From: Tetracentron sinense
Lineage: Eukaryota > Streptophyta > Magnoliopsida > Trochodendrales > Trochodendraceae
Length of the DNA stretch: 64,000 nucleotides
NCBI GenBank assembly: GCA_015143295.1
Contig: CM026565.1
Location: 33,798,052-33,862,051 of the forward strand
Direction: 5' to 3'
Shown here: positions 1-64,000 of the stretch, piece by piece
Layout: every line of letters begins with the position of its first letter
Numbering within the stretch: position 1 is the stretch's first letter
The notes under the pieces: generated by a model
What the model saw: the letters and a program-made list of their open reading frames with translations, nothing else
Databases searched by the model: none
What the model was told of the DNA's origin: nothing
Made by a program: the position numbers and the translations under genes

Positions 1-630
1 TTTGTATCCCATTATAATAGTAAATATAAAAACAAGAAGAGTTACATTTTGGATGAAAATAAAAATTGAAACATGATTACTGTTTAATATGCCTTGGAGT
101 ACCATAGGGCATCCGTTAATTTTAAGAAGCTGACATTTTGACATTTTTTGTTCCACTAAAATTGTGCTGAGAAGATTATTGAAACCGGTTTCTAAAAATT
201 GTCCTTTCTATTACAAGAGAGTGAAAAATTGTTCTAGAGGATCAATGCCAACAGTGCCATAGTTTAGATGACAACTTATTTCTCTATGGTGAGGTGTTTG
301 GTAACAAGGACACTAGAGGGATTCCTAGAATTCGGGAGGCTCTACTTGAAATCAGTAGTATAACCATGGTTCTCTGAAATTAGGGTTTCCTCCACCCACC
401 AACAACCCCAGCAAACCCCTTGTGCAATGTATGACTCTCTTGGTAAGCCCATCAACACTTAAATGGATGAACAAGCAATGCAAAATCTCTAGCTCCTCCA
501 AATGCATTAGCCAGCCAACCAGATAAAGGCGTGGGTATAAAAATATAAAATTAAAAAAATTAGGGTAAAAAAGAGAGATATTGTCTAGGTATTCTTAGAG
601 TCTAGACTCTATGGGGTTTATGGTGACTTA
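1..630. other. No gene recognised
   Basis: No conserved coding region, RNA gene or clear repeat can be made out. It is AT-rich intergenic DNA ending at the left target-site duplication of the MITE that starts at 631. Confidence 0.4.
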
Positions 631-889
631 GGTGGTGTTTGGTAACACTAATCTAAATAGGTAGAGCTTATTTGAAAATTGAGTTTAGTTAAACTTTAGA
701 TTGTTAAAAGTTAATTGGATGTCTACATCTTTTTGAATTAGAAGTTTTACCTCTACAGTAATAAGGAGAGACGAGCTACTTTTATTATCCAGACAGCCAA
801 TTAACCTTTAACTTAACAATTTAAAGTTCAACTAAACTCAATTTTCAAACAAGCTCTACCTATTTAGATTAGTGTTACCAAAGGCCACC
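631..889. mobile_element. Tourist-like MITE (PIF/Harbinger type)
   Basis: The element is a long imperfect palindrome of 259 bp. The left arm starts GGTGGTGTTTGGTAAC and the right arm ends with its near-complement (GTTACCAAAGGCCACC). The arms stay complementary for about 90 bases (GCTCTACC, AACTAAACTCAATTTTCAAA and so on). It is flanked by TTA on both sides (628-630 and 890-892), the usual target duplication of PIF/Harbinger MITEs. It has no coding capacity. A second, shorter copy with the same termini lies at 59621-59711. Confidence 0.85.
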
Positions 890-1167
890 TTAGAGTAGAA
901 ATACAACTAATATGATCCGAAAACCCAAATTTCTCATCTATGTGGGGGTGAAGGTCAGCCACTGACTTCAGGTCTGCCATCATGATCAACCAAATCCAGT
1001 ATCTTTTCCATGTTCTTTGATATTCATTCTAGTCAATCAATCTGTTGATGTCCTTTCCTTTCTTTTCTTTTCTTTAGGCACAGAAGAATTTCCTAGGCTT
1101 GTGCAGCCCTTCACCTAAAGGGACTTCTAGAACCCAATGCCCCCCTCCTCGTAGGGATGCCCTTAAT

Positions 1168-1269
1168 TAAGGGGGTGGCAATGGGGCCGAGTTAGGAATT
1201 CAAAAACATATTGAGCCTAATCAAAAATCACCAAAATTTAAGCCCAAACCCAGCCCATTTCCACCCCTA
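1168..1269. mobile_element. Short hAT-type MITE
   Basis: A 102 bp element with imperfect terminal inverted repeats: TAAGGGGGTGGCAATGGG at the left, and the complement of TAGGGGTGGAAATGGG at the right. The exact 8-bp duplication CCCTTAAT flanks it at 1160-1167 and 1270-1277, as expected for hAT transposition. It is non-coding, in the 3' flank of the NOXY2-like gene. Confidence 0.75.
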
Positions 1270-1858
1270 CCCTTAATCACCCTTCCATGAAGGTGTCTGC
1301 AATCTAACCATATTAACAACTTTGTCAAAACAGCTAATCAAACACATTTGCGAAAAAGCATCACCTGAACCATAAGCGACAATGTCAAAGAACAAAACAA
1401 AAAATCTACAGTCAAGATCCATTCTTCAAGCTGCATACTTCATAGCTAGGCGCCAATTATATAAGTTAGAAAATAAGAATAAAACCAAAACAAACCAAGG
1501 TATCTTACTCCCAAAACAATCTTTCCCACTTGTGCATGACGACATATTTTACACCAAAAAATTTGGATGTACTGCATTAAGGGTCAATATGAAACTCACA
1601 CTGTCTGACAAAATATAGTGTTAAGCGAAAAAACATTTGTTCTTCAAAACAGTACTCATCTGGTTTCTTGTTGAGCATTAAGAGAGTTTCAGAAAGGAAA
1701 GATACATGGAAGGAACCAAAGTCTCTAAGATACCACAACTCTTCACCAATTCATCTCTTAGGTTTTCAAGGTCGAAGAAGAAAATGTCAAACATGTGTCC
1801 TACTCTTTTATCCAACATAAAATCTGCCAGATGACAAGCCGCCACAAAGGATATAATA

Positions 1859-4800
1859 TCATAAAGGCATTGAGATGCCTGCAACATTGACAAGAGCATA
1901 TATTAGGAGACATGTTAAATGCCATACAAGAACATGAGAATTACACATAAATAGAGTCATTGCCCTTTATTCTTGCTTCGGGGAGTAAGTTACATGTCTA
2001 TGTCCAAGGAACCGCTAAATCCTTCAGTGCATTATTTAGTTATCTTAGTTGTGGACCACAGGCATTGGTTTTATGAATAGATCAAATCATTTTATACCTT
2101 CCTCCCTTCTCTTGATCAGCATTGGCACAAAATTAAGATTACTTAATAGCTTATTGCAAGACCAATTAGGCAACTTGATACAAATTATCAAAGCATTTGT
2201 AATACACACATATAATTGTTGAGTGAATTCTTTCTAAATAGATGAAGAACCCAAGTTGGACACGTGTCAGATTATGACACTATCCGGATTCTCACATGAC
2301 ACTTCTATATTTCATTTTATCTTTCCCCTTACTAACATGGCATTGATTAACACCATCCCTTGGGTATGTGTTCTTTTCCCCATAGAAATTTTCCAGATGA
2401 CAAATATAACATTATTGCACACTCATTTATGTCATTGTCTTGTATATGATACATAAAATAACAAAAGTGTCAATCAAATATAATGATTGTTATTGTATGA
2501 AGAGTAATCATTTTCTTCTACGTCATTTAAATATTCATCTGACTCCATGAGTCCTATTTTTGAAGGTTTTCCGAATGCAATAGTCTATGCTCGGATGAGA
2601 TTCTAAACTCGTACCCGTATATGCAGAGTCATAAGAGTCCAATGTTAGAGCCAATGTGTAGTGTGGTATCTACTTTCACAATAAGGCTTAGCTGAGGCAG
2701 TATGGTATTTAATAAGAATAAAGATGGTAGTTTTCATTTGAGACACATTTCAACAGTCTTTATATACAGTGAACGGAACTAGGTCAAAATATAGGTCAGT
2801 ACAAAAACGCTACTTATAAGCCATACAATGTCTGTCGCACAACTATTGATAAAAAAAAAAAAATGTCTCTTGCACAATTGCTCAGTTACATCAATTGCAA
2901 CTCTATTAAAGATCACGAGATAATGAATGACTTTGGTAATTATCAATTTATATTTAAGAGCTCCATTTGATGCATGGAGCTCAAGAGAAATGAAAATTGT
3001 CAAAATAGGTTGATACAAAATACCTACTCATAAGCCATACAGTTTCTGTAGCACAGTTGCTCAGTTACATCACCCTCTACTCTGTTCAGGGTCCTGATAT
3101 AATTCAATTTTTTGGTAATTAGAAATTTATATTAAAAAGCCCTTTTTTTTTAGGTCGGTAAAGGATAATAGTATAGATTATAGAATCTATAGATCAAAAA
3201 AGAGAAACAGGGAAGTTTACCAAGAGGTGGACAAGGAGAGAGAGAAAACAAGAGCAACAAGAAACCAAAAAGAGAAAAGAAAACAAGGGATACGAAAACA
3301 GGACAAGAAACAAAAAGAAAATACAAAAATTCAACCCAAAGGACTATAATGAGTTGCAAAAAAAGCAATAAATCCCAACTAGTCAAAGTCAGGCCTAATC
3401 GAGCACCAATCAAATAACAGTGAGAATATCAGCAAACAATCTTTCCTATGAGCCCGAGCGGATGTCGAACACCCATCTATTCCTTTTGCCCTAAACGCAC
3501 CAACATATAGCTCTCGGGAGGAACCTCCACAACACTGCCAAGGCCCCATCCACATCCTAAGAAAAACCAATTGGAGAATAAGTCCTTGGCATGATGGGGA
3601 AGACCCACAGCACCCCTAATCGGGTTAGAAAGTACCCCCCCAACACGGGGAGTCAGAGGACAATGAATAAGCAAGTGATCTACAAATTCCTCGAATGCCA
3701 AACACATAAAGCATCTGTTGGCAAGTCTCCAACCCTTGTTCAAAAGGTGATCTAACTTGATAATCTTATCTAGGACTGAACATCAAAGGAAGAAAGAAAT
3801 CTTGAATGAAATACCAAGATTCCACACTGCCATATGAGAGAACGAGAGACGGACTACCACCTAAGGTACAGAAGAAAGATCTCACGGAGAAAGGACCCTT
3901 ACACCCCCAGGCCCATATTCTACAATTACTAGAGCGCGGATCAAGACTCTCGGAGAAGAGGCTACTCAACAGTCTTAAAAAGTTATCAACCTCTCAATCA
4001 TTCAAACCTCTCCTTAACTCGGGAGTCCAAACAATCTCCCCATCACTATGATCGAAGCAGGAAGCCCATGGTTTAAAATTTCGATACATATCGGCCGATA
4101 CCTATCCTGTTTGGAGCTTCCTGGTACACTAGTACGCTGAAAAAAAAACTCCCCCATATCGGGCCATTATGGGCCCAATACGCTCAACATGGGGGAATTT
4201 CAGTTAATTTTTTTATCTCCTTCTATTTACACTAGGATCCACAACACATACATGATAAACACAACTTATATATATATATATCATTTACTTTCAAATGAGT
4301 GGTATAACTTTATTTACATATAAATATCTTAAAGAAATGGTAAGGTGTTTCTCAAATATTAAAATTTCATAAATTTTACTGTATCAAATCATTATCAAAA
4401 CCCAAAAGTTCGGCAAAAAAAAGTCTAATATTTAAGTTTTCAAAAATATTTTCATCTAGAGGGTTAAAAATTCAACTAACAATATAACAATTAAGAATAA
4501 AAAGACTTATATTCAAGCTTATAATTTATGGTTGCAGTTCAATATATTCTTATTTAACTCATTGAATGTAAATTTTAATATCTAGATTGTATTTTATATA
4601 CTTGGCTAAATGACTATTGATTGTATTTTCATACAAATATCAGCATGCACACATTTTTTAACTTGTAAAATTCTTAACTCTCTTATGTATGGTTATAAAT
4701 ATAGGTGCAGACTTTCATTTAGTTTGTTTTTAGCTTATATTTGCATTAAAAGAAATTTTTTGCAAGGTATCCAAGTTTTTACTTGCTTATCCAAGCATTT

Positions 4801-6830
4801 CTTACCGTATCCATCCGATACGATCTGATTCGCCGATATGTATTATGTTTGGATTTACCAATACGACACCCACCCGATACCGATATTTTGAACCACGAGG
4901 AAGCCACCGAACAATTTTTATCCATTACAAGGGTAAACAGATTCTCAAAATCGTGTCCCAACCGGGAGGTGCCACACCATTTTGACAATTAAGTAAGCTA
5001 TTGCTTACTTCTTATTTTAAATTTTTTTTTTTTATAACTTTTCTTAGTAACATAAGTTTGTTTGGATTTTCATTTTTCTAATTATAAATCTTAACAATTG
5101 CATTTTATTTGTCTTATGAGTGGTTCATTCTAATATATTCTATTCTTTTTCAATTGAGTTTGACAATTTATAATAACAGCTATCTGCACCATCTAAATCT
5201 AACAAACCCACAAAGAGCCCTATTTTATAAACAAATCTCAAAAGAACTGACAATTGTCAAACTCAAAACCCAAATATGCATAAAGAAGATGAAGAATAGT
5301 ATGTATCCCCAATCCAATCAGACAAAATAGAAGTATGGTAAAGCCTTCTCTAGTGGAGACGTATGTCTTTAAAAAAAAATTTGAACTAGTAATTTTAAAA
5401 TATATCAAAGGAAAAGGAAAATATTTCCAACTAGTAATGGAAAACTATATCACAGAAAAAGGAGATTTTGAAAAGCCATTCCCCATGTACAAAGACCTCA
5501 AACATGGTTCCTGAAGCATCCTTGGAAAGATCTATACTTCCAATGGAGCTGAAAATTGAGTTTGGATCTTCCTTGTTCCAATAATCCCATATTGGATGGG
5601 TCTCTTCAGCAATGATACTATAATTTCAGAATTTCAGAAAGATATCCATCATTTGTTTTATGTTCATCTGTACAGTGTGATGAAGATGTTGTGCTATGAT
5701 TAATGTGATGCTCACCATCTAGAAGTGTTTTGGATTCCACAAGTTTCCAGTTGACTACAATCTTTCCGATTAATTTAAGCTTTCCAATACGCGCATCTTC
5801 CCTCGAGGGCAAATGTAGAGGATGAAGCAGATTTATTTAGTTATTTTTTCCTCTTTTTTTCAACAAGACGCTATTAACAAAACTGGTTCCTGGCATCTCT
5901 CCTTGTTTCATTATGAGGAAGTACCTCAAAAATTGCCACCAGAAATGTAGAGGTTTTACATGAAATTTGGTTTTAATTCTTCCATCTTCTGGTCAGAAGA
6001 ATCAAATGCACAGAGTTTTTCAAATCTTCTGTTTCTACTCCGAGTTAAGGCTGATCTTAGAACCAAAAAGGGAGAAAAAGAAAAAAAAAAAAACAAAGGA
6101 AAAAAAAATGGCGAACTTCATTCACTTCAGATAACATAAGTTGTTCATCCAAATTCATTAGACACAATCCACATTTCCTGTCATAATCATTGGGCATTTA
6201 AAGATAGAATCACATATAGAAGTGAAAAAAAAAACAATAAATATTTGGACCTTATGAAAATCCAAGTGAGCAAGCGAAACTAATTCCTAATTACATGTTA
6301 AGAAAAAAAAAAGTTGATAATTTTTTCCAATTCTAATCAAGAAAAATGCTGATTCTACATCGATTTTTTTTTAAAAATGGACAAAGTATATGAAAAAATT
6401 AACTTAAAACAAAAAAATCACCTTGAGGAATCATTCCCCAGCTCTGAGATTCCATCGACAGGATCGATTTTAGGCGAGCTGAAGCAATTGCGCTGTGCAA
6501 AGGCATCATCGATCCCAACTCCAATGGTAATCTAACCTCAAAAGAAGAAACAGAAAATATAAATCAACAAACCCTCATTCATTGCAATTCTACCAAACTA
6601 AAGAAAAATAAAAAGAGGAATGCGAATTAAAATATAGGGTAAGATGAAAGAACGACAGTTCAAAGATCTCACCGTGAAATCCCAGAAATTCTCCTCTCTG
6701 AAACAGAAACCTGAGATTCAGAGCTCAATTTGAACGGAGAAACTTTAGGTGAGATTGCTTTTTTATGGAGTTTGAGAGACAGAGATGGTACACGAGCTGA
6801 TAACCTAGAGAGGACTGTTGAAGCAGACAT
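1859..6830 (-). CDS. NOXY2/NFD6-like small mitochondrial protein
   Basis: I read three coding exons on the minus strand: 6830-6673, 6531-6422 and 1878-1859, giving a 95-residue protein. All junctions are GT-AG and keep frame. Residues 1-50 are rich in Ser, Arg and Lys with few acids, fitting a mitochondrial presequence. Exon 2 encodes the highly conserved core (LPLELGSMMPLHSAIASAR followed by SQSWGMIPQG), and exon 3 adds only ISMPL and the stop. This core and tail are typical of the plant NOXY2/NFD6-like family of small mitochondrial proteins; their molecular role is poorly defined. Intron 2 is 4.5 kb and contains a LINE fragment, a hAT element and local duplications. The ATG lies back to back with PEX4. 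The start is the first ATG that keeps the basic N-terminus open. The family call is from memory of the conserved core. Confidence 0.82.
2783..3145. repeat. Local direct duplication, about 220 bp spacing
   Basis: Two diverged copies follow each other. Shared words include TAAGCCATACA, GCACAATTGCTCAGTTACATCA versus GCACAGTTGCTCAGTTACATCA, and TTTGGTAATTA. One copy runs from about 2783 to 2965 and the other from about 3001 to 3145. It lies within intron 2 of the NOXY2-like gene. The LINE tail begins directly after the second copy. Confidence 0.6.
3143..4990 (-). mobile_element. L1-type LINE fragment, 5' truncated, split by a hAT element
   Basis: The minus strand encodes the C-terminal part of a plant LINE reverse-transcriptase polyprotein. 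Visible pieces include a segment with VWAW/FSVRSFF-like spacing near 3770-3970 and the zinc-binding block NKGWRLANRCFMC with a downstream HLLIHC near 3640-3743. The run of T at 3143-3150 is the poly-A tail on the minus strand. The coding sequence is spread over several frames, so it is dead. The segment 4067-4897 is a later hAT insertion. LINE sequence resumes at about 4898 and continues to about 4985. The 5' limit is uncertain. Confidence 0.7.
4067..4897. mobile_element. Non-autonomous hAT element, CGATAC family
   Basis: An 831 bp element inserted into the LINE. Termini are CATGGTTTAAAATTTCG at the left and the complement of CGTGGTTCAAAATATCG at the right, followed inward by repeated CGATAC/CCGATA words. 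The exact 8-bp duplication AGGAAGCC lies at 4059-4066 and 4898-4905. It is AT-rich inside and has no transposase. A relative in the opposite orientation starts at 36944, sharing AAGGTATCCAAG and AAAAGAAATTTTTTGCA-like blocks. Confidence 0.8.
4991..6421. other. Remainder of intron 2 of the NOXY2-like gene
   Basis: AT-rich intron sequence between the LINE fragment and exon 2. There are short open frames (for example on the minus strand at 5618-5812) but none resembles a known domain or has codon structure worth calling. Poly-A tracts near 6080 and 6310 are simple sequence. Confidence 0.45.
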
Positions 6831-7000
6831 TGTAGCTGTAGCGATCTGGTTTTGGGGGTTTTTTCAGGGTTTTATGCTACAAATCGATGCTTGTTTGGAT
6901 ACAAGGTTAAAGTTATCCAATGAAACACTTATCCTGGATAAAGAGAATGAGAAGAGAGAACCGTTTTGACCTAAGAGAAAACAACTTAACTTGTTAGGTC
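6831..7000. promoter_or_regulatory. Divergent promoter, NOXY2-like / PEX4
   Basis: The ATG of the NOXY2-like gene (minus, 6830) and the inferred start of the PEX4 transcript (5' exon ending at 7100) are separated by at most about 170-200 bp. The interval contains TATCCAATGAA, a CCAAT-like box, at about 6915 and no obvious TATA box in either direction. The limits are inferred from the splice donor at 7101 and a leader containing CTAGGGTTTCTC. No experimental start site is visible from sequence. Confidence 0.5.
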
Positions 7001-7486
7001 GCGAGACACTGAATCGGACTGTTCTCAATTCTCATTTCAAAGCTCGATCTAGGGTTTCTCTATTCGTTTTGGGCGAAAATTAAAGAATTTCAATTTTCAG
7101 GTCAGATCTCAGATTTTCATCTCTTTTTGATGTATTTATGCATTTCTGTGATTCTCTTTAGACAGATGTCTTGTTTATGGATTTTATCGTGTAAGAACAC
7201 TCATTTGTGAGAATCTATAGATGTTTATTAGATTTGTTTTCGTTCATGATAAAAGGAGTGCCGAGAACTATTTTCCGGTTTGAAATCGTTTTCTGCGTGT
7301 TTGGGCTGCCGGAAAATTCATTTTCTGCCGGAAATTTTCTTTCCAAAACCCACTTCAAGTTCCTTCTTTAGAATTGGTAGTTTTGTATTTTAAATGTCTA
7401 TGTTTTTCTTCCTTGGGCAAATTATGTATCTTTTTCATACTAATTTTTTAAAATTTTAGTTTTGATGTGATTCTATAGTGTCTAGT

Positions 7487-7646
7487 CTAGGAAGCACGGG
7501 TATGGCGACACTTAGATACGGCGATACGATACGGGTACGGCGATACGGCAGAAATTATGAAAAACAGCTAAGTTTTACCTTAGAGCGCCGTATCCGATAC
7601 GGCGATACGGGTACGTTTCCATTTTCAAAGTATCTGTGCTTCCCAG
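7487..7646. mobile_element. hAT-type MITE, CTRGGAAGCACGG family, in PEX4 leader intron
   Basis: A 160 bp element with termini CTAGGAAGCACGGGTA and the complement of CTGGGAAGCACAGATAC. The interior is almost entirely GATACGG and CCGTATC words facing each other. Flanks are TGTCTAGT (7479-7486) and GGTCTAGT (7647-7654), an 8-bp duplication with one mismatch. It lies in the PEX4 5'UTR intron (7101-7787). A larger relative sits at 40959-41604. Confidence 0.78.
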
Positions 7647-7845
7647 GGTCTAGTTGACACTCAAATAATCTGTTATTAGTGGCGAATTGCATTCGCAGAA
7701 ATGGCTGCATTATTCTAGGAGTTTTTAGAAAACCAAAGCTCTATTTCTATATATTCATCAAAGGTCTATGATTTTCCCACTTTGCAGATCTTGGGTGATT
7801 TCTAATATTGAATTTTGAAGTACACTGAATCACAAGCGGACGAAA

Positions 7846-9431
7846 ATGCAGGTCAGTGACTATACCTACTAGATTACTGTTCTTTATGTGTGAATCTGTG
7901 TTCATGTGCGCATGTTCTCAGTCTCTGTGATGTACGAAATTGTTCACCTTAATAGGTATAAATTGATATTAGTAAGTTAAGACCTTGGTATTTACACCGT
8001 TTAAGTGCAACCTTTTATAACAAAGAAGAAAGTGTCTTTGTTAGCAGAACTTTAACTTAGATTCTGTAAATAGAACCTATTTTAGACACAGCACCGGTTT
8101 ATTTGGGCTGGGATTGCAGCTAACAATAAGGAAGAGTTGGGGGGGAAGGAAAATTCAATTTCTAGAGCCTGATTGTGTTATTGAGATCAACATTCTGTTA
8201 TCGGAATGATGGTACTGATACTTCGAATGTATTGACTATTGAGTTTCTGGACGGAGGCAACAACTATCGTGTTTTGAAGTTAGATGAGTCAAACTGTGCT
8301 CTAAATTGCCTCATGAGTCAGAATCCGGGTGAGTGGATTATGATCGTGAAATTCCAAAATTTGATCATTTATAAACTTAATTAATAAGTGTAGAATTCTC
8401 CTTACTTTCTTTAGTGTGGTCTAGAAATGATAAACACTGTTTCACTACCTTGTTATGAACATGTACGTGTGTATATGTGTATTTAATAATCTATGATGCA
8501 TGCTCTATGTGTATTTAACAAGTATAAGACATAACTTTCGGTATAGGGTAGTTATAGGATGTCAATGTTGTACACTTGCGATCTTTAATTTATTATGTTG
8601 AACAGTTGAACTCTTTTAATATAATTGCCTCATCTTCCAATCCAGCCAGAGTTATACTGTATAATTCGTTTCTATCAGTGACATAGTTGTTAAAGGCATC
8701 ACCTTAGGCGCCTCAGGCGGTCGCCTAGGCGACCAGGCGCTCTGCTGTGCACAGGCGATTGGCTGCCTCAGGCGGTCATTATTAAAAATTGATATATATA
8801 ATATTATTATTGTTTAAGGATGTGAAAATTTATTTTATTTGAATATGATAATTCAGGCGACTGGCTGCCTCAGGCGGTCATTATTAAAAATTGATATATA
8901 TAATATTATTATTGTTTAAGGATGTGAAAATTTATTTTATTTGAATATGATAATTCGGTAAACAAAAATATAGGCTATTTTATATACTTCTAATGTCTTT
9001 TACAATACAATATGTTAGGATTTGTATATCCAACAAAAAAAAGTTTGCAGACAGAAGAAGAAAGAATAGGACCATATAGTCCCTGTTTGTTTTTTTTCTA
9101 AATTATAGCTAGCTCAGGTGGCCTAATAACAAATTAAGAGCCTTTAAATATCCTAAATTCGTTCTCAGACCCATCAAACTCTCATAAACTCATATTTAAA
9201 GGGATTATTTATAATTTAAATAAGTGTATACCCTATAGTTATATATTTTACTTATCAATATTATTTTTGTTACTTATTTTGAGTATAATCGAAAAAAAAA
9301 AAAATGAGAGAAAAATATACGACATCACCCTCTCTTCTTTCTCTCCTGTTCAGTGTCACATTTAACTGTTGAACTATTTTTCTACTTTTTATTTAGTCTT
9401 ATATTCTCCCTCCTCTCCTCTCCCCTCTCCT

Positions 9432-9467
<36 letters not shown>

Positions 9468-12400
9468 CTGTTGGGCTGTCTATTTTTTATCCCTCACAAT
9501 CCCTCTCTCCCCCTCTTTCAGTAGTCATTGTAGATTTAATTTTTATCCCATTTTTTTCCAACACTTGAAATTCTCCTCTATTATTCTTAGAGCTGTCTCT
9601 AACAATGGTTTTATCAAAGTGTACCTTGACAATGATGTAATTTATATGAATGTGGGGCCTCTTATAAAAGAAAATGCATCATACATAGATCTCACATTAG
9701 GGGAATTTCTGCAACAAAAAGTTCATCAGGCGACGCCTCAGGCTACCGACTCAGGCGTCCATGGGGTCTGTCGCCTCAAGTTGCCTGGTCGCCTTGACAA
9801 CTATGATCAGTGAGACTCTTTTCTAACATATTGAAACAGGGGCGGAGCTAGGTTTTTTGTTTGAGGGGGGGGGGGGGGGGTTACAAATCTTGTTGGGTTT
9901 TTATCGGCCGAAGTTTTTCTCAGGAGATTTTCAAATCTGAATTTTTTTTCGGGTATTTCTCACTTAAATCTCGACAATAATTAAAAAAATTATTAAAATT
10001 ATATAAAATAGTAACAAATATCACTAAGTTATAAATTCATAAAACCATCAACATTGTGTATTTCTCACAATATTTTTAAAATCTCGGTTAAATCTCGCAA
10101 TATATACGGGATAAAAAAATAAAATTATATTTCTCGCGAGATTTTTAAAATATCGGGATAAAAACGGAGTTTTAAACTTTAGATGTTTTTCTCAGGAGAT
10201 TTGTAACAGGTGAGGGGGGGGGGGGGTAACCGATGGTTGATTGAAAATGTTATAATTGCTTATGAATTTTTGGAGAATGATTAGGCAGGTACGAAATTCT
10301 GGGTCTAGGGCGTTCGGGGGCGTAATCCCCTTTTTATTTTTTTAGGATCAAGTTCGTGGGGCCATAGAGCTGTATATTTCGTACATATCCTACGGGTATT
10401 GTTTTTCCTTGTTTACGGGGGCACTGGAACATAGTATAAAAGATAATTTTTTTTTCAAAAGTTCAATGTGGAAGTTGCCCCTTGCCATATGGGGCTATGC
10501 CTTAAATAATTGAATATTATAATATAATTTTTTCAGAAGTTTAGGAGGCAACTGCCTCCCTGGCTCAGCTCCTAGGGAACTGCCCTCTTTTTCCAGGATT
10601 ATGCCCTGTTAAATAATTAAACAACATAGTATAAAAGATTTTTTTTTCAAAAGTTCTGGGGGCAACTGCCCCCTTGCCCCAAAGCTTTGCCTTATTAAAA
10701 AATAATTTTTTCTTTTATGTTTTTCAAAAGTTCCGGGGGGCAAGTGTCCCTGGCTCCGCCCCTGTATTGAAACATTCTCATTGCATGGCAAACCACCTTT
10801 TGAGGAACATCTAGTTGACTGTTGATTGTGTTTCATGTTCAGGCATCAAGGGCAAGGCTTTTCAAGGAATACAAAGAAGTGCAGCGAGAGAAGGCACTCG
10901 ATTCAGATATTCAACTAGTGTGTGATGATTCTAACATTTTTAGGTGGACCGCTCTCATCAAAGTAAGATCTATTCTGATTAGGTTAATCTGTTTCGCTGT
11001 GCTATTGCTCTTCTTAACTTCAGTGTTTTATACTTAGGGACCATCAGAAACTCCTTTTGAAGGTGGCCTATTTCAGCTTGCATTTGCTATTCCTGAGCAG
11101 TACCCTTTGCAACCTCCTCAAGTGCGGTTCTTGACAAAAATATTTCATCCAAATGTGCATTTTAAGGTACACTTTTTTTTGGTCATATCTCTTGAATAGA
11201 TATAAATCTATGCAGACTTTTCTTCTTCTTTTCCATTTTTTTTTGGTCTGTGGTGCATGTGATACATCTCACCTGATATATCATGATGAGCACTGGAAAA
11301 GAAACAGTACAATGAAGAAATTGTACATGTTATCAAGTTTGATTCAAATTTTGAAGGCTCTAAAAGAGGAGGGGAAAGCCGTATTAATCTTTTAGGATTA
11401 ATAATGTATAATTAAACCGTATTAATCTTTTAGGATTGGACATCTTTTAGGATTAATAATGTATAATTAAACCGTATTAATCTTTGGAATGTAAATATTT
11501 TAGCTTCTTAAAACATAATCATTAAACTAATGGCTCTAGTAAGAAGAAGCTAATCGGTGCGAGTTGAAGGCTCTAAAAGAGAAGGGGAAAGCCGAAAATG
11601 AACACACGATTTAACCAAAGTTATGGCTTATAATAGAACGGAATGACGGAACACCAAAAAAAAAAAAAAAGAAGAAGATGACGATGATGATGATAAAAAC
11701 GTAATCAATAAAGAGATGATAACAAAAGCAACAGATATATGTAAGACTACTGTGGACTAAACAATAACATCTGAAAACATCCAGCAAAAAGCATCTCTCT
11801 AGTTTCTCAAGATCAGATTTTTGATGACCTAAACCCTCATCATTCCCATCCAGATGACCTACTCCACTTTGAATTCCTGGGCAAAAAATTAGTTCCAAAG
11901 TTCGGCAGGAATCAAGTTCGGAAAATTCGAGAAAAATTCAGAAATAAAATAAAAAGTTTATTAATAAGTATAAACATATACAGAACAATTTGATTAAAAT
12001 ATATTTTTTTTAAATTAATTTTTTTGAATAATTTGGGAAATTCGGGAATTATTAGTAAAAAAACGCAAATAAAACGAAAAAAACACTAATAATTAGGAAA
12101 AACGGCGTTTTTTTAAAATTCGTGATTTAAACGCAGAATCATTCAGCAACTAAAAAATGCACAAATAAAACGCGAATTTTTCAAAAAAAACGCTGTTTTT
12201 TGTTACAATGGTTCCAAATAGACCAAATCTACTTAACAATCCATAGGAAACTAAAGAAATAACGCTTGTAGAGGTCTGGGAGAAGTCCATAAACCAATTT
12301 CTCTTCTTAACACCCTAATAAGACCCAAATTTAAATTTTTATACTAAAAATATTAAAAATGCAAATCCCATGTGAGACTTGAAGTGACTAGCGTGGGTGG

Positions 12401-13587
12401 TGAACCAAGATCAGTCTTCACCTGTGTGGGAAATTTTGTTTCTCAGAAGAGAAAGCTAATGGTGAAACCCAGATACTGAATATAGTGCTGCTGTTTCGGT
12501 TGATCTAGAATCATTTATTTCTCTTTGGTTTTCTGCAGACAGGAGAGATTTGCCTAGATATCTTGAAAAATGCATGGAGCCCTGCTTGGACGCTCCAGTC
12601 TGTTTGTAGGGCTATAATTGCTTTGATGGCCCGTCCAGAACCCGATAGTCCACTCAATTGTGATTCAGGTAAATTGGTATCTGTCTTATATACTTACTTT
12701 TAATTTTCTGAATCAGTACTGAAGCTTCAATAGCATCAATCGTTGCAGCTGTAGTTGTTCAAAGGCCATAGTGTGAATCTTACGGGTGGATTTGCCAGCC
12801 CTCGCATACTTAAATGCCCAATTCATTTTGGAATCAGAAGTGCCTTGTGGCTTCCATTTGTTTTTTAATACAACAACTCACTTATTAGTTATTACTTATT
12901 AGAAAGAAAAAAAACTAACTAAATTAACACAAATAATGTCAATGACTGGATGGATGGAAATCCAGTAGGCCCATCTGTATAATTTGCCTGATGTTGAATT
13001 CTAAGAACTAGTAATCCAGCGAGGGTGGGGGTTGTCAACAAATAAATGAACTACATCTCCTTTGCTGAAATCAGCACTCTAATGACCAACACACCTTATT
13101 CAGATGTGGAGTTGAAGTCCATATTTGAAAAGTTGGCCTTTTTGAGATGATTGAGATGGAACTTAGAAGAGAAGGATCTGATCGTCTTACGATAATCTAT
13201 GACACCTTTCTCTCTGCCACAGTCGAGCTCTCTCTTGCATTGCCAGTCCTAAACCCAGATAAAAGAGGAACTTTCACATGGATCACGTTTCATTATTATT
13301 CCGGGATAGCTATATTTTTTTTTAACCTTTAGAAAAAGAACATGTGAACCTTACTCATCTCAAATTCTCTCTATTTAAAAAAATATATATAAGGCACAAC
13401 AATATTTATATATAAGTTAATTGAACATTTCATCTAATGAAGCTTTGTAAAAGTTTGAACTTCTTGACTTATTGTGGGATGCTTCAACTTCTTCACAGGC
13501 AATCTTCTGCGCTCTGGTGACGTCAGGGGATACCAGTCCATGGCAAGCATGTATACCAGGCTTGCAGCCATGCCGAAGAAAGGGTAA
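7846..13587 (+). CDS. PEX4: Peroxisomal ubiquitin-conjugating enzyme E2 (PEX4/UBC21)
   Basis: Five coding exons: 7846-7851, 10843-10962, 11038-11166, 12539-12668 and 13499-13587; all introns GT-AG, 157 residues, the usual length of plant PEX4. Exon 1 is just ATG CAG. The UBC fold is complete: N-terminal helix [12 protein letters not shown], then [36 protein letters not shown], and the active-site segment [15 protein letters not shown] with the thiol-ester cysteine at residue 90. The C-terminus is [12 protein letters not shown]. Known role of the family: with membrane anchor PEX22 it mono-ubiquitinates the PTS1 receptor PEX5 at the peroxisome so that it can be recycled. A non-coding first exon ends at 7100, with a leader intron 7101-7787. 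Introns 1 and 3 are enlarged by hAT elements. No lesion is seen. Confidence 0.95.
8682..9805. mobile_element. Non-autonomous hAT element, CAGGCG family, in PEX4 intron 1
   Basis: A 1124 bp element with termini CATAGTTGTTAAAGGC and the complement of CATAGTTGTCAAGGC. The exact 8-bp duplication ATCAGTGA is at 8674-8681 and 9806-9813. Just inside both ends are many copies of CAGGCG/CGCCTGA/GGCGCCT. A 102 bp block is tandemly duplicated (8752-8853 and 8854-8955). There is a long T run near 9440-9467. No transposase domain is visible. Confidence 0.85.
8752..8955. repeat. 102-bp tandem duplication inside the hAT element
   Basis: Two nearly identical units, each beginning CAGGCGA(T/C)TGGCTGCC and ending GAATATGATAATT. 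The near absence of substitutions means that the duplication is much younger than the flanking repeats. Confidence 0.85.
9837..10764. mobile_element. Non-autonomous hAT element (CAGGGGCGGAGC ends), in PEX4 intron 1
   Basis: A 928 bp element with the classic plant hAT termini CAGGGGCGGAGCTAGG and the complement of CAGGGGCGGAGCCAGG. The exact 8-bp duplication TATTGAAA lies at 9829-9836 and 10765-10772. The right half has four diverged copies of an AAAGTTC...GGGGGCAACTGCCCC block. Two poly-G tracts occur at about 9867 and 10215. The phrase TTTTTCTCAGGAGATTT is repeated near 9914 and 10184, perhaps marking a nested piece. No coding region. Confidence 0.88.
11397..11490. repeat. Short local repeats in PEX4 intron 3
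   Basis: The phrase ACCGTATTAATCTTT occurs repeatedly together with TTAGGATTAATAATGTATAA, giving about three imperfect tandem copies. Confidence 0.6.
11886..12210. mobile_element. AT-rich TTCGGGAA-type repeat, probable hAT relic
   Basis: An AT-rich block with TTCGGAAAATTCG, TTGGGAAATTCGGG and an end reading TTTTTTGTTACAATG. It matches, in the reverse direction, the block at about 37484-37783 (shared order TTCGGAAAATT, AAAAATTCAG, TTAATAA, ATAATTTGG). GTTCCAAA occurs at 11892-11899 and 12211-12218 and could be a target duplication. However, the left terminus does not match the right well, so exact limits are uncertain. Confidence 0.5.
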
Positions 13588-14151
13588 ATCGATGAAGGCC
13601 AATGTCTTTATTTTAATGAGCTATGTGAACATGGATGTGTTATGATATAAACAATGAACCTTGGATGTTATCTGCTAAAATTCTCAAAGCAAAGCTTTAT
13701 TTGAATGTTTCATCTCCAGTGTGAATCTGGGACACAAAATATTAGATGGCTATGCTTCACACACACACACACGTGTGTGTGTATATATATAAAAGGTCAC
13801 TGGGTGTCGTTACAGTTGAAATCCAAATGCAGTTGATGCACATAGAAAAATAAGAGTAATAGCATTTTGAAGTGCATTCAAGAAGATGGTACCTGACTAT
13901 TTGATAATTACATATTGGGGTTCTCAGTAAGGGTGTTAATGGGCCCAGCTCAGCCTGAAATCAGCCCAATACTGGGCTGATTTTTAAGCCCTGAGAAATA
14001 GTTCCGGCTGGCTTGATTGATGCACATATAGATTGGGGCCGGTTTAGGGCTTGGTTGATTGAAGCCCGGCATGGACCTAGCCTTGGCCCAATCAGAGAGA
14101 GAGAGAGAGAGACCAGTGAAGGTTAACAAATTCACTAGGATGAGTTGATGT

Positions 14152-14271
14152 GGTCTTTGTGGGAAGCAAATCTTTTGTTTTCTTCCCTGGGCCACAAGTG
14201 TTGAAGACTGGGTCTTTGTGGGAAGCAAATCTTTTGTGTTCTTCCCTGGGGCCACAAGTGTTGAAAACTGG
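14152..14271. repeat. About 60-bp tandem duplication
   Basis: The unit GGTCTTTGTGGGAAGCAAAT...CACAAGTGTTGAAGACTG occurs twice back to back (about 14152-14210 and 14211-14271) with only a few differences. It produces the duplicated short minus-strand open frames there, which are not genes. Confidence 0.85.
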
Positions 14272-15176
14272 GATCAAATATGTTGTACGGATTTAACAAC
14301 TGAAAACAATTGTACAAGAGATCGTGACCATTAAAAACCCAAGCCATAGAGAAGAACTCAGGAAGAGCACACAGGGTCCGTCTGTGTGTAGTGTGCATGT
14401 GTTTCTAATTGTTTACCAAAAACAAAATTGCTTTCAAATGGCAACTCTTAGAAGTCTTTTTGAGGCTCACTCACCATCTCCTTCACTTGATAACGCGGCA
14501 AAAACAGTGCGAAATACCTCACCTCAAAACAAACTACCTTTATTACTCACCTCAAAACAGGGAAAACAAATCAAATTTGTGGAAATTATCATTTTTGTGT
14601 GTTACGCGTAAAATCTTTCGTGGCAAGTAAAATGCTTTACAAAAAATGAATAATTTTTGCCTCTTTCTCCGTCCATCTCAAACCATCTCTTTTAATCTCG
14701 CCAAATTAGAGAGGGGGTACTCGTGTATTGAAGGAAATAGGGGTTTATAGTCGGGTCCATTGACTTCTTTTTTTTTAATGCAAATGCATCAAATTGGTAT
14801 GTAAATGAGTTAAATTTGTCCATATATTTTGAGAAGACTTTGAATGCGCTGCATTCTGGTTTTAAGATCAAAATTTTCAAAAGAACAATAAGTCAGATGG
14901 TGAATTATTAGAATATGGCTGCTTCCAAGATTGACATTTTAGGCTTCGTTTGGGATTGCTTCACTGTTAACTTGGAATTTGTAGCTGAAAGATCTGTAGC
15001 CGAACAACTGATTGTCTAGTTCATTTCGTATGGTAACATAGATCTGTATTTGATATAAGATCCGAAAGCTTATCAAACTTTTAATTTTCAATCCATGTTA
15101 TGATTAGATTAGTTCCAAAGCTTATTCAATACCAGAAGACCTGGAAAATAGAGAGTGGTCTTTACATGAACAGAAA

Positions 15177-15322
15177 TGCTAGCCCCAGTCGCAGTCTTCC
15201 CCGGATGCAAGGTGGTGGCCACAAGTGTCAGCCCATCTCCCTGTTATAGGGCAACAACACCACGTGTTGCACCCACACTGTGACTGTGGAAAAAAATTGA
15301 CTTCCTGCATCGGGGGCTAGCA
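15177..15322. repeat. Small inverted-repeat element
   Basis: A 146 bp block beginning TGCTAGCCCC and ending GGGGCTAGCA, with partial complementarity continuing inward. No clear target duplication was found, so the class is undecided. Confidence 0.4.
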
Positions 15323-15647
15323 CACCTCTTCCATGAAATAGCGCTCCCCCACAGAGACAAGCAATTCTCCTGGCGTCTGAACAACCTCCACAATAACCGT
15401 CCTTTATTTGATTTGAGTATCTACAGAAAAAAGAGCCTACACAAATTCAAAACTAAAGCAAAACACCAGATAAAAAGAGCCTACTCAAATTCAAAATTAA
15501 AACAATACAAATGAGATGGATCAGTTTACAGTCTCACAGCAACAAAGGACCAAGGAATCCGAAATACATAAGGTTCGCTTACAGTGATCTCTTCCCCTCT
15601 TCTCAGTGGGGAGTGTCCTACAACAAAACACTGGTTTGCTGTCCCTA

Positions 15648-18600
15648 TTAGTATGGGTCGCCAATCCTGTGCCGAGTCATTCCTCGTCGATCACCTCGTC
15701 CTCTGCCCATGTATGACTCCCGGCGATAGGCCTTGGGTGGTGGCCCACCCCTCCCCGGGGACCGACTCCTCTCTCTTGCATCATCATCTCGTCCTCTGTC
15801 CGTGTATGAATCCCGATGATAGTCCTTGGGTGGTAAACCACTTGTCATTGGGGACAGACTCCGCTCTCTTGGATCGTGTACCCATCGGCCACGAGATGGT
15901 GGCAGCAGTGGTGGAGGAGAAAGTGGTGGAGGAGATAGTGGTCGCCTCATATTCCTCCCGTCGTATCCTCTCCTTTCATTGAAGAAATTGTCCCTTCCGC
16001 GGTCTCCACGGTCCCAGTCTTGAGGCATCGGCCTATCAAACTTGTTCCTTTCCATATAGTCTTCCTCTTCATGATAATCCAGTCTCTCTCTCCGATTATA
16101 GTGATCTGGTGGAAACCTACCTCCCCGACTGGGGTGTGGTGGGCCACCTCCAAACTCTCTAGGACTATCTCTGCCCCAACCACGAGGTGGGGGCCTATAG
16201 TCACTCATGCCCCTATAAGGAGAACGATCCATTGGAGAACCAGAGAAGCGTGGCAGAGGAGAGCGTGGAGGTCTCTCCATGGGAGAGCGTGGAGGTCTCT
16301 CAACGGGAGAGCGTGGAGGTGGTGAGTTAGGAAGCCTAGGATAGTTTCTCCGAGGTCTCTCAACAGGTTCAAAACGAAATCTGTCACAGTTGTTACAGTA
16401 CTCCCGCCGTGCAAAGTTCAGGTTCCCACATCTGAAATGCAGTATGGACTAAAAATCAGAAATGGAAGATAAAACTTACAGGAGATGTGAATAAAGCAAG
16501 AACTATCATATGCCTTTCCTCACAAATGCGACAGAGAAACTAAGATCTCAAATAATTTAATTAGAAAATGAGGCATTTAGGATGGTCCTTGATGGTCTTG
16601 GGAGTTGGATCCACTGAGTGTCCATCATGAAAACACAGAAACCAGAAGAAATGGCGTGGCCAGAAATAAATTCTACTGATCATGTAAGCTAAGAATGTTG
16701 AAAAGAAAAAGAGAAGAAAATCAACTACCAAAATGCAAGCCATGGACTTACAAGGAATTTCGACAAATCCAATCTCCCTCTCTCGGAGGCACATTCGGAT
16801 TGTTTCTGTTCATGCCTTCGCCTCTGAACTGCTCAGGACTAAATCTAGGCCCATCAAAACCTCTCCCAGAGGACCTGCCACCACCCCGACCTCGACCATA
16901 AGGAGGTGAAGAATATCGGAATCTACCAGGACCCCTCCCACCCCTAAATCCACGGCCACGAGGCTGGCCATTTGCATGATCAAAGTCAGGACTGTAGCGA
17001 TGAACCACCTTCCTATGGCGCAAGGGAGAACCAGAACCTGCATGCATCCCATATCCTGAAAACAGGCCAGTGAGGTCCACAAATAAGCAATTGACATCCA
17101 ATCTAAAAATGGAGCAAGGATAAAGTGTTCAGGAAAGCTGAAGGTCCCTGACCCACGAAAGTGCTAATGCTCAATTCAGTTTACAAAAACAGCTACCAGC
17201 ATTCACGGCCCACTCTGGTTCCATAAGGTCATGTGTAGAATAAAAACAAGATATTAGTGCGGAAGATCGTAACAAGCTTACAAGATACCTTCCAGGGTCG
17301 TTTACTTCATGAGCAACTAGCCCATGTAATGAGTGAATATACGCGAACTATGATTACCCATACTCACCATGGTTAAATAAAAAACCACAATACCCAACTA
17401 TAAAACAAGCCCCATGTTCCTAAATTCACAAGCTGCACCCATCTATCCTGTAAATGATTGCATGACTACAGACTTTTAGGCTCTATATATATCTGAAAAT
17501 ATAAACCCATAATAATAGATCTCGAGCAACCAAGACTTAACCAGACACCTTGCTAGTGGGCCCAAAACCACACTTCATCCATATCTGCCAATTACAGATA
17601 AAATAGGACGAATAGATACCCAGTAAATAAGAACCCAGTGCCCTAAACAATGATCCTGGGAAAAATCCGATTCAAGACCTTCAGTTAGGAAAAGCATCTA
17701 TTAACAGGAGAACCAACAGATCAAATTCTTACAAAAGAAACAACCAAATGGAAGGATCCACGAGAGTTCTGTTATCCAACTGATTTCAACAACCCACCAA
17801 CTACATTTTCCACTTCTTTTCAAAAACTATCCCAGCAAATTGTAAGAAGACGCTCGATCCCATTCCAAAATATTACTACCAAACCATAGATTTAAGGAAA
17901 TTCCAACACTCATGGTCTACACAACCAGATCCAGAAGAAGAGTTGGCAGGAGCCATATCAGTATGTCCAGTCAAAATAGTTCCTTTTTTATTGTCTGTCA
18001 TTAAAGATGCTTTTTGACTAGGAAGCATATAGATATCTGTAAGTATGAACCACTCCAGGTATAACTCCACTTTTCATTCCAAACCTTTTATATCAATTCC
18101 CGGACAATACCTGTCAGTGTTATCATTTCATCATCCATCTATCATAAAATACTAGCAAAAACTTGTGACATTTCAGCAGAAGCTGAATGATAACAGGTAC
18201 TACAAATTTCCAAACTTCCCTACACTTATCCACCCACTGAACCAACTCCAAGTCTCCAACAAAGTAGAATTATGTGTTCTGTCCTATTTAACCATCCAAA
18301 AAATTAAATTTAAAGATCTCAACCAAACCACTGATTCTCATAACGAAAATCCCAAACCACACAGACTAGACTTTACATAGAAATCCTTCAAGAGGCATTT
18401 CCAATATTTTAAATAGAAATCTTAGTGCAGTGAACTTGAAATAAGTCAGTCCTACCATCGACTATAAAGCTATGACCCAAGTATCATTTTTCTCCTTTAA
18501 TTTACGATTTATTGATGGCGAGTCTCCAAGTCTCTGTAACCCTAGTAGCGTGAACATCCTCTAAATTTTTGAAGAAAATGTCATGCATCTGGCACTGCAA

Positions 18601-21210
18601 CTTAGTAGCTGAGATTTGATTTGAAGCCTAAACTGTAGCCATCAGTCCCGCATCATTCCATACAAACATGCCTCCACCCATGCCTTGAGCAACGAACTGA
18701 GGAGTGTATACACAATTAATAGTTCCTGCAGCATCCACTAGCTCATACGTAATATATGTATACCCGTCACTAGCATTATCCAACAATATATCTACCCTCC
18801 TCAATTCAAAACAAATTCCCAATACCAGGTTTCTTGCCCTGCACCAAAACCAACCTGTCTTCCTCAGTACCCAGGTTCTTGCACCAGGCAACACTGAAAG
18901 CTGTAACACACAATTGCAAAGTTCATTCTAAATTGAAATCCTCCATAGTAAGAGGTAGCATACCCACATGATCAACATGCTACACAAGGCATAGACAATA
19001 GTTTTTACACAAAATCAGTCATCTAATATAACCAGCATAAATTCAACAGATGGAGATTGTTTAAATATGAAGACTATCTGATAAGATGGTAACATACAAC
19101 CTGGCATTGAGAAAAAAAGGGAACATTACTTAAGGAAGCAATTTAAGAAATAACATATGTGGTGGAAAAGAAACATCTAGAAATGAATATTATTATGAAT
19201 GGTACCAGGTAGAGTACTGCTTTCCTTTTAAATGGTACCAGAATGGTCTACAATATTTTTGGCAACAACAAAAGAGTGGGGGACCCGAAATCCACATTCA
19301 AGTGATCTGTGTTATCACAGACTGCACCCAAGTACCAAAGTTCTAAAAACTGTCACCATTGTGTTTCCAAACAATTAATAGAAGCCATCCGAGTTCCTAA
19401 GCAGTAAAAAAACGGAAATACCACTCCATGCTTTATAAGGCCACTTTTCTCTTATATTATGATAATTGCTTTTGATGATTGTTGTCATGCTGTGTATTGC
19501 TTTTTCATCTTAATAAGTATGATTATAACAACTATTAGGACTTTTTTTTTTTAACCATTTTAGTAAGTATGACTACAACTACTATCAGAACCTATTTTGA
19601 CATGTAAAAGTAATTAGTTGCAAAAAAGGGGGTGAATCCCATATGCAAAAAGCTGGCACAAGGAAACGAAGATAGCACAAAAAGCTATCAGAACTTAACA
19701 GTTGTGACCATATTAATACTCCTCGAATTTTACCATGACCCATTGAAAGTTTGGACAGCTTTCTTTTTCACATTAACTAACCAATCTTCAAGATCCTGCT
19801 TGATACTACTCTAGTGATAGAAAATGCTCCTTTATTTGAGCTATGGTGAAAATACAACCACCACATGTATAATGATAGAAGTGCACATTGAAACTTCAAA
19901 GCTATAACTGATTACCTCGAGAACAACCACCATCGATAACCAATACTATCTGTGCTTGTTCAATGCGTGTGTGTTTAAACTTTAAAGTAGTGTAGTCAAA
20001 TCATCCAAGCGACGCCTAGATTATACTGTTATAAGGTTTCCCAAGGGGGCGCATTGGGAAGCTTGGAAAATTATAACAATTTAAGATCTTCATCTAAGAT
20101 TCAAAATTTGAAATAAAACATACATAAAACCAAAATGTCACTACGCAAAACTAAGAGCATTATTTGTAGAAAGGTGGAGAAAGATCAAAATGTAGCAACC
20201 CTAAACAAATAAATATGTTTTGTCAAGACAAACCAGCTATATAAAGTATTTTTATTTGATATGTTCTTTATCTTTTGTAAATAACATATTAAAATCAGAC
20301 TATCTGCGAGTCTCAGGGTCACTGACGGTTTAGGGGAAAAGAGACGAGATCTAGGCAACCTCGTCTTTGTAACGACCCTGTTGCTAAGAGGGTCCTAGCT
20401 AGGAAAGTATTCAAATAAGCATCTTCTTGCATTAGAAATGATTATTATTAAATATTATGTTTCTAATAGATTGTTAGGATTATTACAAAGTGATTGCTAA
20501 TTATGTTATTAGGATAGTTAGAGAATAATTATATAATGGATGTAAGTGGTTCTTTTGAAAATCAATGAAGAATATTCAAACATATCAATTGAGAGTTATA
20601 AAAGGTATTGTTCTCCCTTGAATGAGAACAAAGGTCTGAATCTCCCTTTAACAAGATCCATCTTCTCCCTTTTCAATACAATTTCTTGTTTAATCAAGTA
20701 ATGATCCAAAATCATTAGTCTTTACGAGTGCCCACCTAGACTCTAATTGGCTTTAAGCTTATAGTTACATCGAAGAACAACCCAAACAGTATCTATTGAA
20801 CTGAGATGGCTAAATCAAATTAAACTCAAATTTGCATCTACGAGGGTTTAAGAAAGTAAAAAACCAAGATTTTTTCGTCTTGTAAAGAAGAAACCCAACT
20901 AATTTCTTCGTTTTCCTAGGGTTCTGGAGAGTTAGAAGATCAAAATCAAGCTGTTTCGTTTTAGGGTTTTGGAAGCAGAACGCTTTTATTCTTTGTAAGG
21001 CGATGAAGTTCTTCATAAGGAGAGAATTGAAAGAAGGAGAGAAGAACCTGGGTTATCGGAGAATCGATCGGAGCGGGAATACGGAGGTGGGTCTCGCCGG
21101 ACTTCTCCGGGCTCGTAATCGCTCCCTCCGCCACTCTCGGTGGGCCGTACAACGAGGCTGCTTAGGTGAGGCTGATGTGCCTTCGTTTGCTCCCTCTCTC
21201 GTGAACCCAT
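15648..21210 (-). CDS. RanBP2-type zinc finger, RGG/RS-rich putative RNA-binding protein
   Basis: Three coding exons on the minus strand: 21210-21048, 17055-16752 and 16431-15648; 416 residues. Residues 1-55 are acidic/polar (EPGEVRRDPPPYSRSD). Next comes an RGG-like tract (RGRGFRGGRGPGRF, GRGRGGGRSSGRGF). A single zinc finger (GDWICRN...CGNLNFARREYCNNC) fits W-x-C-x4-C-x3-N-x6-C-x2-C; its first cysteine is in exon 2 and the other three in exon 3. The C-terminal half is rich in RPPRSP, RSRSPGRG and Arg/Asp. Fingers of this type in the ZRANB2 group bind single-stranded GGU RNA; that this protein acts in splicing or RNA binding is inference. A 24-bp in-frame tandem repeat (three copies near 16258-16320) gives repeated VERPPRSP units. 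Intron 1 is 4.0 kb. Confidence 0.9.
17056..21047 (-). other. Intron 1 of the RanBP2-type gene
   Basis: A 3992 bp intron with GT-AG ends. It carries no confidently identified transposon. There is a small GACGCCTAG-containing fragment near 20010 that may be a relic of the CAGGCG family. A 93-codon minus-strand open frame at 18628-18909 has no recognised domain and no splice context that I can defend. Confidence 0.6.
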
Positions 21211-21949
21211 ACTTTCTCTCTCTATCTCTCACCGGTTTGTTTGTTTGCTCTGTTTCTGGAAATGCGTCTGCGATGAAGCATAAGCTGACCGATGGGACGG
21301 TCGTCCCTCGTCGTCGTACGGTCGCCCGAATGAGTTTAACGAAAGAAAGCGACCCTGTGGTTGTTTTTACTGATTACTTGTCGAACCGGTTGCAAAGCAT
21401 CATCGCGTGTCGGTGTCGCATCACCTGGCATGTCTCTGCTACTATAATGAGAATTGGGGGGTAAAACTCTTAAAGATAACACGTAACTTAATAACTGAAT
21501 TCCTTTTATATTGCACTTTGATAGAGCACGATTCTTCAATTAAAATATCTCGCCTTATCTAACGCCCACCCAATCTCTCTCTCTCTTTCTGTCAATTGTG
21601 ATTGAACGGGAGAGTTCAATCTTCACTCTCACGTGCATCGCACGTACCACCCGCTAGTACACTTAAAATGAGTAAGTCGTCCATTATTTCGAGAAAGGAA
21701 ACTCCGCTCAGTTTTGCACTTTTGCTTAACAATAAAGGTTTTTTAAAAAATAAATAAATAAGAGATATTGCGGCATTCCCATTTTCCACTAAGCCCTAAG
21801 CAGTAAAAAATTTTATACGTATAATATAAAGGGATTAATTCCTTATGTGTCTCTTTTAATCATAATTAAGGTTTATTATTAGTATTATTATTTTTTGAAT
21901 TTTATATTTTTTAAATAAGGTTTATTATTGTTATTTTTAAAATATAAAC

Positions 21950-23880
21950 TAAGGGTAGATATATAAATCTTAAGGATGAGTGAATCTTAACCACAGTTGA
22001 TGAGTGTCAAAATGCACATGTGTCAAATGTCTTCCCATTTCATCCACTTTAATCGTGATTGATTTAACCAATTTAAAGTTATTATTATTTTTTTAAAAAC
22101 TCAAGGTTAAATGGATGAATCTTAACCACAATTAATAGGTATTTAAAAAGTGGGTAGGAACCAATGAAAACCAGCCAACGATTTTCACTTTTTCTTGTAA
22201 TTGAACCTATTTTTGGAATGCAACGTTAACGAATTTTATGATCATGATAGACCCACAACTCAAAAAAATCGGAGGCTATGCCCTCGAACCCCCAAGGCCC
22301 CATACCCAGAGGTTATTCAAGCTGAGCTTAAGCTCAAAATTTTGGTTTGGACGAACTGAGCTGAATGTGTTCAAGCCGAGCTCGAGCCAAAGGCCTATTT
22401 GATCCAGGTCAGCTTAGCTCGGGTTGAATATTATATATAAAAAAACTATTAATTTATATATATTGTTATTATATTTATATATATATATATATATAATATT
22501 ACTAATTTTATTTTAAAATATTTTTTTAATAAATCAAGCCGAGCTCGAGTCAAGCTATTTTTATTCGAGCTGAGCTTCGAGCCAATTTTTTGAGCACCAT
22601 TTCAAACCGAACTGAGCTCGAGCCTAGATCCCATTTCAAGTCGAGCCGAGCTGGGCCAAGCTTGACTCCTATTTACAGCTCTCATAAACCAATATTTAGT
22701 CTAAAACTAATACCAGTCCTTAATTGTAACGGACTCGGGGTCCACTGCTAAACTTACCACTGTGTCTCTTTTAACATGCCTTTAACCTTGGTTAAGCTTA
22801 ATTAAATCAAAGTTAAGATTTTTTTTCTTCTAAAAGCTAATGTTGAATTATTTAACCCTAGTGGTTAGTGGTGAGTGAATCTTAACCACAATTGGTGGTT
22901 TTAAAAAATGGAGCGTGGACCAATTGGCGACCTCTGGCATAACTGGACTCCAAAGAATCCGACTACATTCCAACTTTAGAGAATTTGAAGTCTTTCCAAA
23001 GTATTAAGCCCTCATCTTTTCATGAAAATTGGATGCAAGAATTGAAACCAATATTAAGTCTAAATCTAACATCATTCCTTGCTTTAATAGGTGTTAATTT
23101 CAGGCTGAGAGTAGAGTTAGCATGCCTCCAAAAATAATAAGCCCTCATGTTTTCATGAAAATTGGATGCAAGAATCAAGGTTTGAAGTTGTGATTCCAAT
23201 GGAAATCAAAAATTAAAAAATTTTGGATTCCGATGAAATTTTAAAATTTTATTCTTCATCTTTTTATTAAAATTAAATATTTTCATGGTATTTTAACAAA
23301 AAAATTTAAAATTTTATTCTTCTATCTTTTTATTAAAAGTGATATCCTTGAAGGAGCACACCTTATCATCATGTTGTAAAAACTCGATATTCCTTAGGGG
23401 GATCGGAATTGGTATGGTCCTCGTTAGGCCAAAACCGTTTGGCGCACTCGCAGAGCCCTTTTGACTGTTCATTTCAAATCCTAGTTATGTTTTATTTATT
23501 TATTTCTATAGTTAATTTTTTTTAAAAACTAAGCTTAGATGGTTAAATCATAAGGGTTAGTAAATCTTAACCATCTTTAAAAAATGCTAAAAAGGACACA
23601 TGTTGACCTGTGGGATAAGGGTCAGATGGTCTGGCGAGGGCAAGACAAAATCCATTCCCTTAAGGCTGTATATTTTCCAAAAAGCAATAGTCTGCTGGTG
23701 AGGAGGAAATTATAGCTCTTCGCCCTCACAAAACCCCTTTTAATTGCCTTTAAACTCCCATTAAATTTTCTTAACCTTAAGAGTTAATTGTTTTTCCTTC
23801 CAAAAACTAAGGATAGATATTTAACCCTAAATTTTAACTGTACTTAGAAAGAGTAAAAGAGGACATGCAGCACCGAGTCG
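21950..23880. repeat. Dispersed degenerate cassette, about five copies
   Basis: The phrase GAATCTTAACCACA(A/G)TT or close variants recurs at about 21982, 22117, 22877 and 23561. It is usually preceded by AAAACTAAG...TAGAT.TTAA and followed by a TTTAAAAA(A/G)TG stretch. A fifth, weaker copy is near 23800-23850. A second local repeat (CCCTCAT.TTTTCATGAAAATT.GATGCAAGAAT) occurs at about 23010 and 23133. Probably remnants of one transposon family. Confidence 0.55.
22310..22680. mobile_element. Relic with GAGCTCGAGCC-type terminal words
   Basis: Both ends are dense in GAGCTCGAG, AAGCCGAGC and GAGCTGAG words, and the right end reads CTATTTACAGCTCTCAT. The centre is an AT-rich microsatellite-like stretch. 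This is typical of small plant hAT-like elements, but no target duplication could be fixed. Confidence 0.4.
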
Positions 23881-24636
23881 CCTCCTTGCGCTCCACCAAC
23901 GAAGAGATGATTATTTTCCTTTTGGAAAAAAACAGCTATTGGGATTCACAGTAATTCGCTGGAGTGTAGATACGATAAGTAGATTCTATGTTTCAAATGT
24001 TAACCCAACCTTACTTGACCATTCAAACGGAAAGTATACTGGATGGTTAGATCATCTGACCTGATAGATGTGACTCGCACCATAGTATTCCTCGATGTGA
24101 CTTGGCCTACCATTAGGACTTTAGGAGGCATATGTCAAGATGCAAATGGAGGGTAAACGCTCTACGACCGTATAGTGAGGGATACGCCTCAGATTGACGA
24201 AAGATTTTTATTAAAATAAATGAAATTTGTCATATATAGCCACGTGAAAGGTGTATTATTACAACACGTATCCACAGTCAATGACACTCAAACTTTGAGT
24301 CAGGTCAATTTTCCCATCGATCTATTGATGTCCACATCTTTTTAAGACCTCCTTCCCAGGTAGGTGCGTGAGCCCCGCGTTTCGTTCCCATCACGTGAAC
24401 CGGGACAGTGTTTTGCTCACGAGACAATCAGTCAATCCGTCCGAACCGCCCAATTTCACACGGGTGCGGGTTGAGGTAATCAACCATTTGGAATGGTCCG
24501 GGGCTCTATGTTCTAAAATCATTATATTGGCCTCCTCCAACTCAATATGTGTGTGAGTTACATGATACTAATTCCATTAAAAAAATAAAAACCAAATTAG
24601 TTCTTATTGTGTGCGTTTAAGATATTCTCTCGCGTT

Positions 24637-24832
24637 TAGTCCTACATCGATTGGGAAGTGGACTTAGCGGTTATGTATAAGTGGCCATCAACCCCTCCTT
24701 AAGCCATGTCATTTTGGAGTGGTTGTTTGGACTTATCCTTATGACACCTTAGTTGTGTATAAGCGGCCATCAACCCTCCTTAAATCATGTCCTTTTGGAG
24801 TGGTTGTTTGGCTTACCTTGTGACACCTTAGC
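24637..24832 (+). repeat. Duplicated GGCCATCAACC repeat behind a USE-like box
   Basis: AGTCCTACATCG (24638-24649) resembles the plant snRNA upstream sequence element, and TATAAG follows about 27 bp later (24676). Two tandem units of about 82 bp follow (starting 24675 and 24757), each TATAAG(T/C)GGCCATCAACC...TTTTGGAGTGGTTGTTTGG...GACACCTTAG. The unit does not match any snRNA that I recognise. TCC(C/T)ACATCG boxes also occur in plant LTRs, which is the likelier origin. Confidence 0.45.
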
Positions 24833-26707
24833 GTTTACCTTAGGCCTGACTATGTGTACATGATATCAATTTCATAAAAAAAACTCAGAAGTAATAAAAC
24901 CTACTTTATTTTTTGTGATAAAATTAATTTATTAATATACGTATAAATATGTAGGTAATATATAATAATAAAACTGATTATTATTAGTGTTATTATTATC
25001 ATATCTAAGGGATTGATTCGATGATTGTCATAATACATTGGGCAAAATTCAAGAACAAATAAATAAATAAACTAATGCAAGTGAATGGCTTTATCTTTAC
25101 CAAAAAAAAAAAGTAAATGGCTTTATAAAAGTAAGAAATACTAAAAACAATATATTGATATTGATAAGAGAGAAAATATTTGATTACATATGATTTGATC
25201 AAAGTTATGACATTTTATTCCAATTAAATGACAAAACAATAATGACCTAATATGATTCCAAATCATCTCAGGCTGGTTAAAAGCTCATGATGTTGCATCT
25301 CACACAAACTATCGTCTAAAGATCTAAGCTATAGCAAAAGACGATCCTAAGTCCTTGAATATTTGGAATAAAACATGAATGATGATGATAAATTACTGGC
25401 AAATTTTTCCTTAACTTAAGTTACTTAATATTTTATATTTTAAAATTATATGTTATCTCAATTTAAGATATAGTTTATTCATTTTAAAAGAGTTAGGGGG
25501 AGTTTGGAGTGGGGTTGGTTGAATTTGGGTTTGCCTTGTTTGGAAACGGATTGGTTTTGAAATTTGTGAGTATTGTACCCGACCCAACTCTTTAACCTGA
25601 AGAACCATAAAAGAAAAACGTAAAATCTAAACTAAGTTTAGTAATTTAGGTAAATTGTAGGGAGTAAACACGAAAAGTGGAAGAAGTACGACGTAGACGG
25701 GTAGTTGCTGGAGTTTGCTTTTTTTTTTTTTTTTTGTTAAAGTTTACTTTAAAATATCGCAAATACTAAGATACGCCACTTAGATTCTTCTCTAATTAAT
25801 AATTATTATTATTTAGTCACCCCATTATTTGGGTCTTTCGTAAGAGTCCCTGTAGATGGTTCTTCACTTCTTCTGTTTCTTCTTCAGTAAAGAATCCTTC
25901 CTACTCCCCAAGTGAAAAATCCAACCCCTGGCGCACGTTAGCTTTGATAGTTCTATATTAGTCTGTCTCAAGTATTAGACCATTTTCTTAGAATTTGGGC
26001 ATTCGAGAAATTTAAAGGTAATGAGCTTCGATTTGTTTTTGTACGAATTTTGTTGAATGTGATCTGTCTCCTTATATTATATTTTATGTTGAATTTTTTG
26101 ATCGAAAACTAATCATTAGGTTTAGATCGGCAATTGTTTTTGGAAATCAATTTGAGTTTTAAGCGGAAAGCGAAAGGATTTTTGTGCAGAGATTCTGTTT
26201 TGAATAATAGCTTTTTTAGATAATTTCAATCCGTTAAATCCTTTTCATTTTGAGATTGATCGGTGATGGTTTCTCAATCGAAGATGTTAAGCAATTTCTC
26301 TCTACTAATTCTCTTGTTTATGGTGGAAACTAGAAAATTGTGTTTTTGAAGTAGAGAGATTCCATAGTAAATGTGAAAATTTCATTTATTTATTTGTTTA
26401 CTTTGATTTGGAATCTTTATGACAAGCCCGATTAGAGCCAAATTTCAGTTCTAGATGTGGAGTTCCTTTCTTTTTAATTATTTTTTTCTCCAGATCCAAG
26501 ATCATTCTTATCTTATTGATTTGGATATAAATAGGTAGATTGAGGACAAACGGTGGAAATTGGAGACTAGTGTCATAGAATTGGGATTGATATGCACTGG
26601 GTATGATTGGCAATTGTTGTTCTCTGGCATTGTGATCCAAAAAATATCCAAGATAGGATTTTAGGGGAAAGGCTGGTGATATTTGGGCATGCAGGGAAGC
26701 CAACGTT

Positions 26708-29700
26708 ATGCTTTCTCGATCGATGTACAAGCGCATGTCGTCCAGGGATTATACGAAAGTTGTTGACAGAGAAGAAAATTTAGGTAATTCTAACTTCCTA
26801 CTGATCATTGTAGGTTGTATTCCATTGATGTTATCAATGATCTGAATAGACTTAATAGCTTAACTCAGATGGTTTGATGCTATGCCTGTTTGGTCTTGGT
26901 GGTGATATTTCTAAATTTTAAGCTGATACTTTTGGGAGTCTCGGATTTGATTCTAGTTATTCCATGGTGCGACACTACATGCATCTATTGCAGATTTTCG
27001 GACTGAATTCTTGCATTGCTTTTAGCCCTTTATGACTTCTTTTATTGATATGGTCTAAAATTTGATGAATGACACTAGATATTTTGAGATGATATTTGGA
27101 CTGAATTCTTGTATTGCTTTTAGCTCATTTACAGATCGGTATGGGGCAAGAAACTACGAATCCTCCATGGAGGCTTTCGTTGCCGCATATACTTGTGGCA
27201 ACCATTTCATCATTCTTATTTGGCTACCATCTTGGGTTTGTTCGACATCTTTGAACTCACAGTCGTTTTTAGTATCTTTTTGTTTCTCATTCTCATTATC
27301 TATCTTTTCAAGGAGAAATAAATTGATAAAATATGATTTGTGGTGTGCTTTTGTTGTTTATACAGAGTAGTTAATGAAACACTTGAAATTATTTCATTAG
27401 ATCTTGGTTTTAGTGGAAACACCCTTGCTGAAGGTAATGGATCTTTTACTTTTATTTGCGTGTTTTTTGTTTTTTTAGTTTTGCATTTGGATTTCCATTT
27501 TAATGTTTTTGCCTGTTTTATGTTAAACGAAGGTCTAGTGGTGAGTACATGTTTGGGTGGTGCCTTTGTTGGATCTCTACTCAGTGGTTGGATTGCGGAC
27601 GGGGTTGGGCGCCGTAGGGCTTTCCAGCTGTCTGCTTTGCCGATGATTATTGGGGCTTCTATAAGGTAATATATGTGCACTATAAAGCAAATGCGATTTT
27701 TTATCTTCCTAAATAACTGGAACCCAAATAATTTTGTTGTTGTTAAGTACTCTACTTTATTTCTTTTTTAATTGAGACTGACAGAAACTTTATCTTGTAA
27801 GGGGAAATGCCTTCTTGTTATCCCAAAATATTGGCCTTTTGGTTACTTTCCGTTCATAGTGTTTTGCTTAGTTTTTGGTGTCTTGAGATATAGCCCTTTG
27901 AAATATATTGCAAGTTAGGTTTTTTTTGCTCTCTAAACCTTTGTTGGGGACACTTGGTGTCACATGAAAAATTTACTTAAGAAGTCTTTACTTCTTACGG
28001 TTACTCTTTAGGTGGATTATATTACGTTTAATACTTTTGCTCAGTTTTCATTGGTAAGGGGGCTTCATTGGTCCCTCTGTATGCTGTAGTTTGTCGGGAT
28101 CCTGTCTGTCTAAAACATTTTAACTTTCAGTGTCTGATCATTCAAGGGAGGCGATGCATTCGTGGCTTTGTGGAGTCATCTTTCTCAGAAAGATACAAAC
28201 TGCTTATAATTAATAATATTAAATTATCATATTGGGATCAGTAATGAATTTTTTTTATTAAAAGAAACAAAGGAAGGGGGGGAAGAAGAATCAGAAAAAT
28301 TACAGAAGCTTGCCGTTTTGTAAACCCTGTTCCTTTCTAATTAGTCTTTTATATCATTGGTCGATTTGGAAAAGATAATGAGATATGTTCAAAGAAGCCA
28401 CAAGTATTGGATTTCTTAAATGACTTGGAAAATTCTTCAAGATCCCTTTTCCTTCTTTGATGCCAACATAACACGTTACTAGATTTGCCTACAATTACTA
28501 ATTGGGCTACATTATTCCCCCAAGGGCTAATTTTAGTCATTGGAGGAAAGCTAAGGCTTTTGGCCTTGGTGGAATCACAAACTCCAATCAGAGCTAAGAA
28601 AACATCTTTCTCCGTCTTGGTCCCCAAACACAAACTGTTGGAGAAAGGGTTTGGAGGATTTAGTGTTTAGAGAAGAAAAAAGAGAGGAGAGGAAAACGAA
28701 AGGTTAGGGTAAATTGCTTAATTAGGGATTAGAGAACCTACTTGCATATTATATAAAGAGAGAACATTACATATATGCCCTTTTACAAGTATACTCCATA
28801 TATTACATATATCAACACTCCCTCTCAAGCTGGAGCATAAACATTAAACATGTCCAGCTTGACAGTAATATCCTGAAGAACAGCAGGGTCAACCGGCTTA
28901 GTGAAGATATCAACAAGTTATTGAGAAAACGAAACATGTTGAAGATATAAAGAACAATCCCGGACTTCCTCTCGGAGAAAGTTAATATTAATTTCAATGT
29001 GCTTTGTCTACTCATGAAGCACAAAATCTGTGATAATCTTTGCAGCAGCCTCGTTATCACAATATAAGGACATAGAGTTTTTAACAGAAAACTCTAACTT
29101 AGAGAGGAGAGAACGGAGCCATAAGAGTTCACAAGTGTCATGAGCAAGTGCACGATATTATGCTTCGGCACTAGATTGAGAAACCACGGGTTGCTTTTTG
29201 CTCTTCCACGCACCAAGTTGCCTCCAAGGAAAGCACAATAGCCCGAAGTGGAACGACAATCAGTAGCAGATCCAACCCAATCAGTATCTGTATAACCGGA
29301 GATATTGAGGTGACCATGTGAGTGATATACAAGTCCATAATTGGGTCTAGCCTCGATATATCGGAAAATACGATGAACAACAGTAAGGTGTGAAGCATGG
29401 GGAGCATGCATGAACTGGCTAACCATGCTGACAACAAATGCAATATCAGGTCGTGTGAGAGAGATATATCAAGCGACCTATAAGACGTTGAGAGACATGA
29501 GGATCAGAAAGAAGATCACCCTTACTATCATGCAAAGAGAGCATCAGATCCATGTGAGAAGTAGCAGGTTTACATTCGCTCATACTAGTATCGCTGAGTA
29601 GGTCAAGAGCATACTTCCGTTGTGACAAAAAAATTCCCTTAGATCGAGTAATCTCGAGACCAAGAAAATACTTCAGATGACCTAGATCTTTGACATCAAA

Positions 29701-32700
29701 GTTATGCCCCAACTCATGGCTTAGCATGAGAGATGAACGAGGAGTCATTGCCAGTCAAGATTATATCATCAACATATACCAGGAGAATAGTGCAGCCTGA
29801 GGTGCCATAATGGATGAAAATAATATGATCAAAGTGACATCGCTGTAAGCCCATGCTAAGGACCACTTCACTGAAGCGATGGAACTAAGCACGAGGAGAC
29901 TGTTTCAAACCATATATAGACTTCCGAAGTCTACAAACCTTTCGAGACTCCTCCTGAAGCAGGAAACCAAGAGAGAGATCCATATACCTCTTCGGCGAGA
30001 TACCCATTAAGAAAAATATTCTTGATGTCAAACTGATAGAGAGGTCAACTCTGATTTGCCGCAAGAGAGAGGAGAACACGAATAGAAGTCAGTTTGGTCA
30101 CAGGCGCAAAAGTAGCATCATAGTCAAACACATAAGTCTGAGTAAAGCCGTGGGCGACAAGACGAGCCTTATACCGAGCAACACTGCCATTAGAGTTATG
30201 ATTGATGGTGAAGACCTAACGACAACCCATAGGCTTTTTCCCAGCTAGAAGGGGAACCATATCCTAAGTCTGATTAGATTGAAGAGCATTCATTTCATCA
30301 ACCATAGCACTCTTCCACTCAGGATGAAAAAGAGCATCACAAATGGATCGAGGAATAGTCACAGAGTCAATTTCCGAAAGGAAGGCCTAGTACGAGGGAG
30401 ATACAACCTGATAAATACTTTGCAAGGGGGGTAAGGAGTAACACATAAGCAAACACCCTTGCGATGAGTAATAGGTATCTCAAGATCAAAAGCAGCAGGA
30501 GTAACAATAGCAGGAGAATGAACATGGATAACAAAAGGGTAAAGAAGTACCTTGAGGAGTGGCCTACGGGAAAGGCTGTGTGGTAAAGGTGCATCGGAGG
30601 AGGAACCAGGTGGCTGGCGGCAAGAGTACGTGAAAAACAATACGTGAGGGCACAGAGACAGGTGGAACCATAGGAGCAGGAGAGAAATAATGGACTGTCT
30701 TGAAAAAGTAATATCTAGAGAGACAAAGAAACGAGACTGAGTGTCATAACACTGATAGCTTTTAGAGGTGCTAGAGTAACCAACAAAGACACATTGAATG
30801 ACCTTATCATCCAATTTCTGACGACTGGGGAGCGAAGATCCTAGACAAAGCAAGTACAACCAAGCACCCATAGCTTAATGGGAAAAATAGGAACCTGAGG
30901 GCAAATAAGTTGATATGGTGAGAGACCATCAAGAATGCGAGAAGGAGCTCGATTGATGAGAAAACATGCAGTGAAAAGAGCCATGAATTAGGCGCTTACA
31001 TGCCTCGCAATAAAGAACGAGTGACCAATTAAATGACGATTCTTGCGCTTAGTAAAGTCATTTTGTTGAGGCATGTAAGGACAGGTAAGCTGATGGACAA
31101 TCTCATGAGTTTGAAGAAACTGGACAAAAGGTGCAAGAGAGATACTCACTGCCATTATTAGAATGAAGAGCTTTAATAAGACCATCAAACTGGGTAACAA
31201 TCATAACATGAAATTCCTGAAATTTAGAGAACACCTCATCCTTAGACTTAAGAAGGTACACCTAAGTAGCTCGAGTGTAATCATCAATAAAAGTAACATA
31301 ATAACGAAAGCCATCACTTAAGGGAACAGGAGATGGTCCCCAAACATCCGAGTGAACTAACTGAAAAATAAAACGACATCTATGCATCTAAGAAGGATAA
31401 ATAGTACGAACATGTTTAGTAAGCTCACAAGTATCACATTGAAAAGTAGATGAAGAACAAAGTTTACTAAAAGTAGGAATCAAAAAACATAAAGTCTTAG
31501 ATCTAATATGCCTAAGCTTGACATGCCATAAACAATAAGTATCAAGAGTACCATCAACAAAAAAAAGGAAAACAGAAATAGTAGCAGCAGTAAAAGAGAC
31601 TCGATCAGGAGCATAATCAGTTCAATGTAATAAAATCCGCCTCTTTCCACTCCTCTACCAACAATCTTCCTCGTAGTCAGGTCCTGAAAGAGACAATGAG
31701 AAAGATAAAACATAGCATAACGGTTAAGTTTGGTAGTAAGACTACTCACAGAAAGAAGGTTGGAAGATAAATGAGGAGCATGTAACACATGAGATAAAGA
31801 GGGAGATAGAGACACAAGAATGTGTCCTACTCCTGAGGCCGGCATAAAAGAACCATCAGGCAAGCGAACCTTGGCAGTAGGCAATGAAAGTGAATAAATG
31901 GAATAACCCTGTGATTCACTAGTTATATGATCAGTAACTCTGGTATCAATAACTCAGCTAGGAGAAGAAGACGATGTAGTGGCGGCATAGGCCGAGGGAA
32001 CATGGATACCTATGGCAGATGAAGTAGCAGTATAAGGAGAATCACTCTGTAGACAAAATTCAGCTCGGATCATCTCAGCAACTTGGGCTCTCATGTACTC
32101 TAGAGGATCACCGATAACAATCGAGGACTGAGGATCAACAACAAGAGTCATAGTAAAGTGAGCAGAAGGATGAGGCTCGTAACCCTCGGGATAGCCATGC
32201 AGACGGTAACAATGATCACGATCGTGTCCCACTATACCACAATGACTATTGTCGGGCCCCAAAATACCCCCTAGGAGGTTAGGGATACTTTAGAGGTGAC
32301 TATACATACCTGCCAAACTATCCTGTAATGAACAAGGCTAAACATGATATAACTCAATAATAATCAGAGTGCAGAAGCTATATCATGAATGCGGAAACGT
32401 GAACTAACTTTTTCTTTTCTTCTATAACTCCAAAATAGTATTCTAAGTTAAAATATACATAACATGTCAAGTCAAAGGTGGACATGCCCACCTATCAAAA
32501 TATACAAAAGAACTCTCTCACGCTCTCCTCTCAACAGTAGTCGAGGTATGGCCATACGTCTAAGTCCCTATCCTTCTGAGACTGCAGCGGGATAGGTGGT
32601 TCCTTCTCCTCTACGTACTCTTCCTTGACCCAAGGCTCAGGGTCGAGGACATCCACGAAACTTGCCGACATAAAAGTACGGTTGAGCATGAAATACTCAG

Positions 32701-35700
32701 CGAGTATAAGCTACTAGCTAACCATAGCAATAACAAAAGCATAACAACAGTGAACACAATACAAATTATTGATTTAAAGCAATACTAGTAGCATAAGATA
32801 AATAATATTGAACATGAATCAATATAAATATCTTGACATGCGTGCATGAATGCGAAAACTCCGGTAAAACTCATGTTCGAAAACCTTTTTCATGCCTCGA
32901 TCTTGCTTGTGAAAATCATGCATGCGTGTCTGTCGTGTTTGAGATTTCATGTCTTGACTTGTATACTTGTGAGCCAGAGGCTAGCACCCGCACATCCCTG
33001 GGCTACCAACCTCCTTGATATTTCTTTCACTTGTGAGCCAAAGGCTAGTACCCTTCACTTGGGCTACCAACCTCCTTGACATGTACTTGTTTCCCTTCAC
33101 TTGTGAGCCAGAGGCTAACACCTTTCACTTGGGCTACCAACCTCCTTGTCTTGTTTCATTTTCTTGTGAGCCAGAGGCTAACACCCTTCAATTGGGCTAC
33201 CAACCTCCTTGACATGTTCTTGTTTTCATATTTGATTTATCATATAAAGCTACTCGTGGAAAACCCGGTTCATGCATGCATGTGTGCTTGTGTGCTTGTC
33301 AATAGTGGCAACCATGATGACATGTTTGAATGGGAGGATCACATGAATATAGCATTTTGATTGCTAGCATAATCGTATGACAATTTAGGCACATATAGCA
33401 CATTTGAGCAATTGATCATTCATAAGAAAATTTGCACCATTCCTATTTCCATTTTCTTCCTCAAATCCATTTATCCCTTGTTTAGTCATTTTATCAAACA
33501 CACGGCGTGCAACATTTCTTAGTCCTTTCATTTCCTCTTTTTAGTGCATATTTTCCATCACATTATCAAGGTAGTTCATTATTCGTAAAATGCCCATCCA
33601 CCATTTTCCATTTCACACATCACACAACATCCATACGGCATCCAATCGCCTCAATCAACATCCCATCCATACATCCATACCTTTTACTTTATTTTGTTTA
33701 TATTTAGGGAAGATGGTATATTGCAAAGAAAATGGAAGAACACAATATTAACATCATCATTTTCTAGAGAAAACCCCTAATTATTGCTAAGGAAGTTAGT
33801 ATGGTGTACTAACCTTGAAAGAAGAAGAGGAAAACCCTTAAAATGTCGTGGGAGACGCTGCCCTAGCTTGGAGAACGAGTCCTTCACGTGCTTTGCCTTG
33901 GATTTGAAGAATCCAAGCTTTTGAGTGAGATCTAGGGAGCTTAAACTCTTGATTTTTGCTCAAGAGGAACCCTAGGTGAAAGCCCCTCTCTCTCTTCTCC
34001 CTCTCTCTCAAATGTCTGCCTTAGGATTTATGAAACCTTAAAGGCTCGGGCAAACCCTTATAGGCAAGGGTGTAACGCCCAAAAGACGAAAAAACCCTTA
34101 ATGAATTTTCTGCAAAATGCGATATACCGATTGATCGGTGGTTAAGACCGAGCGATCGGTCGCCTACCGAGCGACTGGTGTTTTGGCCGGGCTATCGGTC
34201 AAAAACATGCTTTCTGGAAATATTTTCCCATGCAAAAAAGTTAACTAGTCGATAGCTACCGATCGATTGGTTGTGGACCAATCGATCGCCAGTTTGGACC
34301 GAGCGATCGGTTGTAGATCGATCGATCGCTACTTTGAACCGAGCGATTGGTGCTCTGCAGGTTCCACTGTTTTGGCCATATCTTTGACTCGTTCGTCGGA
34401 TTTTGACGATTCAACTTACATTGGATTCGTCTTTCGAAAAAGAACATTTCTGGTGTTTCAGAATTTTCAATTTCTCCCTCATTTATTAATTAGACTACGT
34501 AAAAGGCCAATTGGCTACGAAAGTGCTATTCATTAAGTATGGAAAAGTCTGGGGTGCTACAACTACAAGGAGGAGTAGGTCTGCCACGACCACGGCGGCC
34601 CCTATCAGTCCCCCTACCACGGCCAACAGCAGGATGAAAATCAGTAGAAAAGGCGGTACGATCCAGAAGGGGCATAGGAGTGGTGCTCGACAGCACGACA
34701 ACGTTACTTACCAAACACAATGGGTACATAGATCAAAGAGATCACAAAGGAGATGTGACAAGAATCTAAGTGCGCAACTACTCGAATTCGGCTCGAAAGA
34801 CTTCCCAAGAAATCATAAATGCGGTGACGCTCAATTCATTTAGTCATAATCTTGGCAGAAGCAGCAGCAGATAATTGAGAAAGAGACTCATAATGACTCA
34901 ATTTTTTTCAACGACATTGAAGAGCCCTAAAATATTCTGAAATAGACATATCCCCTTGCTGAAAGTGAGCAATCTCACGAGTAAGTTGATAAATCTGAGC
35001 ATCATTCTCTACTAGGACATAAGTCTGACAATCTTTATAAAAAATATAATTCCTAGCAATTTGAGGCTCCATGGAATTGAACAACCAGCCCAAAATAACG
35101 CAATTCTTTGCCTTCCACTTAGCAATTTCAGTAATACCTGTCTCCGGCTGTGGGGTCTTACCATCAAGATATCCCATCTTGGAGCGACCCCCAATATAAA
35201 GCTCAACCGAGTATCCTCACGCAAGAAAATTATCCCCATTGAAGTTAATATTGGTGATAGAGTAGACAACGGAGTCAGGAAGAGCTGACGGAGCAAGAAC
35301 TTTTGCATCCATAGAAGAAACTCAAGGAACAGACAACTAATCAATCAAAAATATCAACAACAAAAGATATAATGGTATTAAGATTACCAAAGAGATGACT
35401 TAAGTTGATGATATAAGCAAATAGGATGTAAAAAACCATTTTTTAGCAAAAAACGGTAGTGAAGTGGGTCTTTAAAATCATCACAACTTCTTCAAATCTC
35501 ATCCAAATGAAGAAAAACAGGTTCAAGATGTTACTATAAAAAAAGGGTCCAACCATGACCAATAAACAGCAGAAGCAACAACCCATTCAAGCGGTAAAAA
35601 ATTTGAACCAAAACAGAATTTTTCTTCGAATGTTTCTGTAATTTTTCTTCAAATCATCATAACTTCATCAATATTTAACTAAATCTCATGAAAGATGATT

Positions 35701-38700
35701 CAAAAATCCTCTAAAATCAAGATCTTTAGAAAATATACATTTGAAGAACCCAAAACCCAAAAATAAGGCCTAGGCCATACGGCTAGAGGCAGCCAGCCGT
35801 ATGGCTAAAAACGTGGCAACTAGCTCCTTCTTCTTTTTGTTGTTGTTACGACTTTAAACGATGATCTTCTTTCTTTGATGTAGCTCTGATACCAAGAGAA
35901 AGGGTTTGAAGGATTTAGGGTTTAGAGAAGAGAAAAGAGAGAAGATAGGAAAAAGAGAGGTTAGGGTAAATTTCTTAGTTAGGGATTAGAGAACCCTGCT
36001 AGCATATTATATAAAGAAATAACATTACATATATGCCATTTTACAATTATACCCCTGATATGACATATATCAACACAAATAATCTCCGAAACTTGAGGGG
36101 CAGGGTTTCCAAGAGAACAATCGTGCAGGTTTAGGTGGAGCTGAGAAAGCATGTCATTCCTCATTGGTTTGAAAAAGCCTCTGTTACTTGAGGGACCGTG
36201 GTTTCCAAGAGAACAATCGTGTTTAGATTGCTACAGATTGGCCTCCAAGAGCTAATTTTAGTCCTTGGAGGAAAGCTAAGGGTTTGGCCTTGTTGGAATC
36301 ACAAACACTAATTTGAGCCGAAAAACCATGTCACTCCTTAGTCCCAAAAAGCCTCTGAAACCCGAGGGGTTGGCTTTCCAAGAGAAAAAGGGTGGAGCCG
36401 TGAAAACATGTCACTCCTTCTTGGTCCCAAAAAAGCCTCTGCTACCTAAGGGGCCAAGGTTTCCAAGAGAACAACCGTGAAAATTAAGGTTGACCTCATC
36501 TTTCAATTGTGGACACCACTCATTATGGATCGAAGAAGATACGACCAGACTACCGCGTTCCAATATCTCAATTTGGTCTTAAAAAGCCTCCTTTACCTGA
36601 GGGGCCAGGGTTTCCAAGACAACAACATTGAAAGTTTAGGGTGACATCATCTTCCAATTGTGGACACCTCTCACTATGGATGGAAGAAAATACGACCAGA
36701 CTATCTTGCTCCAATCTCTCAAGATATCATTAATACTTATGACCTCCCAAAATATGTACATCTTTATAGTATGCACCTTTCACACAACTTAGCTTTAGAA
36801 GTTTTTCTATAATCAGTCACTATTTCTCTCTTCAACAAGACTTGGAAAAGCTAGGTTTTTTTTTCTTTCTTGTTGTAGTGTAAATGCATTGTAAAAAGAA
36901 ATCAATGCCTATGTTGTTTAACAAATGATGCTAGTATAATTATCAAGGTTCAAAATATTGGTATCGGGTGTCGTATCGATAAGTTGATTTTATTGATGTA
37001 TCGGCCATATCGATTGGATAGACTAGGAAAATTAAAATAAGCTAAGATACGCTTGAATATGCAATAAAAAACTTGGATACCTTGCATAAAATTTCTTTTA
37101 ATGCAAATATAAGCTAAAAATAAACTAAATGAAATTCCCCAACTGCATACATATGAGAGTTAAAAAATTTTTAAGTTAAAAAAGACGCACATGGTGATAA
37201 ACAAGTATGAAAAAAAAATAGACTTAGCCAAGTATAGGCAATACAATATAGATATTAAAACCTTACATTCAATGAAATAAATAAGAAAGTATTGAATTAC
37301 GATCATAAGATAAATCACTTACATGATACAAGTTGAAATACCATATTGAGCTTTGTGCCAACTCATACTTTGTGGGATCAGGAATTGAATAGAATGATAT
37401 ATTATGAGTGAGTCAAACATGATGACAATATTGTGGCCAACTCGTGGTATGTGCCTTGGTACAGATGTACGTACGTCCTCTGTAATAAAAAAAGTCCGTT
37501 TTTTTTTTAAATCGTAAATTATTCGTGCATTTTTGCTTTATCGAATTATTTACGAATTATTGGATTATCAAATTATTCGCTAATTTTTCGCGAAATTTAT
37601 GGATTATTTCCGAATTTTCCAAATTATTTTCTCAAACTTGGCAAAAAACTACTTATTTTGTATATTTTTTAATCAAAATTTTTTAGTATATTTATTAATT
37701 TATATTTTATTTGTTCTGAATTTTTCCAAAATTTTCCGAATTTGACCTTTGTCGATTATTCCCGAACCCCGACTTTGTCACTATGCGTGTGACAAACTTG
37801 AGAGCTATCCATAATCGTTACTCAATGCCTGGGATTGAGCATCATGACCATAAGCTCCAGATTAATAGGGCTGGACATCATGATCTTAGCCATAAGAGGA
37901 TGAAGACGCACTCTCATATCCATAACATCCAACTGAATGGCTATGCTCGTCAGCACTTACTCTGAGTGGGTGACACATCATCATTATGATTATCATCATC
38001 ATCATTGTCACACCCATGGAAATAAATATCGCCAAAATTGATGCGAAACGGGCGATACGTATTGATAGTCCCCTATACGATATTTATATTGATACGAAAA
38101 TGGGCGATACGTATCGTTCACTAGTTATTCATGTTTTAATTCATTGTATAATTGTAAATTTGTTTGCTACTTTGTTTTTGAGTCGCTTCCCATGACTTTA
38201 TATTTGGTTCTTATAACTAATTTGATATTTTTTATCTTTAATTTGATTTTTTTTTCTTTAAAATTCTTGATTTTTTTTTTATATGTATTGCCCAAAACCG
38301 ATACGTACAGGTTTCGGTTGAGATCGATACATCCCTCTAAACCATATTTTTAATCCTTGGTCACACCATGCCCTCCAAACCTGTCCATCAGATTAGCCCT
38401 AAGGCTTGCCTCCACCGCCTCCGCTTGCTCCTTCTCAAGCTTATTCATGTGTTAGCATTGCTAGGCTAACCTCCCGAGGGCACTTAGGGAATCAGTATAT
38501 ATATATATATATATTTTAAATTGGTGCAACGGTAGATATTAGTGAATTATGTCAAACCACAAACCAATTCATGGTACGGTTCGTGAACATTAGCGAACCT
38601 CATAATCGTCCTAAATAACTGGTTTGGCGAATTTTATTATTGGGTTCACCGATTTTTCTCCTTGTGTTCAGCAATTTTTTTTCTTCGAGTTTGACAAATT

Positions 38701-41700
38701 TTTCTTTTGGATCTGCGAACCGTTCATAAAAAGACAATTTTTAATGGTTTTTTAAATAAGTGTTTATAATATACTAATTTACCTACGTAATATATATTAT
38801 CATATATATATATATATAAGCGAACCAAGAAACGAATTGTATAATCCTACCCCTAGCGAACCGGGTTCACTCTAGAGTGGCGAACTGCGAACCCGAGTTT
38901 GAACAGACGAACCAGGTAACTGTGGCAGCGATAATGACTATAATTTATTTCTTCTTCGAGGCTTATCCATTTAGACTGCTGCAAATTTGCAAACATTCAT
39001 GGTTTTGCTGACATGGTAGAACTTCAAAATTAGGTAGTAAGAGTGTAAGACTTGTAATTTGTAGTTTTTCCTCACCTTACCCATGCACTCAAGCAACAAA
39101 GGATGGTACATTTTATAAAACCAAGTAAATCAGCATCATCATCCTTGTCCTTATTAAAAAGTAGCACTTTTACAGTGACATGGTTCTTCTCCCTTGTTGT
39201 TTAACAGATACTTTTCCACTTATTGCTTTTTACTTGTTGAGCTTCTCAAACTGTCCAAGTACATTCACTCTGTATCTTCTTTTCTGATTCACCATATTGT
39301 TTACTTTTATTTGAATTTGTATAACACTTTATCAAAAAGATCTTAAGACCTGCATTGCAGTGCAATGACAGAGAATCTGGAGGGTATGCTTCTTGGGAGG
39401 TTACTTGTTGGAGCTGGAATGGGTCTGGGTCCCCCTGTTGCATCTCTTTACGTGGCTGAGGTATAAGAGATAGCAACTGTAGTTATTTCATGGTATTTCT
39501 CAGTCCTTGATGTTAGTGGATACTTCTTTCTTATCTGGTTTTGCCTCGTCTATATGAGCAGGTTTCACCTGCTTTTGTGAGGGGTACTTATGGAAGCTTC
39601 ATTCAGATTGCAACATGTATCGGACTTATGGGGTCTCTGTTTATTGGCATCCCTGCCAAGGGAGTTGTGGGTTGGTAGGAATTTCTGAAATTTAAATGAT
39701 TATTTCGTAATTTGTTTCACTTGTGGTGGAAAATATGGCACAGATTCTGAATATTAAACCTCCCAAATATTATTTTCTAACTCGATATCTCTCAGGTGGC
39801 GGGTGTGTTTTTGGGTATCTGCCATTCCTGCTGCAATGCTTGCTCTTGCTATGGAGTTCTGTGCTGAGAGTCCTCATTGGCTATACAAGGTCATTTGCTC
39901 TCATTTGTGTGTTTCTTCAGAGTTAGATTATTATTATTATATATATATTTAAAAATTTTAAGAGAGGATGCAGTTGAGCTTAGTTTCGATGATGAACAAA
40001 AGATTTCTGTAGTTTTAGTTAAATCCAGTTTATTGTGGTAGGACTATCTATTTGGTTTCTCGCCCATCAGAAACAGTGTATTTTTTTTCTCCTAAACAAA
40101 TTTTGTGCCGCGTGTGGTCTCTTCATATTTATGAATATGAGTCTGGAATCCATAACAAATGCTATCAACTGCTGTTTTGGTATGTACTTGTAAAGAAAGT
40201 AACTGCTCACAATTACTCATTGGTATGGCTCAGCAAGGAAGAAGTGTTGAAGCTGAAGCTGAGTTCGAGAAGCTTTTAGGAGGATCACACGTCATATCTG
40301 CAATGGCAGAATTGTCAAAGTCAGACAGAGGGGATGAAACAGATACTGTGAAATTCTCAGAGTTGTTCTATGGTCGCCATTTCCGAGGTACTTATGATAA
40401 TTGGTACATCTCTCTTTTCCTATGACTTTTGTGCTTGTATCTATTCTTTTTCTTTTAAATGCTTTGTTATTCACTTTTTCGTTTTGCAGTGGTTTTTATT
40501 GGGTCATCCCTATTTGCTTTACAACAGCTCTCTGGTATAAATGCTGTATTCTATTTCTCTTCAACTGTATTTAAAAGCGCTGGAGTACCTTCAGACTTGG
40601 CAAACATATGTATAGGAATTGCTAATATATCTGGTACAGATGACTTCATTCAACAATAGTTAATTTTTATCTAAAAATGAAATTTTGGATTCTGTTTTTT
40701 TGACTGCTTAGTTTCAATGTCATCAGGGTCAGTCATTGCAATGATTTTGATGGATAAACTAGGAAGAAAGGTTCTTCTTCTTGGGAGCTTCTCGGGCATG
40801 GTAATTTGTTTTCATGCATTTTTCTGCAAGAAAACAACTCATATTTTAGCCTATAAAGAGCTGTACACACGTATATGTGGCATTGGGGCTCCACATTTAA
40901 TGTTCTAACTTATGAAATCTCCTGGGGTGGAAATCAACCAGATTGGATGATTGATAACCTAGGAAGCACGGATACGGATACGGATACGGATACGGATACG
41001 GATACGGATACGGATACGGATACGGGATATGATACGGATACGGCAAAACCTAAAAAAACAGGATACGGGTACGGCCAGGATACGTCTGTAATTTTTTTTA
41101 TAAATAATAATAATAATAATAATATATTTTGTATTATAATTACAAAATAACCATTGGTTCAGTTCTCTTTATGTATAAAAAAGATCATGTCCATGTAAAA
41201 GCAAAAGAAATAGGGTCATCTCATCATCCATTAAGCAAAAAAGAAAGTCATCCTATTATCCACTAAGCAAAATATAAAGAAGATCATGTCCATGCAAAAA
41301 CAAAAGAGATAGGGTCACATCCTTGGGTCTCCAAAAAAAAAATTTTAAAAAAAAAAATAGGGTCACACCCTTGGGTCTCCAAAAAAAATTGAAAAAAATA
41401 AAAATAAAAAATCTCGTATCTTGGTCGTATCCCGGCCGTATCCCGAAGTATCCTGGCGTATCGGAGCCGTATCCTAAATTAAAAAATTGTTTTTAATTAA
41501 TGGGATACGTTTCAGCCGTATCCCGTACGTATCCAGCCGTATCCGTATCCGATACGTATCGGATACGGGTACGAGAGGGTATTTGAAGTATCCGTGCTTT
41601 CTAGTTGATAACTATCCAATCTATGGACTTATTTTTTGATGATTGGTCATATTTGTATGATTAATAATCATCTGACTAGGATGATTTTGGTAGGAGCTCC

Positions 41701-43397
41701 CCTAGGTGGGATCCTAGATTGGTCAGTCCTGCTTCTATGTGCATGACCTGTATGGCTTTAGTCAAATAGACTACTTCTACTCTCAGTAGACTCACACCTC
41801 AGTTTTCAAATACTGTAGCTTTCACTATGTTCTCAGAAATCTGATCTCAGCTCTATGCATTGATTGATTCAGGCGGTAGCAATGGGCCTTCAAGTCACTG
41901 CAGCAAGTTTTTATGCACCAGGCTCTGGAGCTCTGTATCTATCTGTTGGTGGCATGCTGTTGTGAGTACTCAACAACTTGGAGATCTTGAAGATGAATAT
42001 ATAGAACCTGATAGCTAAGATCATCTGTTAAGAGTCCAGACGTGTCTAAATAATCAACCAAATACATATTCTACTCACAACGCTGCCATTATTAACTTGC
42101 ATTCCTGTATACATAGTACATACTGCACAACAACCATGAGTTCGTGGATTCAATCCCTACCCATCAAAAGAGAAGCTTTTAAGCTTTTAATAAATTTGAT
42201 GGTTTTCATTCAATTTTCTGAAATGTATGCGTCTTTCAGTCATTATGAGAAAGTGGAACTCAGATGACTGAACATGTTAGAAAAAGTTGGGAAATGCATT
42301 GTTCAAGACATCAGAATGGAGTTGGAATTGATATTTGGATTTTCAAATTCCAAGTTTTGACTCAGCTAAGCAAATGAAATTATCAGCAACTTATCCGAGT
42401 GAAATTTTTTTCGTATAAGATGATGAGTAGTATCATGAATATTTGCAAAAATTTCAGAAGTTGTGCAACAAAGGAACCAAACCCTTTTAATCTATGGTGG
42501 CTGTGAAACAAAGGACCCAAACCCTGGTAGCCTATTGGCTGAAATGGTTTTGGAACCATTTGTACATGACTATTATTTGGAATGGTAGCTGAGAGCAAGA
42601 GAATAGCTTCAGAACTGTTTGGACTCACAATGTTATGTTATGTTGCTAATTGTGAACTTGTTTATGCAGGTTTGTCTTCACGTTTGCATTAGGAGCTGGT
42701 CCAGTCCCAGGTCTCCTCTTACCAGAAATTTTCCCCAGTCGAATCAGGGCGAAGGCTATGGCAGTCTGTATGTCTGTGCATTGGGTAATATTCTTCTTCC
42801 TGTTGCTTTTAATTGGGAAATATTTGTCTGCCTCCTTTCTTTAAGTGTGGCAAACATGGGAGTTGAAATCAAAATCCATATTTTATATGATCTTCCCTCC
42901 CTATAAAATGGAGACCTGTCTGTTTCATTTCTTGGAGTATTGCTGGTACCTTATTTCAGTGACATTTGATTGGAGATATTTGATGTTTCCATATTGTTTG
43001 CATTCCTTTTGAAACTGATGGTATTTCTAGTGGAGGAGATTCATGCGTCATTATTGCTTTTGGGGGCTTTACAGATCATTATTTTTGGTTTTGTTGTAGT
43101 TGTCATCTTATGTTTTTTGTTGCCAAAAGGTTTGAGTACTCTGGGTGTTCTCCTAATTCATGAACTCACTTGCTCATCCTCCCCATAAACCCTTGGGACC
43201 TTGTGATGTTACAGGTGATAAATTTCTTCGTTGGTTTGCTCTTCTTGCGTTTGCTGGAGCAACTTGGGCCACAAGTCTTGTACTCGATGTTTGGTTCCTT
43301 TTGCTTACTGGCAGTGGTTTTTGTGAAGAGGAATGTGGTGGAAACCAAAGGAAAATCACTCCAAGAAATTGAGATAACTCTTCTTCCACAGGAGTAG
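26708..43397 (+). CDS. pGlcT2: Plastidic glucose transporter 2-like MFS sugar porter
   Basis: Thirteen coding exons: 26708-26783, 27124-27235, 27366-27433, 27533-27665, 39361-39460, 39562-39674, 39796-39889, 40234-40387, 40490-40633, 40727-40800, 41873-41961, 42670-42784 and 43215-43397. All are GT-AG and phase-consistent; 484 residues. Sugar-porter signatures are in order: FLFGYHLGVVNE in the first membrane segment, DGVGRRRAFQ loop, GMGLGPPVASLYVAEVSPAF, AESPHWLYK before the central loop, LQQLSGINAVFYFSS, LMDKLGRK, LLPEIFPSRIRAKA and ETKGKSLQEIE at the end. It closely follows Arabidopsis 'probable plastidic glucose transporter 2'. Expected role: sugar transport across a plastid or other endomembrane; the substrate is not shown by sequence. 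The N-terminus is short and not a convincing transit peptide. Intron 4 is 11,695 bp and full of transposons. No lesion is seen. Confidence 0.93.
28480..28630. repeat. Left part of the CCAAGAGAACAA-type repeat array
   Basis: Carries GGGCTAATTTTAGTCATTGG, then AAAGCTAAG...GGAATCACAAAC and ACATCTTTCTCCGTCTTGGTCCC. The same phrases recur at about 36240-36360 on the other side of the copia element, so this is the left fragment of one array that the retroelement split. Confidence 0.7.
32250..34561. mobile_element. Fossil solo LTR (probably Ty3/gypsy) nested in the copia gag region
   Basis: A 2312 bp block with TG...CA type ends (TGTCGGGCCCCAAAATA at the left, GGGGTGCTACA at the right) flanked by ACTAT/ACTAC (32245-32249 and 34562-34566). 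It interrupts the gag zinc-knuckle region of the copia element, so it is younger than that element. It has no internal coding region or second LTR, so it is best read as a solo LTR left by recombination. It contains a four-copy tandem repeat (32960-33215) and a cluster of CGATCGGT words (34120-34350). Confidence 0.75.
32960..33215 (+). repeat. Four-copy tandem repeat inside the solo LTR
   Basis: Each unit of about 60-70 bp runs CTTGTGAGCC(A)GAGGCTA.CACC...TTGGGCTACCAACCTCCTTG. The open frames seen across it merely repeat the same peptide and are not a gene. Confidence 0.85.
36080..36725. repeat. Right part of the CCAAGAGAACAA-type repeat array
   Basis: At least four imperfect units of 90-220 bp share AAAAAGCCTC(T/C)...ACCTGAGGGGCCAGGG, GTTTCCAAGAGAACAA and, in longer units, TTGTGGACACC...ACGACCAGACTA. 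Related phrases lie left of the copia element (28480-28630). Confidence 0.65.
36944..37320. mobile_element. Truncated hAT relic, CGATAC family
   Basis: Begins CAAGGTTCAAAATATTGGT followed by ATCGGGTGTCGTATCGAT. It continues with blocks that match the 4067-4897 element in reverse (CTTGGATACCTTGCA, TTAATGCAAATATAAGC, CATTCAATGAAAT). Similarity fades near 37320, so the other end is missing. Confidence 0.65.
37484..37783. mobile_element. AT-rich TTCGGGAA-type repeat, second copy
   Basis: In reverse orientation it parallels 11886-12210: ends near GACTTTGTCACTATG, with AATTTTCCGAATTT, GAATTTTTCC and AAATTATTTGG-like phrases in the same order. Probably a small hAT-derived family. No target duplication could be fixed. 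Confidence 0.5.
38015..38359. mobile_element. hAT-type MITE, CGATAC family
   Basis: A 345 bp element. Termini are CATGGAAATAAATATCG and the complement of CAAGGATTAAAAATATGG. The interior has GGGCGATACGTAT words near the left end and CCGATACGTA/ATCGATAC near the right. The exact 8-bp duplication GTCACACC is at 38007-38014 and 38360-38367. Confidence 0.75.
40959..41604. mobile_element. hAT-type element with GGATAC hexamer array, in transporter intron 10
   Basis: A 646 bp element with termini CTAGGAAGCACGGATAC and the complement of CTAGAAAGCACGGATAC. The exact 8-bp duplication TTGATAAC lies at 40951-40958 and 41605-41612. The left subterminal region is a pure GGATAC tandem array (about 40969-41033); the right end has inverted GTATCC/CCGTATC words in looser order. 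No coding region. Same family as 7487-7646. Confidence 0.88.
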
Positions 43398-43527
43398 AGG
43401 TATTTTTATTGTTTTAACTTTTCACTTTGCGGTTCTTGATGGTAGAATAGCAATCGGTTATACAAAGTCCTGGGTTTTAGTTTCAGCTAAAATTGTCTAC
43501 TTTAACCCAAAAATGTTGAGCTATGGA

Positions 43528-43564
<37 letters not shown>

Positions 43565-44482
43565 TATATTTGCTGCTTAATATCTTACATTATTTTTTTG
43601 TATTAACCAGTATTACCTTCCCGCTTATGATGACACATCTTGTTTTAAATAACGAATCGATCTTCATATGTATTAACAGAATCTGTTTATCTGCAGGAAG
43701 ATTATAGAAATATTGGAAATAATATTCTTAACGTAGGTGCATATCTGTTCTGTCGGGGGCCGCAGTTTCATTTTGACAACTTGGATTCAAGACGGTGATA
43801 TATACAGAGGTCCATTCATCAGGTGCCTGCTGGATGAGGCCTACGTAAATTCTAAGAGCTTTCCCTTTGGGAAAATGCTGCGCCAATATTATCCTTCTTA
43901 AAATTGTTATTCCTCTCAAATCTGCCCGCTTACTGCAAACATTTTTTTTATATGGACCTGAGGTATACTTCTTCAGACAGCTTGCCTTCAAGCATGAATA
44001 CAGCCATAGCAAATCTATCCATCAGTAGATGCACATTGTATTTGCAGTGCTGCCATGCACTACTTCCGCCAAAATTTATGCTGACGGGATGTCGCAATTG
44101 CTCGACATAGTGCTAATGTTCACTTAACAATTTGTGCTCGATAGTTCCACTGGAGGATTAGAATCCCTGTCATAATTGCTTGTAATGTTGGTATTTCAAT
44201 ACATACTCAAAGGCTATTGCATATTGGAGTTATGAGGGTGACCTCTTTTTCATGTTGCATTTCAAATACATGTTTGAAGGTTAGCAAACTGCAGTGGTCC
44301 ATATTTCTACACTGTTGGATCATGTTCGGGATGCCGAGGATCAGCATTAAATCTGAGGTATACCATTAGCGTGAGTCTTGCAAGCAAGCGAAAGTGGTGC
44401 CGCAATTGAGACCATCTTTTTTTTTTTTCCTTTCAGGAATGTTAAGCATCTTATTTATGCGTTCTACATGTGATAATATCAT

Positions 44483-44560
44483 GATTGGGGGGTTTTGCAC
44501 TTGCCCGGGGGATTTAGTCGGGTGCAAGGCCCAGACACCCTCGTAACTAAACAAAAACAA
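44483..44560 (+). mobile_element. 5'-truncated SINE
   Basis: A 78 bp segment with GGGGGATTTAGTCGGGTGCA, CCAGACACCC and an A-rich end, the 3' part of a widespread type of plant SINE. A 13-bp duplication GTGATAATATCAT flanks it exactly (44470-44482 and 44561-44573), as for LINE-driven insertion. Confidence 0.8.
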
Positions 44561-44646
44561 GTGATAATATCATATTTAATTCCAAAATCAAGGAAAATTC
44601 CGCTAACAAATGCTTTAACATTAGCAGGTACGGTCTAAAAGTTATT

Positions 44647-45042
44647 TGTTACAAACCTTACCAATACTTCAAAAGGCCCTAGGCTGGTTTTAGGAACGGA
44701 AAATTAGGCTCATAAGCTAGCTTTTGGGGATTGTAACATATCACCACCACTCACTTCGGCCTCTCTTTTTTAAAATAGCCCATGGCATTTAGGTAGTTTC
44801 TCTACCTCTCAAATAGCCTGTGACATTTAGGTAGCCCTTTTCCTATGGTAGTTCTCACTCTAACCCATGACGTCTAAGTAGGTCTTTCCTTGGACACTGG
44901 TGAGGCTCAAATTTGAAACATGTTTCTAGCCCTGATACCAAATGTTATGAACCTAACCAATACTCCAAAGTCCAAAAGGACGTAGGGTGTTTAAGGAGTG
45001 GAGCAGAATGTTTAGTCCCATAAGCTATTGGGGATCATAACA
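44647..45042 (-). mobile_element. Fossil TRIM (miniature LTR retrotransposon)
   Basis: Two related terminal repeats of 92 and 100 bp (44647-44738, 44943-45042), each starting TGTTA and ending TAACA, flank about 204 bp of non-coding DNA. Next to the right-hand repeat the minus strand reads TGGTATCAGGGC, a tRNA-iMet-type primer-binding site (44929-44940), setting the orientation. It has no coding capacity, as is normal for TRIMs. The two repeats are clearly diverged, so it is old. Target duplication is not clear. Confidence 0.75.
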
Positions 45043-45445
45043 AAAGTCCTGGAGGATCGGGCAGCAATTTAGACCTGATGTAGGCCTAGGTCAAGGTTCC
45101 CAAATCCCAGACCATGCCAAGGTGGTCCTAGATTCCAAGGTAATGGTTGAACGCAGCCAAGCCCAAACAGTACTCTATCAAGTTCCAAGTAAGATCAATT
45201 TACCGGGATTAGTGACTCCTCAACCATGATTTATGTATATTTCTTCATGTATGTGTGTGTTCCTTTATAGCTCAGTATCACAATGTAAAGAGCCTTCTAC
45301 TGTTCATATTAAATCTTTCATGAAGAAATAATAGGGGTTGGTTTAACTAAGAACAATTCAGATACAGAGCATAGCTTTTATCAAATAGAGCATGCTTATG
45401 TAAATTACAACACACCTTCCATTAACGGCTTCCTTCTCTCTGTGA

Positions 45446-48400
45446 TTAAGAGAACTGAATAGAGAAACCAGTACCAGTGGTTGAAGCATCAACAGTGCCA
45501 AATTCCTCAAAATCAGAATCTGAATCCATGTCCTTATAGTCGCGCCACTGACCAGGAGAACTCTCATCTTGCCCGTTGTTTGTAGAAGGAACTCTCAACT
45601 CATTTACAGGGACTGGTAAAGGGTTTACATTTAAGTACTTGTCATGGAGTAGTTCCATTGCAGTAGCTCTGCTTGCTGGGTCATAGCAAACAAGTCTTCT
45701 CACCAGGTGAATTTCATCAGAGGAACGATTAGGCAAGTATGCTTCCAAACCAAGAGGATTTTCAATTTTACCGAAGGAGATCTTCCCGTAATCAGGAAGT
45801 TTTGAACAACCTGGCCAGGCTTCTTCAGTTAAGTTTCCCAAGGTGCTGATGATTCTGCTAATCTGGTCAATATCTGAAGTTCCTGGGAAAAGGGGCTTTA
45901 AACTGAGAAGTTCTGCAAAAATGCAGCCCAATGACCACAGATCAATATCTTGCCCATAATCCATTGATCCATAGAGTAGTTCAGGGGCCCTGAACCAACG
46001 AGTTCCGACGCAGGACGTGAGGGCACCAGATCTGTCTCCTTCACTCTCTGCCTCATAAGAATAAGAGCTCTTGAAAGGATTGTCTTCCATGTCGCTCGTC
46101 GTGTATGTAGCAAGACAAGATGTATCTCCATCATTAAAATTAGTCTCCTTATCAGTTTCATCCACGGAGTCCTTAGCCTTGAGATCATCTAGCTCTTTGA
46201 AATATTCTTCTTTACTCATAGTAATTTGCTCTTGGTTTGAATTGTCTGATTCAGGAATAGTTTCTGGCTGTTGAAGCATCCATGTCTGACTTGGAGTGTT
46301 CTGCTCATGTGGGTGTGTGTGTTCATCGCCAGTGACAAATCCAGGCTCCAAAAGTATCCTCGACTGGAAAACCAACAATCAGACTACATATTATCAATCT
46401 TAGAAAGACACTAGCTGGACATAATGACTATATCTTGTATAAAGACGCAATGACATCCTAAGACATGCATAGGAGAAATTAACACACACGTTAGCGATAG
46501 CACTGTACTCGGAGAATACCCACAACACCAGCAGCTAATGGAAGATTTGAAGAATTCAAGTAGAATGCTGAACTAACATTTTACATCTGGAGCTGCTGTG
46601 TCATGCTTGTGCTATTATGGAAGTATGGAACCAACTCCAAGCTGAAAGCTGCTACTTTTTATTCTTTTTCCCTTTGCATTTTTCCATAAAAAAAGATTCA
46701 TGGGCACAAGAACAATTTGCAAGGTTCGGATCAAATTCTTAGAATCTGGACCCTAATTCCAATTGCCTCCAACAATCCAATGCCTATTATTGATGCCATG
46801 CCTAGGTATCTAGTATGTGAACCTTTTTCCTTGCCCCCGCTGCCACAAGCCCCAGTATGCTAGATAAAGGAACCAATGTACCATATTAGTGTGGGCGTCT
46901 GGGCAAGTTTATGATCAAGTTAATCAGCATCAACTGGAACTTATTCATCGCCATAACAACTTGTTTAAAAATGGGACCTCATGTACCAGTAATGGGAGCG
47001 TTCTTCACATCGGTAGTGTACAAATAACTAGTACAACATATACGCTAGCAAAATCTTGAATAATGGTGTTTTAGGATGACTATTACCACATTTGCTAATT
47101 CAGTCTTGGTTAGTGGAGAGAATGACTAGTACAAAGTGTCTAACATGGTCGCAAAGAGAAAAGCAAAAACTAGTTTAAAGAAATTAAAGGGCTGAAGAGA
47201 GATCCTCATTGCAATGCTCTCAACATTTTATGCCAGCCTTATCATCAAAGTCTTTGCAGGGCACCATCCCTTCTTCATCAAAGCAACCTCTTACAATCTT
47301 CAACCATAGCTTTAACTGATGAGCAATGCAAACACAATTCTTTTTTCAAAATTAATGGACAACTCATAGGATCATGATATGACCAGCTCCTATACTGGTT
47401 TGTATCTGATGAGCATCTGAACTGGAGATGTTGGTGATCATCGTGATATTGAGTAATGAATTGATGTTCCTAGAAACTACATAGGATTCTACAAGACTCT
47501 ATAACAAACTGCACCCCATTACAGAGCAATTCAAACAAAAGATCCTTGGCAATGTACAAACTTACAGAACATGATTTCAGCATCCTTTCTTGTGTTCCCA
47601 ATATCTGGCGAATATCGTGATATTGAGGGATGAATTGATGTTCCTATAAACTACACAGGACACTAGAAGATCATAACAAACTGCACCCCATTACAGAACA
47701 ATTCAAATAAAAGATAACTACACAGCATCCTTTCTTGTGTTCCTAATATCTGGCCGATCATTGTGATGCTGAGTGATGAAATTGATGTTCCTAGAAACTA
47801 AATAGAACACTAGTTAGAAGACTATACCAAACTGCACCCCATTACAGAGCAATTCAAATAAAAGATAATATCTTACCTTTCTTAGCAATGTGCAATTTTA
47901 AAGAAGATGAGTTCAGCATCATTTCTTGTGTTCCTAATAAATCTAGATAACAGAGGATAATAGGCTACAATCTAATGTTGGGATTCTAATGGTAAGTATT
48001 TATGCAATTGGGATCAAAAGAAATACTGGAAGCTGTGAATTTAGAGTGTTATACCTGTCCAAAATCCGCCAATTTGAGAACGACATCGCTTGAAATCAAC
48101 AAATTCGCAGGCTTGAGATCTCGATGAACGATCGAATTCCTGTGACATGCATCGAGGCCATGCAATATCTGAATCATCCACCACTTGATCTCCCCTACAG
48201 AGATTCCATTCTCCCAATTCCTTTTAGCTTCTCTAATCACAGAAGCCAGATCAGTCTTTAGGAATTCAAGAACGAGAACCGCGTCTTCCTCTTCCCGCCA
48301 AAAGTACTCGTGGAGAACGATGATATTGGGGGATTTTTGAAGGATTTCAAGAGCTTCAATTTCTCTGAAAGCGCTCTGGTAATCGTGAATCTCTTTCAGA

Positions 48401-48540
48401 GCAATGATGAGATCGTCGGAGAGACGACGGGCTCTGTAAACGTCGGAGTAAGCACCAGAACCGATACGTTCGAGGATTTCATATCGCTGGGTGATTTCTG
48501 TGCGGTTGTAGATGCTCCAGCTTCGAGTGGGAGGATCCAT
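45446..48540 (-). CDS. CDKF;1: Cyclin-dependent kinase F;1 (CDK-activating-kinase kinase)
   Basis: Two exons on the minus strand: 48540-48055 (162 codons) and 46363-45446; 467 residues. Kinase landmarks: glycine loop IGSGAYSDVYRA, VAIK-type lysine in IIALKEI, catalytic loop HRDLKPANLL, LADFGQ at the exon junction, T-loop GTRWFRAPELLYG, then DLWSLGCIFAELL and CYDPASRATAMELL. Between DFG and the T-loop is an acidic insertion of about 110 residues (SKEEYFKELDDLKAK, DGDTSCLAT), the hallmark of plant CDKF. The C-terminus is acidic (DSDSDFEEFG). Family role: it phosphorylates the T-loop of CDKD and CDKs without needing a cyclin, in the nucleus. The start matches the family N-terminus; the open frame extends upstream but in leader sequence. 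The single intron (1691 bp) holds tandem repeats. A MULE begins 173 bp upstream of the ATG. Confidence 0.95.
47435..47935. repeat. Three tandem repeats in the CDKF;1 intron
   Basis: Units of about 145-175 bp share GATGTTCCTA(G/T)AAACTA, AACTGCACCCCATTACAGA, CAATTCAAA(C/T)AAAAGAT and TTTCTTGTGTTCC. They start near 47440, 47616 and 47760. Confidence 0.75.
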
Positions 48541-48712
48541 GGTGGACGGTAAAATCCAAAATCTAACCTTTCTCTGATTTCGAAGAGATATGCAGACGAA
48601 TTCTGAGTTTTGTTGTTTGCAGAGTGGATAATCTAGGGTTTCTAGTTGCAGAGCTTTCAGAATCAATTACTTGAGAAAATTAAAGAGAGATAGAATTGCA
48701 CCTTTTTTTTTT

Positions 48713-48795
48713 AAGAGGAAAATACGGATTTGGGCCCCGTATTATGAAAAAACCCGTATATGGGCTCCGGGTTTGAAAACTTATTTTTGTAGGCT
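48713..48795 (+). repeat. Left terminal inverted repeat of the MULE
   Basis: Pairs with the complement of 58333-58415. Shared blocks are GGATTTGGGCCCCGTATTAT, GAAAAAACCC(G/A)TATATGGG and TGTAGGCT, with a handful of mismatches. Confidence 0.9.
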
Positions 48796-49139
48796 CCCAC
48801 GCGTGGGAGCCAAGTGCACGTGCTGCCCCTTCGCATTTTCTCCCCAAAATACCCCTGGCTTGCTGTCAAAGCTTTCTTCCCAAGCTGAAGCTCGGTTACG
48901 AACCCTCGGTTATCCTGAAGCCCTCGGTTATCCTGTGATCCGAAATCCTTCAAGGCGCAAATTTGAAACCTGCAAATCCTTCCCCAAAGTAAAACCCTTG
49001 GGTACCCAGTACATCCGGAACTCTACGAGCTTCGTAATAGCGTATTGAAGAAGAAGAAGCCAAAGAAAGAAGAAGAAGAAGCCAAAGCCGAAGAAGAAGA
49101 ACAACCCTGTAAGTTTTAGCGGTTTTTAATAAAATTTCA

Positions 49140-49890
49140 AACCTAAAAATGGGCCCCACAGTTAACGACTTCATTTTCGATGCTTTCAAGTAACCATTTT
49201 CGATGGTTATGATTAACCATTTTCGGTATTATTATTGATTTTTGCTCATTTTTCGTGATTTTCAATGGTGAAGTTAAAGTGCATTTTCGACCCTTTTGAG
49301 TTTATTTTCGGCAAAAATACATTGCAATTTCGATGGTTCTTACGACCATTTTCGGTGTTTTTTACTCATTTTCGGTATTTTCAGTTATCAATGCTTATTT
49401 TCGGTATATTTATGTTTTTGCTTATTTTCGGTATTATTCAATTATGACATTGTTTTTTCGGTATTATTGTTGATGTTGAGCCCAATTTCGGGATTTTCAA
49501 TGGTTATGTTATAATGCATTTTCGATGGTTTTGTGCTTAATTTTGGCAAAAACACAGCAATTTCGATATTTCGGTATTTTTGTGTCCTGGCAGAGTAAAT
49601 TTTCGGTATTTTGCTTTCATGACTGCCATTTTCGATGTTTTTGTGTCCTGGCAGTGCCTATTTTCGGTGTTTTTCTGCCTGGCAGTGCATATTTTCGGTA
49701 TTTTTCTGTGATGACAGTGTCTATTTTCGATATTTTTCTGTTATCCCAGTGCCTATTTTCGGTATTTTTCTGTTATCCCAGTGCCTATTTTCGGTATTTT
49801 TCTGTTATCCCAGTGCTTATTTTCGGTATTTTTTGCTATGACTGGTTATTGTCAGTACTTTCGATGGTTATTGTTATGATAGTGTTTATT
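49140..49890 (+). repeat. TTTTCGGTATTT motif array, left
   Basis: Dense irregular array of TTTTCGGTATTT, TTTTCGATGGTT and TTTTCGGTGTTTT words separated by 10-30 bp. The later part has near-regular units such as CTGTTATCCCAGTGCCTATT (about 49725-49830). It lies between the inferred leader exon (ending CCCT before GTAAGT near 49108) and the first coding exon of the Ulp1-like gene, so it is probably within a leader intron. Confidence 0.85.
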
Positions 49891-49907
49891 GTTTTTCAAT
49901 TTTGCAG

Positions 49908-52900
49908 CGACAAGATGCCTCGTACAAAGAGAAAAGCCGGTAGGGAAAAGAAAAAGAGAAAAGAGAAAAGAGAAAGAAGATAAATATTTTCTTTCGATTA
50001 AATGCTCCCAAACGATATGGTTTGACGAGATAAAACCATTATTAGAGGCCAATCCAGAGAGAAAAAGAATTTGGATGGAGAGCTGCTTTGCCCACCTTTA
50101 CAACATACCTAAAATACCACTGTGTGGCCAAGCAATCCACCATTTTCTACAGAGGCGTAAAGGAGGGTTACGCTTCGAAGTATGCGGGAAGAGTGTAGAG
50201 TTCACAGTGCTGGACTTTACTCTGATCATGGGCCTTAATGCCCAAGTGTCTAAGGCTCCGGTCCTTAAACATGAAGCGCCACCAACCTCTCTCAAGTATC
50301 GAAAGTTTCAAAAGTTGGCGGTGATTAAAAATGCAAGGCTTCTGGAGGAGTTGAAGGGATGTGATGATCATATGGATGCGGTGAAGCTATCACTGGTCCT
50401 CTTTATTGAGTTGTTGCTCGTAGGCACCGGCACGCATGTGGGTGTTAACACAGGCCATTTGTGCCTAGTGGATGATTGGGATGCCTTCAACAAATACCCA
50501 TGGGGGACTTTGGGTTTTGAGTTGTGCAAGGTTAGCCTAGAAACTGCTCTTTATATGAAGAAGCAGTACAATATAAACGGATGTGCTCTTGCCTTCCAGG
50601 TAAACATATGACTACCTAAATTTTGTAAATTTTCCGTGTTAGCTAATTTGTGTTTACTTCTACTTGAACTAATAGTAAAATTTATGACTGATGTCAGATT
50701 TGGGCTTATGAGTGCATCCCAGCACTTGGGAGGCTGTGTTCTCGTAATGCACCCCTTGGTGCGATGACATTCCCACGGGTTCTGCGGTGGGCGAATATAT
50801 CCTATCTCAGCTACAAGTCACTTGCAAATGCCATATTCAATTTAAGTAAAGTATGTAATTGGACTTGTTGTTTTACAATATTCAACTTGCAATATCCTTT
50901 GTTATTTTACAGATCATTTGTTATTTTATAACATATCCTTTGTTGTTTTACAGATCAAGCTGAGCAATATAAAGCCTACTCCTGCAGAGAAGGAGCAGCA
51001 GGTTGTGAAGGATGTGTTAGCACGATTGAGTGCTGAGGGTGATGATGATGAGGAGGGGGAGGAGGATGATGATGATGAGGGGGAGGGGGAGGGGGAGGGG
51101 GAGGGGGAGGAGGAGGATGATGAGGGGGGGGAGGGTGATAGTGATGGTGGTGATGGTGATGGGGGTGATGGTGGTGATAGTGACGGTGGTGGTAGCGATG
51201 GGGGTGATGGTGATGATGATGTAAGTCCAGCCCCATCTCCGGCGAAGAAGAGAAGGTTCGAGCAGAGGTCAAAAAGGGTACAAATATTGATTGTGATTAT
51301 TTTTTATGATTTTCAACATTTTGACATATAAATTGTCTAATTTTCGGGATTTTTACTTACTAGTTGTTTGATGTTCAATATTTTCAGGTTCATGATATCA
51401 ATTCCTCCGTTGAGCGGGCAATGGAGAGAGTTTAGACCGTTATTTTGACTGAGTTGTTGATCGAGTTGTTGACCAAGTTGTCGACCGAGTTGTTGAGCGA
51501 GTATCCCCGCAAATAAAAAGCTTGTTTGAGCAATGGGCAGCGCAACAAAAAAAAGATGAAAAAACTTCTGGTGATGAAAAATCTTTCAGTGATAAGAGGT
51601 CTCCCATATTGAGTCACGAAGCAGCACCGACACAGGGACATTCTTTCGTTGATGAGAAGATGGATCTCATCTTCACTTCCGAAGCTGCGCCGACACAGAG
51701 ACATTCTTTCATTGATGAGAAGATAGATCCCATAATTGAGTTGACTCCCGTAGATTCGAAGGGGGGTGCAGATTCGAAGGGGGTTGAAGACCTTCTAGAG
51801 GTGTGTGTTTACATTCCTAAGACGTGTAATGAGAGTCTGTGAAATGGGTTTTCATCAAGCCGGAACTTATATTTGGTAATATATGCAGGTGTCAAAGAGA
51901 CCGGTAGTGAAGTCTCAATATCTGCGATCCCCTTTCATTCAAATGAAAGGAAGGAAAATGACAATTGGAGCTGCTAACCCCAAAAATCCTTTATCAAAAG
52001 AGGAGTCGAAGCAACTGCGCGATTTCATAAAGTCGGGAGCAACTTCAATTTTGATTGACAAGGTGATGGTGACAGCGGATATTGTGGGAGGGATTTCTAG
52101 CTCAACTACGTGGATTGATTCATTGGTAAACCCAGTACTTTTATTGATGAATCCAGTAGCCATTTTCGGTATTTCAGTTTCATTATCGGTATTTCAGTTT
52201 CATTTTCTGTATTTCAGTGGTTTTAATGATGAATCCAGTAGCCATTTTCGGTATTTCTGTATAATTTTCGGTATTTCAATGGTTTTAATGATGAATCCAG
52301 TAGCCATTTTCGGTATTTCTGTATAATTTTTGGTATTTCAGTGGTTTTAATGCTGAATCCAGTAGCCATTTTCGGTATTTCTGTATAATTTTCGGTATTT
52401 CAGTGGTTTTAATGATGAATCCAGTAGCCATTTTCGGTATTTATGTATAATTTTCGGTATTTCAATGGTTTTAATGATGAATCCAGTAGCCATTTTCGGT
52501 ATTTCTGTATAAGTTTCGGTATTTCAGTGGTTTTAATGATGAATCCAGTAGCCATTTTCGGTATTTCAGTGTAATTTTCGGTATTTCTGTGGTTTAATTG
52601 ATGAATCCAGTAGCCATTTTCGGTATTTCAGAGCCATTTTCGGTATTTGTCTGTGTAATTTTCGGTACTTCAGTGGTTTTAATAATGAATCCAGTACCCA
52701 TTTTCGCCATTACAGCACCCATTTTCGGTATTTAATTCTCATTTGTACATCCATTTTCAGTAGTTGAGGACCATTTTCGGTAGTACTATCACTATCCATT
52801 ATCGTTATTTTCGGTATTCTTTTGTGAGATTATCTAACATTGGATAAATATGACAGCAAATTGACATGTATACGGAGTTATTGGCTCAAAGAAAGGAGCA

Positions 52901-53753
52901 ATACTCCTCGAAATACAATCAAGTCTGCGCTTTTGGCAAAACTTGGTTCACGGTAACTCATAATACTTTTGTTATGTTTTAGTTTATCCAATATATACAT
53001 TTATCCAATGTATATCCGCAATTTCTAAGTAACAATAATGTTCGTTATGTTTCAGTATTCGTTATTCAAGGAGTGTCACTTTTTGGACACCTACCATTCA
53101 ACTTTGAATTCCAAGAACCTGACTGAGGACATGACTAGTCGGGTGGGGCCAGATATGAAGGCTGCTATCATGGGGGTTCGAGGAGGGACCCCCATGTGGG
53201 AATGTGAAAGGATATACTTCCCTGTGAACCCCGCTAGTCACTGGCTATTGGTTGTGCTTGAACCCCTCACAAGGCGTATCCTCCTCTTCGACTCATTTTT
53301 CCCACACCCGGCATTACAACATGGAGATCATATCTCAGCTATCACAGTGAGGATGCCTGCACTGTTTCACATGTGTGGTGACAACTCAGCCTTCATAGGT
53401 CAAAAATGGGAGGTCATAGAAGTCAAAAATATACCAAAACAGAAGAATACGTAAGTCTTTCTAAAACATTTAATCTTATATTTACCAATACACTAACATG
53501 ACTCATCCTAAGCAACTGTAACTGTTTGTTTTGCATATTCAGTCGGGACTGTGGAGTATTCGTTATGAAATATATTGACTTCTTATGCGCTGACTTACCC
53601 ATTACGTTCACTCAGGTATTTGTACATCCATTGGTAAATATCATCAATCATTTGTAGCATACTGACTTTTTCTAACTATTGTTGTAGGACGATATATCTT
53701 CAATGCGGAAGCGAATAACTTTCGATGTTATGACGGGGTCAGTGAAGGCGTGA
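49908..53753 (+). CDS. Transposon-borne Ulp1/SENP-like cysteine protease (DUF1985 N-terminus)
   Basis: Likely exons: 49908-50599, 50698-50850, 50954-51277, 51388-51800, 51889-52125, 52857-52952, 53056-53450, 53543-53615 and 53688-53753, all GT-AG. The first two give a DUF1985-type domain (IWFDEIKPLL, FTLIMGL, AYECIPALG). The third is an acidic Asp/Glu/Gly low-complexity linker. The last four encode a C48 peptidase with histidine in SHWLLVVLE, aspartate in LLFDSF and cysteine in RDCGVFVMKYIDF. The family cleaves SUMO-like conjugates; the transposon's use of it is unknown. The start is uncertain: the ATG at 49915 is out of frame with the domain across a Lys/Arg-rich tract. Exon 4 (51388-51800) shows an in-frame stop and frame changes, so the copy looks damaged there. 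The catalytic exons themselves are open. Confidence 0.8.
52140..52800 (+). repeat. 62-bp tandem array containing the TTTTCGG motif
   Basis: Unit: GATGAATCCAGTAGCC, ATTTTCGGTATTTCTGTA, TAATTTTCGGTATTTCA, GTGGTTTTAAT, 62 bp in total. Units start at 52228, 52290, 52352, 52414, 52476 and 52538 with exact 62-bp spacing, with looser copies before and after. It fills the intron between protease exons 5 and 6. Confidence 0.92.
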
Positions 53754-53979
53754 TGGGCTGTGATAACGTCCCAATGTTGGATGCTGAGGTCCCATGATGA
53801 AGAGGAGGGAGAAGATAGGCCGGGGTGCAGTTTGTTGATAGACTATTATGGATGGATTGTGATGTACTATTATGGATTGTTGTGATGATGTTGTAATGTT
53901 GTAATATTGACTTCTTATGGACTATTTGTGTACAGTCCTGTAATATTGTGTATTTAGAGATGATTTTCGTCATTTATTA

Positions 53980-54570
53980 CAATATCCAGTGCGGATTTTT
54001 GGTTTTTTCGTCATATTACAGATTATTTTCAGTTTTACAGGGCTCCATTTCGGTATTTTACAGTGTCCCAGTAGCCATTTTCGGCATAACAGGGCTCAAT
54101 TTCGGCATTTTTGCCATTTCCAGTAGCCATTTTCGGCTTAACATGACTGATTTTCGGCATTTTACACTGTCTAGTAGCCATTTTCAGCATAACAGGATCA
54201 ATTTTCGGTATTACAGTCTTATTTTCGGTATTCTGCAGTACTGTATTTTTGGCATTTTTGCCATTTCCAGTACCCATTTTCGCCATTTTTCTGTTAAATT
54301 CGGCATTTTTGCCATTTTTAGTACCCATTTTCGGCATTTTTAGCCAATTTTGGTATTTTTCTGTCAATTTCGGCATTTTTCTGTTGAATTCTAGCAGTCA
54401 TTTTCAGCATTTTTGCCATTTCCAGTAGCCATTTTCGGCATTTTTCGGTTTTTCCCTATCAATTTCGACATTTTTCTGTTGCAATCCAGTAGCCATTTTC
54501 GCCATTTTATTGCCATGTTCGGTATTTTCCTGTCACTTTCGGTATTTTATTCCCATTTTCTGTCTTTTTC
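53980..54570 (+). repeat. TTTTCGG motif array between the two MULE genes
   Basis: Words CCATTTTCGGCATTTTT, CAATTTCGGCATTTT and AGTAGCCATTTTCGG repeat with irregular spacing throughout the interval between the convergent stop codons, in plus orientation. Confidence 0.85.
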
Positions 54571-54678
54571 CATGTTTTTTGAGATTCTATAATATTGGAT
54601 AAATAATAAAGAACCTTCAAACCAACCATTCATTAAGTATTACATGTTTTTCATTACATTCAACATTAGACACTACAC

Positions 54679-57266
54679 TCAACCACCATGTGGAACAAGA
54701 TTATTACATGTTTGCCTATTGCGCCCAGTTTGTTTACATCTTCCACATCTTACAGTGGACCTTTCCTCACCCTGTGAGAGAATTCTATTCTTCTTCGGCC
54801 TTCCTGAACGACTTCTTCCCACCGGTGGTTTAATCCTCTCCATCTCTACCATGATTTCAGGTGGGAGGTCCCATGATTTTTTGTCAAGCATTGGATATAT
54901 TGACTCTTGGTAGGTGGCTTGGTAAGTTAGTGATGTGTAGAATGACGAACAATAGTTGTATGGATCTACCCGATACTTTCTACATCCAGCCAAGGCATGT
55001 TCACAAGGCAACCCTATTTTATAGAATTTCCCACAAGTGCAATTCCCATCCAGAAGCTTCACAGTATCTCGATTGTTTTTCCCAACCACATAATACTGAT
55101 ACATAGCAATTCCATGAGAATCTAAATAACGTGCCTGTGATTGTCCCTTTTGTATTTGCTCTTCAGCCCATGTTGTTAGCCTGCCATTCATTTACATAGC
55201 ACTGATTTTTCGGTTGTAGAACATATTTTGTACCTTCAGTCGCACATTCTCCAAAAGCATAGTGACTGGATATTCTCTTGCTTCTTTCAGCAAACTATTC
55301 AAACTCTCGGTTATGTTCGTAGTCAGCACATTATACCTCTTCGCACTATAAAAGGCTCGGGCCCATTTCTCTTTTGGTATTGCATCCAACCATTGCACAA
55401 CGAGAGGGTTTGCAGCTGCGAGTTCTGCCATCTCATGGAACTCGCTTTCTCTACATGTCTTCACGGCTTTCCAGAAATACGGAAACAATTGCTTATCCTT
55501 GAATGTTGCATACATATTTTGGCTAATGTGGAATGCGCAGTAGCCATGAATTGCATGTGGGAATACAACAGGGACTTGGCTTATCAAACTAACATGTCGA
55601 TCTGTTACAATCACTAGATCATCTATGTGTCCAAGTACTCTTGATAATTGAGTTAAGAAAAAATTGTAAGTAACATTATTCTCCGACTCCGCTATCCCAA
55701 GGGCAACTAGAAATATGTGATTGTCTCCGTCTAGAGCTGTTGCGGCAATTAGTATTCCTTTATACTTTTCCTTTAAATGTGTCCCATCAATGGCTACCAC
55801 TTTCCGTAAAGTCCTCTGAAAACTTCGAATACACGGTCCAAGAGCCATAAAACATCTTTCAAATGCCCCATTTTCAGGGTCAGCTACTATTGCTGTTACT
55901 GTGCCCGGATTAGTCCTTTTAAGTTCATGAAAATAGGCAGGGAGTTCAGCATAAGAGTGGTCGTATGAACCTCTAACTGTTTCAATGGCAATCTCCTTAG
56001 CTTTCCAAGCTTTCTTGTAACTCATTCTAACCCCATATTCTTCCCACACATCATGAATAATCTCTTTGGACTTATACGAGACATTTGCCTCAATACGTCC
56101 CACAACCATGTCACTTACAACTAAACTGGTTGGTTGTCGATGATCGGTACCACCTAAGGGATATCCACAAGAGTGATGTGAATTATAAGTCTTTATTTTG
56201 AAAACACCAACCTCATTCACTTTCGATGCACGCAACCTCCAGGTGCAATTATCTATAAGACATCTAACTGTGTACTTTTGTTGATTTGAATCCATAACCT
56301 TGAATTGAAAATTGTTTCGCATCGCATATCTAGACAGTACATTTTGTAGACGTCTTTTGTCCTTAAATAATTTCCCAAGCGATATTTCACCAGCTTCCAC
56401 TCCAGTTTCAAACTCTGATGCTTCCCAATTTACATAGTTATCTACACCATCATTTAGTTGCATCACATTTGCCAGTAATTGTACTGGAGCTTGTGGTGAT
56501 GATGGAGCTTGTGTGACGGTTCTGGATGAGCTTGTGGTGATGCTTCTGGATGAGCTTCTGTATCTACTTGTCTTACTCGACGAAAAGCAGACGCTGAGGA
56601 ACTATGAATATCAGCATGCGGGGTATGAGAGTGTATAGTTCTTGTGTCCCACTCTGCTGTTGCCTCCCTATGTAAAAAGTCTTCAAGCTTATCGCAGACA
56701 CCGTATGTTGCTACATCTTCATCTTGATTAAAATTACTATAAAAATCATGTTCATCTTCATTAGTTGAGCTTGAGTCTATACTTTTTAAACATTCATCAC
56801 CGTTATCATTTTCAGCCTCCTGAATATGAGTCCCCTTATAGAAAGGAATGACAGTCTCCTGAATATGAGGATCAACAACCTCCTGAACACGCTGATATTC
56901 ACAACTCGCATCATTCAAACCAAACTGTGGTTGTGGTACAGATTTCCTCACCTTCGATATATATAATGGCGGCAAGTATTTATTTTCTACTTTCCTGACA
57001 TGTGAAAGAAATGCCCGCAACTCTTCATCGTCTGTAATATCACTGGGAGGGAATGGCGCTGGTGTAGGAATCAAACACCTCACTATAATCTCATACTCTT
57101 CCAGTCGAGTGTTAGTCAATTGATAAACTTTATCCAATAGTTTGTCATATGTCATTTTCGAAGATAATTGCAACAACTTTGATTTTCCACCACTGTACAC
57201 TTACCCTCGAACACGGTCGTCAATGTTCCACTCACCGTCATAACAACAAACTACTGATATCGGCAT
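54679..57266 (-). pseudogene. mudrA-type MULE transposase, interrupted
   Basis: Minus-strand gene beginning at ATG 57266-57264 (MPISVVCCYDGEW) with an N-terminal PB1-like region (GGKSKLLQL, MTYDKLLDKVY). An acidic and His/Pro-rich linker follows, then the MuDR domain (FKDKRRLQNVLSRYAMRNNF, CTWRLRASK). The MULE DDE core includes VVAIDGTHLKEKYKG, DDLVIVTDRH and HGYCAFHISQNM. Last come a SWIM zinc finger (CTCGKFYKIGLPCEHALAGC) and a CCHC-like knuckle (CGRCKQTGRNRQTC). Three interruptions are seen: an in-frame TAA at 57203-57201, a frame change near 56530-56470 and an in-frame TAA at 55194-55192. Otherwise it reads through about 860 codons, so inactivation looks recent. It converges on the protease gene. 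Confidence 0.9.
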
Positions 57267-57299
57267 TATCTGCAATATCGGGAAAACACTCAATCCGTT

Positions 57300-58050
57300 A
57301 AAGTATTCTGAAAAATTTCGAAAATGAGCGCTGTAACCATTGAAAATGCACTGTAATAACCAAAACCGCCGAAGATCACAAAATCATCGAAATAGCACTG
57401 TCATATCAAAATTGCAATAACAGAAAACCCCCGAAAATGGGCATTGTATCCATCGAAAAGCAGTGTCAGAACAAAAAACCACCGAAAATGAGCATCAAAG
57501 CATCGAAACAGAACTGTAATAACAGAAAACCACCGAAAAGGAGCATAAAATCATCGAAAATACACTGTAATATCGAAAATGCAATAACAGATAACCACCG
57601 AAAATGACCACAAAACCGCCGAAATAGCACTGTAATAACACAAAACCATCGAAAATCTGCATAAAATCACCGAAAATGCACTGTTATACTGGAAAACCAC
57701 TGAAAATGGGCAAAAAATATCGAAAAAGCACTGTTATACTGGAAAACCACCGAAAATGGGCATAAAATCATCGAAAAGCCCTGTAAAAGAGAAAATGCAA
57801 TAACATCAAACCACCGAAAATGACCACAAAACCGCCGTAAATAAGCTCAAAACCACCGAAAATGAGAACTGTAACATTGAAAATGCACTGTAATCACAGA
57901 TAACCACCGAAAATGAGCAAAAAAAATCAAACTTTATCACTACAACCATCGAAAATGAACTCTAATAACAGAAAATGAGGAAAATGAGCACATAACCCTA
58001 GCAAATACCGAATATGATCACTGTAACCATCGCAAAATGGATCAAAAACA
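57300..58050 (-). repeat. Motif array, right (inverted orientation)
   Basis: Words ACCACCGAAAATG(G/A)GCA, CATCGAAAATGCACTGTAAT and AACCGCCGAAA repeat at about 20-40 bp intervals. These are the complement of the CATTTTCGGTGGTT type, so the array faces the opposite way to the left one. It lies upstream of the mudrA ATG, ending at an ATTGCAG acceptor-like site at about 57273, so probably a leader intron. Confidence 0.85.
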
Positions 58051-58332
58051 TACAAACACTTACCCTATGTTCTTGTTCTTCTACTTCTTCTTCTTCTTCT
58101 TCACAAGGGTTTAGCTCAGTTGCAATGAAGGAGAAAGCTTCAACGAAGGGGAAAACTTAAGTCTAGCTCGTTGCAACGAAGGGGAAAGCTTGGGTTTCGG
58201 ATGAATGCTTCGTTGAAGGGGAAAGCTTGAGCTCAGTCGCACGGTGTTTAAGGGTTCTCTAACAGGGATGGGGGGCATTTTGGAGATTTTTTTTTTAGAG
58301 GAAACCACGTGCTCCACTAAAATCACTGTAGA

Positions 58333-58415
58333 AGCCTACAGAAATAAATATTTCAAACCGGAGCCCATATATGGGTTTTTTCATAATACGGGGCCCAAAT
58401 CCGTATTTTCCTCTT
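58333..58415 (-). repeat. Right terminal inverted repeat of the MULE
   Basis: Complement of the left repeat; ends CCGTATTTTCCTCTT before a run of T and AAACAT. Just inside (58120-58235) are several GAAGGGGAAAGCTT words, also seen in weaker form inside the left end. Confidence 0.9.
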
Positions 58416-59276
58416 TTTTTAAACATAAAATAACGAAAATACCACTATTAGCTCATCATACCTTTCTCTTCTTTCATATCTTAGTATCCATTAAAGAACC
58501 ATTTGGATTTATTTTAGAATAAGATTTTGTTCAAGAATTATAAAATTTACATTTTAAGGTCTTGAAATTCGGTTAAGCTTGGATTTGTGTTTGTTTTGTG
58601 TTTTTTTTTATGGTGGATATCTAACTTGAATTTGATTATGCTGCTATAAATGTATATGGGTATCCATATATATATTTTTTTGGTTCGAGCCGCAATGCGG
58701 ATTAGTTGTTAGTATCGGTTCAATTAGTGGGTGGGTGGAGAGTATATACAAACTCCCACCCTCTCAGGAATGGAACCCGGTACCTCCCCCCAAAGCAAGG
58801 GATACACTACCACTGGGACAAAGCCCTGTTTCTATAAGTTGGCTGAAGGGTTTTGTTCACATATTGATTTGCTTTTGATCAAATTTCTGTAAGACCAACT
58901 TGATAAAACCCAATAATGCTGCTTAGAGTTATATGTATATTTTAGTTTTTCCTAGTTCATTGAAATTGAACTGAATGGCGGAGCAGGATTACGTGTTTTG
59001 GGACTAGGCATTGAAGATGATGATGAGTTCATTGAGATTTTTTTTAATCACATATTGATTTCAACTTATGTTCTGCTTTTTGTTTGATAAAATTGGTCTA
59101 AGAAATTGGGTTTCCAGGGATGGATTGTAAACCTGTTGCAATTGGTTGTTTGCATATGAAATTTTTGATGAAATGCCTCTCTGAAGAATAAAAATCTGTG
59201 TCTTGAATTCAGTCTCTCTCTCTCTTTGTGAAAGTTTCCTTTTGGTCATTGTCGGGCTCAGGTGATCTAGTTCACT
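58416..59276. other. Upstream region of CCMH
   Basis: AT-rich sequence holding one SINE (58676-58828), then the likely CCMH leader with a CT-rich stretch (TCTCTCTCTCTCTTTG near 59213-59227). No gene is recognised. Confidence 0.5.
58676..58828 (-). mobile_element. tRNA-derived SINE
   Basis: On the minus strand the segment begins CAGGGCTTTGTCCCAGTGGT with an A-box-like TGGTAGTGTATCCC, followed about 30 bp later by the B-box-like GGTACCGGGTTCCATTCC. It ends in an A run (T run at 58675-58681 on plus). Spacing and promoter boxes fit a tRNA-derived SINE. Target duplication was not clear. Confidence 0.7.
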
Positions 59277-61116
59277 ATGGATGCTGTAAAGAAGACACAA
59301 ATAGTGGAAGCCCGGGCTAGAAACCTTAGTCACAATGTCCGTTGCACCGAGTGCGGGAGTCAATCAATTGAAGACTCGCAAGCAGATGTCGCCATTCTCC
59401 TCAAGAAGGTAATTCCTTTCCCTTTGGTTTCACCTTTCTTATGTTTTAGATCACCACAATTACATGCTTGTAATTTTCTAGTCTTACAAGAGGGGTCCCG
59501 TGATTATATCTTTTAATGATTGTTAAGCAATTTTTTATTATTTTTATTTTTTTATCAATGATGAAATTAGAAAGTAAACAAAAAAAGGACAATCAATGCA
59601 AACTAATCATGATATACTTAGGTGGTGTTTGGTAACTTAACATTCTAAAGCCCAACTAAGCATAATTTTCAAATGCACTTCTTTTTTAGACTAGTGTTAA
59701 CAAACGCCACCTTAGTGAAGAGCTTGTAGAGGATATTTTCATCCAGTGGTTTCTAAGAAGCACAAGAAGAAAAAACAGCCTATGGAATTTCAACGGAATG
59801 GGATTTGTTCTGGCCCTCGCTGGACCCCCACTCCTAAAGGTGTTACTGGTTTCTTTTCCTTATGTTAATGAATGTAGGAGTCTATGCCTAATTCCCCATC
59901 TCCACTGGGTGGTTTTTTAAAATATAAAAGTAAAATGAAATGAATTTCTAATGATTGATCTGTCATGGGTGACCTGAACCAGTTATATGCATCTTGTGAA
60001 AAATTCAGAAATATTTTCTCTCATTGGTGTTATAATAATGTAAATGGAGTTTATTGATAGCCATGCTACAATCACGATTCTAGTTTTACTAGTTGACAAG
60101 GTTTGGATTTAATCATGTGACTTTCTAAGCCTGCTGGAATTATCTATCATTTTCAGTATTATGCTTTTCTCCCAACTAATTAAACATCGCTTAAGTGGTC
60201 AGTTATTACCAAATGATAGGCCCTCTTTAGACAATTAGCTTGAAACTTGGATGACTATTCAGAGAAAATCTCCAAGCTGACTCAAAACTCTCATGACTTG
60301 ATAAATGTGAAGGTTGTATGTCAAAAAATTAATCTGCCACAATCCAATTATATGACAGCTTTTGAAACTCAAAATTCTAAGTTGAGTACCCAACCAAAGT
60401 TTCATGTTGACTTGGAAGTTGGATGTGAAAAAAGAAATGGTATATTTTCAGTTAGCTTTCAACTCTTAAGAAATTTCCGCAACTTTAATATTTAAAGTTA
60501 TTTCGGAGGTTGATGAAAAAACATGGCTTACTGCTCTTTCCTCTTGTACTCTTTACTTCCGAGAATTTCAATGATCATCCCTACTGGTATACCTTTGCCT
60601 CCCGTTTGATTCTCCGCTATATATAACTCTTTTTGTCAGTAAAACTCAAATGGGTTTGCTCCAATATCCATACTGATACTCATTGTACCATAATTGCAGT
60701 TGATTCGTGATGAAATTCATGCTGGGAAAACTGACAGAGATTTATAAAAAGCTTGAGGAGGATTTTGGGGAGACTGTACTCTATGCCCCACGGTTCGATA
60801 TGCAAACTGCAGCTTTGTGGCTATCACCGGTCAGTTTATGAGATCGGTAATACTGTATTGAATTGATGCTAAATCTTTTAATTTTGTACTAATATTGTCC
60901 TATTGGGTTTGGGGACAGCTTCTTGTTGTGGGGGCAGCAGCAGGGATTTGGGCTTATCCGAAGCACAGACAGAAGACTAATGCACACATTATGGCGTTAA
61001 GCCTTGTGAGAGGGGTTCCTTTAACCCCAAAGGAGAAACAGACAATTTTGGAGAAACAGACAATGCTATACCATCTCACACCTCCTCCCCAAGGCAGAAG
61101 GTGGTGGGGTCGATGA
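59277..61116 (+). CDS. CCMH: Mitochondrial cytochrome c maturation protein CcmH, apparent frameshift
   Basis: Three exons: 59277-59408, 60700-60829 and 60919-61116. The product matches plant CCMH: MDAVKKTQIVEARARNLSHN, the redox motif RCTEC with SQSIEDSQAD, then DFGETVLYAP, MQTAALWLSP, a membrane segment (LLVVGAAAGIWAY) and HIMALSLVRGVPLTPKEK. Family role: it reduces the heme-binding cysteines of apocytochrome c with CCMF components at the inner mitochondrial membrane. Exons 1 and 3 are phase 0 and of multiple-of-three length, but exon 2 is 130 nt, not 132. The frame shifts at about 60735-60741, within GKTD..EIYKKL, equal to two missing bases. This may be a true lesion, an allele or an assembly error. 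Introns are otherwise regular; intron 1 holds a MITE. A likely poly-A signal AATAAA is at 61360. Confidence 0.88.
59621..59711. mobile_element. Tourist-like MITE in CCMH intron 1
   Basis: A 91 bp element starting GGTGGTGTTTGGTAAC and ending GTTAACAAACGCCACC, flanked by TTA at 59618-59620 and 59712-59714. Shares ends and ATTTTCAAA phrase with 631-889, so it is a deleted member of the same family. Confidence 0.85.
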
Positions 61117-61433
61117 TGTGTCTCCCTTGCATTGGCTCCTTCTCATCTCGCTTGGCATTGAACCTTGTGATGGGCTTTTATACAGACAACTCGTTCAGTG
61201 GAAACAGTGGATAATGCTACTTTTGTCGGTGCGACGTAATTGTGATATAGCAACTGATCCGTAATATGCTTCATATCATTGGGATGAAGAAGTTTTCACT
61301 TGTCATTGTTTGCTTTTGCATGGTAGTGACTGAGTTATGGGCTATATCTCCGTTTTTACAATAAAAAGTTTAATTATGTTATCGGCTGTTGTATTTATCC
61401 ATTGATTTTCATCATTGCATGTTTGGAATGTGA

Positions 61434-62440
61434 AGGGGAAATCCCCGGACTCGCCACGCGTTAATAGCTGTAATGATCTCTGATTTACTGGTAGAAGGAA
61501 GATAGTGAAACTCCACCTGTAAATGAAACTGAAGGGGTGAGTGTGCACCCTGAAATAGACTCCGATGATAAAGTCAGTATAAGGCATAAGCATATGAGCA
61601 TGATAGTATAGAGATACTTATCATGAGGTCATTGAGTATATGCGCTTGAGGATGGGCTCTGGTGTTGTGCTTTGGAGGACGAGCAATAGGGAAGTATAGG
61701 ACGTAGCTCAGGTGCAATAGAGGACGTAACTCTCGACAATGTAGCTCTCGGATCGGACAATGTAGCTCTCGGCAATGTAGCTCTTGGACAACGTAGCTCT
61801 CAGTAATGTAGCTCTCGACAATGTAGCTCTCGACAACATAGCTCTCGGACAACGTAGCTCTCGGCAATGGGTACGTTGTCTAGAGGACAACGGATACGTT
61901 GTCAAGAAGATAACAGGCTCGGATAATGCTCAGACAACGGGTTCCGACAATGGGCTCAGACAACGAACTCGGACAACGCTCAGGTACGTTCATGGAGAAC
62001 ATCAGGTAGACATAACTGATTTGAGAGAGCATCCGGTGGTCATAATCGACCGTGAGGCCGTGGAGAACATCAAATGAAGATGAGAGCATCAGGTTGGTGA
62101 CTGTCTTCTTAGTCCTTTGGAGTTGGGGTGTGAAGGACTCAAGCCTCCTAGTTCTCCTTCTTCTTCTTCTCTCTCTTGTCTTTCATACCCTCTTCCTTTC
62201 TCTAGTGATTCTTGCTTATTTATAGGCATTTGGAGTCATCATGTAGTCATGATGAGGTCACCTGTCATATATCACTTAAGAGAGCCAGCACATTGTCCAA
62301 GTGGGCTTATGTTGACTAAATTGTTAGAATTTATTAGAGTGGGAAATTCCTATTTTACCCTTTCTTTATACGAATTTTTCCCATTACAGAATGTATAAAC
62401 CGAAATTTACTCTTTCTTTGGACTGATTTCCAAATCAACA
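61434..62440 (+). mobile_element. Possible fossil solo LTR (gypsy-like)
   Basis: The order of features resembles a gypsy-type LTR: GATGATAAAGTCAGTA near 61568, a repeat-rich middle, a CT-rich stretch (about 62155-62215) and TTATTTATAGGCAT at 62217-62230. No internal coding domain is seen. Ends and target duplication could not be fixed, so this is tentative. Confidence 0.3.
61718..61990 (+). repeat. GTAGCTCTCGGACAA minisatellite
   Basis: About ten imperfect copies of a 16-18 bp unit (GTAGCTCTCGACAAT / ACGTAGCTCTCGGACA) in a row. They decay to the right into ACAACGGGTTCGGACAA-like units. The minus-strand open frames across it are repetitive peptides and not genes. Confidence 0.85.
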
Positions 62441-64000
62441 GTCGCACTATTTCTATAAAAAAATTTGTACAGGATTACTTGGGATGAGAACACAGGAAGA
62501 AGCCATCCTCTCTGCATTTGGTGTACACATCGGTTGGGACTTGGACACCAAAAAATTGCCCAAGTGGAAACCCAACCAGTTGATAGTCCTTTTTCTTGTT
62601 AACTGTTTGGTATATTTGGTTGGATTGGTTTCATTATCTTCAAGGTGGAATACAAGGAACAGTGGGTTCTGATTCAGACTGCTCCGCACGTGAAATTGGT
62701 AGAGAAGTAGGGAGAATAGCAACTTCATGTCGTCCTATCGCAATGGTAAATAATCTTTTTGGTTCGGTAATGGATGTTACTATATCCATTAACCATGGAA
62801 GCTAAGACATCAGTGTCTATATATACCCAGGTAGATGGTGCCTAATTTTCCATCTTACATTCAAGTGATATATAGTATTATTAACTTGTGATCGATCGGT
62901 GTTGTAATAGCACTATTGGGAGCCTTGTCTTCCTGTGTCGGTGCAATTAAGAGCCTAATTATATAATAGTGATAATTTCACCACTTTTTCTTAAAAAATA
63001 TAATGGTACATACATATTAGGAGAAGGTTGGCGCTAGGCGCTTTCATTAAGTTTTATGCCAACACCAAAAAAAAAATTAAAAACTTATAAATTTTATAAC
63101 TACACACCAACCTTTCACATTTATTAATTGCAAGAGTAAATCATCCAATTAAGACATTGATACCCAACTCTCCCATCCTTAACAATAGTTCAAGTAGTTC
63201 TCATTCAATCTGGCTTTGTCTCATTGAGGCACCGCGTCAGTTCATAATCCAGAAATTCAATATGAGATGAGAATGTCCACAATTTCTAAAGTTCATGAAT
63301 AGAGGATACCATTATAAGAGAATTTATTTATATTGTTACCTGGTTATCAAGATCGATGTTGCCTTTCAATCAAGAAAGAATGGAGATACTAAGTGCCCTA
63401 GGCGCCCAACCCTCGAGCTTCTCTACTTTGAAACTCATCCATTCTTCCCAAACAAGAATGCCTGAAAATGTGAGAGGCAGACAGTGAATGGAGTAGTCAA
63501 TTGGTGAATGAATAAGAAGCCGGTTGGAGAAGAAGGAGGTTTGGCTAAGTTGCGAATATAAGAGGGTAGGAAAACTTAAAAAAAAAAAAAATTAGTATAG
63601 TCATCAAATGTTGAAGTGTGCTCCCCTTTTCTCGTAGCTTATTATTATTATTATTATTTTGGCAAGAATGCTTTTGCCCTTGAGCCAAGGTTACAAGGTG
63701 CATATTTGGATTGGTTTCTAGTGTACTTTGTCAAACTTGGATAGGATTTTATATATAAAAGGTTTCCCATCAAATTCTATTAGAAGATTTACTTTGATAT
63801 TGTATTGTACAATTTTATGTGAATTCTTCAATCCTTAAGCCTGGATTACCAAGTATAAATTGGTGTCTCTAGCTCACTTTATGGCCAAATGTTGAGCGAT
63901 TTATCATTCCTCAGTGAGAAAATGTTGAAAATTTAAAGTTGAACGTGATTATGAGATGAAGACAATTTGATGCACCACTCAATTATTTATATCTTCTAGG

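Follow-up and report, generated by a model that had tools for sequence, protein, structure and literature searches.

The MULE and its two genes

The window (the whole stretch of DNA that we analysed, 64,000 nucleotides) looks like nuclear plant DNA, given its GC content of 37.6% and the presence of MULE and protein-kinase genes. It contains a MULE of 9,699 bp (about 9.7 kb). The target-site duplication (TSD) of a MULE is typically about 9 bp, and the 9-bp word TTTTTTTAA is found on either side of this element, but it is a low-complexity word and is weak evidence by itself. The TIRs are about 81 bp long and 94% identical (in an ungapped comparison, 88 nt at 90%). The element carries two converging genes, which we call the left gene (plus strand) and the MURA gene (minus strand). 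In positions of the window, the features are:

48715..58413, no strand assigned: MULE, with the 9-bp TSD TTTTTTTAA at 48706-48714 and 58414-58422
48715..48795, plus strand: left TIR, the same as the right TIR in 77/82 aligned columns, with 2 gaps
49916..50599, plus strand: left gene exon 1, DUF1985 (PF09331, 49.4 bits, cut-off 35.1)
50954..51799, plus strand: left gene exons 3-4 and the intron between them, encoding acidic repeats and short peptide repeats; exon 4 has a frame change as well as a stop
53056..53753, plus strand: left gene exons 7-9, Ulp1/C48 protease (PF02902, 78.5 bits on the spliced sequence; SENP alignments)
54679..57269, minus strand: MURA transposase coding region, encoding MULE, DBD_Tnp_Mut, and SWIM domains; interrupted by one frame change and two in-frame stops
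58333..58413, minus strand: right TIR, paired with the left TIR

The MURA protein, with its MULE domain, places the element in the MULE class (PF10551, 70.7 bits; PF03108, 47.3 bits; SWIM, 25.1 bits). The left gene, which is the DUF1985 and Ulp1 partner of MURA, was overlooked in the first-pass annotation. Our model for it has nine coding exons and was inferred from GT/AG splice sites and open frames, without transcripts. In both genes, the first ATG is directly 3' of the acceptor of a long leader intron. In the Ulp1 domain, the His, Gln, and Cys are kept in alignments to SENP5 and SENP2, and the Asp is also kept in the SENP2 alignment; these four are the catalytic residues of such proteases. 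Exon 3 includes a long acidic tract rich in Asp, Glu, and Gly (51035-51218), which is encoded by tandem-repeat DNA. This tract resembles the repeat-bearing variable regions of VANC proteins (PMC5735166). A single-sequence structure prediction for the DUF1985 exon was too poor for use (mean pLDDT 46.2, pTM 0.35).

Besides the stops and frame changes listed above, the DUF1985 domain is out of frame with the first ATG after the leader intron. Unrecognised introns or starts might account for part of the apparent lesions in both genes. Because both genes appear to be disrupted, this copy is probably not autonomous: it is probably either a relic or a target that depends on the protein of an intact relative. 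Using blastn, we did not find a second copy of the MULE elsewhere in the window. We also searched non-plant collections, whose results have no bearing on plants. In viral contigs, searches for MURA and for DUF1985 each gave 7 candidate stretches, of which none were confirmed, and a two-motif pattern had no matches; in bacterial and archaeal genome contigs, the search for MURA gave 7 candidate stretches, again with none confirmed.

The neighbor of the MULE is a protein-kinase gene (45446-48540, minus strand), which presumably resembles CDKF;1. Two open stretches in this gene match positions 1-143 and 151-263 of the Pkinase profile. The left edge of the MULE is 175 bp upstream of the ATG of the kinase gene (48540), so the insertion is in the promoter or leader of that gene.

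Oriented motif arrays in noncoding DNA

The window has 54 copies of the word TTTTCGG, while shuffled windows had a mean of 9.1 copies and a maximum of 16 (0/100 shuffles reached 54). All but 5 of these copies are within the MULE (49 copies). The shorter word TTTCG is concentrated in four blocks:

49109..49907, plus strand: motif block 1, the leader intron of the left gene; 25 TTTCG sense, 0 antisense
52126..52856, plus strand: motif block 2, intron 6 of the left gene; 19 TTTCG sense, 0 antisense; repeat units of 62 bp and 20 bp
53754..54678, plus strand: motif block 3, the gap between the 3' ends of both genes; 17 TTTCG in the sense of the left gene, 0 antisense
57270..58061, minus strand: motif block 4, the leader intron of MURA; 20 TTTCG sense, 1 antisense

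Each of these sense counts exceeds the largest count from 200 dinucleotide shuffles of that block (25/10, 19/7, 17/7, and 20/10 for blocks 1 to 4). Outside of the MULE, no scanned 500-bp stretch had more than 3 TTTCG per strand. Within the MULE, the noncoding DNA (4,659 bp) has 48 sense and 0 antisense copies of TTTTCGG, and the coding DNA (5,040 bp) has 0 sense copies and 1 antisense copy, at 55207-55213 in the MURA coding sequence. (The interval counts used exon borders that differ by 1 base from the final ones at 50697/50698, 52125/52126, and 52953/52952; there is no TTTTCGG at these places.)

Several statements in the first-pass annotation concern these counts. It had the word in the sense of the transcript in both gene-leading blocks, which is correct, and blocks 2 and 3 are also in the sense of the left gene (for the four blocks together, 81 TTTCG sense and 1 antisense). 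The word is much commoner in noncoding than in coding DNA of the MULE (48 versus 1 TTTTCGG), and it is not found at a similar density in other DNA (5 TTTTCGG in the 54,301 bases outside of the MULE). Its statement that the word saturates every noncoding interval was too broad. Of the 13 intervals, 4 are saturated: the leader introns of the two genes, the 3' intergenic gap, and, in the left gene, intron 6. Just one of the seven short introns has a TTTTCGG, as a single copy. Neither of the TIR-bearing end segments (394 bp and 352 bp) has any, and each has one antisense TTTCGG. Similarly, the word is absent from exons in the sense orientation, but not altogether, given the antisense copy in MURA.

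Aligning 81 copies on TTTCG gave the core ATTTTCGRYRKTT. The conserved columns, as counts out of 81, are A at -2 (68), T at -1 (67), R at +5 (75), Y at +6 (77), R at +7 (78), K at +8 (72), and T at +9 (75); the five anchor positions are not judged by this alignment. The core is part of tandem arrays with differing unit lengths (20, 32, 51-52, and 62 bp). The view that a single word with variants fills all four blocks is not borne out as worded: the 12-mer TTTTCGGTATTT has 20 copies, all in block 1 (6) or block 2 (14). Block 3 has mostly TTTCGGCA and TTTCGGTA, and block 4 has mostly TTTCGGTG and TTTCGATG.

The core contains a CpG. The observed/expected ratio for CpG is 1.30, 1.06, 0.74, and 1.22 in blocks 1 to 4, as compared to 0.60 in the MURA coding region and 0.56 outside of the MULE. 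These ratios might be a footprint of hypomethylation, but the motif itself contributes CpG to the blocks. If we count the motif while ignoring the CG positions, then we find 61 with CG, 13 with CA (7 of them from the block 2 repeat unit), 3 with TG, and 6 others. CpG transitions make up 16 of the 44 single mismatches to the core. As the commonest single mismatch (13 CA) is a product of CpG, the arrays were probably methylated at times in the past.

Array lineages, helical spacing, and neutral amplification

The arrays fall into about two lineages with one common core. With the core excluded, flanking sequences are common to blocks 2 and 3 (z of 14.1 upstream and 5.0 downstream) and to blocks 1 and 4 (5.9 and 8.5), weakly common to blocks 1 and 3 and to blocks 3 and 4 (2.8 to 4.8), and not common to blocks 1 and 2 or to blocks 2 and 4 (-0.9 to 1.1); in the null for this test, letters are shuffled inside each flank and duplications inside a block are not taken into account, so these z scores are inflated. 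The estimate of about two lineages reflects the sharing within 2-3 and 1-4 and its absence from 1-2 and 2-4. With the cores included, blastn gave matches at E <= 1e-3 for all six pairs of blocks. The independent amplification that had been suggested from the sequence is thus half right: the flanks do differ between blocks 1 and 2 and between blocks 2 and 4, but not between 2 and 3 or 1 and 4.

These arrays could be neutral minisatellites, in which replication slippage and unequal exchange amplify AT-rich units in any DNA that is free of coding constraint, without a protein that reads the motif. In favour of this, the unit lengths are typical of minisatellites, flanks are strongly shared between blocks 2 and 3 and between blocks 1 and 4, and coding constraint by itself would keep arrays out of exons. 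Nevertheless, we consider this explanation unlikely. It does not fit with a core that is common to blocks whose flanks are unlike (1-2 and 2-4), nor with the near-uniform orientation (81/82 TTTCG), nor with the spacing of the motif, which follows a period of about 10.4 bp in all four blocks even if distinct spacings are counted once.

Specifically, the 77 distances between adjacent TTTCG had a peak mean cosine of 0.64 at 10.4 bp. None of 5,000 jittered sets was as high; in these sets, each spacing was moved by up to 5 bp and the period grid was 0.2 (0.1 for the observed data), which slightly favours the observed value. In scans of 8-14 bp, the peaks for blocks 1 to 4 were at 10.5, 10.4, 10.4, and 10.2 bp, and were matched by 2, 0, 1, and 0 of 5,000 jittered sets. 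The signal was kept if distinct spacings were counted once per block (n = 45; 0/5000) or once overall (n = 29; 7/5000). Among all 134 pairwise distances of up to 70 bp, the peak in a scan of 5-25 bp was again at 10.4 bp, and the distances pile up at 20-22, 30-32, 42, 51-52, and 62-65 bp. In each of the two flank families taken separately, most adjacent distances (28/43 and 27/34) are within 1.5 bp of a multiple of 10.45, and 22/77 are not. As a control outside of the MULE we used bases 1-48714, where TTTCG has 1 close pair and CGAAA has 4, so these words are uninformative; two other words in that region, TTTTC (n = 49) and GATG (n = 63), had no 10.4-bp signal (mean cosine of -0.04 and -0.06).

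This phase matches the helical turn of DNA and suggests that one face of the duplex is read by a protein or by adjacent proteins, perhaps cooperatively. Among the new findings, the phasing argues most strongly against neutral slippage, although the motif copies and their spacings are partly dependent because units were duplicated. Helical periodicity of motifs has reportedly been described by Sasaki et al. in 2022 (EMBO J). If so, phasing is an already known trait of such arrays.

Predicted targets of a VANC/KIU-like protein

We propose that the arrays, with a core of about ATTTTCGRYRKTT, are targets of the family's own VANC/KIU-like protein, which would be encoded by the left gene and would counter silencing. 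We consider this prediction to be likely, by analogy to the systems described in the papers cited here. VANC21 from Arabidopsis binds YAGTATTAY in vivo and in vitro, and is located at introns and at the intergenic and terminal noncoding parts of VANDAL21, where the motifs are dense and in a single orientation (Hosaka et al. 2017, PMC5735166). The motif arrays of VANDAL21 evolve as tandem repeats, VANC6 has a different motif, and VANC proteins combine DUF1985 with variable regions that contain peptide repeats (PMC5735166). VANC and RdDM share noncoding target regions, on which they have opposite effects (Sasaki et al. 2023, PMC10398659). KIUs, which are VANC genes with a captured Ulp1 domain, act on motifs that belong to their own group, and the eudicot clade shows strong conservation of the Ulp1 domain (2026 review, PMC13317346). 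In KI-MULEs, the Ulp1 gene is opposite mudrA, and those of Arabidopsis are non-TIR (PMC2528002). MULEs with Ulp1 are also cited for melon, grapevine, and rice (PMC13317346, PMC2528002).

By its domains, the left gene is VANC/KIU-like: it has DUF1985, and it has Ulp1 on the strand opposite to MURA, which is the domain pair of the KIU-type VANC anti-silencing proteins of VANDAL MULEs. The element resembles VANDAL21 (Hiun) in encoding a DUF1985 protein with a peptide-repeat region, and in having a short, dense motif in a single orientation and in tandem repeats within introns and intergenic DNA. It resembles the KAONASHI elements, or KI-MULEs, in having the Ulp1 gene opposite MURA (PMC2528002). 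There are also differences. Unlike VANDAL21, it has an Ulp1 domain, clear TIRs, and no arrays at its ends, and its core has a CpG, which is missing from YAGTATTAY of VANC21 and from AGTTGTCC/AC of VANC6. Unlike the KI-MULEs of Arabidopsis, it has TIRs of about 81 bp (PMC2528002). The MULE is neither VANDAL21 nor VANDAL6, as it has another motif: the motifs of VANC21 and VANC6 do not form arrays in it (there is one YAGTATTAY, in coding DNA, and no AGTTGTMC). The core matches YAGTATTAY at 7/9 positions, which we discarded as evidence because 13% of shuffled consensuses equal it. Under a strict definition, VANDALs have absent or degenerate TIRs (PMC10398659), and the 94% identical TIRs of this element do not fit, but TIRs are present in some of the elements that group with VANDAL (PMC6446971), so the clear TIRs are not decisive against kinship.

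We infer the steps of binding, demethylation, and expression from the Arabidopsis precedent. Many copies of the VANC/KIU-like protein would bind the long noncoding intervals at their dense, co-oriented, and helically phased motifs. The bound protein would remove methylation at the arrays and then over the entire element, so that the transposase and the VANC-like genes would stay expressed. A private motif would confine this anti-silencing to the element's own family. This proposal is supported by the KI-MULE layout of a DUF1985 and Ulp1 gene opposite MURA (PMC2528002); by the distribution of TTTTCGG (48/0 in noncoding and 0/1 in coding DNA) and the tandem arrays with differing units; and by two flank lineages that have one core and a spacing of about 10.4 bp in every block. 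It is weakened by the disruption of both genes, by arrays that stop short of the ends, by the clear TIRs, by the lack of VANC21 or VANC6 motif arrays, by the CA mismatches of the core, which suggest methylation at times, and by the partial dependence of motif copies and spacings on tandem duplication.

The other candidates in the first-pass annotation were a splicing or expression enhancer and a transposase-binding site; its third, a chromatin signal, fits best, and its overall interpretation of a word that was amplified as a signal is partly supported. An intronic enhancer, whether it works within the transcript or at the 5' end of it, could account for three blocks being introns in the sense of the transcript, two of them leader introns that end just 5' of an ATG. 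However, block 3 is intergenic, beyond the 3' ends of both genes, yet is equally oriented; 6/7 short introns have no TTTTCGG; and the helical phase points to duplex DNA rather than RNA. TTNGATYTG is an intron-enhancement word, and it has no occurrences in the MULE. An enhancer therefore fits badly, and we think it very improbable. We give the least credence to sites that MURA would bind to bring the element into a complex for transposition: a DBD_Tnp_Mut domain is present in MURA, and subterminal repeats bind the transposase in some other DNA transposons, but both TIR-bearing end segments lack TTTTCGG, blocks 2 and 3 are 3.4-6 kb from the ends, and the orientation of the motif tracks the genes.

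The first-pass annotation knew of no description of such arrays. VANDAL MULE arrays with such a layout and a DUF1985 protein have been described (PMC5735166), and VANCs that carry Ulp1 have been summarised (PMC13317346). The arrays are thus of a known kind, and what is new is another motif, its internal CpG, and an element with clear TIRs. This motif was not named in any title or abstract opening from our search of mainly open-access literature. Our VANC/KIU-like proposal predicts which word a DUF1985-Ulp1 protein would target in a MULE that has clear TIRs. Anti-silencing systems that use short motifs bear on the arms race between transposons and hosts, and the authors of the Arabidopsis study mention a possible use for locus-specific demethylation (PMC5735166).

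The CpG in the core might also make binding sensitive to methylation. Unmethylated phased arrays would be kept open, while methylated arrays would exclude the protein, which would give a self-locking on/off switch. This idea is speculative and more likely wrong than right. If it is true, then this system would contrast with the CpG-free motifs of VANC21 and VANC6, a MULE with clear TIRs would also be under such a system, and the phasing would reflect copies of the protein that assemble cooperatively on a single face of the DNA.

We also noticed three tandem repeats outside of the MULE. A hexamer array (ACGGAT) at 40968-41043 has about 12.7 copies with 91% matches, and a repeat at 61724-61869 has a unit of 15, 31, or 46 bp around GTAGCTCTCGACAAT. 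At 8752-8956, a 102-bp unit is present in two tandem copies; these are 99% identical, so this duplication is probably very recent.
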